From: Ignisphaera aggregans DSM 17230
GTDB lineage: Archaea; Thermoproteota; Thermoprotei_A; Sulfolobales; Ignisphaeraceae
Assembly (NCBI GenBank): GCA_000145985.1
Contig: CP002098.1
Coordinates: 682,001 to 746,000, forward strand
Direction of reading: 5' to 3'
Length of the DNA stretch: 64,000 nt
A model generated the notes under the pieces. The model made no database searches, was not told the DNA's origin, and worked only from the letters and a program-made list of their open reading frames with translations. The position numbers were made by a program, and so were the translations under genes. The number at the start of each line of letters is the position of its first letter. Position 1 is the first letter of the stretch. Below are positions 1 to 64,000 of this stretch, piece after piece.

Positions 1-179
1 AATGGTAATGCTGGTGGATCTGCTTTACAATTCAATATAAAGAAAAATGGGTGGTAATCAAAACCTCTAATAACCTTGGAGAAAAGCTGTAGTGCTTGTT
101 CCCTAGTCAATTCTGTGTAAGATTCTGAAGGCCTTAGCAATTCTACACACACCCCAGAACCCTTCATTCTCATAAGCAT
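1..179 (-). CDS. N-terminal part of a gene running off the window, possibly HerA-like
   Basis: An open frame reads on the minus strand from an ATG at 179 (others at 173 and 167) through base 1 without a stop, about 60 codons. It overlaps the end of the next upstream gene in another frame, as is common in compact archaeal operons. The peptide contains ELLRPSESYTELTREQALQL and then GFDYHPFFFILNCKADPPAL, which reads like ordinary coding sequence. Position after a DUF1156/DUF499 pair suggests another member of that system. A HerA-type ATPase is a known companion of such pairs, and acidic/proline-rich starts of this kind occur in HerA-like proteins, but no motif is inside the window. Coding status is moderately sure; the family is a guess. 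Confidence 0.45.
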   Translation of the reverse strand, partial: MLMRMKGSGVCVELLRPSESYTELTREQALQLFSKVIRGFDYHPFFFILNCKADPPALP

Positions 180-537
180 TTACTATCTTACTATACCAGA
201 ATATAGCTTCAAACTCCCCTATACCCACAATAGCATCGCCAAGCTGTAAAGCCTTTGAAGAACTCTTTACACATTGTCTAAAACCTGTAAAGATTACAAG
301 TCTCCTAAAAATATCCTCTGCCTGTGGCCCCTCAAGATATATAGTCTTTCCCGATCTACTCCTCTTTACAGAAGCATCAAATCTCTCAAGAAAACTAGAA
401 ACAACATCATATTCACAATAAGCGCTAAACACTCTACTACCAATATTATCATAGAAATACACAACTTCAATAGGATTTCTATGCTTTCTACTTCTAGTGA
501 AGAAACGTATTGTAAATATCTTTTCTGTCTCCCCCAT
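103..537 (-). CDS. Small unknown protein of the DUF499/DUF1156 operon
   Basis: A 144-residue protein beginning MGETEKIFTIRFFTRSRKHR. The frame is open up to 585, but I place the start at 537 because a GAGGAG ribosome site lies about 8 nt before this ATG and the DUF499 stop lies at 542, leaving a 4-nt gap. No signal peptide or membrane segment. It has a basic start, a segment GLEGPQ-like loop (IYLEGPQAEDIFRRL) and a Cys-containing middle; I do not recognise the family. Its end overlaps the next open frame (1-179). Its place as third gene in the operon suggests an accessory subunit of the putative anti-phage system. It does not resemble the DUF3780 protein that accompanies some related loci. 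Confidence 0.8.
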   Translation of the reverse strand: MGETEKIFTIRFFTRSRKHRNPIEVVYFYDNIGSRVFSAYCEYDVVSSFLERFDASVKRSRSGKTIYLEGPQAEDIFRRLVIFTGFRQCVKSSSKALQLGDAIVGIGEFEAIFWYSKIVNAYENEGFWGVCRIAKAFRILHRID

Positions 538-541
538 AGAA

Positions 542-3500
542 CTACTCCTCATATGGATAATATGTAATGCATTTACAGTTCTCAAGCTCCTTTATATCAG
601 CCTCACTAAACTCTGGAACAATCACATAGTCTCCTTTCCTTGGCTTCAATCTAACTCTATAGCTAATATGTTTTACGAAGAGACCACCATATCTTGTAAC
701 AATAGCTGAAAACATTGATTTAACATCATCGAGTGTAACATTGTTAAGTCTCAAAGCTATTTTTGATCTCCTATCCTGTATCTCGGCCTCTACCTCAAGA
801 ACAGCTTCCTCAACATCACACTCAGAACCAAGTCTAGTACTAAATATTCTTATAGGTCCAAGATTTGGCATTCCCATCTCGATCTCTAGCATAGAAATCT
901 TTGATCCTTTTGGTGGCACCCCCTGGATAGGTCTGATTCCCTTTGGCTTAACGATAATATTGATTTTAGCAGATCTAAGAGTCTCGCCAAGGCTATTGAG
1001 AACCTTTATATCATAGCTATACTCCCCAGGTTTATCTGGTGCTCTCAATCTCCATTCTACTATAGCTGACGGTCTATCATCACCAAGAACAATTTTATCA
1101 AGACTAAGACTACCATTTGATGCAACTAGAGTTACATCGCCTTTAAATGAGCCGATACGCTCAACAACAATATTTATAGAGAGATCCTCGCCGGGAGTAG
1201 CTATAGCTTCATATCTATCTAGCTTTATATCCACACCCTCCTGCAAAAACTCTACAACTCTAACAAGAGGACTCTCACGTAGAACACCTATATCAAATTT
1301 CTCTAGAGCTTCATCAACAGGTATCGGATTTCCACTGATATAGAATGCATACCATATCCTCCTAATACCACCAGAAACCTTCTCCTCCTTAACACCCTTC
1401 AAACCCTCGATCTGCTCCCTAAGAGCAGTTCTCCACGGCAAAACAACATCATTTAACCCTATATCACTTGGAACCTCTCCCTCTTCATATGAAGGCAATC
1501 TACATTCATATCTAGATTGACACTCATACACCTTTTTATAATATATCTTGCCCTCCTTCTTTATACCTATCTTAAGCTTCTTCACACCATCAATCAGAGC
1601 GTCTTTTACAGTTGTTTCTCTAACTATTGGTAGTCTTGGATTAGAATAGAAATAGTCTATAATATCAGAAACACTTCTCGACATATCACCTTCAGATATA
1701 TCGATACCCACCTGAGAAAGCAGATATTCAAGAGTCTCGAAATCGAGTTCTTCATAATATTTCTGTGGTTTAATGCTCTTTAGAGTTCTCGTAACATTCT
1801 CCACTATAGATTCAGCACCCGTAGAGGTTTCAGTGATTCTAAAGGTATTTCTATGGTTTTGCTCATCAAAACTAGGATAAGCAACAGTGTTGAGTCCCTG
1901 AAGAATTGATTGTGCAAGAAGACTTATAACACCTCCTTCACCTGTACAATAGCCTCGTAGCTTTTTCTCCATAACCTCACGTATATCCTCATCTCTATAT
2001 AGTGTACCAAGCTCTTCACTAACAATATCACAAGCTATCTTCCTCTTTGCATGACCAAGCATTACCGAGGTATAGTTGTTATCACTTGGATATATTAGAT
2101 ATACTGTATTGGCATATCTCCTATGTCCACCACTAGAAGTTTCATAGATCATCTTCTCTATATCGTTATCCCTAAGATGTGAGAGTATCGCTACCACAAC
2201 ATATCCCCTAGAGTCATAGTCTATAGATCTAGGTTCTGTTAACACCATACTAGATTCTACTTTAAATGGTGTCACAATCGGTGCGCCACGGCTATGTCTT
2301 CGAGAGCTAGATATTACTTCACTTATGGGTCTAGCCATAAGCTTCATTGCATAGTCCTTAACAACTTTCAAAGCTTCACCATCATCTATGGTTCTAGCGA
2401 CCATTTCTACTCTTCGTATAGGTGATGCTATTTGTGTAAACCAATAATGAATACCACTTGTATCCGTGAGTAGATAGGTGAGATTGTTTGATAGCCACTG
2501 TAATGCATCTATATAGTCTTTTGGCTGTATCGCTAATCTCCTTGCTGTCGATGGTTCATAAGACGATACTGCTATATCATATTTATCTGGATATATTTGG
2601 CGATACTCAAGCAGACCTGCATAGACAAATGATTTTACAAAGATTGTCTTTGCTATAATCTTAGCGAGAACAGGTTTTTCATACTCCTTGGTCTTCTCAA
2701 TTATATCCTCATTAACCACAGTATCGTATTGCCTATATAGCTCATGTGAGAGTAACATAGATCTTATTTCACGATCCTCAACATCTATATGGAAAGGCAT
2801 GATCAGCTCTACATCAGTATTTTCATTAGCGATTTTCCTTATGATTTTTCTAGTGAGTTTTATGAGATCTCTAGTTTTTTGTAATCCTTCATGCTTATCT
2901 ACGATGTTTATAAGTGTCTCTATATATGATGGGTGGAATGGATATGTTTTCTCGATTTGATATGCTTTTCTATCGGCACCCTGTCCAAAGATTTCTTTAT
3001 TTTCTTCAGCTCCATATATTTTTGTAAGTGTTGCTGCAATGCTTTTAGCTGGAACAGGGTCTATCTCCTCAAATATTCTTACCTTTAAAATACTTGGAAT
3101 ATCTGATGGTGCTACAGGTACTATTCTCTTGCCAGCAACCCTGGATATGGATCTATATAGGCTGAGTATTATGTCTTGAGAGGATTTATAGCGTTCCTCA
3201 ACTATAATTCCACTACCCGGCTTCTCCTCGATGGGTATGGATATCACTAGAATGCTGTATCTAGATAGTTCAATAGCCTTGGCTAGATATTCCATGAAAG
3301 CTACTACTTGATCACCATAGTTTTGAAGCCTAGGGTCTCCAGATCTCTTTAGCCTTGATATATAGTCAGCTATTTCATCTGCTAAGATAAGTGTTGGTTT
3401 ATCTCCAAGAAGCTTAACTATTATGTCTGGTGGAGGTGGTAATAGGGATTCATCATTTAGCTTAACTTCACCAAAACGACCTAGCTGATGTGCTAGAGAA

Positions 3501-3982
3501 CCCCATAGCGTCTGTACTCTGTAGCCTCCTGGGACATCCAATGGGTTTACAGGTGTAGGTGCAAGTGCAGTACTTCCAGGATCCAGCACAACTATCTGTA
3601 TAGAGCCAATATTTGTAAGTATATCAACAAGTTTTTCTATGCGTTTCCTAGACTCTATATCCTCTGTCTTTGCCTCTAGCAATGCAGTAGGTTTGCGCAG
3701 GGCATGGTATATTGTGAGTAGGGTGTGTGTTTTACCACCACCAAAAAGCGATTGTAGCATCAATACCTTGCTACCACCCTTACCAGTAAACACATTGGCT
3801 ATATTCTCAAGAGCTTCTATCATTGGCCCAGTTATAATTGTTCTTCTAAAGAATTCAACAGGATCAGTATATATTCTATCCTCTGTACCGAGGTGTACAG
3901 ACCATAGATGTGGAGCTGCTTTCTCATCTAGTGTAGAGTTAAGTACATCGCTCCATATCTTAACATGGTTTAGAAACCCCAT
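542..3982 (-). CDS. DUF499-family AAA+ ATPase, anti-phage-associated
   Basis: A 1146-residue P-loop ATPase of the DUF499 family (COG1483). Visible motifs are the Walker A GGGKTHT at residues 81-87 after a hydrophobic strand (KVLMLQSLF) and a Walker B TLILADEIADY with D202/E203. The middle is helical; the C-terminal third (from about residue 900) is beta-rich with Ig-like strands. Family knowledge: DUF499 ATPases are encoded beside DUF1156 methylases in defence islands of Archaea and Bacteria and are thought to form a restriction-like anti-phage system; the mechanism is not established. The ATG overlaps the stop of the DUF1156 gene by one base (TAATG) with GGTGGTAGG just before it, so the two are translationally coupled. 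Cytoplasmic. Length is normal for the family. Confidence 0.9.
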   Translation of the reverse strand: MGFLNHVKIWSDVLNSTLDEKAAPHLWSVHLGTEDRIYTDPVEFFRRTIITGPMIEALENIANVFTGKGGSKVLMLQSLFGGGKTHTLLTIYHALRKPTALLEAKTEDIESRKRIEKLVDILTNIGSIQIVVLDPGSTALAPTPVNPLDVPGGYRVQTLWGSLAHQLGRFGEVKLNDESLLPPPPDIIVKLLGDKPTLILADEIADYISRLKRSGDPRLQNYGDQVVAFMEYLAKAIELSRYSILVISIPIEEKPGSGIIVEERYKSSQDIILSLYRSISRVAGKRIVPVAPSDIPSILKVRIFEEIDPVPAKSIAATLTKIYGAEENKEIFGQGADRKAYQIEKTYPFHPSYIETLINIVDKHEGLQKTRDLIKLTRKIIRKIANENTDVELIMPFHIDVEDREIRSMLLSHELYRQYDTVVNEDIIEKTKEYEKPVLAKIIAKTIFVKSFVYAGLLEYRQIYPDKYDIAVSSYEPSTARRLAIQPKDYIDALQWLSNNLTYLLTDTSGIHYWFTQIASPIRRVEMVARTIDDGEALKVVKDYAMKLMARPISEVISSSRRHSRGAPIVTPFKVESSMVLTEPRSIDYDSRGYVVVAILSHLRDNDIEKMIYETSSGGHRRYANTVYLIYPSDNNYTSVMLGHAKRKIACDIVSEELGTLYRDEDIREVMEKKLRGYCTGEGGVISLLAQSILQGLNTVAYPSFDEQNHRNTFRITETSTGAESIVENVTRTLKSIKPQKYYEELDFETLEYLLSQVGIDISEGDMSRSVSDIIDYFYSNPRLPIVRETTVKDALIDGVKKLKIGIKKEGKIYYKKVYECQSRYECRLPSYEEGEVPSDIGLNDVVLPWRTALREQIEGLKGVKEEKVSGGIRRIWYAFYISGNPIPVDEALEKFDIGVLRESPLVRVVEFLQEGVDIKLDRYEAIATPGEDLSINIVVERIGSFKGDVTLVASNGSLSLDKIVLGDDRPSAIVEWRLRAPDKPGEYSYDIKVLNSLGETLRSAKINIIVKPKGIRPIQGVPPKGSKISMLEIEMGMPNLGPIRIFSTRLGSECDVEEAVLEVEAEIQDRRSKIALRLNNVTLDDVKSMFSAIVTRYGGLFVKHISYRVRLKPRKGDYVIVPEFSEADIKELENCKCITYYPYEE

Positions 3983-6960
3983 TACCTACCACCCTGTGTC
4001 CATTTCTCAAGACCTGTAGGGGTCTTGGGGACAAGGATTCTTACTACTTGTTGGACAAGTCTTTGCTCAGGATCGTTATCGGGTAGAACCTGTGCTAGTA
4101 TAGATGCCAATGCTATAGCTTCGTCGTATAGGGCTAGATATCTATTGCGAAGCTCTTCACAACGTCTAGTAAACTCATCCCTGGGCAGAGATGTTGCATA
4201 GAATTCTAAGAGATGTAGCATATCTATAGCTGTACGAGGAATGGGATTCCTAGGATTAATACCTCTATCTTCAAGAACACTTCTCGCTATATCCACAAGA
4301 TCTCCCCTACCTGTAGCAGGTTCCAACAATCTAAATCTCTCACCCTCCTGCTCAACTATTCTAAGCGTTCTCAATGTATTTAAATCGTTGCGTGTGCCTA
4401 TAGCTAGAATAGTCATTGTGCTTCTATCCATAGTCCTTCTAGTCTGTCTAGGTCTTCTAGCAATAAGCACTTTACCCAATAGATAGAAAAGCGATACATT
4501 ACTCAGCTTACCAGCAAATTCCTTACCGCCAAGAGCACGTGCAATAGCCTCCGCTGTTGCTGGATATACATATCTCTCCACTAGGTTCTTCAAATCCTTA
4601 ACACCTATAATCCTCTCATATCTTGTGAAAACAGATAGTGTACAGCCAAGAACACCAACAAATAGATTGACCCCATCAAAACCATTTCTATGTAGCTTTA
4701 CAGCATAGTCCATACACATATCAACAGCATTAGCATAAACCTCATCAGCAAGAGCCTGGCCAGAAACACCCTTCCTCCAAACAGCAACAATACTTATATC
4801 CAAACCAGCTTTACCACGAGCAGTAACCCTCTGAGCAGACTCAGTAACAACAGCATGTGTAGCAGTAATCCTAAGCCCAGCACCCCTCCAACCAGCCTCC
4901 AACAAAGCCTCCCAAGCATCAGGACTAGTATGAGCATAATAAGTAACAACAACACCTCCATCAGACAGCCTATCAGCCATAGCCTTGAAAGACCTCGCTA
5001 AAAGCTGCTTAAAATAATCAAAATCTCCTACATTCCCACCAAAAAACTTGGAACGCCCCTCAGCCTCACTAACCTCCTTATCAGCAAAAAACCTCCACTG
5101 AGTCTCAACCTCAACACCATCACTAAAGAAAGCCTCAGACAAAAACCTAGGCTGCCTAACAAACAAACCACCAACATCAACAACATCACTCAAAGCCCTC
5201 TTAAGCCAAACATAATAGAAATCACTAAGCTCAGCATAGGGCACATCATCCCTATACGGCGGATCAGTAACAATCAAATCAAACCTCTCGCCGCCGAGCC
5301 TGCTGAGCACGGTAGCATCATCGAGCAGAACCCTGACCTTGCTAGGACTACCAGAAACAGCAGAAACAAGATAGGAGAGACCTTCAGCTATTGATTGAAG
5401 AGACCTCGTAAATGATCCTAAGATGTCAGCTACAGGGAACTCTTCAATCCAGTTCCAAGTCATAGCGATACCTCTGAACGCCAAAGTTTCGCGTATGAAT
5501 TTCTGGGTGGGCTCAGTAGACGTCACAATACTATTGTAATTTACATGTTTACACAACGACATAGCCAAGTATGTTGTTACTGCTTCTGCGTATCTGAATG
5601 CCTCCTCTTTGCTCCAGCCCTCCCTCAGCTTCTCCTCCTCAACTCTCTTGCCGGCTTCGCGTATCAGCTTGACGAGCTTGACCAGGGTTAGGAGTTGGCG
5701 TGGGTTGAAGAGCTTGTAGAACTTGTCAAAGCCCCATACAATAGTATGATATGTAGAGGAACAATAAGGTTCAGTTTGTTCTGTTGGTATGTCTGGGTCT
5801 CCCCATATCTGTCTGAGCTTCTCCAACGCTTTCCAGAGCTTCTCGTTGTCTTCCTGTATCGCTGGTTCGAATTCTAGGTCTTTTCCAGCTACTTTGACTT
5901 TGACTAGGAGTCTTGGTCTTGCCTTTAGTGTTTGTTTAAGTGTTTGGAGGTCTATTTGTCCTGATAGGTATTGTTCTATTTTTTGGTTCCAGTCTTGTAG
6001 AGCTTCTTTTACGTACCATTCTTTTACTCCTTTTCTTATCTGGTTGTTGCAGTGGAGGCATGTTGCTGTTTCTCTTCTTGCGTCTATGTTTTTCTGTGGA
6101 ATGCTATATGTATTGCTGTTTACTGTTACCTTGCCTTGTCTTGTGTTTATCTTTGCGTCTATGGTTGTTCTTCCTAGTTCTTTGTTTAGGTCTCGTATCC
6201 TGATTGCTATAGTGTCTCCAGATTTTATTGGCTCCATCCATGCTAGGCGGCGGAATGCTCCACTTCTTGTCTCTTCTTCTTCGCCTTCCTCCTCTTCTTC
6301 CTCTGATGCTCCTCCAGCTACTCTTGCAAGCCACCAATTACCTACTAGAGGTGTCCATTTTCCACAGTGTGGACATTTTATTTCCCATGTACCTATATAG
6401 ACAGCTGTATCCTTATCATATAGCTCTCTTATATCTGGATCACTCTTTAGTTGGTTAGCTATCCAGCTACCCCAGTGTTCAACATCTTTGACTAGTTTTT
6501 GTCCATGACCCTTCTCAACAGCCCATTTAGGATACTCCAAAACAGCTTTTAGAAATATGTATGCAGTTGGTAGAAGCTCTACAGCAACAACCTCATTTAT
6601 ACCAAGTCTTATAGCTTCTAGAGGAATACTCCCGAAGCCTGCAAATGGATCTAGAAGCTTTGTTCTAGCAAATATTTCTCTCCAGCTCTGTGGAACATTA
6701 GGATTTCTGCGATGAGCAACCTCTCCCCCAGATAACCGCAGATTATACTTAAATTCGTGTGGAGATATACTGCTTGGAAGTAGAGCACCTGCTATAACAG
6801 CTCTTGCACTAGCCAAAGGCTTACGAGTCCACCAGAAAACCATTTCCCAGAAATCAGGTCTACCACCACCGAGCTTCTCCCTAGCAGAAGCATCATTAAC
6901 CTCATTTACAGGGAAATTTGTTGATTCTATAAACGATAAACCTTGTTGATCGCTATCCAT
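3982..6960 (-). CDS. DUF1156 adenine-specific DNA methylase with Zn-ribbon
   Basis: A large SAM-dependent N6-adenine DNA methyltransferase of the DUF1156/COG1743 type. Seen: an N-terminal REKLGGGRPDFWEMVFWWTRKP block, the SAM-binding motif DPFAGFGS (about residues 104-111), CPHC and CLHC pairs that can form a zinc ribbon, and the catalytic TDPPYRDDVPYAEL (DPPY) near the middle. An acidic run (six E, then more) sits after the first zinc knuckle. The frame is open to 7017, but a TATA box lies directly before 7017, so transcription should begin near 7000; the ATG at 6960 has GATAGGTG about 8 nt upstream and is preferred. First gene of the minus-strand operon with DUF499. The coding strand changes from A/C-rich to T/G-rich inside the gene (see findings), suggesting a mosaic. 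Confidence 0.9.
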   Translation of the reverse strand: MDSDQQGLSFIESTNFPVNEVNDASAREKLGGGRPDFWEMVFWWTRKPLASARAVIAGALLPSSISPHEFKYNLRLSGGEVAHRRNPNVPQSWREIFARTKLLDPFAGFGSIPLEAIRLGINEVVAVELLPTAYIFLKAVLEYPKWAVEKGHGQKLVKDVEHWGSWIANQLKSDPDIRELYDKDTAVYIGTWEIKCPHCGKWTPLVGNWWLARVAGGASEEEEEEGEEEETRSGAFRRLAWMEPIKSGDTIAIRIRDLNKELGRTTIDAKINTRQGKVTVNSNTYSIPQKNIDARRETATCLHCNNQIRKGVKEWYVKEALQDWNQKIEQYLSGQIDLQTLKQTLKARPRLLVKVKVAGKDLEFEPAIQEDNEKLWKALEKLRQIWGDPDIPTEQTEPYCSSTYHTIVWGFDKFYKLFNPRQLLTLVKLVKLIREAGKRVEEEKLREGWSKEEAFRYAEAVTTYLAMSLCKHVNYNSIVTSTEPTQKFIRETLAFRGIAMTWNWIEEFPVADILGSFTRSLQSIAEGLSYLVSAVSGSPSKVRVLLDDATVLSRLGGERFDLIVTDPPYRDDVPYAELSDFYYVWLKRALSDVVDVGGLFVRQPRFLSEAFFSDGVEVETQWRFFADKEVSEAEGRSKFFGGNVGDFDYFKQLLARSFKAMADRLSDGGVVVTYYAHTSPDAWEALLEAGWRGAGLRITATHAVVTESAQRVTARGKAGLDISIVAVWRKGVSGQALADEVYANAVDMCMDYAVKLHRNGFDGVNLFVGVLGCTLSVFTRYERIIGVKDLKNLVERYVYPATAEAIARALGGKEFAGKLSNVSLFYLLGKVLIARRPRQTRRTMDRSTMTILAIGTRNDLNTLRTLRIVEQEGERFRLLEPATGRGDLVDIARSVLEDRGINPRNPIPRTAIDMLHLLEFYATSLPRDEFTRRCEELRNRYLALYDEAIALASILAQVLPDNDPEQRLVQQVVRILVPKTPTGLEKWTQGGR

Positions 6961-7020
6961 ACAAAAACACCTATCATCACTTTCGCCAGACTCTCTCACA
7001 TAATACAACCACCCCAAAGA

Positions 7021-7046
7021 TTTATAAAGCTATATAACCATTATAT
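7021..7046. promoter_or_regulatory. Divergent TATA region between DUF1156 and EVE genes
   Basis: The stretch holds TTTATAAAGC, TATATAA and TTATAT within 26 bases. Read on the minus strand it lies about 60 nt before the preferred DUF1156 start; on the plus strand it lies about 20-40 nt before the EVE start at 7065. A shared promoter region for both directions is inferred. Confidence 0.6.
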
Positions 7047-7064
7047 CGTCTCGGTGCAGAGATT

Positions 7065-7517
7065 TTGCCTAGATACTGGATCATTACTATCTCCGAAGAG
7101 AATTGGCATATAGTCAAGTCCATGAATATCTATGGAGCTCCAGAGCCAAGAGGTGTTGGAAAACCTGTCTACCAGCTTATCGAACCTGGAGATATCATTA
7201 TATTCTATGTAAGTAAAAGAAATTCGAAGAGCCTCGGAGGAAAATTTGTTGGTGTATATAGAGCTGTCTCCACATGGTTCCGCGAAGACAAGCCTCTCTG
7301 GCCCGATGAGGTTAGGGAGGGTATTGTGAAATATCCTTGGAGAATAAGGATAGAGCCAATAAAAATAGGTGTAGCAGACTTCAAAGAACTTGTACCAAAA
7401 CTAAAGTTTATAAGCAATAAAGAGAAGGCAAATGCATACCTAGTAGGAACACCTGCAAACCTCAGAAGACCTATACCAGAAGAAGATGCGAAGACGATTA
7501 TAGAAAACTTAAGATAA
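7065..7517 (+). CDS. EVE-domain protein (modified-base reader)
   Basis: A 150-residue single-domain protein starting with TTG; GGTG lies about 8 nt upstream. The sequence shows the EVE (PUA/YTH-like fold) pattern: PRYWIITISEENW at the start, a YQLIEPGDIIIFYVSKR core, GGKFVGVYRAVSTWF, and a C-terminal FISNKEKANAYL segment. Family knowledge: EVE domains bind modified bases in DNA (such as methyl- or hydroxymethylcytosine) or RNA and are often fused to or encoded with restriction components. Here it sits alone, divergent from a DNA methylase operon and sharing its promoter region, which suggests it reads the host mark or a phage base modification. The protein has no nuclease of its own. Confidence 0.85.
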   Translation: MPRYWIITISEENWHIVKSMNIYGAPEPRGVGKPVYQLIEPGDIIIFYVSKRNSKSLGGKFVGVYRAVSTWFREDKPLWPDEVREGIVKYPWRIRIEPIKIGVADFKELVPKLKFISNKEKANAYLVGTPANLRRPIPEEDAKTIIENLR

Positions 7518-7578
7518 CCTAATTATTAAGTTGATAAATTAATTTTAATGTGAATCATGAATAATCTATGGCATATTA

Positions 7579-7719
7579 TTGGAACAAAGGATTAACATTA
7601 ATATCAATTTTGATAAGACCTCTTGTGTAGCGCCCAAAATTAGTAGAGAGGTTTTAGACCTAGTGCCGACTATGAGAAGGGGTTTATGCGATGTCTCGAG
7701 AACCAAACTGTGTAAATAA
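7579..7719 (+). pseudogene. Possible gene remnant in the 7.5-7.8 kb gap
   Basis: A short open frame (TTG start, 46 codons) contains DKTSCVAPKISREVLDL and RRGLCDVSRTKLC, which looks like a fragment of a real protein rather than random translation. No ribosome site is clear and no family is named. The rest of 7518-7773 shows nothing else. Confidence 0.25.
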
Positions 7720-7773
7720 AAATATTTCTGGATGATGAAGATCCTATCTCAAAGTTTGCCATATATTTTGTAA

Positions 7774-8373
7774 TTATTTTCTCGATTCCAGTAATAACCT
7801 AAGTATTTCCATAATAGCAACTATACCAAATGCCGTCAGCATTCCGATAACTATAGCTGTAAGTATGGGTGCTAAGGGTTCTTGTGATTTATTTTTGAAG
7901 ATTCTTACTATATTGTTTAAAGTTTTAGGGATATCATCACGGCTAAAGTATATCACTATGCTATTCTTGAGTATATCTGTGGGTACTGAAGCGCCTTCTT
8001 CAATTAAAGCTATAATTGGTTTTTGATGGCTGTTAGCCTCTCTAAGTTCATCATATAGTAGTTGTCTTCTATATCCAGATATTCTACCAATGATTGCAAC
8101 TACAATTGTTGATAGATCTATCAACTCTAATGTATCTAAATGAGAATCTCCAACTATAACATTATAGCCTAAAAGTCTTAATTGGTGTACAAATCTGTCA
8201 AGAATTGAATAATCTATATCATATGCAATATAGATGGCATTTTCGCCGACTCTCTTCTTTAGCCATCGCTTATAGATTGTATATACAGTGCTCTTTGCAT
8301 ATCCCATCTTCACTATATCGGAAGGTTTATAGCCCATTTCAAAGAGCTGTTCAATTGCTGTTGTAATAGACAT
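7774..8373 (-). CDS. HTH, TIR-like domain and membrane helix protein
   Basis: A 199-residue three-part protein. Residues 1-43 form a helix-turn-helix (GYKPSDIVKMGYAKSTVYTI). Residues 46-160 look like a TIR-like Rossmann domain: IYIAYDIDYSILDRF, LLGYNVIVGD, LIDLSTIVVAIIG, then YDELREANSHQKPIIALIEE, with Glu109 where TIR enzymes carry their catalytic glutamate, and a final IVIYFSRDDI strand. Residues 168-192 are a membrane helix. TIR proteins in bacteria and archaea are NAD-consuming or signalling effectors; a membrane-bound, DNA-binding form is unusual. A GGTGAG ribosome site precedes the ATG. It is divergent from the 8.5-11.8 kb operon. A plain DUF1863-like or nucleotide-binding fold without catalysis is the main alternative. 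Confidence 0.7.
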   Translation of the reverse strand: MSITTAIEQLFEMGYKPSDIVKMGYAKSTVYTIYKRWLKKRVGENAIYIAYDIDYSILDRFVHQLRLLGYNVIVGDSHLDTLELIDLSTIVVAIIGRISGYRRQLLYDELREANSHQKPIIALIEEGASVPTDILKNSIVIYFSRDDIPKTLNNIVRIFKNKSQEPLAPILTAIVIGMLTAFGIVAIMEILRLLLESRK

Positions 8374-8452
8374 AAGGTCTCACCACATAATCCATATGAA
8401 TTTGGTTAAAATATCCCAAATTCACATCTAATATAGAACTAATATCCGAAAA

Positions 8453-8460
8453 GTTTATAA
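8453..8460 (+). promoter_or_regulatory. TATA box for the 8.5-11.8 kb operon
   Basis: AGTTTATAAG precedes GAGGTGAG (8499-8507) by about 45 nt, so transcription would start near 8480 and give a short leader with a strong ribosome site. Confidence 0.55.
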
Positions 8461-8572
8461 GCTTACATCTCCTATAGTTCTATGTAGAATACGAACCATG
8501 AGGTGAGAACAAATAAATAAAGTAGAAATAAGATATAGCGGCAGAAATCCAATAATATTTGGATTTACGGCG

Positions 8573-8803
8573 ATGGGTGCAGGGCTGGGAGCTGTAATTG
8601 GATATTCGAAGAACGGCTTTGCCGGAGCATTTCTAGGAATGTTAGTTGGCGGAACGCTAGGATTGATCATAGGATCCGTAACCGAGGCCCTTGTGGAAGA
8701 AGTCTCAAGGGTTATTACAGAAAGCATGTATAGAAACATGTATAGAAAACAGAATGCGAATCAGTATCAGGGTAATGATATAAATTGTTATCTTAGGTTA
8801 TGA
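8573..8803 (+). CDS. Small glycine-zipper membrane protein
   Basis: A 76-residue protein with two hydrophobic, glycine-spaced segments (MGAGLGAVIGYSKNGFAGAF and LGMLVGGTLGLIIGS) followed by an amphipathic, basic tail. Glycine zippers of this type pack into oligomeric membrane pores, so a pore or membrane effector is possible; this is inference. The first ATG is at 8573, but the frame is open back to 8507 and a strong GAGGTGAG at 8499-8507 points to initiation near an ATA at 8513, which would add RYSGRNPIIFGFTA before the ATG. No ATG, GTG or TTG exists in that extension. The stop overlaps the next ATG (ATGA), so it is the first gene of an operon. Confidence 0.65.
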   Translation: MGAGLGAVIGYSKNGFAGAFLGMLVGGTLGLIIGSVTEALVEEVSRVITESMYRNMYRKQNANQYQGNDINCYLRL

Positions 8804-9654
8804 AAATGAAGGTATCAATTATTAGATATAAGAATTCTTTATCTACAGAAATAGCGTATAGGTTGCATTACATCGAAACATTATTCAAAGAACTCAGTAT
8901 CGTATTAAATAAAGAGAAACTTGATAAGCAATCTGTACATAACATACTATTTGAAATTAGAAACTCAATTGGTACACTAAAGCTATTGCTCAAAAAATAT
9001 GATGATGATATTAAGGTAGATGCCTTTGCAAAACTATTGAGTTTGAATACAAAGTCTCAAGCCGTATCATCTACACAGCAGTTAGAAGAACTGATGAAAA
9101 TCTTTAAAGTTCCTAAAATACCTACTGACGATATTGAAAATCTTTGTTTTCACATAGATATGCTACTTACACTCTTTGCACATGCTTCTGATAAACTTGG
9201 AGATGAGTATTATCGTGAAAAGCTCTATGAATTAATACCTAAAATCAAGGCTTTTGTAGAACATGTTTTACATATTGTTGGGGCTGATACACTATCTAGT
9301 TTAGCTAAACTCATTGCACTCACAAATCACTGGAACTTTGGAGAAAGATGGCTTATTGCAGTAGCCTATCTACAGGCGTTGGAAATAATTATAAACAAAC
9401 TTATAGAGAATCAGAACATTGAAATTCCAGAGAATGCAGGATTTAAGGAAAAATTCAAAGCTATTATGGAACATCTTCGTGATAAGGACATAGAGCTAGT
9501 TAAGCTTGAAGAAAAACTACCTCCTGTTCTCTGGGAACTAAGAAATAAGATTGTTCATGCAGGATACGAACCTTCAGAAGATGAACTAAATACTATCATG
9601 ACATGGACGTACAATATTATATCAAAGCTTATGGTAGCAACGTATAGTTCTTAA
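8800..9654 (+). CDS. HEPN-domain protein
   Basis: A 284-residue helical protein. The C-terminal 60 residues match the HEPN pattern: LWELRNKIVHAGYEPSEDEL with the R-x4-H motif at R248 and H253, which in this superfamily forms an RNase active site. The N-terminal 200 residues are helical and unrecognised. HEPN proteins are common toxins and abortive-infection effectors. The ATG overlaps the stop of the glycine-zipper gene by ATGA, so translation is coupled. Divergence from the TIR-like gene suggests one functional locus. The R-x4-H motif is clear; activity is inferred. Some HEPN proteins with this motif bind RNA without cutting it. Confidence 0.75.
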   Translation: MKMKVSIIRYKNSLSTEIAYRLHYIETLFKELSIVLNKEKLDKQSVHNILFEIRNSIGTLKLLLKKYDDDIKVDAFAKLLSLNTKSQAVSSTQQLEELMKIFKVPKIPTDDIENLCFHIDMLLTLFAHASDKLGDEYYREKLYELIPKIKAFVEHVLHIVGADTLSSLAKLIALTNHWNFGERWLIAVAYLQALEIIINKLIENQNIEIPENAGFKEKFKAIMEHLRDKDIELVKLEEKLPPVLWELRNKIVHAGYEPSEDELNTIMTWTYNIISKLMVATYSS

Positions 9655-9677
9655 GATTAGATATTTTGGGGTAAATA

Positions 9678-10768
9678 ATGTTTATTAAAAAATTAAGAAA
9701 GCCTAACAGGCCAGACCTTATGGTAACAAGTTTTGACATATATCGAGGGGATTTCTAATTTTTGGTGGTAGATTTATTGATGGCTATGATGATTTAGAGG
9801 TATATAAACCAATTGATAATATAGATAATGTGGAATACATATTTGTTTCCCCTACGTCAATAAAGTTCAAAATGATTGCTGAACCTTATACTCCAGTGAT
9901 AATGGGTATTAGGTTAGGTAATATGGTAATTTCTATTCCTGGTGCATGTATCAATAGCAAGCATAGATTTGATATCCTCAGATGTGCTCTAGGGGCAGGG
10001 TTTACCAAAGACATTGAAATCGATGATCTTAAATTAATTAATAGTCTCATGGTATCAATAGAAAATTCTCCATATATGTGCGAGACTTTGGCCTATATCT
10101 ATCAATTGTTAGAAGGCTCGAAGATATGCAGAGCCGAATTTGCATCAATTCTTTCAAAAGCTTATCAATACCTTATTGATCATGGTACTAAAACGATATT
10201 GCAACTTTATCCACGTATACCAGAGAGAAAAGTACTTAATGTTCATGTCAAACAAACACAGAAGCTAGAATTCACCCCTACTACACCAATGTCTTTGAAT
10301 ATGGACATAGAACAAGATCTTAGCTATGAATATACATATATTTTAGAGTTTAGCCCTAGAAAAGATACTGTTGTATCATATCTGTTATCTCTTATCTACA
10401 ATCTGGATGAGAAAGCACTTACTCATCTTTGCCACTACTCTATAGATGCAACTATTGAATTGATTAGAACCCTTGAGAAAACCACTGTATTAACGGAGCT
10501 TATAAGCAATGAGAAAATTAGGTCATTTATAATCAATACTATTTATCAACACATCGACAAAATTGAAAATAGTTGCTATAGAACAAGAAATAATGAAAAT
10601 GATGCACTCCTCCATATAGTTAAGGAAAAACTATCGAGAAGATGCAATATCGATTCTCCACACCATATCGAGGCCTTGGCACGAAAAAGCGAAGAGATAT
10701 ACGTATTTAGATGTATTGATAACATTACAAGAATTCGTAATGGTAATACCACTCATAGAACCCCCTAG
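9678..10768 (+). CDS. Unknown protein interrupted by a -1 frame break
   Basis: The gene starts at an ATG at 9678 with GGGGT 5-9 nt upstream and reads FIKKLRKPNRPDLMVTSFDI, then hits a stop at 9756. In the -1 frame the sequence continues as GFLIFGGRFIDGYDDLEVYK straight into the long open frame that ends at 10768. Adding one G to the run at 9747-9750 joins both parts into a 363-residue protein. The long part alone can start at a GTG at 9830 (312 residues) but then loses conserved-looking sequence. No recognised domain; the centre is beta-rich, the C-terminal part helical. Third gene of the 8.5-11.8 kb operon, 23 nt after the HEPN gene. Sequencing error, mutation or programmed -1 shift are all possible. 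Confidence 0.65.
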
Positions 10769-10789
10769 TGAAGTTATTGGGATAAAACT

Positions 10790-11818
10790 ATGAACATTGA
10801 GAGAAACGGCAAGAGCTCTGACATAAGAAATCTTGAATCTACGATTAAAGCATTGGCTGGTACCATTGATTTCATATTGTTTTTGTTTAGGTTACTCAAT
10901 CAACATCTCGGGCAGATCATCAATAATTTGAGTCCTCTTCCGAATGTATTTACAACAGAAGGTTCTAGTATTATACTGAGTGAAACTTTTAATTCTATTA
11001 TAGCTTCAGGAGAACTTATAACAAAGATATTGCCCTCTGAGAAATTGTGTGGGAAGGAAAAGCTGAATGCTTTTTGGTATCGCCATTCCGCTCTAATATC
11101 CTATGAGTATGAAGCATTAATACTACTTAGGTATTCTCTATTCTCAGCATTTACAAGTTATTATGGTGTTGCATTTACAGAACTGCGCAGTGCGATGGAA
11201 GCCATTGTTTTAGGGGCGATATATGATTTGTTAGCAATTCCCAAGTATAGAAATAATGCTAAAATACTACAAGAGATTAGGGGGTTCAGCAAAGCTTTAG
11301 GATTCGACAAACTGCTTAAGACTCTTAATGAAGAGTTAGGTGAGAATAGAGCTGAGGTCTCTGCAGAGATTTTTGATATAATCAATGAGAAAATACAGGA
11401 GTTTAACCCTGAGGCTTCATTCATAAAATATCTGCGTCAGCTGAAGGATTGGGAAATAATAGATGATGAAATGTTTAGGGATATCAACTCATATTATGTA
11501 GAACTTTCTAAATATGTACATCGCATACATCCAAATTTCTCTGATGTAGGTATACGTATCTTAGCAGACAAAGACTGGCTAGATCTTGAACCTATTCCAG
11601 AAACACTTTTTGAATATCTACACAAATTCAATGATATAAATGGGTTACGCACATACCTAGTACTCAAGGTGTTTAGCATAGATCTAATAGATGATGAATT
11701 TAGAAAATGCATTGATTGGCCAGAACTCGACAAAGGTATTCAGCTAACAAAAGAACTTGCAAAAACATACACTTTTTGGAGATATGTTGCACAGATACTA
11801 GATTATCTAAAGACATAG
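10790..11818 (+). CDS. All-helical unknown protein, last gene of HEPN operon
   Basis: A 342-residue protein predicted from composition to be almost entirely helical. Segments include LLRYSLFSAFTSYYGVAFTE followed by LRSAMEAIVLGAIYDLLA and, near the end, YYVELSKYVHRIHPNFSDVG, which resembles the region around the His of divergent HEPN-like domains, but no R-x4-H motif is complete. It follows the frame-broken gene by 21 nt and ends the operon. I do not recognise the family. A role as an antitoxin, sensor or second effector beside the HEPN protein is inference from context only. Confidence 0.75.
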   Translation: MNIERNGKSSDIRNLESTIKALAGTIDFILFLFRLLNQHLGQIINNLSPLPNVFTTEGSSIILSETFNSIIASGELITKILPSEKLCGKEKLNAFWYRHSALISYEYEALILLRYSLFSAFTSYYGVAFTELRSAMEAIVLGAIYDLLAIPKYRNNAKILQEIRGFSKALGFDKLLKTLNEELGENRAEVSAEIFDIINEKIQEFNPEASFIKYLRQLKDWEIIDDEMFRDINSYYVELSKYVHRIHPNFSDVGIRILADKDWLDLEPIPETLFEYLHKFNDINGLRTYLVLKVFSIDLIDDEFRKCIDWPELDKGIQLTKELAKTYTFWRYVAQILDYLKT

Positions 11819-12277
11819 CTTTATCCTATCCTCTACCCCTATGAAATATGAAAGGAATGCGGATATTATCAACATGATACACCATATACATTCTAAAGTT
11901 CATGACAAGGGTCTTAAGTGTAACGAGTTTTAGTTCCTAGGTAATAGTTGAGATGGCTATGGGTATAAGTATAGTGACGAGATGTAGATAGACTATATGC
12001 TATTACATGTAGACTTGGTGGAGACCGTAAGAGTTTATGTGAAATTGGAAAGTCCTATATCTAGCCCACCACAACATTTCCCCACTTTTAATCTCCACCA
12101 AAATTATCCAAACAATTTTTCACACTCTCTACAAACATCAACTACACCATTCCCTGTAGATAAAATCTCGCTGAAGCTCCGTCATCATCACGGACATGAG
12201 ACCATCTTTATCTGCATTAATCAGAGCCAAAAATCATTTAAATTTCATAAGCTGAATATAATATTAGGTTCGAGAGT
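11819..12277. other. Non-coding gap before the PIN remnant locus
   Basis: About 460 bases with no convincing gene. A 103-codon plus-strand frame here has His/Pro/Thr-rich random-looking composition. CATTTAAATT at about 12236-12245 can serve as the TATA box of the small gene at 12278. Confidence 0.5.
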
Positions 12278-12559
12278 TTGGTCAAGATTTGCCGAGACAG
12301 ATCACTGAAAAGAGTCTCCATTGAGCTTATATTGTCTTCAAATATTATTAGATGTCTAGAGACTCTTCGCAGAAGTTTTAGAGCAACTCCTGATGTATGT
12401 ATAGAGGTGGATAGCAGGGAAAGTGTTGAGAGTTTCATCGATGAGCATTGTAACAAGAGCCTTAGGGCTTCAGGTTATGCTGTAAAGATCGTTAAGTCGT
12501 TTCCCTGGGCCAGAGGCAAGCCAGACTACTTTATGAGACTGGTTAGAGTACAGCAATGA
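12278..12559 (+). CDS. Small unknown protein upstream of a PIN gene
   Basis: A 93-residue protein starting with TTG, beginning VKICRDRSLKRVSIELILSS and ending KPDYFMRLVRVQQ. It is mixed alpha/beta with no membrane segment. A TATA-like CATTTAAATT lies about 35 nt upstream, so the leader would be very short. It is followed after 51 nt by a PIN-domain gene, which makes an antitoxin role plausible, but it has no known antitoxin fold. Function unknown. Confidence 0.5.
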   Translation: MVKICRDRSLKRVSIELILSSNIIRCLETLRRSFRATPDVCIEVDSRESVESFIDEHCNKSLRASGYAVKIVKSFPWARGKPDYFMRLVRVQQ

Positions 12560-12610
12560 GGTTGAGCCCCAATATACAATCTATTGGACAGAGCCTATAC
12601 TGGGTTGGAT

Positions 12611-13322
12611 ATGGCAGATATGCTGAACGTTACTTACATAATTCCTGATGCCAATGTTTTGATAAGTGAACGAAGAATATTCATCGAGAGTTTAAAGCAG
12701 TACAGGAATAGAATTGTTATTGGGATTCCACAGATACTTGTGGAGGAGAGTCTTGAAAAAGGTCGGAGTCTTTACACCTTTGTCTGTAGCCACAGCGATG
12801 ATACAGATTAGATTTATGCAACATTTGGAGAAAATAAGGTCGAAATTCCGAAGCGAGAAATTCAATGTTGAGCTAGTGCCAATTGCCGGCATCATCGATG
12901 TGAGTAGATTTGATATGTGTTATTGGGTTGATGAAGACTCTGATGAGTTCCTGTCCCAAGCTATAAGAAAGTATTTGGATAGAAAGCATAAAGCAACGCT
13001 TCGATATGTCCTGCAATGCTGTTTGAGGATTGAACAGAGAGATTATGTTGAAGCCTTCCGAGAAGCTTTGCTCAAATGCTGCAACCTGTTGGGTTCTGGG
13101 GATAAGAATTGCGAAGGGCAGTGCAAAGCATTATATGGAATGCTGGGCGACGTGCTAATACTGTCGGCGGCATACTATGCCTATCAGAAGGGTGCTAGGG
13201 TAGTCGTAGTGCCGGAAGAGAAAGCCATGTGCGATGTTGTTAGAGGGCTAAGTAGAGATGGGTATTATGATGATAAGTCTGTGAAATGTATGTCGATTGA
13301 AGGCTTGAGAGCGGTTTTGTAG
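12611..13322 (+). pseudogene. PIN-domain protein broken by a one-base insertion
   Basis: From the ATG at 12611 the protein reads ADMLNVTYIIPDANVLISER, a PIN start with the first catalytic Asp (D13), continues to VEESLEK and then runs into a stop at 12809. In the +1 frame the protein continues VGVFTPLSVATAMIQIRF and on to 13322. Removing one A from the AAAAA at 12756-12760 restores one protein of about 236 residues. The C-terminal part LGDVLILSAAYYAYQKGARV keeps the later PIN acidic residue and is followed by VVVPEE. PIN proteins are Mg-dependent RNases, usually toxins. The length exceeds small VapC. Either a broken toxin or a sequence error. Confidence 0.6.
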
Positions 13323-13371
13323 ATGGTAGCAGTAGCTGTGCTTAAGAGAGAGGAGTTATTTTGCTGATACC

Positions 13372-13731
13372 CTAGAGAAGATGTGAAGTCAAATCGATTA
13401 TTAAATTGATTATTAGTGCAAATGCTCTCCCCAACGCTATAGATAAGGCTATTGCTCCCACAATCCTAGGCACATCTATACCGAAGCGCATCACCGAGAT
13501 TCCTACTACTATTAAGAGCAGTATGATTGTAATTACTTCCTGATGCTCATCACTAGGGCTAATGCGCTCTAACACGTAAAACACTGCAACACTAAAACCA
13601 TATATACACAGGAATGCACCTATCCAGGGTGCTGACAGCACATCATTAGTAGAAGATGCAGATGATAGAAGCATCACCCCTAACGCTCCTAAAAAGCCGT
13701 AAATTAGGGCATTTATAACCTCTTCATTCAT
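13372..13731 (-). CDS. Small four-helix membrane protein
   Basis: A 119-residue protein with four hydrophobic segments (ALIYGFLGALGVMLLSS, WIGAFLCIYGFSVAVFYVL, VITIILLLIVVGISVM and a final IVGAIALSIALGRAFALIIN). The frame extends to 13767, but the ATG at 13731 has GGTGAT upstream and overlaps the stop of the 507-residue gene by 8 nt, so it is the second gene of a two-gene operon. No family recognised. It may anchor or sense for the winged-helix protein encoded upstream. Confidence 0.65.
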   Translation of the reverse strand: MNEEVINALIYGFLGALGVMLLSSASSTNDVLSAPWIGAFLCIYGFSVAVFYVLERISPSDEHQEVITIILLLIVVGISVMRFGIDVPRIVGAIALSIALGRAFALIINLIIDLTSHLL

Positions 13732-15247
13732 GTACATCACCCTCTTTAGCAACATGGTTGAAGGCATCTTTCAATGAATGCACAATTTTATTGGTATCTT
13801 GTTTCAGCATCTTGTCAAGCTTTTTCATTAGTCTGTATCCCTCCTCTATTAGGATATCGAAATTGTGTGGAACGTTTATACCTATAGCTTCAAGAGTTTC
13901 TCTAACCGATTTCCTAACGAAGTCAACTATGTTCTCGGAAAAGTCGCTGTAATACAGGATAAATCTCGGCATTCCAGGCCAATTGCTTAGCCATATACCC
14001 TTAACCATGTCTTCTAACGTGTATCCACGCCTTATTGTTTCTTCGAACTCTTTTCTAATCTCCGATAAAACTACTTCTTCATTTTTCTCAGCTTCGCTGG
14101 CATGTTTACTGATCTCTATAGTATCCTCAAATGAGCTGTTTTCGGACTCTATCCATATTGTATATTCCTTGGGAGATAGATAGTGTGTTACCATGCCTTC
14201 AAGTGCTTCTCCGGCTCTTACCAGTTTGTATAGCCGTATAAGGCTTTTCTTCCTTTCTTTATTTAGCATCAATCCTAATTCTAAGTACTTCAAGACTTTT
14301 TCAACGACGCTTTCATCGTAAACTCTCATATGCTCCAGTAGCATTGCATCACTGACACCCTTCTTGATTAACTGCTTCAATGATTCATAAAGCTCTCTTT
14401 CAGTCTCACTTTCATCGATTAGATGTCGAGGTGGATGCATCACAACTACTATTTTCTCTGATGCTCTAGCTCCCCAAGAATTCTCGGCTTCGAGACTCTC
14501 AATCAATTCTTCATTGTGCCTAGAAATCTTTAATAGCTTTTCACTAGTGTCAACATATCCCCTTATTAAGTCAACTAGTATTGGCTGCCCGTTAATCTCC
14601 TTTGGGATGTGCTCAAGAAGCCTTTTATACAATTTAAGGATTGCTTCGGCGTGTAAGCCGTCTCCATCAATGCCGGAGAGCTCCCCAATAACATAGGGTA
14701 AGATGTTTAGAATGAATTCTCTTACAGCTGTATAAGGTATAGGCATAGTCTTGACATTCTTCGACGTTTTAGCGGCTTTACCCAGCTCAACAATTGCATC
14801 AAATATGTTTGCAAGTCTCACGAGGAGAACCTCCAATATGAGCTTGTATACAGGATTCTCATCGATGTTTCGAGGTAAGCCAAATATTGTACCTTCAGCA
14901 AGAGTCCAGAAAAGCCCACCAGCCCTCCACTCATATATCATTTCATCTCCGTAGCTTTCCTGCACCTCTCTGATAAGCTCAATCACTTGGAAGGGTCTTG
15001 GTGCCACCTTTAGCCTATATTCACCTCTCCTCGGTTGCTCTAGGTACCCCATCTCAATTAGTTTCTTCAGTATCCTCCTCGTATTCCCTCTATACTTGAT
15101 GTTCGAGACTATCCCTGCTCTAACAAATTCTTCATGTATATCTTTGAATCTCAAAATGCCACCCTTTCTCTGCTGAAGATCAGCCAGTATGAATATTATT
15201 CTACTGATCCTCACTTCACCCTTGGGTATTGGTCGACCTCTACTCAT
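13724..15247 (-). CDS. Winged-helix protein of unknown function
   Basis: A 507-residue protein. Residues 1-85 form a winged helix: RISRIIFILADLQQRKGGIL, then NTRRILKKLIEMGYLEQPRR and GEYRLKV, so DNA binding is likely. The remainder is helical, with a KIVVVMHPPRHLIDE strand-loop near residue 270 and repeated Glu/Lys-rich helices. No ATPase or nuclease motif is visible. The next gene, a small membrane protein, overlaps it by 8 nt. Could be a regulator or the scaffold of a two-component defence module; family not recognised. Confidence 0.75.
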   Translation of the reverse strand: MSRGRPIPKGEVRISRIIFILADLQQRKGGILRFKDIHEEFVRAGIVSNIKYRGNTRRILKKLIEMGYLEQPRRGEYRLKVAPRPFQVIELIREVQESYGDEMIYEWRAGGLFWTLAEGTIFGLPRNIDENPVYKLILEVLLVRLANIFDAIVELGKAAKTSKNVKTMPIPYTAVREFILNILPYVIGELSGIDGDGLHAEAILKLYKRLLEHIPKEINGQPILVDLIRGYVDTSEKLLKISRHNEELIESLEAENSWGARASEKIVVVMHPPRHLIDESETERELYESLKQLIKKGVSDAMLLEHMRVYDESVVEKVLKYLELGLMLNKERKKSLIRLYKLVRAGEALEGMVTHYLSPKEYTIWIESENSSFEDTIEISKHASEAEKNEEVVLSEIRKEFEETIRRGYTLEDMVKGIWLSNWPGMPRFILYYSDFSENIVDFVRKSVRETLEAIGINVPHNFDILIEEGYRLMKKLDKMLKQDTNKIVHSLKDAFNHVAKEGDVHE

Positions 15248-15528
15248 AGAGTCTAACCTAGGATCTATTATAGCATAGAAACCTTATATTTGCTATTGTT
15301 TCGGATAACAAGTTATCATTTTAATTTTTATAGCATCAGAAATTCATTCAAAAATTATGTGGATCTCAGAGCTCTGACCTTGGTTAGAGGTGTTGAGCCT
15401 AGTTATTACACTTAGGTAAATCCTATGTCAAGGTATTGAGACTCTTAATGTCTTCCTGAATAAAATGTAAAACATAGCTGTTAACAGTTGTATTATTTCG
15501 TTAGATAGTAATTTCTATGTGATATCTA

Positions 15529-15747
15529 TGGCTGAACATATCATGTCCGACATTGAGGGAGTACCTTGAGCATGTTACATCACTGAACAGGCTCGCATCT
15601 GAGCTTCTGGAGCTGTACAATGCTAAGATAAAGCCTCTACATGGAAAGCTTGTCACAGAGGTTCTAGTACGAATTGATTGTAGTTCTCAGAAGGCTCAGC
15701 TCTACCAAGTGGGGTGGATGCAGAAGGTTTATAGATTATCAAAATAA
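15529..15747 (+). pseudogene. Broken small gene, possible antitoxin remnant
   Basis: ATG at 15529 gives AEHIMSDIE then a stop; a second frame from 15553 gives REYLEHVTSLNRLASELLEL and continues to 15747. Joining the two near 15550 gives a plausible helical protein of about 72 residues. No partner gene survives. Family unknown; the call rests only on the protein-like composition. Confidence 0.35.
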
Positions 15748-15750
15748 TGC

Positions 15751-16220
15751 TTAGGGCTCTTGTCTGTGGATGTCCATGGGTTTATCTGGAGGGTTTGCCA
15801 TAGTGTTATCTTTGGTCTTTTCACCTCTGCCATGGTCCTTGGTTTCGACTATTAGGGCTATGTCGTCTAGGACTTTTCTATATTCCTGCTGGAGCTTCCA
15901 TACAATGTCTTCATCTTCGTGTGGGAGGAGCTCTATGTTTAGCCCTATGCTTCTAGCCTCCTCAAAGTCTATGACGAAGTCGTGTAAGGAGTGCTCAATA
16001 GCTTTGTCACAATGTTCTCAATCTCTTCAATGGGCTTTCCCTTCACATGATAAGAGCTGAGGAGCCTCTTGGCATACTCTCTAGAGACTTCTATTGAGGC
16101 TCTACAGAAAGCAAGCCTACTACTCTTCATAAAATCGTTAATAACGCTCATAGCATATGAATCCAAGTCAAAGAAAACATAGCGGTAAAGCCCAAAAAAC
16201 TTTAAGCTTGGTAGGAACAT
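15751..16220 (-). pseudogene. Unknown protein with one-base frame break
   Basis: From 16220 the frame reads FLPSLKFFGLYRYVFFDLDS and on to EEIENIVTK, then stops at 15969. In the neighbouring frame it continues AIEHSLHDFVIDFEEARSIG and NIELLPHEDEDIVWKLQQEY to a stop at 15751. Adding one T to the TTT at 16003-16005 (plus strand) gives a single protein of about 156 residues with an acidic, helical middle and a Lys/Pro-rich tail. No family recognised. It is divergent from the vapB at 16242 with only 21 nt between starts. Confidence 0.55.
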
Positions 16221-16241
16221 TTTCTGTAGTGGGGTTGAATA

Positions 16242-16454
16242 GTGTCTAGGTTTGTTACTGTGGAGCTACCTCCATGGCTTTCCGAGGAAGAGTTTAGGAG
16301 GATTGTTAAAGAGCTTGTTGCTAGGCTGGGAGGTAGAGTTGGTGTTGATGAGCTTAGAAGGGAACTCGGTGTTAAGCCTGAAGATCTTGTAGAGGATATT
16401 GAGACATATGATGTGGAAGAGCTGGAGCTCAGGGAGAAGGAGAGATTAAAATGA
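16242..16454 (+). CDS. VapB-type antitoxin, toxin partner dead
   Basis: A 70-residue protein beginning SRFVTVELPPWLSEEEF, then RIVKELVARLGGRVGVDELR and an acidic, Glu-rich C-terminal tail (EELELREKERLK) typical of antitoxins that wrap around a PIN toxin. The stop overlaps the start of a VapC reading frame at 16451 (ATGA), the standard vapBC arrangement. The GTG/TTG-type start is preceded by GTGGGG. The partner is broken, so this is an orphan antitoxin. Confidence 0.65.
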   Translation: MSRFVTVELPPWLSEEEFRRIVKELVARLGGRVGVDELRRELGVKPEDLVEDIETYDVEELELREKERLK

Positions 16455-16671
16455 CAATACTCGATACGGGTGTAGCCATCGATAAAGCTAGGTCAAGGGA
16501 ACCCCATTAAGGAAGATGTAACAGTTGTTACATTGGTTGAATATCCTAGGATTATCTATTACAAACAAGCTTCAATTATAACTCCTCGAAATGGGTAAAC
16601 CACAGGCTTTCTCTAATCTACTAAATGTGTTTCGAACAATATGCTCTCGGCGCATTTTCAAAGCCCCTTAG
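16451..16671 (+). pseudogene. Dead VapC PIN toxin
   Basis: The ATG overlaps the vapB stop. It reads MTILDTGVAIDKARSREP, a VapC N-terminus with the first catalytic Asp, then stops at 16509. Removing one C from the CCCC at 16502-16505 restores IKEDVTVVTLVEYPRIIYYK, including the conserved Glu of VapC motif 2 (LVEYPR). A second break follows near 16595 before LEMGKPQAFSNLL, which resembles the third VapC motif but lacks the Asp. More than one lesion makes this a true pseudogene and not only a read error. Confidence 0.65.
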
Positions 16672-16714
16672 CAATTCTCGGAGATTATTACTGTAGCAGG
16701 GGGTCTGATCCATG

Positions 16715-16740
16715 ACTAATCCAGATAATGCTGGATTAGT
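16715..16740. repeat. Perfect 10-bp inverted repeat
   Basis: ACTAATCCAG (16715-16724), a 6-base loop ATAATG, then CTGGATTAGT (16731-16740). A stable hairpin in RNA. No T-run follows, so a simple terminator is unlikely; it may be a scar or an operator. Confidence 0.6.
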
Positions 16741-17189
16741 TCGTTCTATAAGCTTTTCGGCGGTGTGCTTTCAGTGTTTTGCTTAGAGCCCTCCTTCCAG
16801 CTCTACACACCCCTTTAGACCCTGTCCTCTCCCCTAAACCTCCAGAGACTGCTTCTAGGTGACAAAATCTTTAATTGAACACCTATTAATGGTTGAGGGA
16901 ATGAGGCAGAGAGGCAGCAAAACCGATGGTTGTTATATAAATGTTCAATGTAGATGTATCGACATATGGTATTTGAGGTAATGAATGCTGTGATAATACT
17001 TGTAGAATATTGTCTCTGCTGATTTGGTATATCAGATTCGTGGTGGGGCAAATGGTTCCGGCGTATCGCAGAAGCCTCCGTGGTTTTATCTATGATTGTG
17101 ATGTATAGAATGGTAAGATAGTTGTATCGTTGGATTTAAAGTTTTGCGTTAGGATTATGAGTTCTAGTCCTGAAGTGTAAAATTGTGGC
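16741..17189. other. Gap without a recognised gene
   Basis: About 450 bases. The composition is less A+T-rich around 16780-16860. Only short frames that do not look like proteins were seen. Confidence 0.5.
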
Positions 17190-17204
17190 TTGTGGTGTCG
17201 GGAA

Positions 17205-17501
17205 ATGGCCAGTCTACTATATAAAAGAGCATCTGAGATACTTGGTGTTGAAGAGGATGTATTAGAAAGAGAAGCGTTGCGCCAGTATATTCTATCTGAG
17301 CTTAGGCGTGTTAGGCTAGAGTTAAAGCTTATCATGACTCGATACGGTGTATCAAGTATTGAAGAACTTGACGAGAAGATTAGGCGGAGAGAGCTAGAGG
17401 AGACAGAAGTCTTTGAGGATCTTACCCGCCTCGACTATCTTCTCGATCGTGAGGAGAAGCTGAAGAAACTCTTAGAGGAATTGGGAGGAGCGAGGAAGTG
17501 A
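17205..17501 (+). CDS. Coiled-coil antitoxin-like protein
   Basis: A 98-residue helical protein starting ASLLYKRASEILGVEEDVLE, then SELRRVRLELKLIMTRYGVS and SIEELDEKIRRRELEETEVF, ending in a Lys/Glu coiled coil. The frame is open from 17190, but the ATG at 17205 suits the protein-like sequence. The stop overlaps the next start (GTGA at 17498). Archaeal proteins of this size and layout (membrane-free, an early LGV-EEDVLEREALRQ helix, then coiled coil) occur as the first gene of toxin-antitoxin-like pairs. The partner is truncated. Function inferred only from layout. Confidence 0.55.
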   Translation: MASLLYKRASEILGVEEDVLEREALRQYILSELRRVRLELKLIMTRYGVSSIEELDEKIRRRELEETEVFEDLTRLDYLLDREEKLKKLLEELGGARK

Positions 17502-17790
17502 GCGAAGGTAGTAGTATAGATGAGTTACTTGAGAAGCTTAGAGAACTTGCTACCAGAGTTTTCCATACACAATCTCCGCATTGATAACTATCTCTGGGTA
17601 CAATATTGAGGTATGCTTCGATAAGTATACTGTGAATGACGATATGTATAAAGTTGTTGCAATAGCACTCTGGGTTGCAGACAATATAAACTATGTGAGC
17701 GACCCCAGAGGACTTGACTATGTTCAGCCACCAGATGAGGTGCTGGAGGCGAGGGGTGTGAGGTTGGATAGGAATGTTTGTCACATATAA
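17498..17790 (+). pseudogene. Truncated transglutaminase-like protein
   Basis: Starts at GTG 17498 overlapping the previous stop and reads SEGSSIDELLEKLRELATRV, stopping at 17582. In the -1 frame it continues LITISGYNIEVCFDKY and KVVAIALWVADNINYVSDPR, GLDYVQPPDEVLEARG. That block matches the segment that precedes the catalytic Cys (GDCxD) in transglutaminase-like cysteine proteases, but the gene ends before any Cys-containing active site. So it is both frame-broken near 17577-17581 and truncated. Confidence 0.5.
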
Positions 17791-17833
17791 AGCACCAGTA
17801 ATGATCAATAGGTTTTGTTGATTTGATGATAGG

Positions 17834-17843
17834 TTTTTATATT
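17834..17843 (+). promoter_or_regulatory. TATA box of the 17.9-19.7 kb operon
   Basis: TTTTTATATT lies about 40 nt before the ATG at 17879, which itself has a strong GGAGGTGA ribosome site at 17866-17873. Confidence 0.5.
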
Positions 17844-17878
17844 GATATACGGATACTATAAAGTAGGAGGTGAAAGTA

Positions 17879-18526
17879 ATGTTGTCAGTAGAATGTATCG
17901 AGAGTATTGGTCTGCTATCGGTATGGATGCTTGAACCCCGTTTGCCAGAGCTACTCTTAGAGCTTAGGAACCGTGGATATGCTACAGCAAGAGTTAGACC
18001 CAAGAGCTTGGGGGGCTATGACATAATGTTTATAGAGCCTGGTGTTGTAGCGATAAAGGGGTCGACATACATGCTATACAATCCCAGTAGACGCTCTATA
18101 ACTGTTGAGAGTTCTAAAGTAGATGAGCTTCTCCATGTATTCAGCGAGGTGGAGGAGGTTCTGAAGTTTGTTGGTAGTGATCCGGCTAAGGGAGTTCTAT
18201 TCTATGAATTACAGGTTAAGGCTAGGGCTAGCGGCGGTAAATGGGTGTTGAAGAAGACCATAGAAACAAGTGATCTGTTGGGACAAGACCTCTTAGCATT
18301 ACCGACAAGCTTTGTATCTGCTAAGGAAGATCCAAACTCAATCCAGTGGCTCCGCCTCGACATAAGACCTCTGTGGACGAGTTGGTCAGATGAGAGGACT
18401 CGCTATGAGGTGATCCTGGTATATAGAGACAGTAAGGAGAGGCTTATAGATACATTGAGAAATATCGATAACATTCTTAGAGATGTCTTGAAGAGGATTA
18501 GCGATGCTTTAGAAGCCCTCGCATAG
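17879..18526 (+). CDS. Unknown protein, first gene of a PIN operon
   Basis: A 215-residue protein. The ATG at 17879 is preferred over the GTG at 17870 because GGAGGTGA ends 5 nt before it. It begins LSVECIESIGLLSVWMLEPR, then has a beta-rich centre (GGYDIMFIEPGVVAIKGSTY, MLYNPSRRSITVESSK) and ends in a long helix (TLRNIDNILRDVLKRISDAL). No signal peptide or membrane segment. Not recognised. It is followed after 11 nt by another unknown gene and then a PIN-domain gene, so it may belong to a three-gene toxin-antitoxin-like set. Confidence 0.75.
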   Translation: MLSVECIESIGLLSVWMLEPRLPELLLELRNRGYATARVRPKSLGGYDIMFIEPGVVAIKGSTYMLYNPSRRSITVESSKVDELLHVFSEVEEVLKFVGSDPAKGVLFYELQVKARASGGKWVLKKTIETSDLLGQDLLALPTSFVSAKEDPNSIQWLRLDIRPLWTSWSDERTRYEVILVYRDSKERLIDTLRNIDNILRDVLKRISDALEALA

Positions 18527-18537
18527 AGGTGAAACCG

Positions 18538-19092
18538 ATGTCAACACCATCTAACGAGCTTACAACGACAACAGGTATGGAGTACACAGGTAGAGTTATC
18601 TACATAGGTGAAGAACCTGAATACAAATTTCTGGGAGAGTCACATGGATCACAGACTCTGTTTATGGGTGGAGGTGAAGATAGTATCCCGAGCATGGGTA
18701 GGATTAGGACGACGGTAAAGCGTATAGAGATGCCTAAGACTACAGAGGTTTCGAAAGAGGTTTCTTTAAAGGAGATAGTGATGAATTCTCTTAGAGGATT
18801 AGGTGCTCCAATACTAGATGTAGAGATTCGCTATGGTGAGGGCATAGGTCTATACGCTTTAGCCACACTTAGTTGCGATGCACGTCAAGCACTAGAGTAC
18901 TGGTTAAAGATTGTGGATAATGTTCGCGGATACAACATACCTGTATTCATTACGTGGACGGGTAGCACAGACGTTATGCCCGAGGAGATGGGTATCTACA
19001 TAGGTAGAGCACTTGCAAAGATGAATATATTCCTAGCAACCGAGAAACCTATAGACATAGTTAAGATCATTGAAGAGGAGTGGGGTTTCTAG
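18538..19092 (+). CDS. Unknown protein, second gene of a PIN operon
   Basis: A 184-residue protein. The ATG at 18538 has AGAGGTGA a few bases upstream, favouring it over the GTG at 18529. The first 70 residues are Thr/Gly-rich and look unstructured (NELTTTTGMEYTGRVIYIGE, FMGGGEDSIPSMGR). The rest is a compact alpha/beta domain with EIRYGEGIGLYALATLSCDA and VFITWTGSTDVMPEEMGIYI. No known motif. Eleven nt after the previous stop, 31 nt before the PIN gene. Confidence 0.7.
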   Translation: MSTPSNELTTTTGMEYTGRVIYIGEEPEYKFLGESHGSQTLFMGGGEDSIPSMGRIRTTVKRIEMPKTTEVSKEVSLKEIVMNSLRGLGAPILDVEIRYGEGIGLYALATLSCDARQALEYWLKIVDNVRGYNIPVFITWTGSTDVMPEEMGIYIGRALAKMNIFLATEKPIDIVKIIEEEWGF

Positions 19093-19123
19093 CTCTCCCA
19101 TGTTCTTTCCCTAGGCGGTCCAC

Positions 19124-19684
19124 GTGTACTATGTTGATAGCAATGTGCTTATCTCCTATGTGTTTTCAACTAGTGAACCTTATCATACTGCTTCCCAACA
19201 CTTCTTAGAGGATCTAGCCCTGGGAAGGGGACAGAAGCTCTACGCATCATCTCTCACCCTTGTGGAAGCATGTAACGCCATCTGTAGAAGGATCGTTAGG
19301 GAGGGATCGAAGCTCATAGACCCCTTGCAGAGGTACGTAGATCTGTACAGAGATGTCAAGGATAAGTGCAGATTCCTAACATCGCTAATCATAGGTTTTC
19401 TCATGGAGAGACTAGGGATAGAGTTCATAGATGATGAAAGTCTCTATAGGTTTGAACCCGTAAATATAGACGGAATGAGGATACCGAAAATATTTAGGGA
19501 AGCACTGGAGCTATCGTATAAGATTAATCTTAGAGTCAAAGACCTGCTACACATAGTGTATGCCTACACACTCTCCAATATTTATGGAATAAAGTTCTTC
19601 CTAACCCACGACATAGAGGATTTCGAGAGGGTAAAGGAAGAAGTAAAGCGATTACTACGAATAGAAATAATCCTAGTTAAATAA
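19124..19684 (+). CDS. PIN-domain ribonuclease (VapC-like)
   Basis: A 186-residue PIN protein, GTG start. It begins MYYVDSNVLISYVFS with catalytic Asp5, has SLTLVEACNAICRRI with the motif-2 Glu, VKDLLHIVYAYTLS with the motif-3 Asp, and FFLTHDIEDFE with the motif-4 Asp. All four acidic positions are present, so it is likely an active Mg-dependent RNase. It is longer than typical VapC (about 130 residues) because of an insert between motifs 2 and 3. No small VapB gene precedes it; the two upstream unknown proteins may act as its control partners. Confidence 0.8.
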   Translation: MYYVDSNVLISYVFSTSEPYHTASQHFLEDLALGRGQKLYASSLTLVEACNAICRRIVREGSKLIDPLQRYVDLYRDVKDKCRFLTSLIIGFLMERLGIEFIDDESLYRFEPVNIDGMRIPKIFREALELSYKINLRVKDLLHIVYAYTLSNIYGIKFFLTHDIEDFERVKEEVKRLLRIEIILVK

Positions 19685-19732
19685 GAAGTAGAACACTGCA
19701 CAAGCTGTAGGACTGCAAACACCAATGCGCAG

Positions 19733-19885
19733 GTGTTGGGAGTGAAAGTTGCTGGGATCTCCTATTTCAATGCTGAAGGAGGAGGCATATGGATAATAAT
19801 AGATCCTCCGATGAGCTATGGAGGTAGGGAGCCCTGGTATATTGGTCACAGACCCTATGGACTTGTGAAGGTTGTAAAGCCTTGA
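19733..19885 (+). pseudogene. Short fragment, likely gene remnant
   Basis: The frame is open from 19685 with VEHCTSCRTANTNAQVLGVK, then AGISYFNAEGGGIWIIIDPP and PWYIGHRPYGLVKVVKP. A GTG at 19733 is the first usable start. The composition looks like a real protein C-terminus with a CxxC pair. No family named. Confidence 0.35.
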
Positions 19886-19925
19886 GGATCTAACAATTAA
19901 CACAGGGTATTGTGCGGATTTGTTT

Positions 19926-20663
19926 TTACCAGGTTATGAGGTATTCTCCTGCTAGTCTTTTTGCCATTATCTCTATTGCTATGATTAGTGCTAGACAGGT
20001 TGCTCCGAGTGTTGTGATGAATGTGTATAGGTGTTCATTGGCTAGGGTTTTGATTCCTAGTATGTTTGGTATTAGTATGGCTGTGAGGAATATTGCTGTT
20101 GATGGCAGTATTGCTAGTCTTGATGGGTCTATGGAGAGTCTTGTGGCTATTATGTTCATGGCTATTGATAGTAGTGATGTTAGTATGGTCATTAGGAGTG
20201 CCACTATATAGATCCAGTGGCTGAATAGGATTTGTCTGGCTGTGGTGCTGGCTATAGATGTTGAGATAGCTGTGTAGACCACTGCTATCGCTGTATAGGA
20301 TATTATGCTGTTTATAATTGATGCTACTGTAATCGAATCTATATATGTCTTTGGTGTTAGAGGTGTTGAGAGGATAACCTCTATAAAGTGGGAGACCCTA
20401 TCCTGGTGATACACCGAGGCTGTGCTAGAGGTTGTTACAGAGGCTAGAAATCCTATGGTTGCTCCAAGGGTTAGCACATAGAGATTCCCAACATAGGCAA
20501 TACCCTCTGGAGGGATTTCAGATATCTCTCTAGCCATATTAGCCACTACAACTATTGTTAAAATTATTGAGAGAGCTATTGAGAAGACTGTAGAGCGTTT
20601 ATCCTCAGTAAATCCACGCCTGATATAGAGAACAATACATCTAGCGATATACCTAATAGACAA
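19926..20663 (-). CDS. ABC-2 type transporter permease
   Basis: A 245-residue membrane protein with six hydrophobic segments, including STVFSIALSIILTIVVVANM, IAYVGNLYVLTLGATIGFLA and a final LGATCLALIIAIEIMAKRL. This is the usual size and layout of an archaeal ABC-2 exporter membrane subunit. It follows the ATPase gene by 6 nt and forms one operon. Substrate unknown; such small exporters often handle peptides, antibiotics or lipids. Confidence 0.8.
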   Translation of the reverse strand: MSIRYIARCIVLYIRRGFTEDKRSTVFSIALSIILTIVVVANMAREISEIPPEGIAYVGNLYVLTLGATIGFLASVTTSSTASVYHQDRVSHFIEVILSTPLTPKTYIDSITVASIINSIISYTAIAVVYTAISTSIASTTARQILFSHWIYIVALLMTILTSLLSIAMNIIATRLSIDPSRLAILPSTAIFLTAILIPNILGIKTLANEHLYTFITTLGATCLALIIAIEIMAKRLAGEYLITW

Positions 20664-20669
20664 CGCCTA

Positions 20670-21563
20670 TCACCCTCCATACAAAGTCTTTACCAGTTCA
20701 TCTAGATCCTCTCTAAACTCTATAATATTTGTAGATATAGAGAGCTCTCTTAGAAGCTTGGACAAGGTGTAGATATTTGGTAGTCTAACTATATAGTCGC
20801 CATAGCCCCTCCTAACAAATTCTATATCTAGACTCTGGAGAACCTCATCAACACTAGTAGTAGTCTTTACATATAGTGTCACTGGTTTGTCTGCCAATAC
20901 CCTTCTAAACTCATCTATACTACCCCTAAACACAAGTTCTCCACTCCGAAGAACAGCAATATCTCTACCCATATCAAGAACCTCATATACGAGGTGTGTA
21001 GTCATTATAACCAGTCTATCCCTAGCCAACCCCTGTATCAAAGACCTTACATCTCTAGCAAATGCTACATCTAGACCTCTAGTAGGTTCATCTAGAATAA
21101 CTATCTGTGGATCATGGATAAGAGTTCTTATGAGCCCCGCCCGAATCCTCTGACCAGTACTCATAGCGCCACACCTCATATACAGAATATCATCTACCTG
21201 AATATACTTTCTAAGAACCTCAAGCCTCTCATCAACATATCTCTTGTCATAGCCCAAAAGCTCTGCAAAGACTCTGAGGTTATCATATAGTGTGAGCCTG
21301 GGGAGAAGACCTATATCAGCAGGCATATACCCAACAACCCTCTTAACCTCACTACGCCTATAGATGGGCACACCATTGACGATAACCTCACCACTATAAG
21401 GCTTCACAATACCGGCTATCACACGCAACAACGTTGATTTGCCGGAGCCGTTAGGGCCTATAACCATGAATATACCAGGGCCCTCAACATCTAGATCAAT
21501 ATTCCTAACAACAGCCCTATCCCTATAACCAGCACTCACACCCCTAACCATAACACTATACAA
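20670..21563 (-). CDS. ABC transporter ATP-binding protein
   Basis: A 297-residue ABC ATPase. Walker A GPNGSGKST is at residues 36-44, the Q-loop region reads VVGYMPADIGLLPRL, the signature is MSTGQRIRAG (serine-threonine variant of LSGGQ), Walker B is IVILDEPTRGLD, and the switch histidine follows in MTTHLVYEVLDMG. The last 80 residues form the extra domain common in ABC-2 exporters. First gene of a two-gene minus-strand operon with the permease at 19926-20663. The atypical signature is seen in other DUF4162-like exporters. Confidence 0.9.
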   Translation of the reverse strand: MYSVMVRGVSAGYRDRAVVRNIDLDVEGPGIFMVIGPNGSGKSTLLRVIAGIVKPYSGEVIVNGVPIYRRSEVKRVVGYMPADIGLLPRLTLYDNLRVFAELLGYDKRYVDERLEVLRKYIQVDDILYMRCGAMSTGQRIRAGLIRTLIHDPQIVILDEPTRGLDVAFARDVRSLIQGLARDRLVIMTTHLVYEVLDMGRDIAVLRSGELVFRGSIDEFRRVLADKPVTLYVKTTTSVDEVLQSLDIEFVRRGYGDYIVRLPNIYTLSKLLRELSISTNIIEFREDLDELVKTLYGG

Positions 21564-21702
21564 AATCTCGACCCCACAAACTAATCTCTAAAACAACTAT
21601 CTTAATTAATACAGTATTTAAATCTTTATCTAAATAACAACATAATGATTCATATGGCAACACATTTTTAAGATCTCTATAGCTCTAGCTAATTTCTAGG
21701 GG

Positions 21703-21876
21703 ATGAGCTTGAATATAGTCCAAATACTCCTAGGGATAGGTGCAGTAGTTAGCGGATTTGTACTGATTCGCACAGGCTTAAGAAGTAGAAATATTGCTGT
21801 AGGCATTTTACAGCTAGCTGCCGGTGTAGTGCTACTGATAGGTGGAGGATACGCAATTATCTCCACAGTACTGTGA
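21703..21876 (+). CDS. 57-residue two-helix membrane microprotein
   Basis: ATG at 21703 with AGGGG just upstream. The protein reads SLNIVQILLGIGAVVSGFVL, then IRTGLRSRNIAVG and ILQLAAGVVLLIGGGYAIIS. Two membrane helices joined by a basic loop. Antisense frames exist but lack this regular hydrophobic pattern. Divergent from the ABC exporter with about 140 nt between. Function unknown. Confidence 0.6.
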   Translation: MSLNIVQILLGIGAVVSGFVLIRTGLRSRNIAVGILQLAAGVVLLIGGGYAIISTVL

Positions 21877-22245
21877 ATCGTAAAACCACAATGAGAAGAT
21901 TTTTTCAAAGACAACTACTTTTGTAGATCTACCAAACCTCTTACTAGAACTGTTACCCAGATACCAAAGGTTTAGTGTTCATAGACTGTCCAAGGCTTTG
22001 CTATAAGGGCTGATAATCGTAGTGGTGTTTAGGTTGACGAGATACGGACATGGGATGTGTCTAAAGCCATTATTTGATATAGAATAGATTTTGGTGATGC
22101 AACCCCATAATACATCTCGGTACCAGCAATGATAGGTGTTGAGCCTATTGAAACCGGTTTTATCTCTGGGAACACACTATAGCCTTCAATACTGTGCTAA
22201 AGCATATATATCTGTGTGGTGTTGTAGGTGTGCTGTGGATGATCT
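21877..22245. other. Gap without a recognised gene
   Basis: About 370 bases before the surface-protein gene. No convincing frame or repeat was seen. The A+T-rich stretch at 22203-22215 may hold the promoter of the following gene. Confidence 0.5.
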
Positions 22246-23934
22246 ATGTGTAGATCATCACTATTAATATTAATGTTGATACTTGTGGCACCTCTTACAA
22301 CAACAGTAAGTATAGAGGAGGGTGAAGCACCGGTAAAGTGGGTTAGATATATAGATCCAACAGATAAAGATGACTATGTGCGAGGTATATGCATATTCAG
22401 AGGCTATATAGCTGTTGTTGGATATACTGGATATGTTCTGTCCCTGGCTAATATTACTCTACATCCATATATAGTTCTTCTAGATAGAGATAGTGGTGAT
22501 ATTGTTAGGGAGTGGGTTGGCGAAGAAATAGGGGGTTTCGCCAATTGTGTTTCAATTGGGGATAAGCTATATGTTGTTGGCTGGAGTGCTAGAGGGGCTA
22601 TATATGTATTTGATGAGAATCTAAATATTGTTAAAACAGCAAATAGTATGAATAACTACACTGGATACACATCGATAATCTATGACGGTAGCTATATATA
22701 CATAGGTGGTCAAACTCTTTATAGGGATATTGATGGTGATGGATATGGTGAAGAAATTTGGGTAGTTGAGAAAAGAACTATTGATCTAGATCTAGTGAGC
22801 TCTAGAGAGATATATCTTAGTCCATGGAAATTTGGATTACTGATTGATATAGATGTAAATCCTGTTGCAGGCGATATATGGGCTGTTGGACTGTATGCTG
22901 CATATATAAACCATACCCCCATACTCCATTCACTAATAGCTATACTCAATAATAATCTCAGCAATGTTAAGCTAATAGATTATCCTATGAACCATGAGAA
23001 CTTCTTATCTAATCTCAATGATGTATGCTTTGACAGCAATAGATATGCATATATTGCTGGCGATTACGGTGTCGCTAAATTTGATCCATATGGAAATCTT
23101 GTTACAGTCAACAAAAATTTAGAGGATTCTCACAAGATACTGTGTATCAATAACATTATATATGTCTTTAGAGATCCCTATATAGATGGCTATGATAGAC
23201 ATGTTCTAACAGTATTGGATAGCGATCTGAATATTGTTAATGAATATGTATTGAGTAGAGATGTAGATGCACACTCGTATTTCGATATGGGTAGGGCTTC
23301 ATTCGATGGAGAGAACATATATGTAGCTGGAGTCGATGAAGCTCTAGGAAGGGATAACAAGAGGATTGTTATATATTCAATAGCTATAGAACCACTTCAA
23401 CCACCAACACCTGTAAAAAACATTGTAGAAACATCAACTATAACTACGACGATAGCCACTACAACAACCCCTGTAACCATAGCTACAACCACTACACAGA
23501 CTACAATGACAACTACTATACCTACTGAGTCAACCCCAGCAACTACAGCTACAATTATTACATCGCCTATCACTATAACTATGACTTCATCTCCAATGAT
23601 TACAACAACTACTACTACAACAACTCAAACACTCTATACAGCTACGCCAACAACTTCAACAGCTGTAGAGAGAACCACTAGTATACAGCCATCCACATCT
23701 ATAGCTACACCATATACATCAATAGCAATACAGCCATCTACTATATCAACTACCCCAACCATACAGAGCCCTATAACCACAGTCCAGATCTCTACACCAA
23801 CACCAGCACTACCAACAACACCTCAGACAACTACACAAGGCACCCAAACAACAGGTTTACAGCTATATATAGCATTAATAGTAGTAGGAGCTGTAGCAGT
23901 AATGATCATTGCAATGCTCATACTAAAGAAATGA
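22246..23934 (+). CDS. Secreted, membrane-anchored surface protein
   Basis: A 562-residue protein. Residues 1-22 are a signal peptide (SSLLILMLILVAPLTTTVS). Residues 25-380 look like a beta-propeller of repeated IYVVG/IYIGG strands (GDKLYVVGWSARGAIYVFDE, IIYDGSYIYIGGQTLYRDID). A calcium-binding-like DIDGDGYGEE lies near residue 163. Residues 385-530 are a Thr/Ser/Pro-rich linker, certainly heavily glycosylated in such archaea if exported. The end is one membrane helix (LYIALIVVGAVAVMIIAMLI) followed by LKK. An S-layer-attached surface protein is likely; ligand unknown. Confidence 0.8.
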   Translation: MCRSSLLILMLILVAPLTTTVSIEEGEAPVKWVRYIDPTDKDDYVRGICIFRGYIAVVGYTGYVLSLANITLHPYIVLLDRDSGDIVREWVGEEIGGFANCVSIGDKLYVVGWSARGAIYVFDENLNIVKTANSMNNYTGYTSIIYDGSYIYIGGQTLYRDIDGDGYGEEIWVVEKRTIDLDLVSSREIYLSPWKFGLLIDIDVNPVAGDIWAVGLYAAYINHTPILHSLIAILNNNLSNVKLIDYPMNHENFLSNLNDVCFDSNRYAYIAGDYGVAKFDPYGNLVTVNKNLEDSHKILCINNIIYVFRDPYIDGYDRHVLTVLDSDLNIVNEYVLSRDVDAHSYFDMGRASFDGENIYVAGVDEALGRDNKRIVIYSIAIEPLQPPTPVKNIVETSTITTTIATTTTPVTIATTTTQTTMTTTIPTESTPATTATIITSPITITMTSSPMITTTTTTTTQTLYTATPTTSTAVERTTSIQPSTSIATPYTSIAIQPSTISTTPTIQSPITTVQISTPTPALPTTPQTTTQGTQTTGLQLYIALIVVGAVAVMIIAMLILKK

Positions 23935-23976
23935 ACTCAGAGAGATACCCTAACCTGACTTTGTACCCAATCAATA

Positions 23977-24624
23977 CTATCTCTCTACGGCTTCAAGGCG
24001 TAGAATCTCTTCATATATCTCATCATCTAGGAGTATATCCATGGTGTCGAGATAGCTCTCTATTTCTTCAGCATATGTTTTGCTCCAGGATGTAAGGGTA
24101 TCTAGGTTCTCCCTCCTATATTCTTCTACTATATGTAGTACTGCTGATGTTGCTGATATCCAGGCGAAGGTTAGGTAAGCTGTATAGTTTGTAAACTCGA
24201 ATACTAATCTCAGATCCCTCTCGATAAGCTTCTTCACAAGGTTTTCAAAGCCTAGCTCAGCCGTTTTCTTCAAGATCCAGATATCTCTATCGATTAGAAC
24301 AGACATTGCATATACCAAGTCCTCTGAATATCCATATTCTGAGACTCTTAGCATCTCTGTAAATACTTTCGCTAGAGTCTTCTCCATATTAACAACCTTA
24401 TCTAGCAACCCCCTTTCTATGGACAGCCTGTTTTGAACTATAAAGCTAAGCTCAGCTAGTGGTGTAAGCAATCTGTACCAGAACCTCTCTACAAGTACTG
24501 GAAACTCTTTCGCAAGATCCTTAGAGCTTAGAGCCATAGCCACCTCATTCCTCAGCACAGACTCAAAAGCAGTGCCAAGCCTTTTAATGAGTTCAGCCCA
24601 AATGAATTCTTCCAATAACTTCAC
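23977..24624 (-). CDS. Helical protein of unknown function
   Basis: A 215-residue all-helical protein beginning KLLEEFIWAELIKRLGTAFE. It has a central amphipathic region (LVYAMSVLIDRDIWILKKTA) and an acidic end. One helix (AYLTFAWISATSAVLHIVEE) is hydrophobic but interrupted by charged residues. No known motif. Stand-alone gene between the surface protein (convergent) and a 409-residue unknown gene. Confidence 0.7.
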   Translation of the reverse strand: MKLLEEFIWAELIKRLGTAFESVLRNEVAMALSSKDLAKEFPVLVERFWYRLLTPLAELSFIVQNRLSIERGLLDKVVNMEKTLAKVFTEMLRVSEYGYSEDLVYAMSVLIDRDIWILKKTAELGFENLVKKLIERDLRLVFEFTNYTAYLTFAWISATSAVLHIVEEYRRENLDTLTSWSKTYAEEIESYLDTMDILLDDEIYEEILRLEAVER

Positions 24625-24832
24625 TACTTCGAAAATCCTTGGCTCAGAACCCCTTCTATCGATAACAAATGTAAGAAGTGGGAGAGAAGAGCTTCGAAAA
24701 AGGCTCTACAAGAGGGATAAACATCGGAATACCCATGTCTAACCCCCATAAATAGCTAAAACTATAGTATATAGTATCACCATATCTAAAATTTTAATAG
24801 AGTTCAAAAGAGTTTAGCAGTGGTATGGAGGT

Positions 24833-26062
24833 CTAGTTTAGATACTTGTCTAGTTTCTTGGTCTTTGGTTTAAGTATTTCTGTATAGCTCTTCAAGTTTT
24901 TGAGCAATGCGTTGTCTATCTTCACAATTTCTTTGCTGTTGAGGTACTGTGTTGGATTTTCGAAGTGTTGCCATCCGTGGCCACTGAATAGCGGTCTTAG
25001 GATGTCTACCTCGGATAGAATATTCCTTATATTTATGTGTTTCACTATTTTCTCTACATATGATCTGTTGAAGCCTTCAGCTATTAGTTTCTCTACTAGT
25101 TTTGCCTCCGGTATTGCTAGCTCTAGCTCTTTAGTCATTCTATCTAGACTTATGTATGTATATCTATTCCTATTGAGTAGCTTCTGTTTCCATATCGATT
25201 CCCCAGCTCTCAGCCTCTCAGCTACCTCTCCTGGTATCGGCCTCCTCTTATGGTTTCCGCCAAATATGTCTAGCTGAACAAAATAGCTTACAAGATCTCT
25301 AGCAGGAAGCTCATCATACTTCTTAGCAACTCTATTATACTTTACATTGACGCCATATATCGCTACAGGTTCATCTATCTCTTCCTGGAGCTCTTTCACA
25401 TACCCCAGGACATAGTTATGGAGTGTATACCTATATATAGGGTTGGAGCTGTTATAGTCAACACATAGAAAGTTCAGTAAGGCTCTACTATTTCTATTCA
25501 CAGTATTGAGATAGATATTTATGAGCTTCTCACGTGTTTCTCTCGAGGTATAGGGTATGGATAGTGCTACCCCAATGCTATAGGCAGTCATAGTATCTAG
25601 AAACCTCTCCACAAGAATATCAATGTATTTCTCAGCAATTCTGTAGAATATCGGTGTACAGACAATATCTGCCCTAGAATTCACTACAAGTTCAGCAATA
25701 TATTTGCCATAGGAAGAAGCATCATCCACACTAAGTTCACGCCCTTGCACACCCTCTACAAGGGGTACTACAACTATGAGCTGATCATAGGGGGCTTTCC
25801 TCATATAGCTGTTAACTCTATACTCAAACTGTTGTTCAAGCTCAAGAGCTCTATTCATATCCTCTAACTTCTCCAACCTGAGCGGTATATACACCTCTAC
25901 AACACCTTTCAGATCCTCCCGCTTTATCAGCTTCTGATCAATATCAGTTACACTAACAGCATAGACAGGGGTCTCTAGCGATCCCTTCACATGCTTTATC
26001 CTTAATGCACGTGCTGGAATATCGTCGTATTCATTGACTAGACGAACCTCTACTATGCTCAC
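24833..26062 (-). CDS. Unknown 409-residue alpha/beta protein
   Basis: A cytoplasmic protein beginning SIVEVRLVNEYDDIPARALR. The pattern of alternating strands and helices (GVVEVYIPLRLEKLEDMNRA, YDQLIVVVPLVEGVQGREL, DIVCTPIFYRIAEKYIDIL, AVAIYGV-like strand EPVAIYGVNVKYNRV) suggests a TIM-barrel-like fold. A conserved-looking VQLDIFGGNHKRRPIPG occurs near residue 270. The C-terminal 100 residues are helical. I considered a tRNA-guanine transglycosylase-like protein but see no zinc site or catalytic pattern. It is divergent from the Panacea-UPF0175 gene with 77 nt between. Confidence 0.7.
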   Translation of the reverse strand: MSIVEVRLVNEYDDIPARALRIKHVKGSLETPVYAVSVTDIDQKLIKREDLKGVVEVYIPLRLEKLEDMNRALELEQQFEYRVNSYMRKAPYDQLIVVVPLVEGVQGRELSVDDASSYGKYIAELVVNSRADIVCTPIFYRIAEKYIDILVERFLDTMTAYSIGVALSIPYTSRETREKLINIYLNTVNRNSRALLNFLCVDYNSSNPIYRYTLHNYVLGYVKELQEEIDEPVAIYGVNVKYNRVAKKYDELPARDLVSYFVQLDIFGGNHKRRPIPGEVAERLRAGESIWKQKLLNRNRYTYISLDRMTKELELAIPEAKLVEKLIAEGFNRSYVEKIVKHINIRNILSEVDILRPLFSGHGWQHFENPTQYLNSKEIVKIDNALLKNLKSYTEILKPKTKKLDKYLN

Positions 26063-26139
26063 AGCATGGGCCCAACACTATATCAGCTTTGAACACTTAT
26101 ATACAGTCTTGAGGAATTCAACGTAGGCAGGTCTCAGCA

Positions 26140-26817
26140 ATGACTAGAGAAAAACATGCTGAAGTATCGAGAAAGATAGATGCATTTAGACTTATGGAGA
26201 AGCTACGCCGAAGCATAGATGGGTTTAGGCTTCTCGAACCACTTGAATGGATTCTTCTGTTTCTCTATGCCGCTAACGGTAGGGTTTCCTCTAGGATACA
26301 TCTACAGAAAGGATTATTCATATTGTCTAGGCATATCGATGAGTTGAGGAACATTATAGAGTTTGATGCATATAGAATGGGCCCCTGGAGTGAGGAGGTA
26401 AGCGACGCATTGGAGAATGCTATACTCAATGGATTTGCCTCCGAATCCCGAGGTATGATTGTATTGACTGAGTATGGATTTGCTAAAGCTAAAGTGCTAT
26501 GGGATAAGCTTAGCGAGAAATATAGAAAAATACTCTTAGATGTGGCTAGATTCGTCAATGCTATGTCTAGAGACGAGCTACTGCTATACATCTATACTGT
26601 ATATGGATATAGCGAGAAATCGGATGTGATAAACGAGTTGTTGGCGAAGCGTAGAGAGATTGCAACAAATATATTTCTCAAGGGCCTCATATCTATAGAG
26701 CTAGCCTCAAAAATAGCTGGAGAACCTGTACCAAAATTCATTGAGTATCTGAAGAAGAGGGGTATAAAGCCGTTTACTGCAGAGGTAAACGATATTGAGG
26801 AAGCAGGGAAGCTCTAG
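26140..26817 (+). CDS. Panacea-domain antitoxin fused to UPF0175-like tail
   Basis: A 225-residue protein in two parts. Residues 33-150 match the Panacea/DUF4065 (SocA-like) antitoxin domain: LLFLYAANGRVSSRIHLQKG, then FDAYRMGPWSEEVSDALENA and VLTEYGFAKAK. Residues 180-225 match UPF0175 antitoxins: IFLKGLISIELASKIAGEPV, PKFIEYLKKRGIKPFT, ending with acidic residues. UPF0175 proteins normally pair with DUF3368 PIN toxins, and exactly such a gene follows, overlapping by 23 nt. So a Panacea domain has been added to a UPF0175/DUF3368 module. The reading of both domains is by eye; the fusion is uninterrupted in frame. Confidence 0.7.
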   Translation: MTREKHAEVSRKIDAFRLMEKLRRSIDGFRLLEPLEWILLFLYAANGRVSSRIHLQKGLFILSRHIDELRNIIEFDAYRMGPWSEEVSDALENAILNGFASESRGMIVLTEYGFAKAKVLWDKLSEKYRKILLDVARFVNAMSRDELLLYIYTVYGYSEKSDVINELLAKRREIATNIFLKGLISIELASKIAGEPVPKFIEYLKKRGIKPFTAEVNDIEEAGKL

Positions 26818-27331
26818 GGGGAAGTATATACTTGTATTCAATGCCACAATACTAATAACTTTAATGGAGTTGAACCGCCTTGATCTAGTGGAGAAGCTCC
26901 GAGAAACACAATATGTTAAGGTTGTGATACCTCAGAGCGTTAAGAACGAATTTCTTGAGGCAGGTATAGAACTAAGCATATCTAGCGATGAGATGCCAAT
27001 TGAAGAAATAGATATACTACCCATAGAAATCCCTAGAAGACTTGGCGAAGGAGAGCGCTATGCCATAGCACTAGCCTACACCTTAACTCAACAGCTAAGC
27101 AAAAACAATGTAACAACAATTGTAGTTACAGACGATAAACAAGCGAGAAAAGAGTGTGAAAAACTAGGAATCAAGGTGTTTGGAACCCTTGGATTAATAG
27201 AATTTGCCAAGAAACATAGAGTTATATCAAAGGAGGAAGCCTTGGAGATTCTAGAGAGAATCCCGAGTACAAGTCTATACATAACCCAAGAACTACTAAA
27301 AGAAGCTCAAACCAGGATAAAACAACAATGA
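26795..27331 (+). CDS. DUF3368-type PIN toxin
   Basis: A 178-residue PIN-family protein. It begins KYILVFNATILITLMELNRL, the DUF3368 start in which the first Asp is often replaced (here Asn). It continues KVVIPQSVKNEFLEAGIE with the motif-2 Glu, LGEGERYAIALAYTL (a typical GEGE-AIALA block) and TTIVVTDDKQARKECEKLGI, VFGTLGLIEFAKKHRVISKE, which are diagnostic for the family. Likely a toxin RNase neutralised by the upstream Panacea-UPF0175 protein. The TTG at 26795 overlaps that gene; another start within the first 12 codons is possible. Confidence 0.8.
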   Translation: MRKQGSSRGKYILVFNATILITLMELNRLDLVEKLRETQYVKVVIPQSVKNEFLEAGIELSISSDEMPIEEIDILPIEIPRRLGEGERYAIALAYTLTQQLSKNNVTTIVVTDDKQARKECEKLGIKVFGTLGLIEFAKKHRVISKEEALEILERIPSTSLYITQELLKEAQTRIKQQ

Positions 27332-27665
27332 CATATCTCCTAGAGACACATTGTAGGGATGTTGAGCTATTTAAGTGATAGCTTTAGCAATTCTTGATAT
27401 CTATATCAATCAACACATTCTATATAAGCAAAACGTTTATAAATAAGTGGAAGAGTAGGTACTGTAGAGATGAGGTGTGGAAACCCATTGAACGCTTAGA
27501 TATAGAGGCGGTACAGGTATGGAAGTGTCAATAACTCTAAGCTGTATTCAATCTGTATAGATCATAATATGTAGTGGATAGGCTCCTGGAACATGTAGCT
27601 AGATGTAATCGAAGAGGTGCAGAGAATATGATGCTTCTCATACATGCTTTGTGTATGTTGTGGAA
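27332..27665. other. Gap with a lone promoter and remnants
   Basis: GTTTATAAATAAG near 27437-27447 is a good TATA box, followed by a GAGGTG at 27473. Only short frames follow (for example a 13-codon frame from 27520), so this promoter may have lost its gene. A plus-strand frame starting RLLEHVARCNRRGAENMMLL runs into the antisense of mscS and may be a fragment. Confidence 0.4.
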
Positions 27666-28502
27666 TCAGCTCTTACACGGTGCTTCGAGCTTTAGTGGGG
27701 TTCTGAACCATATATCGATCTGTGTGAATGGTATCTCTATACCTGCTTCACTTATAGCTTTCTTCAACTTCCATAGTAGGTCTCTGGCTACGTCATACCA
27801 TAGTTCTGATGGGACCCATACCCTTACAGTGATATCTACCCCACTTGAGCCTAGGTTTGAGACGAATACCTCGGGTGGTGGATCTAGGAGAATGAATGGA
27901 TGGTTATCGAGAACATTGTTTATTATTGTATAGACGCGTTCGGCATTCTCTCTATAGGCTATCGATACTACAAACTCTATTCTCCTAATAGGTGTGCGGC
28001 TAAAGTTCCTTAGAACAGTGTTTAGAATCTCATTATTCGGTATCCTCAGTATAGCTCCATCAAGAGATCTTATCTTGGTCGACATCACTGAGACTTCGAG
28101 AACATAGCCCTGAACTCCGTTTACCTCAACAAGCTCACCAGGACTCAGAGCCTTCTCGCTCATGATGTATATTCCTGCGAAGAGATTTGAGAGTATTGGC
28201 TGTAGTGCAAAGCCTACGACAATACCGGCAAAGCCACCAGCAACAACAAGTGCTGTGAGGTCTATACCCATAGTGCCAAGTGCTATCAATATGGTTATTG
28301 CGGCTACTGTATAGAAAGTAGCTTTAGCTATATTATGTGCAAGACTCTGTGGCAGGACTCTTATTAGGGTTCGGAACAGGGCTTTGCGTAGAAGATACGC
28401 AAATACAATGCCTATACATACTATCGAGACAATCTCTAGGATTCTAAGAATGTTTTCCATCTCTATGCTTGGGAGAGGTATTGTGAAGCCCATGTTCCAC
28501 AC
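27666..28502 (-). CDS. mscS: MscS-family mechanosensitive channel
   Basis: A 278-residue membrane protein. Three membrane helices: ILRILEIVSIVCIGIVFAYL, AKATFYTVAAITILIALGTM and the pore-lining LTALVVAGGFAGIVVGFALQ with the Gly/Ala pattern of MscS. The soluble part follows with PILSNLFAGIYIMSEKALSP, GELVEVNGVQGYVLEVSVMS and RIPNNEILNTVLRNFSR, all typical of the beta domain. It gates in response to membrane tension and releases solutes on osmotic downshock. It lies 4 nt after a DUF432-like gene and is cotranscribed with it, an arrangement known in crenarchaea. Confidence 0.9.
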   Translation of the reverse strand: MWNMGFTIPLPSIEMENILRILEIVSIVCIGIVFAYLLRKALFRTLIRVLPQSLAHNIAKATFYTVAAITILIALGTMGIDLTALVVAGGFAGIVVGFALQPILSNLFAGIYIMSEKALSPGELVEVNGVQGYVLEVSVMSTKIRSLDGAILRIPNNEILNTVLRNFSRTPIRRIEFVVSIAYRENAERVYTIINNVLDNHPFILLDPPPEVFVSNLGSSGVDITVRVWVPSELWYDVARDLLWKLKKAISEAGIEIPFTQIDIWFRTPLKLEAPCKS

Positions 28503-28506
28503 CCCG

Positions 28507-29214
28507 TCAGTATCCCCAGAACATATCGGTTCTATTATGGATTCGCGGAGGCCTTAGCTCAGGTGGATCATCAATGGGCTGAACACCCTCAATAAATGGC
28601 TGGCCATAGCTCACTATAGCTGAGCTCGATGAGACTATGTTCAGCGTAATCTCCTGAGTATAAACAAGCCATTTGCCAGGTGCATAGTATAGTCTCAGAG
28701 GTGAAGAATCGAGGAGCACCTTCCTAACGGTAACAACACTATTTGTATTGTTGCGCAGAACAAGTTTTGATAGAGCCCATCCCAGCTCGGGAACTGTAGC
28801 TGGATCGACAAGCTTGGTCTTGCAGTATCTAGCTAGCACACCACCATTTATTGGGCCATAGAGTACTAGCTTAGGCTTTAGATGGAGAGGGAGTACATCG
28901 AGTATTGTGAAACTATTTTTACTATATGCATAGACAGCAACATCTATGGGAATCTCTATGTGAACAACCATACTACTGCCCGAAGCCACAGCAATAGACT
29001 TATCAAACTCACAGAGTATGTACTGCGTAATGAACCGCGGATAGAAGACTGGGTATATAGGAACGAGCCTTAGCTCTATAGCAACATCAACTATAAACTC
29101 TTTCTCAAGCTTCTCATCAGTAAAACGCTTATAGAGCAAACAACATCCACGCCTATCAATCTCTATACGGTGTCTATCAACCGAGACGCTATTCAACAAC
29201 ACATCTCCAAACAT
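28507..29214 (-). CDS. DUF432-like protein beside mscS
   Basis: A 235-residue beta-rich protein beginning MFGDVLLNSVSVDRHRIEID. Further strands include LRLVPIYPVFYPRFITQYIL and MVVHIEIPIDVAVYAYSKNS, and the end is Pro-rich (IDDPPELRPPRIHNR). No membrane segment. The sequence and the position immediately before an MscS gene fit DUF432, an archaeal family often encoded with MscS channels. Function unknown; a cytoplasmic partner of the channel is possible. Confidence 0.65.
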   Translation of the reverse strand: MFGDVLLNSVSVDRHRIEIDRRGCCLLYKRFTDEKLEKEFIVDVAIELRLVPIYPVFYPRFITQYILCEFDKSIAVASGSSMVVHIEIPIDVAVYAYSKNSFTILDVLPLHLKPKLVLYGPINGGVLARYCKTKLVDPATVPELGWALSKLVLRNNTNSVVTVRKVLLDSSPLRLYYAPGKWLVYTQEITLNIVSSSSAIVSYGQPFIEGVQPIDDPPELRPPRIHNRTDMFWGY

Positions 29215-29282
29215 CAGCCACTAACCTCAGTAAGATCAAGACCCTCTGACAACATGTTCTTACTGTGGAAGCTAGATTTTAA

Positions 29283-29429
29283 ACTATTTGTAAGAAGCTG
29301 TATGAGAAATTTAGAATTGATGATGATGTGATATATGTTGCTGACGAGGAGTTTATCGAGCGTGTTGCTAGTGCTCTAGCATCGATAACGAGGCTGAAGA
29401 TCCATTGGCTCACAATGAGAAAGGAATAG
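29283..29429 (+). pseudogene. Fragment of an unknown gene
   Basis: A frame without a normal start reads KKLYEKFRIDDDVIYVADEE, FIERVASALASITRLKIHW and stops at 29427. It looks like the C-terminal end of a protein. It stops 8 nt before the GTG of the next gene. Confidence 0.3.
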
Positions 29430-29436
29430 TAGGGCT

Positions 29437-29808
29437 GTGGAGCTGGTGACTAAATGCTATGCTAATAGATGTTTTGCTGAAAGACTTGCGAATATTATGG
29501 CTAGAACAGGTGTGGAAACTAAGGTAAATCATAGCTATACCCATGGACGTGACAAAATCATTAAGAGACTACTTAGCTATATAGAACTACACCATGTTGT
29601 AGGAGTTATAGACTATGAGAAGGAGATTTCGAGAATCTATATCGATAAACACTTTGATTTGGAGAAGATAGAGAGCGGAATCCTTCTAGGAACTGCTAGA
29701 GAAAGGCGAAACATATTTGCAGTAATCTTTGATCCAAATATAGAAGAGGCCTCCTCTGTAGGAGGCATAGCGATATCTGTAGAAACCCCTCAGAGCTTGA
29801 GAAGGTGA
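29437..29808 (+). CDS. Small unknown protein
   Basis: A 123-residue protein with GTG start: ELVTKCYANRCFAERLANIM, then YIELHHVVGVIDYEKEISRI and GTARERRNIFAVIFDPNIEE. Alpha/beta composition, no membrane segment. Not recognised. Its stop overlaps the start of a 43-codon gene. Together with the fragment before it, it may be part of an eroded larger gene. Confidence 0.45.
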   Translation: MELVTKCYANRCFAERLANIMARTGVETKVNHSYTHGRDKIIKRLLSYIELHHVVGVIDYEKEISRIYIDKHFDLEKIESGILLGTARERRNIFAVIFDPNIEEASSVGGIAISVETPQSLRR

Positions 29809-29936
29809 AGAGCTCAAAGGCTTGTACATCTATTAGTAGAATCCTTGATGATGAAGAGGTTAAACGGCTTATATACTCTATTGCTAGACTTCTACTTGAA
29901 AAACTAGATATAGCTAACAATGATAGTGAACCCTGA
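29805..29936 (+). CDS. Very small unknown protein
   Basis: GTG start overlapping the previous stop (GTGA). It encodes 43 residues: KSSKACTSISRILDDEEVKR, LIYSIARLLLEKLDIANNDS. Helical and charged. No known family. Followed by GAGGAGGTG and the vapB gene. Confidence 0.4.
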   Translation: MKSSKACTSISRILDDEEVKRLIYSIARLLLEKLDIANNDSEP

Positions 29937-29954
29937 GGAGGTGTTTCCTAGGCT

Positions 29955-30152
29955 ATGAATAGGAAGATAGAGATGTATAGGGATAGAGCTAACTGGAACG
30001 AGGAGCCTAGGAGATTCGTTGAGGGGAAGATCAGGGAGTTGGAGGCGTATGAAAATTTTCAGAGGGTTTTAGAAGAGTTGGATAAGGCTAGTTGGAGTAT
30101 TCCCAAGGGCTTTTCACAGCAGTCTGTGAGGGAGGATCGTGACAGTAGTTGA
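29955..30152 (+). CDS. VapB-type antitoxin
   Basis: A 65-residue helical protein: IEMYRDRANWNEEPRRFVEG, KIRELEAYENFQRVLEELDK, then a Trp/Pro-containing toxin-wrapping tail. A strong GAGGAGGTG lies upstream. The C-terminus overlaps the start of a VapC frame at 30139. The toxin is truncated after about 29 codons, so this is an orphan antitoxin. Confidence 0.7.
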   Translation: MNRKIEMYRDRANWNEEPRRFVEGKIRELEAYENFQRVLEELDKASWSIPKGFSQQSVREDRDSS

Positions 30153-30228
30153 TATCTCACTCTGTGCTGAATGTGCAACAACGAGTGGTGTTACAGCAGT
30201 CCGGTGGAATATGTATCAAATGTGGTAG
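30139..30228 (+). pseudogene. Truncated VapC
   Basis: GTG start inside vapB; reads TVVDISLCAECATTSGVTAV then a stop at 30226. Only the first PIN strand and catalytic Asp remain. The downstream sequence to 30290 shows no continuation. Confidence 0.5.
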
Positions 30229-30290
30229 GTGGTTGCTACATATATAATAAATTTTTTAAGGATGCTTGGCACTAGTTGAAATAGCTGATA

Positions 30291-30632
30291 ATGAGATTAG
30301 CTAATGTGGAGAGGGCTATGGGTCGCAGATCCATTAAGACCTTTGTCCTGGACCTCGTAATAAATCTAATGGTCTTTGTACCCCTCTTCACCCTCTTCTT
30401 CAGCATTCTCCCGCCCTACACAAAGTGGCCTAGAATTTACCTTCCTCTAGACCATGTAGTCTTTGCAGGCACCCTCGGAGCTCTACTATATACATCTATA
30501 TACACATTGATACATTATTTAATAAGTAGACACAAGTCTAAACCACTCCAACCACTTAGCAAGTATAGCTACAGTAGCTCTAGGAAAAACCCCTATAGCT
30601 ATAGCCTAATACAATATGGAGCTGAACTATAG
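30291..30632 (+). CDS. Small two-helix membrane protein
   Basis: A 113-residue protein with a hydrophobic helix (FVLDLVINLMVFVPLFTLFF), a conserved-looking SILPPYTKWPRIYLPLDHVV loop, and a second helix (FAGTLGALLYTSIYTLIHYL), then a Ser/Tyr-rich tail. The central region resembles the 115-residue protein at 38356-38703 (FSILPHYLHYMEPIPLG then ILGAAVFSL), so the two are likely distant paralogues. Function unknown. Confidence 0.55.
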   Translation: MRLANVERAMGRRSIKTFVLDLVINLMVFVPLFTLFFSILPPYTKWPRIYLPLDHVVFAGTLGALLYTSIYTLIHYLISRHKSKPLQPLSKYSYSSSRKNPYSYSLIQYGAEL

Positions 30633-30795
30633 GTTGAAACAACTAAGAGCTGTTGAAATCTGTGGCAGATATACATAGACTGAGATAAAAGCTATATAGA
30701 TATGCCATACGAAATATCTATATATCTATCAACTCTCTGAAGTAGTAGGCATGGATGTACAGCAATGTAGTTATGCCCTAAGAACTATTTCAAAG

Positions 30796-30803
30796 TTTTT
30801 TAT
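30796..30803 (+). promoter_or_regulatory. TATA box of the 30.8 kb ABC operon
   Basis: TTTTTTAT followed by a GGTGAAG ribosome site just before the GTG start at 30837, giving a short leader. Confidence 0.5.
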
Positions 30804-30836
30804 CCTAGGATATTTAGAGATGTTTGGTGAAGTGTT

Positions 30837-31640
30837 GTGAGTGTTGTTGAGGTTGTCTCGGTGTCTAAATGGTTTGGATCTCTGAAGGTGCTTGATGGAG
30901 TGAGTATGAGGGTTGGGTGGGGTGAGAAGGTGATTCTGGTTGGTCCTAATGGTGCTGGGAAGACTACGCTTATAAGGATTGTTATAGGGTCTCTAAAGCC
31001 TGATGAAGGCTATGTGAGGGTCTTGGCTGAGAGGGATTCGATAGGTTATGGACCCCAGATCCCGGTTTTCTACCCTTTTCACAGGGTTTTCGATGTTATC
31101 TACTACTCTCTTAGGTTGGCAGGGTTTGATGCTGCTGAATCCAGGAGAAGGGCGAAGGAGTGGATATCTGTTCTAGGCCTCAATCCAAATGCATATGGGA
31201 TTCATTTGTCGGGTGGTGAGAGGAAGCTTGTAGCACTAGCTATAGCCTTGGCACGTGACCCAGATCTCCTCATACTCGATGAGCCTACTGAGATGCTCGA
31301 CGTCTCTAGGAGGAAGCTAGTCAGAGATGTGATATCTAGGTTCAGGGGATCTACTCTCATTGTGACTCATGACTTGGAGGAGGTTAAGCTGGGTGATCGT
31401 CTCTATTTCCTCAATAGAGGGAGGGTGTTGTTCGAGGGTACTCCAGCTGAGTTCGCCCTTAGGTTCGGAGGTGAGGGACTCCTCGTTGAGACATGGACTG
31501 CGGCAGGGTTCAAGTCCTTTGCTGTGAAGTCTCTTGGCGAAGCCCTTGAGGCTCTTCGAGCTCTGAGTGGAGACGAAGTTGTGGAGATACGTGTGAGGAA
31601 GCCTATACCGGAGGATCTCAGCAACCTCATGGGTGGATAG
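30837..31640 (+). CDS. ABC transporter ATP-binding protein
   Basis: A 267-residue ABC ATPase with Walker A GPNGAGKTT (about residues 36-44), signature LSGGERK, Walker B LLILDEPTEMLD and switch His in IVTHDLEEVK. The Q-loop region is IGYGPQIPVFYPF. GTG start with GGTGAAG upstream. Its codons are more G+C-rich than the neighbouring genes. It overlaps the permease start by one to four bases and forms a two-gene exporter. Substrate unknown. Confidence 0.9.
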   Translation: MSVVEVVSVSKWFGSLKVLDGVSMRVGWGEKVILVGPNGAGKTTLIRIVIGSLKPDEGYVRVLAERDSIGYGPQIPVFYPFHRVFDVIYYSLRLAGFDAAESRRRAKEWISVLGLNPNAYGIHLSGGERKLVALAIALARDPDLLILDEPTEMLDVSRRKLVRDVISRFRGSTLIVTHDLEEVKLGDRLYFLNRGRVLFEGTPAEFALRFGGEGLLVETWTAAGFKSFAVKSLGEALEALRALSGDEVVEIRVRKPIPEDLSNLMGG

Positions 31641-32305
31641 TGATGGGGTTTATTGAGGTGTTTAGGAGGTATGTAATTGCTCTGAGGTTTGCTCTCTCCG
31701 GCTCTAGAGGATACATTTTGACTCTTGCCATCCAAAGCATTGTGATCCCTGCAACAGTAGCTCTACTCGTATTCTCATCTGTGATAGCAACCGGTAGTAG
31801 CAATATTGAGGTGGCCACCCTTATGTTTGTCGCAGTCTCACTTGTAACTTCGATAGCATCTGTATCAACACTAACAGCATCCTATGCTGAACCACTGATG
31901 AGGGACTTCCTATACTCTGTCTACGGATCTGTGAAACTACCCATAGCTGTAGCAGTAACACAAGTACTCATCTACGTAACAATCCCAGCGGTGATCGCAG
32001 CAACAATCCTCGGAAACCCCCTCATAATCCCACTCTCATACACAGGCTATACATTCACATCCTCAGTAGGTCTACTACTAGCTTCAATACTCAGAGATCC
32101 GATGAAGACAAACACTGCAAGTGTACTCACATACCTCGCACTATCAGCTATAGCACCTATGAGCCTCAGCAACGATGCACCCCTAATACTAAGACTAATC
32201 CCGATATCAGTAGTCAACCCTGCAAACGCTTGGCTCACCCCATACGTATTGACCCTCTCAGCAACAATCTACACAGTATCAATAAGAAGATTCGAGAAGA
32301 TATGA
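31640..32305 (+). CDS. ABC-2 type permease
   Basis: A 221-residue membrane protein with six hydrophobic segments, including IQSIVIPATVALLVFSSVIA, LMFVAVSLVTSIASVSTLTA and VTQVLIYVTIPAVIAATILG. It pairs with the ATPase just upstream; the GTG at 31640 or ATG at 31643 is the start. The second half uses more A/C-rich codons than the first. Confidence 0.8.
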   Translation: MMGFIEVFRRYVIALRFALSGSRGYILTLAIQSIVIPATVALLVFSSVIATGSSNIEVATLMFVAVSLVTSIASVSTLTASYAEPLMRDFLYSVYGSVKLPIAVAVTQVLIYVTIPAVIAATILGNPLIIPLSYTGYTFTSSVGLLLASILRDPMKTNTASVLTYLALSAIAPMSLSNDAPLILRLIPISVVNPANAWLTPYVLTLSATIYTVSIRRFEKI

Positions 32306-32654
32306 AACTAGTTCAGCTCCCCAGCCATCACTGGATATAAGAAGCAGACCAGTGCTAATCGGATATCCAGAGTCCTAAGCCTTTAACACCGCTTATCACG
32401 CTCATAGTCACACCTTGAATACTCAGACCACCAACTATTGCTAACCCTTATAGAGACTTTCCACAGAGAGAATGAGGACATTCTCTCTACTCTGCGTATC
32501 TAGCTAAGAGTATGAGCATTTATCAGTATAGTATCGCTAGATCTGATGTAGATAGCCATTGGAGCTTGGGTCTTTGTACAGATGTTGAGAATTATATAGA
32601 ATGTGCTACGGCTTCTACCCGTAAAAAATGGATATAGATGGTGTTTAGGTATAG
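32306..32654. other. Gap without a recognised gene
   Basis: About 350 bases between convergent genes. No repeat or protein-like frame was found. Confidence 0.5.
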
Positions 32655-33680
32655 CTAGTCTATTTTTATGGGGATATCCATGGCTATATAGGTACTATTT
32701 GTACACTGGGTCCAGTGCCACCATGAGCAGTTGTATAGAGCTTCAATTCCTATTCTTAGGGTTGCTCTAAAGGGTCTATCAACAATTAGTACACCACACC
32801 CCAGATAACGAGTCTCATCTACAGCGCTACTCCCTGGTGTTAGAGGTTTATAGCATAGTATTAAGCAAATCGTTAGAGGGCAGAGTCCTCTATATTTACC
32901 CTCCTCAACACTTACAACTGATAGAGATGCAAATGTACTGCATCCACATCCAGTTCCACTAAACACCACAATTGACCTGCCTATATTTATCACACTAATC
33001 CTTGTCCTGAGAATTGCTGGATTCCTAAAGTCCTCCAACGAAATTGTTTTATTTCTAGCTAATGGATCATACCTCTCTGTTTCCTTGATATACCTCTCTA
33101 TGGTTTCAACATCAGTTTCAACCACATACTCAACAACAATATCTATTGCTGCATCATCACTTCTCCAAACACCATAGTACCTAGACCCCATATCCATGGA
33201 TATAGCTGTATATATCTGTGGATCTGAATCCAATCTAAACCTAACTATATATCTACCTGGATCCAGCCTACCGATACAAATCACACCATCTATATACAGA
33301 ACACTATCTCTATACACAACATCGAACGACCTGAGCAACCCTCTTCTACCTGGGTCAACAGAGATTTCACGGATCTCTAAAGCAGATAGATTGCAACTCC
33401 CGATGAGATTCCACGACAGGTTATATACATCTATATGCCAACCACTATCAACAATCCTCAAAGTTCTATTCAAATTATTTACAACATATAGTACAACCCT
33501 AGTTAGATCTGCTTCACTAGCTATAGACACATCTATTGGAGAGACCCTCAGAATTATTCTTGGGGCTGGAGCAGGCTGAGCCTTCTCAGCACTAGAGCTA
33601 TATAGCCATATATAGAGCCATGAAGATATGAGCACAGCTATAATTAGAGCAAAAACCCATATCTTTCTACCTATATCCAT
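32655..33680 (-). CDS. Membrane-anchored secreted protein of unknown function
   Basis: A 341-residue protein with an N-terminal membrane anchor or signal (IWVFALIIAVLISSWLYIWL) followed by an Ala/Pro linker. The exported part is beta-rich, with RIILRVSPIDVSIASEADLT and two Ig/FN3-like stretches. Cysteine clusters (CGCSTF, CPLTICLILC) suggest disulfide bonds. Secreted archaeal proteins of this form are often cell-surface or pilus-associated. No family recognised. Confidence 0.7.
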   Translation of the reverse strand: MDIGRKIWVFALIIAVLISSWLYIWLYSSSAEKAQPAPAPRIILRVSPIDVSIASEADLTRVVLYVVNNLNRTLRIVDSGWHIDVYNLSWNLIGSCNLSALEIREISVDPGRRGLLRSFDVVYRDSVLYIDGVICIGRLDPGRYIVRFRLDSDPQIYTAISMDMGSRYYGVWRSDDAAIDIVVEYVVETDVETIERYIKETERYDPLARNKTISLEDFRNPAILRTRISVINIGRSIVVFSGTGCGCSTFASLSVVSVEEGKYRGLCPLTICLILCYKPLTPGSSAVDETRYLGCGVLIVDRPFRATLRIGIEALYNCSWWHWTQCTNSTYIAMDIPIKID

Positions 33681-34213
33681 CTAGACACCTAGACAAAGAT
33701 AGCTTTAGAGAGCTATAAGTCTAACCCTTGAATATATATGTCCAACTAGCTGAACAATAAATACCATAAACATCTACCCCACTTCAACAAGATTCTCTAA
33801 AAAGACTTAGACAGATCTGCATAACTTTCGTCTAACCCATGCCCTCTCCAATTACACTCTTCGATAGCTCCACATCTACGATCCTCAAAACATATCCATA
33901 CTTACAGATTCCTCTAATTGTTCTACTTACACAAGTTTGAATACATCTATGGAAAGCCTATTGAGTTGGTGGAGAGCATACCAATGTAAACTCAGTAGCA
34001 AGGAACACTCTGTTACTAATGCTAATCTTTTCCTAGTTGTTTGCAACTATTACATGTAGACACTTACATCCTGAAGAGTTAGAGAAAGGAAAACTTCTTT
34101 TTAGATTAACCATTCTTAACTTCTTCAAATTCAAAGCCTTGCACAGTTCGCTGTTCAGGATTTATAGATTTATATATGTTTGGAGTTAAACTATTTAGGC
34201 GGAGGCGAGTTGT
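33681..34213. other. Gap with scattered coding-like fragments
   Basis: About 530 bases. A stretch at 34067-34190 reads CRHLHPEELEKGKLLFRLTI then LNFFKFKALHSSLFRIY before a stop, and could be a remnant. TTTATAGATTTATATATG at 34161-34178 is a TATA region for the leader ORF and the Mrr-like gene. Confidence 0.4.
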
Positions 34214-34297
34214 ATGCTTAAATCATCTACGTCTGATTATATTTCATGCAGATCGTTATGTCTAATAGAATTAGTGTCAAAGTGTAGTATTCTGTAA
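34214..34297 (+). CDS. 27-codon leader ORF before the Mrr-like gene
   Basis: ATG at 34214 with GGCGGAGGCG about 6 nt upstream, a better ribosome site than the main gene has. It encodes LKSSTSDYISCRSLCLIELV and seven more residues. Its stop overlaps the ATG of the nuclease gene (TAATG at 34295-34299), so translation of the nuclease may depend on it. A leader peptide for translational control is inferred. Alternatively, the nuclease starts later at 34315, where GGTG lies upstream. Confidence 0.5.
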   Translation: MLKSSTSDYISCRSLCLIELVSKCSIL

Positions 34298-35484
34298 TGT
34301 ATTGGTGTTATCGGATGAAGGCTCGGAAGAGAGGTGTAGAAAGCTATAGTAAGGGTCATTTGTTTGAGGAGGTTGTGGAGAAGTATTTTCAGTACTTAGG
34401 CTATAGAGTTGAGAGGAACGTTGTGAAAACAGGTTATTCTGGCGCTAAGCATGAGATAGATGTGTTGATTGTTAAGGGGGATACAATAGGGGTTGTAGAA
34501 GCCAAGAACTACAGTAAGCCTATTCCAAAGGAATGGATCATCAAGGCACACCACATTGCTGAGGATATTGGTGCTTCTGAAGTCTACGTTGTTTCAGCAA
34601 AAGGGTTCACTGAAGATGCTGTGAAAACAGCAAGTATACTTGGTGTAAAGCTTTTGGATCTCAATGAAATGGCTGAAGTTGTGAAGAGGATAAGGGAAGT
34701 AGCTAACGTTGAGGCTCAGCACCTAAGACCTGCATACGGATTGCAGGAGGCTATTGTTTTTGCTGACAAGTTCGCCTTAAGGAAATTGTTCATTAAGACA
34801 GAGAGCCCTACAGAAGTGGAATTGATATATGTTCCACTTTACTATGTTGAAGCTATCTACACCTACATAGAGGTGGAAGGTCTTATTTTTAAGAAGGAGG
34901 TGAAGAGACATCGAAAAGTAGGTTTCTGTGTTAGTGCTCTAAACGGTGGACTTGTACTTTATGAAAAAGGCAGTATTAGCACTATAGCTATACCGTCTCT
35001 AACAGATAGCGAAACAAATTTGATAAACATGCTATGGAGCTACGAAGCTGTTACACTTAATGAGCTAATCGAAAAGACTGGGTGGAGTAGGAATAAGTTG
35101 GTACGCACTCTGAATGCACTTGTTGAGAAGGGACTTGTTAAAGAGAGTGAGAGGAGCGAAGGTAAGAAAACAGTAAAAATATATAGACTAGCGTTGCCCT
35201 CTGTAGAGGTGCTTGAGGAGAGTAGCAGAGTTCTTCTAGGTAGTAACAAACTAGAGAGCGGAACACCAGACAAGGCCCTCGAAGCCAAGATTGGTGTCAA
35301 CCATGTTAAAATGCTTATAGAGAAACTCTATGGTATAGAGGTAGCTGATGTGAAGATAATCTATATGCCTATCTATAAAGTCAAGATGGAGAAAACAGAT
35401 CGATCAGCATATCGATTTATCTACCTCACCGGATGGATTACTGAGCCAATAGATGCTATAGCACTGATAGAGAGAAATAGTTAA
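34297..35484 (+). CDS. Mrr-like restriction endonuclease with winged helix
   Basis: A 395-residue protein. The N-terminal domain (residues 15-120) has the Mrr-type PD-(D/E)XK core: GHLFEEVVEKYFQYLGYRVE, then EIDVLIVKGDTIGVVEAKNY with D55, E68 and K70, then VYVVSAKGFTEDAVKTASIL. Residues 235-300 are a winged helix: EAVTLNELIEKTGWSRNKLV, RTLNALVEKGLVKES. The end repeats a beta domain seen before the winged helix. Likely cuts DNA with particular (often modified) bases or at special structures; the winged helix would give specificity. All catalytic residues are present. Stand-alone gene apart from the leader ORF. Confidence 0.8.
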   Translation: MYWCYRMKARKRGVESYSKGHLFEEVVEKYFQYLGYRVERNVVKTGYSGAKHEIDVLIVKGDTIGVVEAKNYSKPIPKEWIIKAHHIAEDIGASEVYVVSAKGFTEDAVKTASILGVKLLDLNEMAEVVKRIREVANVEAQHLRPAYGLQEAIVFADKFALRKLFIKTESPTEVELIYVPLYYVEAIYTYIEVEGLIFKKEVKRHRKVGFCVSALNGGLVLYEKGSISTIAIPSLTDSETNLINMLWSYEAVTLNELIEKTGWSRNKLVRTLNALVEKGLVKESERSEGKKTVKIYRLALPSVEVLEESSRVLLGSNKLESGTPDKALEAKIGVNHVKMLIEKLYGIEVADVKIIYMPIYKVKMEKTDRSAYRFIYLTGWITEPIDAIALIERNS

Positions 35485-35952
35485 CTTCTAGACGTCTTCT
35501 AAAATGCTGTAAAGCCTTAATACTCTGAATAACTCTTAGCTACTTAAGTGATGATATGGTTTATGGATTGATCCCTCCAATCCTGTAATCAGCTATGTGG
35601 TAAGGGTCTGGGGATGATACTTAACCTAAGATGGGGAGATGCATGGTGTTCACCTTGACAAAACCCCTGAGGTGCAGATGAAGCTAATGAATCCGCATTG
35701 AGGGCTAACCCAGATCATAGAATACCGTGGTCTGGAAAACGCATAGTGGACAAGGGGAAACTACGTTGATATGGAGGATCTAGCCAAATATCTGAAGACT
35801 GCCAGAGGAAGTTGAATATTTATCTAGTGGTGTGCAGAGGGGCTCTAGCTTTTCAGATTCCTGATAGTGATTTTCATAAGTTTTCATAAACTTTTTATAA
35901 ATTAGTGTAATACATAGGGGTTTGCATATCTAGTGTGTGAGGGTGATTCATA
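35485..35952. other. Gap with a promoter for the Panacea gene
   Basis: About 470 bases without a gene. CTTTTTATAAATTA at 35891-35904 is a clear TATA box about 55 nt before the GTG at 35953; GGGTGATT is the ribosome site. Confidence 0.55.
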
Positions 35953-36696
35953 GTGTTGAGGGATGTTGTGCTCTATCTTGTTTCGCTTTTTCCACGTGGG
36001 GCTGGGCGTACGAGGATTATGAAGCTGCTCTTCTTGGTTGATGCTGAGGCTAGGAAAAGGCTTGGTTATACTGTTACTGGTGTGAACTGGCGTCGCTGGT
36101 TCTATGGCCCCTTCTCTCGTGATGTTCTTGAGGTGCTTGATGAGCTTGTCTGGGAGGGGCGTCTAGCTGTGGATTCGGGTCCTGAGGTTAGGTATATAGC
36201 TCTAGACGAGCCACCCAAGCTTCCGCATGAAATAAAGGAGATTGTTGATGAGGTAGTGAATAACTATGGGTTTACACCTCTGAGAGAGCTACTTAAAAGG
36301 GTCTATGACGAGTACGGTGTAGAGAAAATTGGTCTGGGTGAGAAGATAGAGTTTGACTGGGACAAAGAGATTATTGAGCTTGTAGAGCTGGTCAATAGTG
36401 ATGAAGATGCAGTGGTGGAGCTCATAGGTAGGTTATATGATGAGTATAGAGATGCTCTCGAAGTACTTCCAAGGAATATACTAGCACTTTATTCAATAGC
36501 TGTATCCCATCTATCTTCCCACAATCCAGAGAAAGCCAAGGATCTGACACAGAGATTTGTAGAACTACTCAAAGAGCTGAGTAAGTATGTGAACAAGAAT
36601 ACCAAAGCAAGTTCAATACCACCAGTACTCAGACATAGGATGAAAGCAATATATGAGGAGCTTATCGATATTGCGGCTCGAGCAGTTGAGGGATAA
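35953..36696 (+). CDS. Panacea-domain antitoxin candidate
   Basis: A 247-residue protein. Residues 1-80 match the Panacea/DUF4065 type: LRDVVLYLVSLFPRGAGRTR, IMKLLFLVDAEARKRLGYTV, RRWFYGPFSRDVLEVLDELV. The W/F-YGPFS block is the most diagnostic. The rest is helical and Glu-rich. Family knowledge: Panacea domains neutralise very different toxins encoded next to them. The partner candidate is the next gene, 5 nt downstream. GTG start. Confidence 0.75.
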   Translation: MLRDVVLYLVSLFPRGAGRTRIMKLLFLVDAEARKRLGYTVTGVNWRRWFYGPFSRDVLEVLDELVWEGRLAVDSGPEVRYIALDEPPKLPHEIKEIVDEVVNNYGFTPLRELLKRVYDEYGVEKIGLGEKIEFDWDKEIIELVELVNSDEDAVVELIGRLYDEYRDALEVLPRNILALYSIAVSHLSSHNPEKAKDLTQRFVELLKELSKYVNKNTKASSIPPVLRHRMKAIYEELIDIAARAVEG

Positions 36697-36701
36697 TATG
36701 A

Positions 36702-37547
36702 TTGCAACTACTCTATCTCGACTCCTACTATTTTTACGCCCCTATTCCACGTGTTGTCAACCTCAGGCATAAGCTATCTCAATACGGTCTCCGGAACTAC
36801 AAGCTTTTATATGGAGGTTTTTCAGGACCTCGATACTTCGTACAACACTTTACACAGACCTTCTACGGCGAAACCATTACCAGCATAACGTCTCTCCATA
36901 CACAGCAGAGAGAGCTGAAGCCCGGTAAAGGCTTCCAAAAGCTTCTGAATACATTGAAGGGAGTGTTCAGTGGAAGAACCTCTAGGAAGTGTATAAGATT
37001 AGAAAAGCTAATAAAAATTGTTGGCGATGAAAGAGCAAATATAATTGACTTCACTGTGTTCATTCTTCGAAATGCTGATGCAGAGGATAAGATTAGCCAT
37101 GGATACTGTTATTCAGAGTTCATCGAGATAGATCGCAATACTGCAGAAGCACTATACAACCTAGTAAAAACCGAAGCCATCATCAAGTTCTTCAAGAGAC
37201 ATACCAATCTATATAAGCTCTATGAAGACTATATTCTATGTAGGACATGCCAAATCCTTGGCTTGAAGTATCCATACGATGTGATTCCAATAGAAGGGTT
37301 TGAGGAATACGCAACAGTCACTATCGAAGCTCTATGCAACGACTGTAGAAATCTGTGCATCGGACACCATGATGATATGAAGAGAGCCGAAGTATTACTA
37401 CTATATGCAGAGAGAAGCCCATCAGCTAATATATACATAGCTACTGTAGCCACAGTAACAAAGCCGGAGAAGTTTTATCAGGAGTGTTTTTCATGCTTAG
37501 CAAAATGCATAGAGAAGAAAGCAAACAATATAGTAGTTCTATACTAA
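36702..37547 (+). CDS. Cys-rich partner of a Panacea protein, toxin candidate
   Basis: A 281-residue protein with a TTG start 5 nt after the Panacea stop. It begins QLLYLDSYYFYAPIPRVVNL. Three metal-site-like clusters lie in the C-terminal half: CRTC, CNDCRNLCIGHHDD, and CFSCLAKC. The N-terminal half has basic, aromatic-rich segments. No known toxin fold is recognised. The zinc-like clusters and tight coupling make it a good candidate for a new toxin family. An alternative ATG frame at 36699 stops early and is rejected. Confidence 0.65.
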   Translation: MQLLYLDSYYFYAPIPRVVNLRHKLSQYGLRNYKLLYGGFSGPRYFVQHFTQTFYGETITSITSLHTQQRELKPGKGFQKLLNTLKGVFSGRTSRKCIRLEKLIKIVGDERANIIDFTVFILRNADAEDKISHGYCYSEFIEIDRNTAEALYNLVKTEAIIKFFKRHTNLYKLYEDYILCRTCQILGLKYPYDVIPIEGFEEYATVTIEALCNDCRNLCIGHHDDMKRAEVLLLYAERSPSANIYIATVATVTKPEKFYQECFSCLAKCIEKKANNIVVLY

Positions 37548-37574
37548 ATTGAAGACATTAATTCTAGAAATATA

Positions 37575-37655
37575 TTTAGTTTTACTAAAGGTATATTCCT
37601 CTAGCTTAGTTAAGGAAACATTCCTTTAGTTTTACTATATGGAATTTTAGTTTTC
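37575..37655. repeat. Direct repeats in the gap after the Panacea pair
   Basis: TTTAGTTTTACTA occurs at 37575-37587 and again at 37625-37637, exactly 50 bases apart; TTTAGTTTT occurs a third time at 37646-37654. The rest of 37548-37918 shows no gene. These may be binding sites or replication-type iterons; no evidence decides. Confidence 0.5.
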
Positions 37656-37918
37656 ACAGAGAAATAGCTATAATAGGCTAAACCAAAAATCTCAGGTGTT
37701 AAATTACGAAATAGAATCTCTAGCTATGCTTCTTATACCAATATTAGTCACTAGGATAATCCCAGTGAGAATAATGTTAATAGTAAGGGGCGGAGAAAAT
37801 AAAATCTGAACACTTTCCCATATTCATTGTATTTTTATAGAACAACTAGACAAAAACGTAAAACATTCAGAGAAGGTTAAACTCTGTTGACCTCTCGCTA
37901 TGCAATCCTTATATCTCC

Positions 37919-38119
37919 TCAAAAACTTCGTTGCCACATCATATCTCTAATACAATTTTGTAGCAACACCACCCCAGCCACCAAGCTTATCAGCAGATGA
38001 GGTCTATGACAATCTACAATGTCCAATAACCACCCCTGCGCTTTAGACTCGTCAACACCTTTGCAGACCTTTCCATTGCAATGAAGATCACTGCTGACCA
38101 TAACTTCATTGCCTGCCAC
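37919..38119 (-). pseudogene. N-terminal remnant of a metallophosphoesterase
   Basis: The frame reads EVMVSSDLHCNGKVCKGVDE, SKAQGWLLDIVDCHRPHLLI and then loses similarity at SLVAGVV. SDLH is the first metal-binding motif of calcineurin-like phosphoesterases, and PHLLISL is the strand before the next motif (GD), which is missing here. A shifted frame reads SLGGWGGVATKLY then a stop. So the gene is cut after about 60 residues. It points toward the Panacea pair on the other strand, as does the second dead copy at 41.9-42.4 kb. Confidence 0.55.
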
Positions 38120-38355
38120 CTAAGTACAGCAGTACCTGTAATAGTAGCTCTAAACTATATAATAATGTCTGCCTTGCATCATCTGAACAAAATATTATGC
38201 ATATAGCCTAAATCCTAATATATGTTAACCACAGTAATACTCTGCTAATACTAGAAACTCATAGAAGTGTTGATAGCACAGCTAAACAGCTTAGCTAACT
38301 TTCATTATACTCTCAATGTTATGTTTTCTTCCATAAATTTATGATGAAGACAAAA

Positions 38356-38703
38356 TTAATCCCTTTCTCTATCCTCTTTGACTAACCTTAAAGTATTTCT
38401 AAGGTGTTTAGATAATCTCTTACATCTGTCTACCATTCTATGCTCTGTTGGTCCTGGTCTCATCGCAGCAAACGCAGCTGGACATAGTGAGAAGACAGCT
38501 GCTCCAAGGATAGTGTTTCCTAGGGGTATGGGCTCCATATAGTGTAAGTAGTGTGGAAGAATACTGAAGAGGAGGATAAAGATAGGGATCGCAAATATGA
38601 GGGTAATAATAAAATAGCAAATAAAAACAACAGCACGTCTAATATCGCTTATAGCATACAAGATTAGTAAAAAGAGTATCCATGTAGATATTATGTAGCT
38701 CAT
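38356..38703 (-). CDS. Small membrane protein, paralogue of the 30.3 kb gene
   Basis: A 115-residue protein with three to four hydrophobic segments: STWILFLLILYAISDIRRAV, CYFIITLIFAIPIFILLFSI, then LGNTILGAAVFSLCPAAFAA, and a basic tail. The LLFSILPHYLHYMEPIPLG region resembles the membrane protein at 30291-30632. Unknown function. Promoter region to its right contains palindromes at 38767 and 38845. Confidence 0.55.
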   Translation of the reverse strand: MSYIISTWILFLLILYAISDIRRAVVFICYFIITLIFAIPIFILLFSILPHYLHYMEPIPLGNTILGAAVFSLCPAAFAAMRPGPTEHRMVDRCKRLSKHLRNTLRLVKEDRERD

Positions 38704-38766
38704 TGTTCTCTAACCATAACAATATAGGTGCCATATATAAGTTTTATCTTAGGTATATACAGAGAA

Positions 38767-38785
38767 CTCTACTTAGTAAGTAGAG
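38767..38785. repeat. Perfect palindrome
   Basis: CTCTACTT, a 3-base spacer AGT, then AAGTAGAG. A related imperfect copy follows at 38845. Both lie upstream of the minus-strand gene at 38356-38703, so they could be operators, or paired ends of a lost element. Confidence 0.6.
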
Positions 38786-38844
38786 TATGAGAGAAAACCT
38801 TGAAATAATTTTGATCTTCAATCCAAAAATCTACTATTTAAAAC

Positions 38845-38864
38845 CTCTACTTGCTAGGTAGAAG
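38845..38864. repeat. Second, imperfect copy of the palindrome
   Basis: CTCTACTTGCTAGGTAGAAG; it shares CTCTACTT and GTAGA with the palindrome at 38767-38785, 78 bases away. The remaining 38865-39169 shows no gene. Confidence 0.5.
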
Positions 38865-39169
38865 ACCCTAGCTTAAAACTTTGTCTAGCTCTCTAACCAC
38901 TCTATCTGCAAGCTCCTAAGAGAAACATTCTCTGCATTCACAGTAATGGTAAATGTTGGTGATGTCCATGCATACCTTCTTCTTTCACCCCCAAAACATC
39001 TGCCCAATAACAAGACCTATTTAAACTTTACACACCAATGACTAGCTATAGAATCCAATCACACTACATAATAATGATCCATCTAGACATGTTCTATACC
39101 TCTGTGAGCTGACCACGATATATATAGTAATAAATATAGGCTTCAGTATTTCCACACTCCTATAGCTCT

Positions 39170-39388
39170 TTGGACTTGGCTATAAAGGTGGAGAACCTAA
39201 CTGAAGATGCTGTGAGGATTAAGATACGAGTATTTAGTGTACCGCCAAGGTATTTGCATCCACATTCAAGAACATCTAAGGTACAGACCACATGTAGGAT
39301 TAGCATCGTAGTGGTTGAAACCATAAGGGAAGAAACAGACATAGCAAGAATAGCCGTAGAGGGGTTAATACCAACAATGGAAATATAA
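39170..39388 (+). CDS. Small beta-rich protein or fragment
   Basis: TTG start, 72 residues: LAIKVENLTEDAVRIKIRVF, SVPPRYLHPHSRTSKVQTTC, RISIVVVETIREETDIARIA. It reads as coding sequence from a beta-sandwich-like protein. No ribosome site is clear. It may be the surviving part of a larger gene. Confidence 0.4.
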   Translation: MDLAIKVENLTEDAVRIKIRVFSVPPRYLHPHSRTSKVQTTCRISIVVVETIREETDIARIAVEGLIPTMEI

Positions 39389-39541
39389 ACAGCGTGGTCT
39401 TCTCGTTCAACACCCAACAAAACTTTCTCATATTCTCCACAGCTAATCCTGCCAGAAAGGACTGAAAGTTAAGATGTATATATGTGTGCATATACATATA
39501 TATCGAATTGCATATAGGAATATATGTTGAAGGTGAACATC

Positions 39542-39754
39542 ATGGGTTTGACTAATGAAGTGAGTCAGGATTTAGAGAAAAGTCGTATGGAGCTTCATAA
39601 GAAAGAGCTTGAAGCTGCAATGAGGATGAGTGAAGAGGAGAAGAAGCTGATAAGGGATCTAATTGAATCCTCGTATAGAATGGTGTACCTAGGGTACATC
39701 CCGGCATACTATAGGGCAAGGCCAAATAGGATTACTTCTCTATATATTATGTAA
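39542..39754 (+). CDS. Small helical protein, first of a mini-gene cluster
   Basis: 70 residues from the ATG at 39542, which has AAGGTGA 8-9 nt upstream; the frame is open from 39524. It reads SQDLEKSRMELHKKELEAAM, RMSEEEKKLIRDLIESSYRM, VYLGYIPAYYRAR. Charged helices, no known fold. The next gene starts 2 nt after its stop. Confidence 0.6.
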   Translation: MGLTNEVSQDLEKSRMELHKKELEAAMRMSEEEKKLIRDLIESSYRMVYLGYIPAYYRARPNRITSLYIM

Positions 39755-39756
39755 AT

Positions 39757-39960
39757 GTGGTGAGGAGTTTGGGTGCTCATGATTTTCACAATGAGGTTGA
39801 AGTTCAGAAAGGTGCTGAAGGGATTGAAATTCGTGCAACAAGCCTCAAGTCTGATTTCAGTACTGCTCTGATGTTTGATAGGGAGAACCGTAGGATTCGC
39901 CTTATGAAGAAGACACTCTTATCTGAGGATGATATAGCGTTTAGAGGTGTAGAGATATGA
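39757..39960 (+). CDS. Small beta protein of the mini-gene cluster
   Basis: GTG start, 67 residues: GAHDFHNEVEVQKGAEGIEI, RATSLKSDFSTALMFDREN, RRIRLMKKTLLSEDD. Strand-rich. Its stop overlaps the next ATG (ATGA). Not recognised. Confidence 0.55.
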   Translation: MVRSLGAHDFHNEVEVQKGAEGIEIRATSLKSDFSTALMFDRENRRIRLMKKTLLSEDDIAFRGVEI

Positions 39961-40223
39961 CGAAAAGCATTCTTGAGGAGATTGAAGAGACGAGGAAGAA
40001 GAACCTGATCAGCATCATAGAGTATGCTAGGTGGGAAGCTGAGATGGTTAGAGGGCTAGGTGTGAAGTGGTTTGAGATGAGGGATAGGTGGCTGATAGAA
40101 GCGTTTGAGAGGGTTAGAGAGATGTGGAGGGATCATAAGATAAGGGAGACTGAGATAAAGGCTATTCTAGCAAAGGATAGGGTTAAATATATGCGTCTAA
40201 AGAGAATGGAGAAAGAACAGTGA
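39957..40223 (+). CDS. Small basic helical protein of the mini-gene cluster
   Basis: 88 residues: TKSILEEIEETRKKNLISII, EYARWEAEMVRGLGVKWFEM, RDRWLIEAFERVREMWRDHK. Trp-rich amphipathic helices and a Lys/Arg-rich end. Coupled to the previous gene by ATGA. Such tiny coupled genes are typical of archaeal viruses or plasmids, but no hallmark gene is nearby. Confidence 0.6.
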   Translation: MTKSILEEIEETRKKNLISIIEYARWEAEMVRGLGVKWFEMRDRWLIEAFERVREMWRDHKIRETEIKAILAKDRVKYMRLKRMEKEQ

Positions 40224-40251
40224 TAGTGTCATAAGGTCTGTGGTTTTCGTT

Positions 40252-40332
40252 ATGGAGAGATGGATTGTATGCACTATTCTTGCTCTTCTATTATCCATCA
40301 TAGTAGGTTTCATCATCCTTAATACACTTTAA
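40252..40332 (+). CDS. 26-residue single-helix membrane peptide
   Basis: ATG at 40252 (a GTG at 40240 is also in frame). It encodes ERWIVCTILALLLSIIVGFI and five more residues: one membrane helix preceded by a short basic/aromatic cap. It lies between the mini-gene cluster and the Panacea gene. Too short to be sure; the clean helix argues for a real peptide. Confidence 0.4.
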   Translation: MERWIVCTILALLLSIIVGFIILNTL

Positions 40333-40386
40333 ATACATATACTTATATACCGGGTAATACACTAAGCATACTTTGGGTGTATCTAT

Positions 40387-40959
40387 ATGGAGAGACTGGG
40401 TCTATTACGCTACCTGATTACAAGGCACTACGAGCTTTATGGAAAGCTCTATGGGAGGAAGAAGCTTCAGAAGCTCCTCTTCCTAGTCGAACACCTAGAT
40501 TTGTCAAGCCGTAGAGTAGTGAAGTCAACGGGTTTAACCGGGTATAAGTTCTATATCTGGCTCTACGGTCCATTCTCCGAGGAGGTCTACAAAGATTTGG
40601 AGACTCTAGTCAATAGGGAGGACATCATTGAGGAGGTTATTGGTGCAGATACACGTATAAGGGTTGACGAGGCTGGGGTAGTACTACCACTCTACGACGA
40701 CGATGAGGCTCCTAAAGTCATCTACATATACCAGCCGAGGACAAGCATTCTACAGAGGTTCCTCGGTGGCAGAGATAAGGTGGAGATTAATGAAAGAGTT
40801 AAGGAGAAGATTGAGTGGGTGCTCAAAGAGTTTGGGAAGCTTAGACCCTCCGAGCTCGAGGATATTACAATGAGGCTCCTCGGTCTTACACAGGACAAGA
40901 AGCTTAAGTATCTCGGTGTGAGTGTGGATGAATACCTTGAGAAGGAGAACTTAGTGTGA
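40387..40959 (+). CDS. Panacea-domain antitoxin candidate
   Basis: A 190-residue protein. It shows the Panacea pattern: RYLITRHYELYGKLYGRKKL, QKLLFLVEHLDLSSRR, then YKFYIWLYGPFSEEVYKDLE. The C-terminal half (about 115-190) is a separate helical domain that likely contacts the toxin. ATG start with GGTG upstream. The next gene, a nuclease-like protein, begins 7 nt later, so the two form a toxin-antitoxin-like pair. Confidence 0.75.
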   Translation: MERLGLLRYLITRHYELYGKLYGRKKLQKLLFLVEHLDLSSRRVVKSTGLTGYKFYIWLYGPFSEEVYKDLETLVNREDIIEEVIGADTRIRVDEAGVVLPLYDDDEAPKVIYIYQPRTSILQRFLGGRDKVEINERVKEKIEWVLKEFGKLRPSELEDITMRLLGLTQDKKLKYLGVSVDEYLEKENLV

Positions 40960-40966
40960 GTAGTGC

Positions 40967-41659
40967 TTGAATATCTACTGGGACATAGTAGAACTGCCAG
41001 GGGTTAAGGTAATACCAAGTAAAAGGTTTAGAAAAATCGTTGAAAAACTGCTGAAAGCTCTTGATGATGGGTTAATAGATTTTGTTGACCTTGTGAAGGT
41101 GTCTCAATACGATCTCAGTAGCACGAAGAAGTCTAGAGGTGATGTATCTTCATCAATCAATAGAATCTCTAGAGCCACCAAAGCCGACCGTAGGGATATA
41201 CTGAAGGAGACATCATCCTCATACATGTTTGTTACAGCAGTGTTCTATGCTATCAAAGACCTTGACAGAGAAAGCAAGTTACAATTCCTTATTGAGCCAA
41301 GATTAGAACCTGGCTCATATACTTATGACTACGCGATATATGACCCAGTAGAAGGGAGACTGAAAGTTGTTGCCGAAGTTAAGAGACTGAGAAGCCTAGC
41401 CAACATAGGAGAATACCTAGAAACATTCATGAATAAAACTGAAAAGTGTCTTGCTACAGAGTCTATTCATCGGATAGCGCTTCACATCCACTTGACGCCA
41501 GAGATTCTTGAGAAATATCAAGGAGTTGAGGAACTTCTACTAGGCTTAGGCAAAGACATTCAGCTCTCTAAATGCAAACTAACACTAATTACAAGTAGTG
41601 GTGACACGCTGGATGAATTCATGCGGATACTTGGAAACCAAATACAGCATCTTATCTGA
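40967..41659 (+). CDS. PD-(D/E)XK nuclease-like partner of Panacea protein
   Basis: A 230-residue protein, TTG start. The second half carries a nuclease core: YTYDYAIYDPVEGRLKVVAE then VKR, with D121 or D126, E137 and K139 fitting PD-(D/E)XK, followed by a helix and LTLITSSGDTLDEF. The first half is helical and basic (SQYDLSSTKKSRGDVSSS) and could bind nucleic acid. Its partner is the Panacea gene 7 nt upstream. DNA or RNA cleavage leading to growth arrest is inferred. Confidence 0.7.
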   Translation: MNIYWDIVELPGVKVIPSKRFRKIVEKLLKALDDGLIDFVDLVKVSQYDLSSTKKSRGDVSSSINRISRATKADRRDILKETSSSYMFVTAVFYAIKDLDRESKLQFLIEPRLEPGSYTYDYAIYDPVEGRLKVVAEVKRLRSLANIGEYLETFMNKTEKCLATESIHRIALHIHLTPEILEKYQGVEELLLGLGKDIQLSKCKLTLITSSGDTLDEFMRILGNQIQHLI

Positions 41660-41899
41660 CTACATCCAACGAATCAAGTCTGACAATAGTCACAAACTCT
41701 CTATCTCAAGACTTCATTGTCCCTCCATACCTCTAGTTTGATGCTACTACCTGGTATATATTGCTAGAATAGTTCTGTGTGGACACATACCGGAATCTTT
41801 ACACAGTCTATAGATACGAATACGGAACACCATACATCAGAATAGACAGTTCACAAAAATACAGAACATATCTAGGTCTAGCTTCATGGATAGCTATAT

Positions 41900-42393
41900 C
41901 TACTGTTTGAACCCTTCGTCGTCAGCCACGAAGCTGTATTCCTCTGATGGAAGCTTGGAGGAGTTGTGCATAAGCAGAACATCTATCTTATCTCTAAGCT
42001 TTTCGCTATTCTGATATACCTTTCAAGTGATTTGTGTAGAATATCCTCTTAACCTTCTCCCTCAAAGCTATAATACCATTAACGGCTCCAAACCTCAGTT
42101 CACAAAACTCTCTAGCCCCTCCATCATCCATGAGCATAGGTTCAAATTTTCTGCCAACATATTGTACATCTTTATGAGTAACCCGGGATTGTCATGGTCG
42201 CTACAGATACTCCAAACCCTAACTCTCTTAAGCAGCTCGCTAAACTCAGACTCAACCCAGTTATACGAAGATGCTAACAGATCATGTCTGTAGTGATCTA
42301 CACTACCTAACAACTATCCCAGGCCTTGGACTTGTCAATACCTCTATAGATATGCTTATCGTAGTGGAGGTTGCTGACAACCACAATTTTCAC
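41900..42393 (-). pseudogene. Dead metallophosphoesterase
   Basis: From a GTG at 42393 it reads KIVVVSNLHYDKHIYRGIDK, SKAWDSC then a stop. Later frames give YRHDLLASSYNWVESEFSEL, KRVRVWSICSDHDNPGLLI and KMYNMLAENL, then DVLLMHNSSKLPSEEYSFVA and a stop at 41900. The order matches a calcineurin-like phosphoesterase (SDLH, GDW, GNHDN, HxSP), but SDLH is SNLH, GNHD is CSDHD and several frames are needed. A full-length but inactivated gene. It is convergent with the Panacea/nuclease pair. Confidence 0.6.
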
Positions 42394-42588
42394 TACTCAT
42401 CTAAGGAAGAACAATGATCCTCACGCTTTTCCTAAGCTTCTGATGTAGACATAGTTTTTAGAGAAAAGTGTTATAGACTCAATGAACTACTGCTCATCGC
42501 TATGAAGCTATAACTCTATATATTTCTATTACATTAAGAAATAGTTATTCTATTCCTAGTGCTTTGTATGCTACTCTGATACTTAGAG

Positions 42589-42966
42589 TCATTGACATTT
42601 AAGTCCTCTTCTCATTAGAAGTGTATTGAGATCTATATCCTCGTTACACCTAAGTACCTCAACATTGGGTCTTGATGCGAGTTTCTTAAGCGTCCAATGT
42701 ACACCACCTCTATGGTGTAGCAAAAGCATTTTTATGGCTTTAGTACTTTGGAAGAACTCTTCCTCTACGAGTTTGTTGTAAGATGCTTCAAGTTTCTGGA
42801 TATCTTTCGGCTCTGGTACACCTGTATCTTCGATAACTATGTTGATTACATATTTGTTACATTTGATGACTAATGCTATATCGCTTCTCTTCAAAGGTTG
42901 AGCCAGAGCCTCATCTAGATCTCCCCATTTTAGCAGTTCAGCATTAGGTGGAAGAATTATCTTCAC
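42589..42966 (-). CDS. Small partner of the OLD-like ATPase
   Basis: A 125-residue protein. The frame is open to 43005, but the GTG at 42966 has GTGAGGATC upstream and overlaps the ATPase end by 23 nt. It reads KIILPPNAELLKWGDLDEAL, SDIALVIKCNKYVINIVIED, then AIKMLLLHHRGGVHWTLKKL. The strand order DIALVIK, YVINIVIED resembles a shrunken nuclease core but lacks the Lys of ExK. Encoded with an ATPase as a two-gene module. Effector or regulator role inferred. Confidence 0.6.
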   Translation of the reverse strand: MKIILPPNAELLKWGDLDEALAQPLKRSDIALVIKCNKYVINIVIEDTGVPEPKDIQKLEASYNKLVEEEFFQSTKAIKMLLLHHRGGVHWTLKKLASRPNVEVLRCNEDIDLNTLLMRRGLKCQ

Positions 42967-44551
42967 ATTTTTGATCCTCACTATCTTTGCCTCCAAGTGC
43001 CTCACCCTCAGCTTTAATCATCTGGATTCTGTAGTAGAGGTTCATGTGCTCCTCATAGAGCTCTTCAACTATCTTCCTAAAAACATCATCTGGAATACCC
43101 ATTTCGCTCACCTTCACTTCTTCTATAATTGAAAAGCCTTCACCTCTACTAAAGCTATAGACCTTCACATCCTCAGGCTTTAACACTACTCTAAATCCTG
43201 ATGCATCTGTATATCCAGCCATAACCAAATTGCTAAGCTTAGTAAGAATCACATCACTATGCGTCGTAATTATGACCTTTACACCAAGCCTCTTAGCTAG
43301 AAGCGCCAAGACTTCAACTAGCCTAGCCTGTTTATCTGGATGTAGATGTGCCTCAGGCTCCTCAATAATCAAAATATCATTCTTCCTAATCAAACCATAC
43401 TTAAGATATAAATCGAGAGGACTAAGCTCAGCAATCATTGAAGATACATTTGGAAGCGAGAACTCAAACTCTTTAGATCTATACACAGGTTCGGGAAGAG
43501 ATATATCACCCCTTCTAACAAGTTCTATGCTTCCCTCCAACACCTCTTCCAATAGCCCACTAACCTCCTTCAGCTCATCACCTGCACCAGTCCTTGGTTC
43601 CAACGATATAAGTTCTGCTAGAAAATCCGCTAAAATACCAGGAACCCTAGGAATTTCAGCACCACGAATAGGCATCTCAGGTACAGACTTTATCAATGCA
43701 TGTGCTACAGTTCTATAGCTATGCAAAATCCCTGCTCGAGAAGCTGGAAAATACCTAATATCAAAATCAATAAAATCTTTTTCTAAAGCTTCATACAAAA
43801 GTGCATAAATTTCATAAATAATATCAAATAAGAATCGAAGTATCGGTTCCTTTGCACTTCTCCTCAAATAGAAATAGATGTATCTATAAAAACGACTACT
43901 TCTTATCACAATATCTTTTTCAAGGTTCTTCAATATGATACCCGTCTTTGGAGTAAGCGTAATATTGAGATCTACATAGGCATCCTGTTCTACTCCAGGT
44001 TTCGGTATCGATACCTTCAAGTCGTAGCTTAGCTTGAAGAACTCGCCTTCAAGTTCGAGCTCTGCATTCATCTCGTTTGATTCTCGCCTCACAAGATCTG
44101 TGAGTCTAGATGAGAACACCCTCTCGGTCTCGGTTATCACAAGCTCCTTATAGTTTTTAGAATTCAATTCCTTATTTAACTCGATTCTATAAAGCTCAAT
44201 GCTTCTTTCCGTAAATTCCTTTAGAGTTTTATTCAATTCTTCAATTTTTTGACGATTTTTAGACTTATTAATTGAGTTCTGATATATTTTCCGGAGCTTT
44301 TCTAGGTACTCATACACAAAACTTCCCAACGATGATTTCTCCAAATCCTTCACTAACACAGATCCGATCAGTGGAAATTTCACTGTTTTGATGATCCTCT
44401 GAGAACTTTTTATCAATGCATATAGGAGCATGGCTGTATAGGACTTACCAGTGTTGTTGGGCCCTATGAGAACTGTAATCGGTGCTAGCTCTATCTTTCC
44501 CTCACCAACATATCCAAAGTTCTTGACTTTAAGCCTAGCAGATTTTATCAT
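42944..44551 (-). CDS. OLD-like AAA ATPase
   Basis: A 535-residue ABC-type ATPase of the AAA_15/AAA_21 (OLD, RecF-like) class. The ATG at 44551 has GGTGAG upstream; the frame extends to 44563. Seen: SARLKVKNFGYVGEGKIELA, Walker A VLIGPNNTGKSYT, a long helical insert, signature-like LSPLDLYLKYG, Walker B ILIIEEPEAHLHPDKQARLV and KVIITTHSDVILTKLSNLV. No Toprim domain is fused. Such ATPases sense DNA ends or phage proteins and activate a partner in several defence systems (OLD, PARIS, retron-type). The partner here is the small overlapping gene. Confidence 0.8.
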   Translation of the reverse strand: MIKSARLKVKNFGYVGEGKIELAPITVLIGPNNTGKSYTAMLLYALIKSSQRIIKTVKFPLIGSVLVKDLEKSSLGSFVYEYLEKLRKIYQNSINKSKNRQKIEELNKTLKEFTERSIELYRIELNKELNSKNYKELVITETERVFSSRLTDLVRRESNEMNAELELEGEFFKLSYDLKVSIPKPGVEQDAYVDLNITLTPKTGIILKNLEKDIVIRSSRFYRYIYFYLRRSAKEPILRFLFDIIYEIYALLYEALEKDFIDFDIRYFPASRAGILHSYRTVAHALIKSVPEMPIRGAEIPRVPGILADFLAELISLEPRTGAGDELKEVSGLLEEVLEGSIELVRRGDISLPEPVYRSKEFEFSLPNVSSMIAELSPLDLYLKYGLIRKNDILIIEEPEAHLHPDKQARLVEVLALLAKRLGVKVIITTHSDVILTKLSNLVMAGYTDASGFRVVLKPEDVKVYSFSRGEGFSIIEEVKVSEMGIPDDVFRKIVEELYEEHMNLYYRIQMIKAEGEALGGKDSEDQKCEDNSST

Positions 44552-44804
44552 TATGCTCACCAATCATATCTTTAGAGCTTCCTCTCAAAAGAAATTTCCT
44601 CATATAGTTAATAAATGTGCATGGCTATTCCTCTAATAACAACCATTATATTTACTGCCATGATCAATGCTGGGTTTCCACAAAATCTAAAAGAGAAGGG
44701 TTCATCAACTGATAGATAGGGAGCTATTTGTTTTAGTCAGCAGGAATAGACGGAAAGTTGATGTTCATCTATTTTGGTGTGATAAAATTGATAAGTGTTT
44801 TTAG

Positions 44805-44814
44805 AGCTTTAAAT
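44805..44814 (+). promoter_or_regulatory. TATA box of the MNT-HEPN gene
   Basis: GCTTTAAATG lies about 25-30 nt before the ATG at 44836, so the transcript should be leaderless or nearly so. Confidence 0.5.
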
Positions 44815-44835
44815 GTTTGGCTATGGTGATTAGAT

Positions 44836-45675
44836 ATGGGTTGTGTGAAGTTTGTTTATAGAAATCTTGTTTTGGAGCGTTTAGTGGAACTCTTTAGAGG
44901 TCTTAGCTATGTTGAGGTGGCAATACTTTTTGGTTCGTTTGCTAGAGGTGAGCCTTTTGCTCATGATATTGATATAGCGGTGAAGTTTTCTGGTGGGGGT
45001 GGTTTGTTTGATCTGGGTCTTCTTGTTTCTAGGATTGCTGAGGTTCTTGGTGTTGGAGAGGAGTGTGTTGATGTTGTAGATCTTGACTCGGCTAATCCTA
45101 TCCTTCTCTTTAGAATTCTTAGTGAGGGAATTCTTCTTAAGGGTGGAGAAGAAGCTTTGAGGATACTGGCTGAGAGAGCTTCTCTATATCCAGACATATT
45201 GATGGAGATAAAGATGTGGAGCAATCTCGACCCGGATCCAAAACCTGATGTTGTTATCATATCTTCTAGAGTTGAAGAGATTCGAAGGAATGTAAATTTT
45301 ATTAGGAGTAGAATTCTTAGTCGAAAGCCAGAGGAGCTAGACTATGGAGATATTCTAGCCTTTGAAAGAGCTCTACATAGAACAATTGAAGCAATGCTAG
45401 ATATATGTAGACATCTTGTCTCTGTCTACTCCCTCGGACTTGTAGAAAGCTATGGTGAATACCCCCGCAAACTAGCTCAGGCAGGGATTATGCCTAGAGA
45501 ACTAGCTGAGGAAATCGTAATGCTTACCGGGCTCAGAAATATACTTGTACATCGCTACCTAGAGATAGATATTGGAAAACTCTATACTGTTGCAAAACAG
45601 ATTGTGGAGAGAATTGCTATAGAATTCATCGACTGGATTAGAGCCATTGTTAAAGCAGATCAAGAAGTAAGATGA
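44836..45675 (+). CDS. Single-chain MNT nucleotidyltransferase-HEPN fusion
   Basis: A 279-residue protein joining two domains. Residues 10-110: minimal nucleotidyltransferase, ILFGSFARGEPFAHDIDIAV with G33-S34 and D44/D46, and CVDVVDLDSANPILLFRILS. Residues 145-270: HepT-type HEPN domain with LRNILVHRYLEID, i.e. R234-x4-H239-x-Y241. In known HepT/MntA pairs the MNT enzyme adds AMP to the Tyr of R-x4-H-x-Y to silence the HEPN RNase; the two are separate genes. Here one chain contains both, with all motifs intact, so modification in cis is possible. ATG start. Next gene is an ATPase_2 protein 79 nt downstream. Confidence 0.8.
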   Translation: MGCVKFVYRNLVLERLVELFRGLSYVEVAILFGSFARGEPFAHDIDIAVKFSGGGGLFDLGLLVSRIAEVLGVGEECVDVVDLDSANPILLFRILSEGILLKGGEEALRILAERASLYPDILMEIKMWSNLDPDPKPDVVIISSRVEEIRRNVNFIRSRILSRKPEELDYGDILAFERALHRTIEAMLDICRHLVSVYSLGLVESYGEYPRKLAQAGIMPRELAEEIVMLTGLRNILVHRYLEIDIGKLYTVAKQIVERIAIEFIDWIRAIVKADQEVR

Positions 45676-45754
45676 GTAATTAAGGATTTTAAACTTTGTC
45701 AACTTCAAAAACTTAGATGGGAATGTCTATAGTTATTTGGGGTGTACCGCCTAG

Positions 45755-46774
45755 GTGAAGAGAGTTAGACTCTCATTTGCTGATATAAACATTGAATTTG
45801 TTGATAGGGAGATAGCCCTTAGACAGATTATGGAGTTAGCTGAGAGAGGTACATATCCTGTATACATTGTCTATGGCCCTGAGGGCTGTGGTAAGACAGC
45901 ATTTTTCAAACAGGCTAAAACAATTCTTGAGGAGGAGTTTGGTTACAATATAGTATATGTTAATCCTCTTGCCAGAAGACTCGAGGAGGTTATCGGCTAT
46001 AGCTCTAGTCTAAAGGATATCGTTGTAGAGATCCTCAAGGTTTTTTCAGAGCCCTACTCAAAAATTGTTGATGTGGCTATAGGTATTGTTGGTGAAGTGC
46101 TTAGGAGGCTTAAAAGGACTAGGCTGGCAATCCTCATGGACGATATATTTCAGGCTGTGGGTCTGGATAAAGCTGAGGTATATACAAAGATGTTGCTAAA
46201 TCTAATCGAGTATCCTCCTGGGGAGTATGAGAGAATAGTTGTACTGGTTTCATCTAGTGAAGGTATCACAAGAGAGAGGATTGGGAGACATAGATGGGCA
46301 ACATTTAGAATTATGTGGAATATGTCTAGAGAAGGATTCAAACAGCTCTATGAACAGATACCCGGGGAGAAACCCCAATTCGAAGAGATCTGGAGAATAA
46401 CAGGTGGAAATCCAGCAGCTTTAGAACAGCTATATAGATATAGCTGGAGATTTGATAGAACTATAGACGATATAGCGATGAGAAAGAACCTCAGAATATT
46501 TATATCTTCGCTTAGCTCTACAGAGCTAGAGATTCTGAAAGATATTCTTAGAGAGCCAGACGTAATTATTGAAAGGTTGAGGGAGTCTGAGACCCAGAAA
46601 CTGAGGATGAAGCTGATAGAGTTAAATCTCATTGTTGAGCTATGGGATAGAGATCCATGGCTCTGGATAGATGTTCCACCACCTGAGAAAGACAGTGAGC
46701 TCGGTATAGGAAAACATTTTGCGTGGCAGACACCACTACATAGAGAAGCTGTTAGAAGAGCTCTAGAAAGATAG
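45755..46774 (+). CDS. ATPase_2 family archaeal P-loop ATPase, copy 1
   Basis: A 339-residue STAND-related archaeal ATPase (ATPase_2). Walker A GPEGCGKT at residues 41-48, Walker B LAILMDDIFQAVGLDKAE, sensor-like IVVLVSSSEGITRERIGRHR, then FKQLYEQIPG and a GGNPAALEQLYRYSW block typical of the family. The C-terminus is a winged-helix-like region ending ELGIGKHFAWQTPLHREAVR. Two close paralogues lie at 50496 and 52305. GTG start, with GGGGTG 10 nt upstream, as in both paralogues. Role unknown; such ATPases occur in variable islands. Confidence 0.85.
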   Translation: MKRVRLSFADINIEFVDREIALRQIMELAERGTYPVYIVYGPEGCGKTAFFKQAKTILEEEFGYNIVYVNPLARRLEEVIGYSSSLKDIVVEILKVFSEPYSKIVDVAIGIVGEVLRRLKRTRLAILMDDIFQAVGLDKAEVYTKMLLNLIEYPPGEYERIVVLVSSSEGITRERIGRHRWATFRIMWNMSREGFKQLYEQIPGEKPQFEEIWRITGGNPAALEQLYRYSWRFDRTIDDIAMRKNLRIFISSLSSTELEILKDILREPDVIIERLRESETQKLRMKLIELNLIVELWDRDPWLWIDVPPPEKDSELGIGKHFAWQTPLHREAVRRALER

Positions 46775-46984
46775 ACATCTCATCACAACAAATCAAAATA
46801 CATAACAACATGGAGTATTCAGCACCTCTAAAACAACTAGAGTCTCTAACACCTCCCAATCTATGTACTTCTAGCTCTACCTCAATCTTCCTATACCAAA
46901 GATATATAGAGGGTAGAGCTGTGGTGGAGATATATTGTGATCTTAGAAAAGTTGAGGGTTTTGGGGCAGAGCTAAGGTAGAGCT

Positions 46985-47648
46985 CTAGATCTCGTCTCTC
47001 TTTTTTGGTGGGGGCAGTACTCCCTTCTTTAGGAGGAGTCCTTTGGCTATGGCTATAAGGGCTTTTAGTTTACCTGCATATCTTGCTAGATCAACTCTAT
47101 CGGATTCAACTGCCTCTTTCAGCAACAGATCGTAGATCTTCTCAAGCTCGAAGACATCGTCCCATGTAATCTCATCGGGATCCTTCTTAAGTAGCTGACC
47201 AAGTTTTTCATAGACCTCCTTAGTATAATACTTACTTTTATATATTGGGCGAGTAGCTTCGAGGAGCTGAAAGTGCTTTGAACTCTGAACTCGCTATAAT
47301 ACCTTTGGACACCTGTATCGAGAGAAGTGCTTCATTGAAGTCTATCAACGTGTTTAGACTCTTTGAGTATTCAGCTAGGATAGCCTCTATATGTGTAAGC
47401 CTAGTCTCAACAGAGCTCATCCTACCTTCGAGTGAACTAATTCTGTTCTCTAACGAGCCTACCCTATTCTCAAGTGAACTCACTCTACTTTCGAGTGAAG
47501 CTATTCTAACCTCAATCGGTCTAAACCTCCTCTCGATATATAGAATCAGAACTAGGATAGCTATAGCAATGAGAGGTGCTTGAACTACTAAGGTGGATAT
47601 AACAGTAGTTAAATCTATTAACATAGACAGTATTCCAAATCTATGCAA
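46985..47648 (-). pseudogene. Membrane-anchored coiled-coil protein, frame-broken
   Basis: From 47648 the frame encodes a membrane helix (LIAIAILVLILYIERRF) and a coiled coil of seven-residue repeats (SLESRVSSLENRVGSLENRI, SSLEGRMSSVETR), then stops at 47238. In the +1 frame it continues HFQLLEATRPIYKSKYYTKE, VYEKLGQLLKKDPDEITWDD and LARYAGKLKALIAIAKGLLL to a stop at 46985. Removing one T at 47277-47279 (plus strand) joins both into about 220 residues. Intact, it would be a membrane coiled-coil scaffold. Mutation or sequence error. Confidence 0.65.
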
Positions 47649-47967
47649 TAGGTTAGCAAAGATATAAATAATTTGTTATTTTGTTTAATCCAACACCTCC
47701 TACATCTATATCTAGACAATCTATATTTCTCTAACTCCCCCATAGAGCATAAATGTTATAGATATTAGCTAATACCCTACAATCTATGCTGATAAGACTA
47801 TATTGAGGCTTATCATATCTACATCTCTTTATAGCTATTCCCACCCTTAGGACTATGTATATAGCACTATATATACATCTGATTTATAGTGATAAACCCT
47901 ATATCTGATAGTGTGATGAAACCTAAGTCTATATTAGGTATATAGTTTTATGGGGTTTCAGATAGTA
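47649..47967. other. A+T-rich gap
   Basis: About 320 bases rich in TATA-like words (CTATATATACATC, TATATAG). No gene seen. Probably promoters for the flanking genes. Confidence 0.45.
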
Positions 47968-48161
47968 TTATTGTGTTTAGAGATGTCCCCCAAGGCTACG
48001 GCAGAGTTAGAGCTTTAGAGAAAGCCTTGTCTAGTGTTAAGCAGAGCTCTATACATGTCTCACTAGGTCATAATGATGCTGAGAAGACAATGTCTATAGG
48101 GATTGATTTTAGTCTCTGTGTTACCTCTCTCCTTAAACCTAGATCAAGGTTTTCCAAATAA
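47968..48161 (+). pseudogene. N-terminal remnant of an ABC ATPase
   Basis: The frame reads VFRDVPQGYGRVRALEKALS, SVKQSSIHVSLGHNDAEKTM, then SIGIDFSLCVTSLLKPRSRF. The order matches an ABC ATPase start (K/QxYGxVxAL, then a Walker A) but the Walker A is GHNDAEKT instead of GxNGAGKT. It stops after 62 codons. Clearly inactivated. Confidence 0.5.
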
Positions 48162-48599
48162 CATAGTCTATGGGTATCCCAGGGTACTCTAGAAGACTCT
48201 TCCAATCCCCAAGCCCCTTAAATCTAAGCCCTCCCTACTATACATAGCTGAGATCTTTCTTTAAAACTCTACCACCTTCATTAGGGTATCCAAGGTAGTG
48301 AACAGTATACAGGTATATATTGCTACCAAGGAAAAGACTTGCTACGCCTTAGGCATATATACCCAATCAAAAAGCCTCACCTACATTGGATATAAACCTA
48401 AACACCTAGTAAACCCTCGAGACGTAAAGGGGATAGCCATATCAAGTCAGCTACGTACAGCGTAAAAGCCTTAGCACATATTAAGCCTTTAACATACTTC
48501 AATTCAACATATCCTTCACGAGCTAAGGCATTGATGAACAAATAGGTATAAATACTAGTGGTGAGAAAATGCTATTGTGAATCGTAGTGGTGAGGTGTA
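48162..48599. other. Gap without a recognised gene
   Basis: About 440 bases; presumably the eroded rest of the ABC gene. No continued similarity could be read. AAATACTAGTGG region near 48550 precedes the next gene, with GTGGTGAGGTG as its ribosome site. Confidence 0.4.
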
Positions 48600-49781
48600 T
48601 TGGCTAAATATACCCGTCTATTCATGGTGATCTTGCTTATTGGTATGCTGATGACGTCCATTAATATCTATGCTCAACAACAAGAATATAAATTATATGC
48701 TAAACAAAGAATTGATATAACGTTTTCGTTGAGCATCTCGGGATCTCAATCCGGTTCTATGTCTATGTCCATGAGTCTTCAACGCGAATATGACTTTGCT
48801 ATTACTGGTAACCGTGTGATTGGGGAGATAAGAGCTGAATGTCTAGAAGCCTCAATAGATTACTCGTATGGTTCGACAAGAACCTCAACTAGAATTCCCA
48901 GTAATGAATGCAACAAGCTTTTAGCTCAAAGAGAGAGGGAGATAGATAGTATTATAGAGGATATTTATGATGAAGCATTTAGAGAATCTTTACAGCAGCT
49001 CGAAGAATTAATGCAATATGTTGAATTACCGCTTTCCTTAAGTATTAATATTGATTTCAATGGATTCCAAACATATAATGGATATAGAGTTGCAGACCTC
49101 GGTTTTAGCTTTAATATGAAATATGAATATTATGGAACTAGTTTCGAAGGTAGTGGCAAAGGTAGAGAGTATGTATATGTAGGTTTTCCAATTACACTAT
49201 ATGGCGAAGGTAAGATTGACATAAGTGTTAAGTCCTCGGAAGGTAGTGGAAGTGGTTCTCTCCAGATTAAACTTGAAACACTAGAAGCAGATCTACCCAA
49301 GGAGACTCCATATGGCTATGTTAAACACGATAAATATACTATCCTAGCAGCTGGTTTACCTAGTTCAAAAATAGTTGTTAGTGGTGATAAAGGTGGCAAA
49401 ACATTAACTATTCGTAATGAAGGAAATGCCACTGGTTATGTAGCAATAATCTATCTCTCTACTTCATCCTCTCCATCACCATCAATAAAGCTTGAAGCCT
49501 ATAATGATAATAATTCTTTAAACCAACAGAAGATAGATTTTTATGTCCTAAACCCTGGTGAAGAACAAAGTATTATTCTTCCATTCATATTATCAGATAA
49601 TGTTAACATAGTAACTTGTTACACATCAGGCTTTGACATGTCGTTAATGCTTATAGTAATTATAATAATTGTTGTCATAGTGATTGCCGTCTCTATTCCG
49701 ATATATTTACTTCTAAGATCTAGGAGGAAGCCAGATATAACACCAGCTCCTACTATTGAACAACCTCCACTAACTATATAG
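48600..49781 (+). CDS. Exported, membrane-anchored protein of unknown function
   Basis: A 393-residue protein. Residues 1-27 are a signal peptide (LFMVILLIGMLMTSINIYAQ). The exported part is beta-rich with Ser/Gly-rich strands (LSISGSQSGSMSMSMSLQRE, GKGREYVYVGFPITLYGEG). A C-terminal helix (MLIVIIIIVVIVIAVSIPIY) anchors it, followed by a basic, Pro-rich tail in the cytoplasm. TTG start with GAGGTG close upstream. No family recognised; a surface protein is likely. Confidence 0.75.
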   Translation: MAKYTRLFMVILLIGMLMTSINIYAQQQEYKLYAKQRIDITFSLSISGSQSGSMSMSMSLQREYDFAITGNRVIGEIRAECLEASIDYSYGSTRTSTRIPSNECNKLLAQREREIDSIIEDIYDEAFRESLQQLEELMQYVELPLSLSINIDFNGFQTYNGYRVADLGFSFNMKYEYYGTSFEGSGKGREYVYVGFPITLYGEGKIDISVKSSEGSGSGSLQIKLETLEADLPKETPYGYVKHDKYTILAAGLPSSKIVVSGDKGGKTLTIRNEGNATGYVAIIYLSTSSSPSPSIKLEAYNDNNSLNQQKIDFYVLNPGEEQSIILPFILSDNVNIVTCYTSGFDMSLMLIVIIIIVVIVIAVSIPIYLLLRSRRKPDITPAPTIEQPPLTI

Positions 49782-50480
49782 TTTTTAAATTTAACTCTCT
49801 TCTCTACCCTATTATTTTGAGTATATATCTATACAGGCTTTATTGTCCGGATTGATATATCGCCATAGATATTAGATCACCATATACTTGTACTGGTTTA
49901 GCAGATGCCAATAATTTAAATAATAGGTAATGAACATACTATAGCTGGGTATGGTAATTTTTATACATCTTAGAATCCACTGCAAGAATTAAGAATACCT
50001 AATCCTATATTTTGGTGAAAACGAATAAAATCATCACCAAACTTTTCCTCACCCTATTTGAGATATCCCACTAAAACTTGTGAGAATAGCTTAACCAGAA
50101 ATGCACTGACGAATAAATTTCAAGGTACATCTAATTGTGTTTCATCCTAAGGATATATGTCTTAGCACCATTAAATCTTCTCTCAGTATGGATACACACA
50201 TTATCCAAAACTTGGCACATTGTGATGCAAATGCATGAGTCTTTGTTTTTGAATATCTAGATGCGACTATGATTATGTTTGTAGAGAGTATTGATATAAA
50301 TGAGTTTAAGGACAATATTCTTAGAATATCAATGATGTAAAGGTTATAATCTAGCAATATAGTTATTGCAATATAATCTTCAATGAATTCCTATGAGATG
50401 TATGAGTATATGGGAGACTAGAGTTTATTAGTCTTGCAAAGATATTTAGCATAGATATAGCGATGTAATGATCTTAAATA
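49782..50480. other. Long gap with one coding-like fragment
   Basis: About 700 bases. At 50239-50338 a plus-strand frame without a start reads VFVFEYLDATMIMFVESIDI, NEFKDNILRISMM before a stop and may be a gene end. Otherwise A+T-rich with no repeat noted. Confidence 0.4.
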
Positions 50481-50495
50481 TTGGGTGTGTTTATA

Positions 50496-51506
50496 GTGAG
50501 GAGAATAAAGCTGAGATTTGCTGATAGAGAGATAGAATTTGCTGATAGAGAAGTTGCATTGAAGCAGGTAGAAGAGTTTGCTGAGAGGGGTACTAGATTT
50601 CCAGTTGTTGTCTATGGTCCTGAGGGCTGTGGTAAGACAGCATTTTTCAAACAGGCTAAGGTTGTTCTTGAGGAATATGATTATAGTGTTGTATATACAA
50701 ATCCTTTGGCTCATGAAGAAAGAGAAATTCTATTGTATACACCATCTATACGTGATATCGTTGAGGAGGTTTTCAAATCTTTTCCAGATCCATATTCAAG
50801 AATTGTTGATATAGCTATAAGAATTGCTAGTAGGGTTATGAGGAAGCTTAGAAAGCCTAGGATAGCTATCTTAATGGACGATATATTCCAGGCTATTGGG
50901 TTGGATAAGGCAGAGATATACACAAAGATATTATTGAATCTAATAGAGTATCCATCTGGAGACTATGAAAAGATAGTTGTCTTGGTTTCTAGTAGCGAAG
51001 GTGTTACAAGGACAAGGATTGGGAGACACCTATGGTCTGTTATGTATCTTATGTGGAATATGTCTAGAGAAGGCCTTAAACTATTGTATGATGTTGTACC
51101 GGATCCTAAACCTCTATTTGAAGATGTATGGAGGTTTACAGGAGGAAACCCGAGGATCTTCGAAATGTTACATAGCTTTAGTTGGAATATAGATATGGTG
51201 ATTAGTATGTTTATCAAGGAACGCGATATTAGGGGTGTCATGGCTTCGCTTAGTAGTGAAGAGATAGAGATTCTGAGAAAGGCTTTGGAGGATCCAGATA
51301 CGATATTCAGATCCCTTAGAAATCCAGCTACACAGAAGCTTGAGAAGCTTTTAATTGAGCTAAATCTAATTATTGATGTGTGGGAGAGGGATAAGTTCTG
51401 GATAGATACTCCACCACCCGAAAAGGATTTAGAGCTTGGTATAGGTGAATACTATGCATGGCAGACACCTCTGCATAGAGAAGCTGTTAAAAGGGTTTTG
51501 GTATAG
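50496..51506 (+). CDS. ATPase_2 family archaeal P-loop ATPase, copy 2
   Basis: A paralogue of the genes at 45755 and 52305. The GTG at 50496 matches the start of the other copies and has GGGTG at the same distance. Walker A GPEGCGKT, Walker B IAILMDDIFQAIGLDKAE, VVLVSSSEGVTRTRIGRHLW and an end ELGIGEYYAWQTPLHREAVK are all kept. Relative to copy 1 the middle region and helical C-domain have diverged (FTGGNPRIFEMLHSFSW). The 38 bases around the P-loop are identical in all three copies. Confidence 0.85.
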   Translation: MRRIKLRFADREIEFADREVALKQVEEFAERGTRFPVVVYGPEGCGKTAFFKQAKVVLEEYDYSVVYTNPLAHEEREILLYTPSIRDIVEEVFKSFPDPYSRIVDIAIRIASRVMRKLRKPRIAILMDDIFQAIGLDKAEIYTKILLNLIEYPSGDYEKIVVLVSSSEGVTRTRIGRHLWSVMYLMWNMSREGLKLLYDVVPDPKPLFEDVWRFTGGNPRIFEMLHSFSWNIDMVISMFIKERDIRGVMASLSSEEIEILRKALEDPDTIFRSLRNPATQKLEKLLIELNLIIDVWERDKFWIDTPPPEKDLELGIGEYYAWQTPLHREAVKRVLV

Positions 51507-51618
51507 TGTTGATGTGTAGAGGTATGTAGATGTGAAGTATCTAGATATTGAACTGAATAGAATTAGATTTTGATTTGTAAAAATATATTTTAAGACTTTG
51601 TATGGGGTTGTATAGCTA

Positions 51619-52190
51619 TGCTCAAGAGGCTCAGACTCAAAAACTTTCTGAGTTTTAAGGATGAGACTAGAGTTTAGCAAGATAAATCTGTTTATAGATC
51701 CTAATGCAAGTGGAAAGAAGAGCAATCTCGCTAAAACTCTAAGGCTGTTCAAAAACCATTTCATCTATGGTATCCCTATCCCAGAGGAATCTATAGTCGA
51801 TGAGATACCTTTTTGGGGTCTTGTCCATAGATTTAATGTATATGAAGATATAGATATACTGAAAAGCAAAGTTTTGAAGAGATTTGAGGAGGAGATTGTT
51901 AGAGGTGTTGGAGATGCAAAACATATGGGAATAGTATTTGTAGAGAGATCTATAGGTCATGGATTCTTGCAGATCTGTGTGAGGAAAGAGCTAAGGATAT
52001 AGGATAAACCAGAGATGAGGCTTGTGGAGAAACTCGGTAGATTTATTGTAAAACCTTTGACGAATACCAAAGACTTGCTGAAATTGTAGATTTGAGCCAT
52101 GCTGTTGAAAGATTCCAAAGCTTCAAAGTGTTTATAGAGGCTATCAAAGTTTTGCTATCTATTCAGATCTCTTCTACATCTAGACCATGA
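51619..52190 (+). pseudogene. Dead RecF/OLD-like ATPase
   Basis: ATG 51619 reads LKRLRLKNFLSFKDETRV then a stop; another frame from 51661 reads RLEFSKINLFIDPNASGKKS, NLAKTLRLFKNHF. Together they match the start of AAA_15-type ATPases (LKNFxSFKDE, then INLFIGPNASGKS), with the first Gly of Walker A changed to Asp and an extra Lys. Further fragments read FVERSIGHGFLQI and FDEYQRLAEIVDLSHAVERF before the final stop. Heavily broken and short of the Walker B region. Confidence 0.55.
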
Positions 52191-52304
52191 ATATAGATAT
52201 AGAGGAAGACCAAAGCAATTCTCTAACCTATCGCTACAGTTATAAGTTTTGTAATGCTATAGACAGGTTGGGTTTTGGTGTAAATCTTTTGGGTGGTTGT
52301 AATA

Positions 52305-53330
52305 GTGTGGAGAAGGGCTAAGCTCAGGTTTATGGATAGAGAGATTATATTTGTTGATAGGGAGAGGGCTTTGAAGCAGCTGGAGGAGATAGCTGAGAGA
52401 GGTACCTATCCTGTCTATGTAGTTTATGGTCCTGAGGGCTGTGGTAAGACAGCATTTTTCAAACAGGCGTTTGAGATTCTAGAGAGTTTTGGTTACTATG
52501 TAGTGTACTCTAGCCCTCTATCTAAGGAGGTTGAAGAGCTTCTCCGCTATTCATCGAGTCTTGGTGAGATTGTTAGAGAGGTGTTGAAGCTTTTTCCAGA
52601 GCCATACTCAAGAATTGCAGATGTTGTTATAAATATTGCTGGAAGGGCTATGAAGAGATTTAGCAAACCTAGAATTGCTATACTTCTCGATGATCTTTTC
52701 CAAGCTGTTGGAATAGACAAGGCTGAGATATATACCAAGGCTTTGCTAAACCTTATCGAATATCCTTCGGGAGACTACGAGAAGATTGTCGTCTTAGTTT
52801 CATCAAGTGAGGGTATTACAAGAGAAAGGGTTGGTAGACATAGATGGGTAGACATATATCTAATGTGGAATATGTCTAGAAAAGGTTTTGAAGAACTCTA
52901 CAACATGCTCCCAGACCCCAAACCATCACTAGATATATTATGGGCATGGGCTGGTGGAAATCCCTGGGTTCTACAAGAGCTCTATAGAAATAGATGGCAA
53001 ATTGATTTAGTTATTGAGAGATTTGCAAAGGAGCGCAAACTTAGAACTCTTCTCACCTCTCTAGATAGAGAGGAGATAGAAGTTTTAAAGACATCTCTAG
53101 AAAACCCCGATATAATTTTCAAATCTCTTAGAAATCCAGTTATACAAAAACTTGAAAAGCTTTTGATAGAGATGAACCTATTGATAGAGATCTGGGATAG
53201 AGATGAAAGACTCTGGATAGATGTTCCACCACCAGAGAAAGACACTGAGCTCGGTATTGGCGAATACTATGCCTGGCAAACACCTCTACATAAAGAGGCG
53301 GTTAAAAGAATATTAATGCAAATTCTATAG
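52305..53330 (+). CDS. ATPase_2 family archaeal P-loop ATPase, copy 3
   Basis: Third paralogue. GTG at 52305, aligned with the other copies, with GGGTGG upstream. Walker A GPEGCGKT; Walker B IAILLDDLFQAVGIDKAE; VVLVSSSEGITRERVGRHRW; AGGNPWVLQELYRNRW; end ELGIGEYYAWQTPLHKEAVK. Intact. Closest to copy 2 in the C-terminal region (SLRNPVIQKLEKLLIEMNLL). Copies 2 and 3 are separated only by the dead ATPase at 51.6-52.2 kb. Confidence 0.85.
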   Translation: MWRRAKLRFMDREIIFVDRERALKQLEEIAERGTYPVYVVYGPEGCGKTAFFKQAFEILESFGYYVVYSSPLSKEVEELLRYSSSLGEIVREVLKLFPEPYSRIADVVINIAGRAMKRFSKPRIAILLDDLFQAVGIDKAEIYTKALLNLIEYPSGDYEKIVVLVSSSEGITRERVGRHRWVDIYLMWNMSRKGFEELYNMLPDPKPSLDILWAWAGGNPWVLQELYRNRWQIDLVIERFAKERKLRTLLTSLDREEIEVLKTSLENPDIIFKSLRNPVIQKLEKLLIEMNLLIEIWDRDERLWIDVPPPEKDTELGIGEYYAWQTPLHKEAVKRILMQIL

Positions 53331-53376
53331 AGAGTATAGTCCACATTACTCCACACTTCTATAGAACTCAAGCCCT

Positions 53377-53568
53377 CTATCCATTAGACAACAATTTAAG
53401 GTCTCCCCCATTAATACCTCTCCTCAACAACTCATCAATAATTTCTTTAGCTAGAACATCTATTCTATCATCTTCAAACCAATTAGCCTTATTACACCTC
53501 TCCACCTTATTTGGATAGTTTAAAAATATTACAAGATATATTGTTCTAGCTAAGAATTGTTCATTCAT
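53377..53568 (-). CDS. Small unknown protein
   Basis: 63 residues: NEQFLARTIYLVIFLNYPNK, VERCNKANWFEDDRIDVLAK, EIIDELLRRGINGGDLKLLS. ATG with AGGAT upstream. Helical, charged at the end. Convergent with the third ATPase_2 gene. No family. Confidence 0.4.
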   Translation of the reverse strand: MNEQFLARTIYLVIFLNYPNKVERCNKANWFEDDRIDVLAKEIIDELLRRGINGGDLKLLSNG

Positions 53569-53707
53569 ATCCTATTGTATGGACAGATATACTTTTCAAG
53601 ATGTTTAAAGTTTGTTGAGAAGATATTGTGATAGCCATGTTTCAATAGGTAAATTTTAAATATTTTGAAGCCTATTATATGTCTGGCTCTTGTATATGGG
53701 TCTAGCT

Positions 53708-53959
53708 ATGGATATACGTGTTGGTAGGAAGAGAACTATTGTTATTCCAAAAGCTGTAGCTGAAGCTCTAGGAATTGACGAAGGTTCAAGGCTATTGCTA
53801 GAGGTGAGAGATGGATGTATAGTGCTGAAGCCTATTCCAGATGCAATAAGCCTTTCGCTAAGGGGTGAGAAGATAACTAGGGTTATACTTGAAGAACTTG
53901 AGGAGACTAGTGTTGAGGAACAGAGGAAGTATCTTGGGGAAGAAAAGAATTCTAGTTGA
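53708..53959 (+). CDS. AbrB/SpoVT-type antitoxin (VapB)
   Basis: An 83-residue swapped-hairpin AbrB protein: DIRVGRKRTIVIPKAVAEAL, GIDEGSRLLLEVRDGCIVLK, with the RKRTIVIPKAV core. The Glu-rich tail after residue 55 would bind a toxin. The frame is open from 53690; the ATG at 53708 starts just before the domain as usual. The VapC gene after it is reduced to about 15 codons. Orphan antitoxin. Confidence 0.75.
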   Translation: MDIRVGRKRTIVIPKAVAEALGIDEGSRLLLEVRDGCIVLKPIPDAISLSLRGEKITRVILEELEETSVEEQRKYLGEEKNSS

Positions 53960-53981
53960 TACAATACTCCTTTATTACTGA
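53934..53981 (+). pseudogene. Stub of VapC after the AbrB antitoxin
   Basis: Overlapping the antitoxin end, the other frame reads GKKRILVDTILLYY then a stop. ILVDT is the PIN start with the catalytic Asp. After the stop, ILGIEA may continue in another frame. Nothing further up to the MFS gene. Confidence 0.4.
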
Positions 53982-54032
53982 TTCTGGGTATCGAGGCTTA
54001 GAGGATTGTTGATAGAGTACATATTTTGTGGT

Positions 54033-55184
54033 TCAGATTATAGTTTTCTTTGTAGTGATGAGAAGACTTGTTGATATTATTGCTATTATCCCTGCTACTA
54101 TAAGTGTTGTTGTTGGATATAGCTTTGTTATTATTGGTGCAAATATTGATGTGGTAAATGTATTTGCTAGATCTATTAGTGATAATGCAGAAGCTCTTAT
54201 TGTTGATGGAACAACTCTGTTTTTGACATAGCTTAGAGATGCTGTTAGTATTCCTAGGACAAACTCTAGTAGGAGGAATATAGTGAGTGTGGCAGAGAGG
54301 CTCTGTATAGTGTTAGATGCTATTAGTAGAAGACCTAGTGAGATACTGGCTATTGAGAGTAGAGCAATGCTGTTTATCGTCTTTAGCAATCTGTATGTAG
54401 CTATAGAACCTATTGTAGCTGATAGTAGTAGTACTGAGTATGCCAGGCCAATGAAACTCTCCTGAAAACCTCTCTCAGTTAGTATTATCGACCATAGAGA
54501 GTAGAACAGTATGAGTGGGATAGAGATTAGGGAGCTGTATAGAAGTATAGAGATGAAAACCCTGTTGAAAAGATCTCTAGTTACTCTAAATATCTCTCTA
54601 ACACTCTTAGAACCTCTTACATCTGGAAGCATCATAAGCGGTGCAATAGCTATTAAAATTGTTAGCATTGATACTAGAAAGACGTATCTAATGCCAAACC
54701 CAGAAACAAGAAGAGCAAGAACACCACCAACAAAACCCGAGGCAAAATAGATAGCTCTAAACATTGATAAAACCTTTCCAAGCTCACCACTATACACATC
54801 AGCCAACCAAGCCTCTAGAGAAATAATAAAAGATGTGCCAAAACCACATAGAATAGCTGTAACAATAGCTGTTACACTACATGGTGCTAACCACAGCATT
54901 GAAACCCCTAAACCATAGAGTATAACACCTATAGACACAGCCTTAAGCCTTCCAAACCTATCACCAAAAACACCACCTGGATAAACAGCAATAGACTGGG
55001 CAACCATATTGATAGAAAAACTCAAGACAATCAAAGCCTCGCCAACACCATAGCTATATAGATATACAGAATAGTAAGAACCTGCTAAATGCATAGACAA
55101 ACCTATGAGAAAATAAGCTAGAAATGGATACACCACACCAACACCTCTATACCGAGCATTGCCTAGACCAACCACATACAACAC
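54033..55184 (-). CDS. Major facilitator superfamily transporter
   Basis: A 383-residue membrane protein with 11-12 hydrophobic helices. The MFS motif A appears after helix 2 as GGVFGDRFGRLKAVSIG; helix 4-5 region reads IISLEAWLADVYSGELGKVL. A second, weaker half follows. It is a secondary transporter, probably an exporter by resemblance to drug/metabolite MFS proteins. Stand-alone gene. Substrate unknown. Confidence 0.85.
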   Translation of the reverse strand: MLYVVGLGNARYRGVGVVYPFLAYFLIGLSMHLAGSYYSVYLYSYGVGEALIVLSFSINMVAQSIAVYPGGVFGDRFGRLKAVSIGVILYGLGVSMLWLAPCSVTAIVTAILCGFGTSFIISLEAWLADVYSGELGKVLSMFRAIYFASGFVGGVLALLVSGFGIRYVFLVSMLTILIAIAPLMMLPDVRGSKSVREIFRVTRDLFNRVFISILLYSSLISIPLILFYSLWSIILTERGFQESFIGLAYSVLLLSATIGSIATYRLLKTINSIALLSIASISLGLLLIASNTIQSLSATLTIFLLLEFVLGILTASLSYVKNRVVPSTIRASALSLIDLANTFTTSIFAPIITKLYPTTTLIVAGIIAIISTSLLITTKKTII

Positions 55185-55341
55185 CGATACAACATAGCTG
55201 TATCACTATAGCAACATCAAAACCCCACATATTTAAGAATTCTTAAAATCTTTATCTAGATCTTGTATAGAATAAAATTCGAGGTAATAATGAGACTTTA
55301 ATATTGTGTGAAGAAATTAGTTGCTGTTTATTGATGTAGAA

Positions 55342-56631
55342 TTATGCTTCTTCAATATATCTCCTCAGCCTATATCTATAGATAATAATGTCTAGCAATA
55401 GTATTATAGCTAATGCTATGAGTATCTTTGCAAAACTGACATATACCTCCTCTGTCCCTAAGTTAAATACAACGATGTTTCTAACTGTGTCGAAAACCCA
55501 TGTTGGTGGAAATATGTCTGCTAATATCTGTAGCCATTTTGGCATCATCATTTTTGGATACCATATACCTGCTAAGAAGGATAGTAGAAGCCCTAGTACT
55601 ATACCCAGCCCTGAGGCTCCTCGACTAGTTTTTGCAAGCATTGAAAGTGCTACACCTATGCCTATACTCATCAGCGCCCCAATTAACAGAAGGATTATAG
55701 CAGCCCAGTGGAGTAGGTTAGTGGGATTGAAGATTATGTGAGCTCCGAGCGACAATCCAGCGAGGAGTGCTACGAGTGCTGATAGAACCATTGATGCTAT
55801 TCCTGATAGTATCACACCTACAATGAGTTCCCATGGCTTCATTGGTGATGCTAGAATTCTTTTAAGTGTTCCACGCTCCTTCTCCTCATAGAGAACTGCA
55901 GCACCATAAGGGAATCCTGTGTATAGAAACATCATTCCCACTGCTCCCAGAGTATACCATCCAAGGATGTTTGGTCTCGAGGAATAGACCTCCGGTTTCA
56001 CTTCTTCGAAACTTACATTAAGCGGTATAGCGATACCATACATGAATCTCACAGTAAGCTCTACAAGCCTTGCAGAATCTGTGATACTGCTGAGACTCTT
56101 CTCTATGTATCCAATCGATGTATCTACCTTGGATAGTGCTACTCTTCTACTGAATTCGTTGAAGAAGGAGCTGATTGCTACATAGCTCACAGAGCTTGAG
56201 TATGGGTCTCTACCACCTATCAAAACCCTCAGCTTAGCTGTACTCAGCAAGAGCTCAGAGCTGAAGTTCTCAGGAATGATTATTCCAACGTCTATCCTTC
56301 CACTTTTCAGGTCCTCCACTAGGGCTTCACTATTGTTATACAGCTTCACCTTGAATAATCTACTGCTCTCGTAAGTAGTTGTGTTCAGGATTTTGATGAA
56401 GTCGAAGCTCGTGAAGTTCAGACCTTTTGATGGAGATGAATCTAGGTTTACAATGCCTACATCTATACTCACTGGCGTTACACTTCCAGGGGGTACGAAC
56501 ACATAGGCAACCAGGATAATCCATATTATGGGCCAGACAACCACCCAGAACACTGCGGCTCTGTCGCCTATGAACATCTTTACATCCTTCAACACATATG
56601 CGAATACTACTCTAAGCCCCATATCACTCAA
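55342..56631 (-). CDS. ABC-2 type exporter permease
   Basis: A 429-residue membrane protein. One N-terminal helix (AAVFWVVVWPIIWIILVAYV) is followed by a large exterior domain (residues 45-215) and five helices at the end, including LLALLA-type VLSALVALLAGLSLGAHIIF and GLGIVLGLLLSFLAGIWYPK. This is the ABC2_membrane_3 (YhgE/Pip-like) layout. Its start overlaps the ATPase end by 8 nt. Probably exports a drug, lipid or peptide. Confidence 0.85.
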   Translation of the reverse strand: MSDMGLRVVFAYVLKDVKMFIGDRAAVFWVVVWPIIWIILVAYVFVPPGSVTPVSIDVGIVNLDSSPSKGLNFTSFDFIKILNTTTYESSRLFKVKLYNNSEALVEDLKSGRIDVGIIIPENFSSELLLSTAKLRVLIGGRDPYSSSVSYVAISSFFNEFSRRVALSKVDTSIGYIEKSLSSITDSARLVELTVRFMYGIAIPLNVSFEEVKPEVYSSRPNILGWYTLGAVGMMFLYTGFPYGAAVLYEEKERGTLKRILASPMKPWELIVGVILSGIASMVLSALVALLAGLSLGAHIIFNPTNLLHWAAIILLLIGALMSIGIGVALSMLAKTSRGASGLGIVLGLLLSFLAGIWYPKMMMPKWLQILADIFPPTWVFDTVRNIVVFNLGTEEVYVSFAKILIALAIILLLDIIIYRYRLRRYIEEA

Positions 56632-57544
56632 GCCTCCTCCCAGTCAATCTGAAGAATACATCTTCGAGAGTTGGTCTAACAACCTTCAGAGAATCTATTC
56701 TTGAGCCTGCTTCATATATAAGCTCTGTCAGCATTGGTATAGCTCTATCAGGCTCTTCTACATGTATCTTCAATGTACGTTCATCGCTGTAGGCACCCTT
56801 TGAAGCTTCTCTGAGGCGTTTGATGAGATTCTCAGATGGTCTCTCTCTGAGCACTATTTCAACAACACTTGGAGGACCATACATTCTCTTTAAGTTCTCT
56901 GGAGAGTCTTCGACTAACAGTTTACCTCTATCAATAATCCCCACTCTATCTGAGAGCCTATCAGCTTCATCCATATTGTGAGTTGCAATTATTACTACCT
57001 TCCCCTCATCTCTCAGCCTCTTCACTACCCCCCACACTTTGAGTCTGCTCTCAGGATCAAGCCCTTCGGTAGGCTCATCAAGTATCACCACCTCTGGATC
57101 GTGGATCAATGTGACAATCAATGAGAGCTTCTTCTTCATACCACCACTATACTTTGCAACTCTCTGAGAGGCATAGCTCTCAAGATTTAGTAGTTTGAGG
57201 AGCTCTCCAGCTCTCCTCTTAGCTTCACTCCTCGGAACACCGTAGAGAGAGGCATAGAAGAATATGTTATCCCAGCCACTAAGCCTCTCATAAAGTGCTA
57301 CATCCTGGGGACAGTAACCTATGATATGCTTTGCCTCTGCTGAAGACACGTCAAACCCCTTAATCAGCACCCTCCCACTGCTAGGCTTCTGAACACCAGC
57401 AAGAATATTTAGAAAGGTAGACTTACCGGCTCCATTTGGACCTAGGAGGGAGTACACCATAGGTTTCTCTATCCTCAGACTAACTTTCTTCAATACTTCT
57501 ACAGAGCCGTAGTATTTAACCACGTCCAAAGCCTCAACATACAT
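56624..57544 (-). CDS. ABC transporter ATP-binding protein
   Basis: A 306-residue ABC ATPase. The ATG at 57544 is chosen because GAGGT lies 9 nt upstream; the ATG at 57553 would touch that site. Walker A GPNGAGKST, Q-loop IIGYCPQDVALYERL, signature YSGGMKKK, Walker B VVILDEPTEGLDPESR, switch His in IIATHNMDEADRL. The last 90 residues are the DUF4162-type domain with LRPTLEDVFFRLTGR-like end (VVRPTLEDVFFRLTG). Operon with the permease; regulated perhaps by the divergent 57.7-58.7 kb genes. Confidence 0.9.
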   Translation of the reverse strand: MYVEALDVVKYYGSVEVLKKVSLRIEKPMVYSLLGPNGAGKSTFLNILAGVQKPSSGRVLIKGFDVSSAEAKHIIGYCPQDVALYERLSGWDNIFFYASLYGVPRSEAKRRAGELLKLLNLESYASQRVAKYSGGMKKKLSLIVTLIHDPEVVILDEPTEGLDPESRLKVWGVVKRLRDEGKVVIIATHNMDEADRLSDRVGIIDRGKLLVEDSPENLKRMYGPPSVVEIVLRERPSENLIKRLREASKGAYSDERTLKIHVEEPDRAIPMLTELIYEAGSRIDSLKVVRPTLEDVFFRLTGRRLE

Positions 57545-57681
57545 CCACAACATACCTCGGTATGCATTTGAGGAGAATTAATTCAGTAGAACCCTAATAC
57601 TATTCTTGGAGTTCTGCAACACAAAAGTGACGACAACTTTTTAACATAGATTACACGGTATAAGCATAACGGTGTCGATAC

Positions 57682-58335
57682 TTGTCTTCAGAGGAATCTG
57701 GAGGTGTTGAGGAGGTTAGAGAGCTGATTGAGGTGCTTAAAAGAATCAGCGATAGGCTTGGAAGGCTTTTAGCTGTTCGAGGTGCTCTTGAATATATTGC
57801 ATGGGCTCTCTGGGTTTCAAGCCTCAGGTTCGTAGATATCGTGGTTGAGGTCTTCGATCTACCCCGTTGGATTTACCTCACATACTTTGCCATAACGATT
57901 ATATTCATGGTTACATTCGTCGAATCAAAACTTTCACAAACTCTTAGACTACTACACGAACTACAATCATTGGGATACACCAGAACTAGGCTAGAGGTTT
58001 GGAAGCGCTTTACCAGAGCCGAGATGGCTGTCTGGAGCACGTCATTCTTAGTTATGGGTGTGCTTGGGCTTCTCTATGGGGATCTAGGCTTTAGCACAGG
58101 GCTTCTTATAGCTCTGGGGGTGGGTAACCTATCTACGTATGTATTGCTTTGGCGCTTCACTGGAGTACTTATGCGGGGAGCTTTATACATCTCACTACTC
58201 CTAATACTCCTAGCACCAATCAACATAGCCTTCTCAGCAATTAAACCGGGAGTTGAATGGGTGTTCACATCGATAGCGATAATCTTTGTATACCTCCTTC
58301 TAGCCCTCTACAACATTCTAGCGGCATTCAGGTGA
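57682..58335 (+). CDS. Membrane protein paired with a winged-helix regulator
   Basis: A 217-residue protein. Residues 1-35 are a charged helix (EVRELIEVLKRISDRLGRLL). Six hydrophobic segments follow in two groups: YIAWALWVSSLRFVDIVVEV, WIYLTYFAITIIFMVTFVES and, after a basic loop, AVWSTSFLVMGVLGLLYGDL, TGLLIALGVGNLSTYVLLW, ISLLLILLAPINIAFSAIK, VFTSIAIIFVYLLLALYNIL. Divergent from an ABC exporter and followed by a regulator gene. A membrane sensor that controls the regulator is inferred. TTG start. Confidence 0.7.
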   Translation: MSSEESGGVEEVRELIEVLKRISDRLGRLLAVRGALEYIAWALWVSSLRFVDIVVEVFDLPRWIYLTYFAITIIFMVTFVESKLSQTLRLLHELQSLGYTRTRLEVWKRFTRAEMAVWSTSFLVMGVLGLLYGDLGFSTGLLIALGVGNLSTYVLLWRFTGVLMRGALYISLLLILLAPINIAFSAIKPGVEWVFTSIAIIFVYLLLALYNILAAFR

Positions 58336-58359
58336 ATAAGCTGATCCGGGAGCAGGGCT

Positions 58360-58674
58360 TTGGTCTTCGAGAAGATCATCGAAGTGCTGAAGAAGAGGGG
58401 ATTCAAATCCTCTGTAAGACTCGCAATAATGATCTACCTCCTCGCAAAGAGAAGAACATACTTCTCAGACATAGTTGAGGATCTAGATATGACTCCAGGA
58501 AATCTGTGGAGTCATATAGAGAAGCTGGAAAGGGATGGACTTGTAGAAGTGAGACACATAATAGATGGAAGGCCACGTGTAGTAGTTATAATCACAGAGA
58601 AAGGGATCGAAGAGACCATTGAGCTCCTGAAGATGTTATTCGAAGTAGCCAGAGAAATCCTCAAAGAGAGCTGA
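58360..58674 (+). CDS. Winged-helix transcription regulator
   Basis: A 104-residue MarR/ArsR-like (HTH_27-type) protein: FKSSVRLAIMIYLLAKRRTY, FSDIVEDLDMTPGNLWSHIE, KLERDGLVEVRHIIDGRPRV, VVIITEKGIEETIELLKM. The LDMTPGNLWSHIEKLE recognition helix and the RPRVVVIITEKG wing are typical. It follows the membrane protein by 24 nt. It probably regulates the divergent ABC exporter (56.6-57.5 kb) and its own operon. TTG or GTG start. Confidence 0.8.
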   Translation: MVFEKIIEVLKKRGFKSSVRLAIMIYLLAKRRTYFSDIVEDLDMTPGNLWSHIEKLERDGLVEVRHIIDGRPRVVVIITEKGIEETIELLKMLFEVAREILKES

Positions 58675-58746
58675 TCAGAGCCATACAATTCACATAGATC
58701 ATAGACTTGAATAGCATCACCCTAGTTACAAGAGTTGATCTACAAA

Positions 58747-58755
58747 GCTTTATAA
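58747..58755 (+). promoter_or_regulatory. TATA box of the AAA/Toprim-like operon
   Basis: CTTTATAAT about 50 nt before the ATG at 58802. Confidence 0.5.
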
Positions 58756-58801
58756 TTTCCTAAACTGGAAAGCTAGCTGAAGAAAGCTTCTCGGGATCGA
58801 A

Positions 58802-60280
58802 ATGGAGTCTACAGAGAAAGTGAGACATAGTGAGGATAGAGTCTTTGTGAGAAGGATCTATATTGAGAACTTCAAGAGTATAAAACATCTAGAGCTTGAG
58901 TTGAGCCCTGGAGTAAACGTGCTGGTGGGTCCCAATGCTTCTGGCAAGACAAATATTCTCGAGGCTCTCGACTTCCTCCGCAAAGCATTGATAGACCACG
59001 CTGGTAGAATACCATATGCACCACATATACCCAAGTATTGGTCGGGCAAGGATTTGATGTATAGTAGAGATCCAAGTAAAACCATTGTGCTGGGTCTCAC
59101 GCTGGAGCACTATCACATCGCTAAGGGAGAGGAATATATTACATGCAGGCAGACCGTGGACTTCAAAGCGTATTTCAGATACAGCCCACAGCTCGACACC
59201 CTAGTACCATTCAGGTACCGCGTAGAGATCGAACCTGAGATAACGGTTGTAGATGTATCGTTGAACCGCATCAGAGTCGAGACAATGATAGATGTAATCG
59301 AGAAATTATTGTACGAAAAAATGACGAATCTATTAGTAGGAATAGAAGTAGAGAGTCAAGGACTTCTAAAAGAATTCGAATCAAAATATGTGAAGAGCGG
59401 AGATCATTATATATACGAGGCAGAGGTCAAGTTTTCTGAGCCACTGCTATTCTTCCACTTATTTCCCTCGCCATTCACTATGTGCACATTTGAACGCCCA
59501 GAGGTCGTATGTATAACAGTCGCCCCTACACCTTCCCAACGTCAGCCAACTCTAATCCCGGTTGTCTCTGGATACTGCGAAGAGTACGGTAAAAAACCCA
59601 TTGTTTTGGGCTTCAGAGTTGAAGATGAAGAGACATTTCCAACACTATTTGAGTTGCCTCGTGAGGCTCTGAGGAGGGTTATCTTCATTCGTCATCCTGA
59701 TATAGGTGCTTTGGCTGAGCCTAAGCCTTATCAGGGTGAGCTTCGTCTTGATGAGCGTGCAACTAATTTGGCTTCGGTTCTACTTGCTTTGCAGGGTGTG
59801 CGTGGAGGTGTGCCTGAGGATATCTCTGATGCTTTAGCTAAGCTGTTTCCTGGGCTTTCGATAAGGATTCGTTCGCATATGGGTAGAGTTGCTCTTATGG
59901 CTGAGGAGAATGGTTTGGAGTTACCTCCGCCGAATATTCCTGATGGTGCTATTAAGCTTTTGGCTATTATGACTGCTGTAGAGTTGAAGCCTTCGATTCT
60001 TTTGATTGATGAGATTGAGAATAGTATGCATGCTAAGATGCTTGAATATATTGTTGATAGGCTGAATAGCCTTGGCATCCCTGTTATAGTGGCTACCCAC
60101 TCCCCAATAGTTGTAGATCTTCTTGAACCTCATAGAATTCTTATAGTGTTTAGAGACTCTGAGCATGGAACCTATGTTGAGAGGATAGAAGAGCCTGAAA
60201 AGCTCTATGAAGAACTTAAGCGTTTGGGGATTGCTTTAAGTGACTATGTATTCTATAGACTGACATATAAAGAGTCCTAG
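58802..60280 (+). CDS. AAA ATPase (OLD/RecF class), defence-type
   Basis: A 492-residue ATPase. FVRRIYIENFKSIKHLELEL, Walker A GPNASGKT at residues 43-50, then NILEALDFLRKALID; near the end LLIDEIENSMHAKMLEYIVD (Walker B) and VIVATHSPIVVDLLEPHRIL (switch His). The insert between holds DNA- or ligand-sensing regions. It is followed after 25 nt by a Toprim-like gene. ATPase plus separate Toprim nuclease is the plan of PARIS-type and related anti-phage systems. From about 59600 on the codons change (many CGT arginines, T-ending), unlike the first half. Confidence 0.8.
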   Translation: MESTEKVRHSEDRVFVRRIYIENFKSIKHLELELSPGVNVLVGPNASGKTNILEALDFLRKALIDHAGRIPYAPHIPKYWSGKDLMYSRDPSKTIVLGLTLEHYHIAKGEEYITCRQTVDFKAYFRYSPQLDTLVPFRYRVEIEPEITVVDVSLNRIRVETMIDVIEKLLYEKMTNLLVGIEVESQGLLKEFESKYVKSGDHYIYEAEVKFSEPLLFFHLFPSPFTMCTFERPEVVCITVAPTPSQRQPTLIPVVSGYCEEYGKKPIVLGFRVEDEETFPTLFELPREALRRVIFIRHPDIGALAEPKPYQGELRLDERATNLASVLLALQGVRGGVPEDISDALAKLFPGLSIRIRSHMGRVALMAEENGLELPPPNIPDGAIKLLAIMTAVELKPSILLIDEIENSMHAKMLEYIVDRLNSLGIPVIVATHSPIVVDLLEPHRILIVFRDSEHGTYVERIEEPEKLYEELKRLGIALSDYVFYRLTYKES

Positions 60281-60305
60281 CCTCTATCTAGATCGGTGGA
60301 GTGTT

Positions 60306-60827
60306 TTGGGTATAGAGAGACTGGTCTTTGTTGAGGATTCATATGGTGTAGACTTCCATAGAAAGCTTCTCGAGAGGCTAAAGACATTGAGTATCATTAG
60401 CGTTTCCAGTAATCCAAAGATATTTAGAATACCTACCACAGGTTGTAACCAGGCTCTTGTCCGCAAGACTAAGGCTAGGATAATCGGAGTTTCTTCATGG
60501 AGAATGCTCTTTGTTATTGACTCTGAAGGACTAAGTATAGAGGAAGCTTCGAGGCGTATCCTAGAGCATTTTGAACCAGGGGAGAGGGCATTGATTAGAG
60601 TTGCAGTTGTTATACCAATGCATGAAGCTTGGCTGTGTATAGGTCTGGGTGGGGATAGATCTAGATGTAGAGATAACCCAAAATACGAACTCTCTAAGCT
60701 GTTGAATAAACCCTATGACGATAAATCTCTTTTAGCAAAATATGTTGAGCGTATAGATATAGCGAGACTTCTATCTGAAGAGGATTTCGGCACATATCTA
60801 GATTATCTGAAATGGCTTCTAACATAA
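60306..60827 (+). CDS. Toprim/RloB-like partner of the AAA ATPase
   Basis: A 173-residue protein, TTG start. It shows the order expected for a small Toprim or RloB-like nuclease: IERLVFVEDSYGVDFHRKLL (Glu10 early strand), RMLFVIDSEGLSIEEASRRI (Asp72, second acidic pair D-S-E), AVVIPMHEAWLCIGL (E107 with Trp, as in DUF4276/RloB). The final 60 residues are a helical cap. Encoded directly after the ATPase, so a two-gene effector is likely. The DxD of Toprim is DSE, so activity is uncertain. Confidence 0.6.
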   Translation: MGIERLVFVEDSYGVDFHRKLLERLKTLSIISVSSNPKIFRIPTTGCNQALVRKTKARIIGVSSWRMLFVIDSEGLSIEEASRRILEHFEPGERALIRVAVVIPMHEAWLCIGLGGDRSRCRDNPKYELSKLLNKPYDDKSLLAKYVERIDIARLLSEEDFGTYLDYLKWLLT

Positions 60828-60928
60828 GACTAGCTCTATGTTTCGATGGATCGGAGGTATTTGGTGTGGAGCTGATAAAGTTTTTGTTGAAGCTTCAATG
60901 AATTTGTAGTGTTGTGTGGTGCTACTCT

Positions 60929-62098
60929 ATGGCTATAGATTGGTTTTATAGATATCTGCTTAGATCTGTTATACCTAGTCTAGATGAGATTGAGTTTGTT
61001 AGACCTATAGCTAATGGGCTTAGAGGTTCATCGGATATTGAGACCCTTGGTAATGTATCTGAATGGCTTGTAAAGAATGTGTCTCCCCATAGCTTTAGAA
61101 TTTTCTGTACCTCTCTAGAGGGGGTTACATGGTTTATATGTGTACTGACACTATTCCTTTTCTATGAATATATATGTCGAGATCTCTTCAGTTTTCCAGA
61201 CCCTATATACACAGCTATTGTGCTTATATTGGCTATCTCCACAGCTCTAGGGCTTAACATAGCTCTTTACTGGCTCAATACCCTTGCAAAGATTGTAACT
61301 ATCTTCATAATGGTTGTCATTATTGGAGCTTTTGTAAGAGGTGCTTCAGATACAATACTTTTCTATAGTGGTGCATTACTGGGTACTCTAATAGCTCTTC
61401 TATCCTATGCATACTACATCTCACTACCTGTAGCATTAAATCGTAATCTAATTGGTATGGCTAAGACATATCTAAACTTTTTGGTATCGTCGTGTAGAAG
61501 TGGTATGCGTGTAGAGGAGATACTTAGATATGGGATGGGGGTGTGCCGAGAATATTCAAAGCTTACATTATCTCTTCTCATAAATCTCTATCCAAATAAT
61601 AGAATTCTCCTCTTCTCTGCTCTCCTACATATAGCTACAGGTATAGAGTTTGGAGATAAGATGTATGTAGTTGAGCCAGGGCTACCCCTACTACCCACTA
61701 AGACATGGCTAAAGATGACAGGTCTTAGCGAGGCAAAGATATTTGAGGTTATAAAAACACCACATAGACTCACAGTTAGATATATTGGTAGAGTTGCTGA
61801 GAAGGGTACTGGTCTAGCCAACGAATGGAGATCTCTCCTTGAAAAGACTGTGAAAGAGATTGAAAATGCTGTTAGAGTTGGTATACCCAGAGTTGTAATA
61901 GGTCTAGAGACCCTGGCTAAACATCTAGATCTAGAGGATAGAGTTATAGCTGAATCCATTCAGCGGATAGTAAAAACATATGTGTATTCCAAAGCATTAG
62001 AGAGCTATCTAAGATATGTAAAAGACATTAGAGTTATATACACAGAGACAGGGCCATCCATAGAGATATTGCTAGCAATCCCTGGGAAAAGCTCATAG
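60929..62098 (+). CDS. Membrane protein with transglutaminase-like domain
   Basis: A 389-residue protein. Four hydrophobic segments lie at about residues 65-180 (WFICVLTLFLFYEYICRDLF, TAIVLILAISTALGLNIALY, IVTIFIMVVIIGAFVRGAS, SGALLGTLIALLSYAYYISL). A cytoplasmic or exterior domain follows: MGVCREYSKLTLSLLINLYP then LFSALLHIATGIEFGDKMYV, with Cys, His and Asp spaced as in transglutaminase-like cysteine proteases. The ATG at 60929 follows an open frame from 60914. Function not known; protease or amide-forming activity is inferred. Confidence 0.55.
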   Translation: MAIDWFYRYLLRSVIPSLDEIEFVRPIANGLRGSSDIETLGNVSEWLVKNVSPHSFRIFCTSLEGVTWFICVLTLFLFYEYICRDLFSFPDPIYTAIVLILAISTALGLNIALYWLNTLAKIVTIFIMVVIIGAFVRGASDTILFYSGALLGTLIALLSYAYYISLPVALNRNLIGMAKTYLNFLVSSCRSGMRVEEILRYGMGVCREYSKLTLSLLINLYPNNRILLFSALLHIATGIEFGDKMYVVEPGLPLLPTKTWLKMTGLSEAKIFEVIKTPHRLTVRYIGRVAEKGTGLANEWRSLLEKTVKEIENAVRVGIPRVVIGLETLAKHLDLEDRVIAESIQRIVKTYVYSKALESYLRYVKDIRVIYTETGPSIEILLAIPGKSS

Positions 62099-62178
62099 CA
62101 TATTGATTGCATTCTATCCACTAGATCATATAGAGATATAGGTTCAAAACCCAGAGAAGAAGATTTGGGTTAGAGACA

Positions 62179-62535
62179 ATGGGATTTCTGAGGATTAAGG
62201 CAAGGATTTGGAATGTCGAAGATTTGTCTAGAGCTACTGAAGTTGAGCTTCTAGCTGATACTGGAGCTATATATACGGTTTTACCCTCAAGTCTTCTCAA
62301 AAGCCTTGGAGTCAAACCAATTGGTAGAAGAAGGTTTAGACTTACAGACAATAGAATTGTTGAACGTGATATAGGTGTTATAGGCATTCAAATTGGGGAT
62401 AGATGGTCCTATACACCAGTTGTCTTTGGGGATGAAGGAGTCTACATACTCGGAGCTGTAACCCTCGAAGAACTTGGGCTTGAAGTAGACCCTGTGAAAG
62501 GAGTCCTGAAGCCTGCTGAACTCCTTCTATTTTAG
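62179..62535 (+). CDS. Clan AA single-domain aspartyl protease
   Basis: A 118-residue retropepsin-like protein. It has the catalytic loop ELLADTGAIYTVLPSSLLKS (DTGA) and the second hydrophobic strand-Gly block VYILGAVTLEELGLEVDP. Single-domain forms act as homodimers. Short archaeal proteins of this family occur alone or beside toxin-antitoxin genes. No signal peptide. It follows the transglutaminase-like gene by 80 nt. Confidence 0.8.
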   Translation: MGFLRIKARIWNVEDLSRATEVELLADTGAIYTVLPSSLLKSLGVKPIGRRRFRLTDNRIVERDIGVIGIQIGDRWSYTPVVFGDEGVYILGAVTLEELGLEVDPVKGVLKPAELLLF

Positions 62536-62582
62536 CTCTAAGTATATAAACCTTGAACGCTTTGGATATGTAGATCAGATTC

Positions 62583-62721
62583 ATGGAGCTGAACCTCAAA
62601 GAGCTTGAAAAGTTGAAGAGGGAGATACAGAGTAATTGATGTATATATTGAAGTAGTTGAGGAGCACCTTAAAATGTTCTATTCATTGATTCCAAAAGAA
62701 CTTGACTCTAAGGCTAACTAG
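62583..62721 (+). pseudogene. Broken small helical gene
   Basis: ATG 62583 reads ELNLKELEKLKREIQSN then a stop; a shifted frame continues RVIDVYIEVVEEHLKMFYSL, IPKELDSKAN to a stop at 62719. Joined near 62630, this gives about 45 charged helical residues. No family; low certainty. Confidence 0.35.
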
Positions 62722-62792
62722 GCTAGGGAGTGTTTATTCTACAACAATGTTTTTAACTCTTTAAAACTATAAATGTGATTGGATGTAACCAT

Positions 62793-62990
62793 ATGTCTAA
62801 GGTTGTTAGAGCTGAATATGAGAATGGTGTACTGAAGCCTTTAGATTCTTTGGAGCTTGATGAAGGTGAGATTGTTCGAGTAAGAATTGAGAGAAGTCTT
62901 AGGGAAAAGCTAAAGGATATTATTGGCATATTGGGTAGATCTGATGATGAAGAGCTAGAGAGGTATTTAGAGGAGGCATGGATCTCTTGA
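62793..62990 (+). CDS. DUF104-type VapB antitoxin, copy 1
   Basis: A 65-residue AF2212-like (DUF104) antitoxin: KVVRAEYENGVLKPLDSLEL, DEGEIVRVRIERSLREKL, then a helical acidic tail. The frame extends to a GTG at 62775; the ATG at 62793 has GGATG upstream and gives the usual start. Overlaps the start of a VapC frame at 62978. Toxin truncated. Confidence 0.75.
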   Translation: MSKVVRAEYENGVLKPLDSLELDEGEIVRVRIERSLREKLKDIIGILGRSDDEELERYLEEAWIS

Positions 62991-63094
62991 TTCTCCTAGA
63001 TACCAACATTCTTTATTGTGTTCTGTACAACACCTTGGAAATATGTAGCAAGAATCTAACCTCGAAAATATATCTATATAGGGATTGTCATTAA
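62978..63094 (+). pseudogene. Truncated VapC, copy 1
   Basis: ATG inside the antitoxin end, AGGAGG immediately upstream. Reads DLLILLDTNILYCVLYNTLE and ends at a stop 38 codons in. Only the first PIN motif (LLDTNIL) is kept; the rest does not look like VapC. Confidence 0.55.
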
Positions 63095-63310
63095 TACTTT
63101 GATATACACTTTCTTCAATTTTAATGTTTATATTCATCTCCTCTATGCTGATTCTAAGAGAATGCTAAATATACTCATTTTTAGAGAGTGCTGAAATAAG
63201 TGGAAGAAATTATATAGAAAAGGAAATCAACATGACAATGGTGGAAAGACGACTAAGAGTTGTTAAGAGTATTTAGTCTCTGGTACTAAGTTATGTAAAG
63301 GTTGAAGTAG

Positions 63311-63514
63311 ATGGCTAGGACTATACGTGTACGTTATGAGAAGGGTGTTCTAAAGCCTTTAGAACCTGTAGAGCTGAATGAGGGTGAAGAGGTTATTATA
63401 AGAATAGAAAGATTAGAGGAGAGAAGGAAAATAGTTGAGGAATTCTATGGGAAAAGAGGTTCTGCACCTAAAGATATACTCGATGAATTTATGCTTGAGG
63501 CAGAAATACAGTGA
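63311..63514 (+). CDS. DUF104-type VapB antitoxin, copy 2
   Basis: 67 residues: ARTIRVRYEKGVLKPLEPVE, LNEGEEVIIRIERLEERRKI, then KRGSAPKDILDEFMLEAEIQ. Paralogue of the antitoxin at 62793 (both have GVLKPL and a GE(E/I)V(I/R) strand). Its stop overlaps the VapC start by GTGA at 63511. Confidence 0.8.
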   Translation: MARTIRVRYEKGVLKPLEPVELNEGEEVIIRIERLEERRKIVEEFYGKRGSAPKDILDEFMLEAEIQ

Positions 63515-63766
63515 TATTATTGGATACAAATGCCATAGTATATTATCTTCATAGTGTTGAACCATATGCATCCAGGGTAAAGCAGATTATAATAAGTATA
63601 AAGGATTTAGCAGTAACTCTAAGGATAATTGATGAAGTAGAATTCACATCAATAAGACTTAAAGGATGGAGGAGATATGGGATTAAAAGAATTAAAAGAA
63701 TATATTAGTGAAGAATTCATAGATAAACTTGGAATTCATGTACTAGAGGATAGAGGTACTAGGTAA
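63511..63766 (+). pseudogene. Frame-broken, shortened VapC, copy 2
   Basis: GTG start overlapping the antitoxin. ILLDTNAIVYYLHSVEPYAS keeps the first Asp, VTLRIIDEVEFTSIRLKGW keeps the motif-2 Glu, then the frame ends with KRIKRIY at 63708. In the next frame it continues GLKELKEYISEEFIDKLGIH then VLEDRGTR and stops at 63764. The central and C-terminal PIN acids after VLED are absent, so the gene is cut at about 63757, near a composition change. Confidence 0.6.
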
Positions 63767-63911
63767 ATACCAGGGCCTCCACCGAGTATACTGCTCTGTG
63801 AATCGTTGGGACGACCAACTTGTCTTCGCTCTTAGGCTCTCCAGGATCCACATCAATGCTCCAGTCGTACTTCTTGAAATCCTTTAAAACGTAGTACGCA
63901 GGCACTTTCAT
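63759..63911 (-). CDS. Small gene in the right-end G+C-richer segment
   Basis: A 50-codon frame with ATG at 63911: KVPAYYVLKDFKKYDWSIDV, DPGEPKSEDKLVVPTIHRAV, YSVEALVF. It reads like real protein, possibly a truncated gene whose end was replaced at the junction near 63760. Family unknown. Confidence 0.35.
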   Translation of the reverse strand: MKVPAYYVLKDFKKYDWSIDVDPGEPKSEDKLVVPTIHRAVYSVEALVFT

Positions 63912-64000
63912 GTAGGGGGAAGACTGCTGAAAACACTATGCCGACAGCTATCAGAGTATTTGCGATGATTAGACTCAGAGGAAACTCGAACACTAGGAAA
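63853..64000 (-). CDS. Partial membrane protein at the window end
   Basis: Runs off base 64000. It reads LVFEFPLSLIIANTLIAVGI, VFSAVFPLHESACVLRFKGF. One hydrophobic helix is evident. It overlaps the small gene above in another frame, so its last 25 codons are doubtful. Confidence 0.3.
   Translation of the reverse strand, partial: FLVFEFPLSLIIANTLIAVGIVFSAVFPLHESACVLRFKGFQEVRLEH

What the first reader, a model, noticed from the sequence alone, without database searches (positions are those of the whole stretch)
44836..45675. MntA and HepT in one polypeptide with all motifs intact
The nucleotidyltransferase (GSF...DID) and HEPN (R-x4-H-x-Y) halves of the HepT/MntA toxin-antitoxin system are normally separate. 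In this 279-residue fusion the enzyme could AMPylate its own HEPN Tyr241, giving a self-silenced RNase that might be activated when the modification is removed or blocked.
Basis: partly seen in the sequence, partly recalled or inferred. Interest (0 to 1): 0.65.

Follow-up and report, generated by a model that had tools for sequence, protein, structure and literature searches.

The report
Fused MntA-HepT self-silencing RNase candidate
A heat-loving archaeon carries an RNA-cutting toxin and the enzyme that normally switches it off as one protein with all active-site residues intact, and this fused form turns out to be an old, conserved archaeal family, sometimes with an ATPase gene beside it.

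Summary
Window 44836-45675 is one uninterrupted 279-aa ORF in a 1,875,953-bp genome whose size matches Ignisphaera aggregans. It has an N-terminal MntA-like nucleotidyltransferase (GSFARGEPFAHDID) and a C-terminal HepT-like HEPN RNase (RNILVHRY, Tyr241). It is not a one-off. I collected 32 window-type MNT-HEPN fusions, which form a single clade once one interrupted copy is set aside. At about 32% median identity they keep Tyr241 in 32/32, Arg234 in 32/32, His239 in 31/32 and GS...DxD in 30/32. The opposite order (HEPN-MNT) is also common, including a second copy in this genome. Anantharaman et al. 2013 recorded HEPN-M as 'occasionally fused to MNT' but called fused HEPNs typically inactive; here most are intact. 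Best explanation: a tethered type VII toxin-antitoxin protein that AMPylates HEPN Tyr241 (own or sister chain) to hold an RNase silent. AMPylation, RNase activity and cis versus trans are inferred, not shown. New here: 8 of 32 window-type fusions, including this one, have a co-directional ATPase_2 gene within 500 bp, against 2 of 48 split pairs; the ATPase is a candidate regulator. Verdict: a new variant of a known kind.

The parts
44836..45675 (+). MNT-HEPN fusion gene, 279 aa
   Evidence: single ORF; Pfam and NCBIfam domains; 32-member family
44875..45141 (+). MntA-like nucleotidyltransferase domain (residues 14-102)
   Evidence: PF18765 E=1.3e-12; the model matches MntA of Shewanella, 7bxo_E, E=1.2e-6, TM by target 0.74
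44932..44973 (+). GSX9DXD active-site motif, G33-S34, D44, D46
   Evidence: GS...DxD intact in 30/32 family members
45340..45615 (+). HepT-like HEPN domain (residues 169-260)
   Evidence: PF01934 E=6.7e-20; the model matches HepT 5yep_B, TM by target 0.87
45535..45558 (+). RX4HXY motif RNILVHRY: R234, H239, Y241 (predicted AMP acceptor)
   Evidence: R 32/32, H 31/32, Y 32/32; aligned with S. oneidensis HepT RX4HXY
45755..46774 (+). ATPase_2 (archaeal STAND-like ATPase) gene, 339 aa, next gene on the same strand; candidate partner
   Evidence: PF01637 E=2e-63; co-directional neighbour within 500 bp in 8/32 window-type fusions

Best explanation
The gene encodes a tethered version of the type VII HepT/MntA toxin-antitoxin pair. 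The C-terminal HEPN domain is a (probably dimeric) RNase using Arg234 and His239. The N-terminal MNT domain uses ATP and Mg through G33-S34/D44/D46 to add AMP to Tyr241 next to the RNase site, on its own chain or on the sister chain of the oligomer, so the RNase is made together with its silencer in a fixed 1:1 ratio. Activation would come when modification fails or is reversed (low ATP, a phosphodiesterase, or action of a partner such as the neighbouring ATPase_2), and would shut down translation. Shown here: domains, motifs, their conservation, clade and neighbourhood. Inferred from studied homologues: AMPylation, RNase activity, dimerisation. Speculative: the trigger and the ATPase's role.
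For: Both halves match HepT and MntA by profile and by predicted fold. Active residues of both halves are kept across 32 window-type fusions at median 32% identity. Purifying pattern in the MNT, linker and HEPN segments alike against the 66-68% identical relative: differences by codon position 0.30/0.17/0.65, 0.22/0.18/0.60 and 0.22/0.11/0.66; dN 0.25, dS saturated. One clade keeps the fusion. The mechanism is established for separate proteins in Shewanella and in the archaeon Thermococcus cleftensis (PMC7641770) and in Legionella (PMC11586414).
Against: No expression, activity or modification data. The MntA half is below NCBIfam's equivalog cut-off and its motif spacing is X9. Some fused relatives are damaged: L069 has H239Q and GS changed to RS; L060 has lost the catalytic part of MNT but keeps RHALVHRY, which is hard to square with a strongly toxic RNase that needs its MNT. 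Among fusions of the class the catalytic His is lost in 5 of 34, and in 0 of 48 split pairs (p=0.010). The interdomain geometry is not resolved (pTM 0.60).
Confidence: 0.65

Rival explanations
1. Domesticated modifying enzyme: HEPN has become the substrate-binding half of a nucleotidyltransferase that modifies some other protein, RNA or small molecule, as in aminoglycoside adenylyltransferases.
For: Anantharaman et al. 2013 state that HEPN domains fused to MNT typically lack RNase residues and became substrate-binding or regulatory domains (PMC3710099). Full-length but loose fold matches to AadA/ANT enzymes (TM about 0.33). His lost in a minority of fusions.
Against: R234 and H239, which substrate binding alone would not need, are kept in 32/32 and 31/32. 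The best structural and sequence matches are HepT and MntA, not drug-modifying enzymes.
Confidence: 0.15
2. Self-silenced RNase whose switch is the neighbouring ATPase_2: the ATPase senses infection or stress and lifts (or imposes) the block, making a fusion-plus-ATPase defence module. (An extension of the best explanation rather than an exclusive alternative.)
For: Same-strand ATPase_2 within 500 bp in 8/32 window-type fusions against 2/48 split pairs (p=0.012), in both gene orders, once with overlapping reading frames (L060: fusion stop over ATPase start). In genome G369 all three ATPase_2 genes found lie within about 5 kb beside a fusion and a split pair. Both fusions in this genome have ATPase_2 neighbours. 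Defence-type genes nearby.
Against: 24 of 32 fusions have no such neighbour within 500 bp (some contigs are short). This genome has 13 close paralogues and most are not beside HEPN/MNT genes. The association could be co-location in defence islands.
Confidence: 0.2
3. The MNT half works in trans, silencing other HepT proteins of the same cell (two split HepT/MntA pairs and a HEPN-MNT fusion are present) rather than its own HEPN.
For: Other HEPN-M proteins with the same motif are encoded in the genome.
Against: Each of those has its own MNT; Tyr241 is invariant in the fused HEPN itself.
Confidence: 0.08
4. Artefact or decaying relic: a chance read-through of two genes.
For: A few relatives are broken (L060, L066, L151).
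Against: Finished genome, intact ORF, one clade of fusions, purifying pattern.
Confidence: 0.02

Closest known systems
HepT/MntA (HEPN-MNT) type VII toxin-antitoxin, Shewanella oneidensis SO_3166/SO_3165 and T. cleftensis CL1_0071/CL1_0070 (PMC7641770)
   Same: Both domains, RX4HXY with acceptor Tyr, GS...DxD, ATP-dependent AMPylation expected
   Different: There two proteins from two genes; here one chain with a linker, GSX9DXD, and no separate partner gene adjacent
'HEPN-M occasionally fused to MNT' (Anantharaman et al. 2013, PMC3710099, Table 1)
   Same: Same domain families fused; this is the general record of the architecture
   Different: They state that fused HEPNs typically lack RNase residues; in the window-type clade these are almost always intact; no clade, domain orders or ATPase partner described in the passages read
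DPANN MNT-HEPN fusion cls.004259 / NEQ050 (PMC6393860)
   Same: MNT fused to HEPN in archaea
   Different: Widely conserved in DPANN and typically in a house-keeping context; not compared by sequence here
HEPN-MNT reverse-order fusions of Thermoproteia (e.g. this genome at C1:1577 kb, L055)
   Same: Same two domains in one chain, mostly with intact motifs
   Different: Opposite domain order, separate places in the tree
Aminoglycoside nucleotidyltransferases AadA/ANT
   Same: Nucleotidyltransferase plus helical-bundle two-domain layout
   Different: Loose structural match only; not a HepT-type HEPN with RX4HXY (from knowledge of the families, PMC3710099 Table 1)
Cmr1-MntA (PDB 9z7q)
   Same: MntA domain tethered in one polypeptide to another protein
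   Different: By its name fused to a type III-B CRISPR subunit, not to HepT; the paper was not available

Membership tests
HepT (type VII toxin, PF01934) | HEPN-M fold and family profile | tested here: met
   PF01934 E=6.7e-20; NCBIfam equivalog over cut-off; fold match TM by target 0.87
HepT (type VII toxin, PF01934) | RX4HXY motif | tested here: met
   RNILVHRY; R 32/32, H 31/32, Y 32/32 in the family
HepT (type VII toxin, PF01934) | RNase activity and toxicity | not testable with these tools
   needs bench assay
MntA (type VII antitoxin) | MNT/Pol-beta profile | tested here: met
   PF18765 and PF01909 over cut-off
MntA (type VII antitoxin) | NCBIfam MntA equivalog cut-off (60 bits) | tested here: not met
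   49.4 bits
MntA (type VII antitoxin) | GSX10DXD motif | tested here: inconclusive
   functional residues present, spacing X9; spacings X8 to X10 also occur in archaeal split pairs
MntA (type VII antitoxin) | AMPylates the HepT tyrosine | not testable with these tools
   needs mass spectrometry
Type VII toxin-antitoxin operon | Toxin and antitoxin as two separate genes | tested here: not met
   one ORF, one chain; so it is filed as a fused variant that works like the pair, not as a classical pair
Nucleotidyltransferase with inactive HEPN substrate domain (AadA/ANT-like) | Loss of HEPN RNase residues | tested here: not met
   R, H and Y conserved

The most novel reading that the evidence does not exclude
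A fused MNT-HEPN protein plus an adjacent ATPase_2 gene is an undescribed archaeal defence or stress module: a cis-AMPylated, pre-silenced RNase whose release is controlled by a STAND-like ATPase that senses the trigger.
Probability: 0.18. Interest if true: 0.75.

Novelty: new variant of a known kind. Interest (0 to 1): 0.5.

Why it matters
If the fused protein AMPylates itself, toxin and antitoxin cannot be separated by differential degradation or dilution, so the usual addiction logic fails and activation must work by de-AMPylation, lack of ATP or a partner. That makes the open question of how type VII systems are switched on directly testable in one thermostable protein. The recurrent ATPase_2 neighbour offers a concrete candidate for the switch, and the conserved RNase residues are an exception to the view that HEPN domains fused to MNT are generally dead.

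Tried and rejected
Frameshift or artefact fusion: rejected (finished genome, 32-member clade). Mobile or viral origin: no relative in viral contigs with the family profile, none in phage records, no convincing viral fold match; plasmid hits are halophile and Cytobacillus loci, most annotated as two adjacent genes. Internal start giving a separate HepT: in-frame ATG codons at residues 123 and 127, without an evident Shine-Dalgarno-like stretch in the 20 bases before them; not excluded. A first protein-based scan of genome contigs found nothing; the alignment-based scan found 23 loci. The AU test rejected the 31 window-type rows as one clade when the interrupted gene L066 was in the set, because L066 is itself a member; without it they form one group. 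L057 looks like a young independent fusion, or a one-base indel in a draft genome, and was kept apart. A search for the paper behind PDB Cmr1-MntA found nothing.

Full report
What is there. The finding's coordinates hold: 44836-45675 (+) is a single 279-codon ORF with an ATG start. Residues 14-102 match Pfam Polbeta/NTP_transf_2 and residues 169-260 match HepT-like PF01934. NCBIfam's HepT model is passed (81.4 against 60 bits), its MntA model is not (49.4 against 60). Solved relatives are the known HEPN toxin and MNT antitoxin chains, those of Shewanella oneidensis first. The genome (G000) is one contig of 1,875,953 bp, the size published for Ignisphaera aggregans AQ1.S1 (PMC3035270).

Motifs. 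The nucleotidyltransferase motif reads GSFARGEPFAHDID (G33, S34, D44, D46), with nine residues between GS and DxD rather than the published ten. The RNase motif reads RNILVHRY (R234, H239, Y241). In Shewanella the Tyr of RX4HXY receives three AMPs from MntA through GSX10DXD, and an archaeal pair from Thermococcus cleftensis behaves alike (PMC7641770). Legionella HEPN-MNT does too, and HEPN there is a dimer/tetramer (PMC11586414).

How common are fusions? HepT-like PF01934 occurs in 79 of 229 genomes of the class. In the loci fetched I classified 6 MNT-HEPN fusions, 29 HEPN-MNT fusions, 24 MNT-first split pairs, 24 HEPN-first split pairs and 3 solos. The loci were chosen by hit score and by open-frame length, so these are not frequencies. 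Some fused ORFs are damaged or lie on contig ends. The same genome holds a reverse-order HEPN-MNT fusion at C1:1577 kb and two split pairs.

The window-type family. Alignment-based searches of the phylum and of named genomes brought further MNT-HEPN fusions from Thermoprotei, Bathyarchaeota, Geocrenenecus, Terraquivivens, Hecatellales, Baldrarchaeum and Methanophagales. Among 32 sequences (median identity 0.32) the counts are: G33 30, S34 31, D44 31, D46 31, R234 32, H239 31, Y241 32; D79, at the presumed third carboxylate, 27. H193 (32/32), E185 and D189 are also conserved. In a combined MNT+HEPN tree the window-type fusions form one group with SH-aLRT 95 once L066, an interrupted copy from Zestosphaera tikiterensis, is left out. 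HEPN-MNT fusions lie elsewhere, in more than one place, and L057 is a separate, young MNT-HEPN fusion inside the split pairs. So fusion happened several times, and the window's lineage is old and has stayed fused.

Selection. Against the closest relative (L006, 66-68% identical) differences fall mainly on third codon positions in the MNT, linker and HEPN segments alike, with dN 0.25 and dS saturated. The linker is thus constrained too, as expected of one working chain.

Structure. AlphaFold2 with 19 sequences gave mean pLDDT 88 but pTM 0.60, with a dip at about residues 121-130. Each domain is well modelled and matches HepT (5yep_B, TM by target 0.87) and MntA (7bxo, 0.74). Their mutual placement is not fixed, so whether D44/D46 can reach Tyr241 of the same chain cannot be told from this model. 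According to the Legionella paper, the C-terminal helix of other MNTs docks on HEPN helices alpha1 and alpha6; a link from that helix into HEPN alpha1 is therefore sterically plausible (inference).

Signs of other fates. The catalytic His is lost in 5 of 34 fused HEPNs of the class (Q, Y, R, Y, Y) and in none of 48 split-pair HEPNs (p=0.010), while Tyr remains. L060 has lost the catalytic part of MNT but keeps the RNase motif. So some fusions have lost one activity, in line with the domestication noted by Anantharaman et al. 2013 (PMC3710099), but the window protein and most of its clade have not.

The neighbour. An ATPase_2 gene (PF01637, E=2e-63) starts 79 bp after the fusion's stop on the same strand. 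Same-strand ATPase_2 genes lie within 500 bp of 8 of 32 window-type fusions and 2 of 48 split pairs (p=0.012). Gaps run from an overlap of about 13 bp to 426 bp, and the ATPase may come before or after. In G369 the only three ATPase_2 genes detected at E<=1e-25 lie within about 5 kb, beside a fusion and a split pair. By my hand count, 20 of 58 such ATPase genes in 15 genomes with window-type fusions lie within a few kilobases of a HEPN/MNT locus; against an assumed 3% background this is far beyond chance, though the 3% is an estimate and tandem copies are not independent. The family is large (13 close paralogues here) and most copies in this genome lie elsewhere, so it is a partial association. 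I found no mention of it in the library.

Setting. Near the gene lie two SocA/Panacea-domain genes, an OLD/AAA_15-like ATPase gene matching PADLOC defence models and two more ATPase_2 genes, which suggests a defence or mobile island. The fusion itself has only weak PADLOC matches.

Conclusion. The new elements are the clade with intact motifs, the two domain orders with repeated origins, and the ATPase link. Function remains inferred from homologues.

Noticed in passing
G000:C1:1577069-1577854 (L055:4970-5755): Second fusion in the same genome in reverse order (HEPN-MNT, RNILVHEY, GGRSKRYLMKGDYD), flanked on both sides by ATPase_2 genes.
   Followed up: partly
window 50481-51506 and 52293-53330: Two further ATPase_2 paralogues a few kb downstream; 13 close copies in the genome.
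   Followed up: partly
window 42589-44563 (-): OLD/AAA_15-like ATPase gene (PADLOC PD-T4-4_A, AriA-like) overlapping a 138-aa downstream ORF without Pfam match: possible two-gene defence system.
   Followed up: no
window 35953-37547 and 40387-41659: Two gene pairs, each a SocA/Panacea-domain protein followed by a protein without clear family: possible toxin-antitoxin pairs.
   Followed up: no
L173:3911-5159 (= L066): Zestosphaera tikiterensis window-type fusion interrupted in the MNT half by a stretch of roughly 200-350 bp, with the HEPN half intact.
   Followed up: partly
L060:3169-3918 and 2169-3182: Fusion lacking the catalytic part of MNT but with intact RHALVHRY; its stop codon overlaps the start of an ATPase_2 gene.
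   Followed up: partly
PDB 9z7q: Solved Cmr1-MntA fusion: an MntA domain tethered to a type III-B CRISPR subunit (by its name), matched by the family profile (E=6.5e-7).
   Followed up: no
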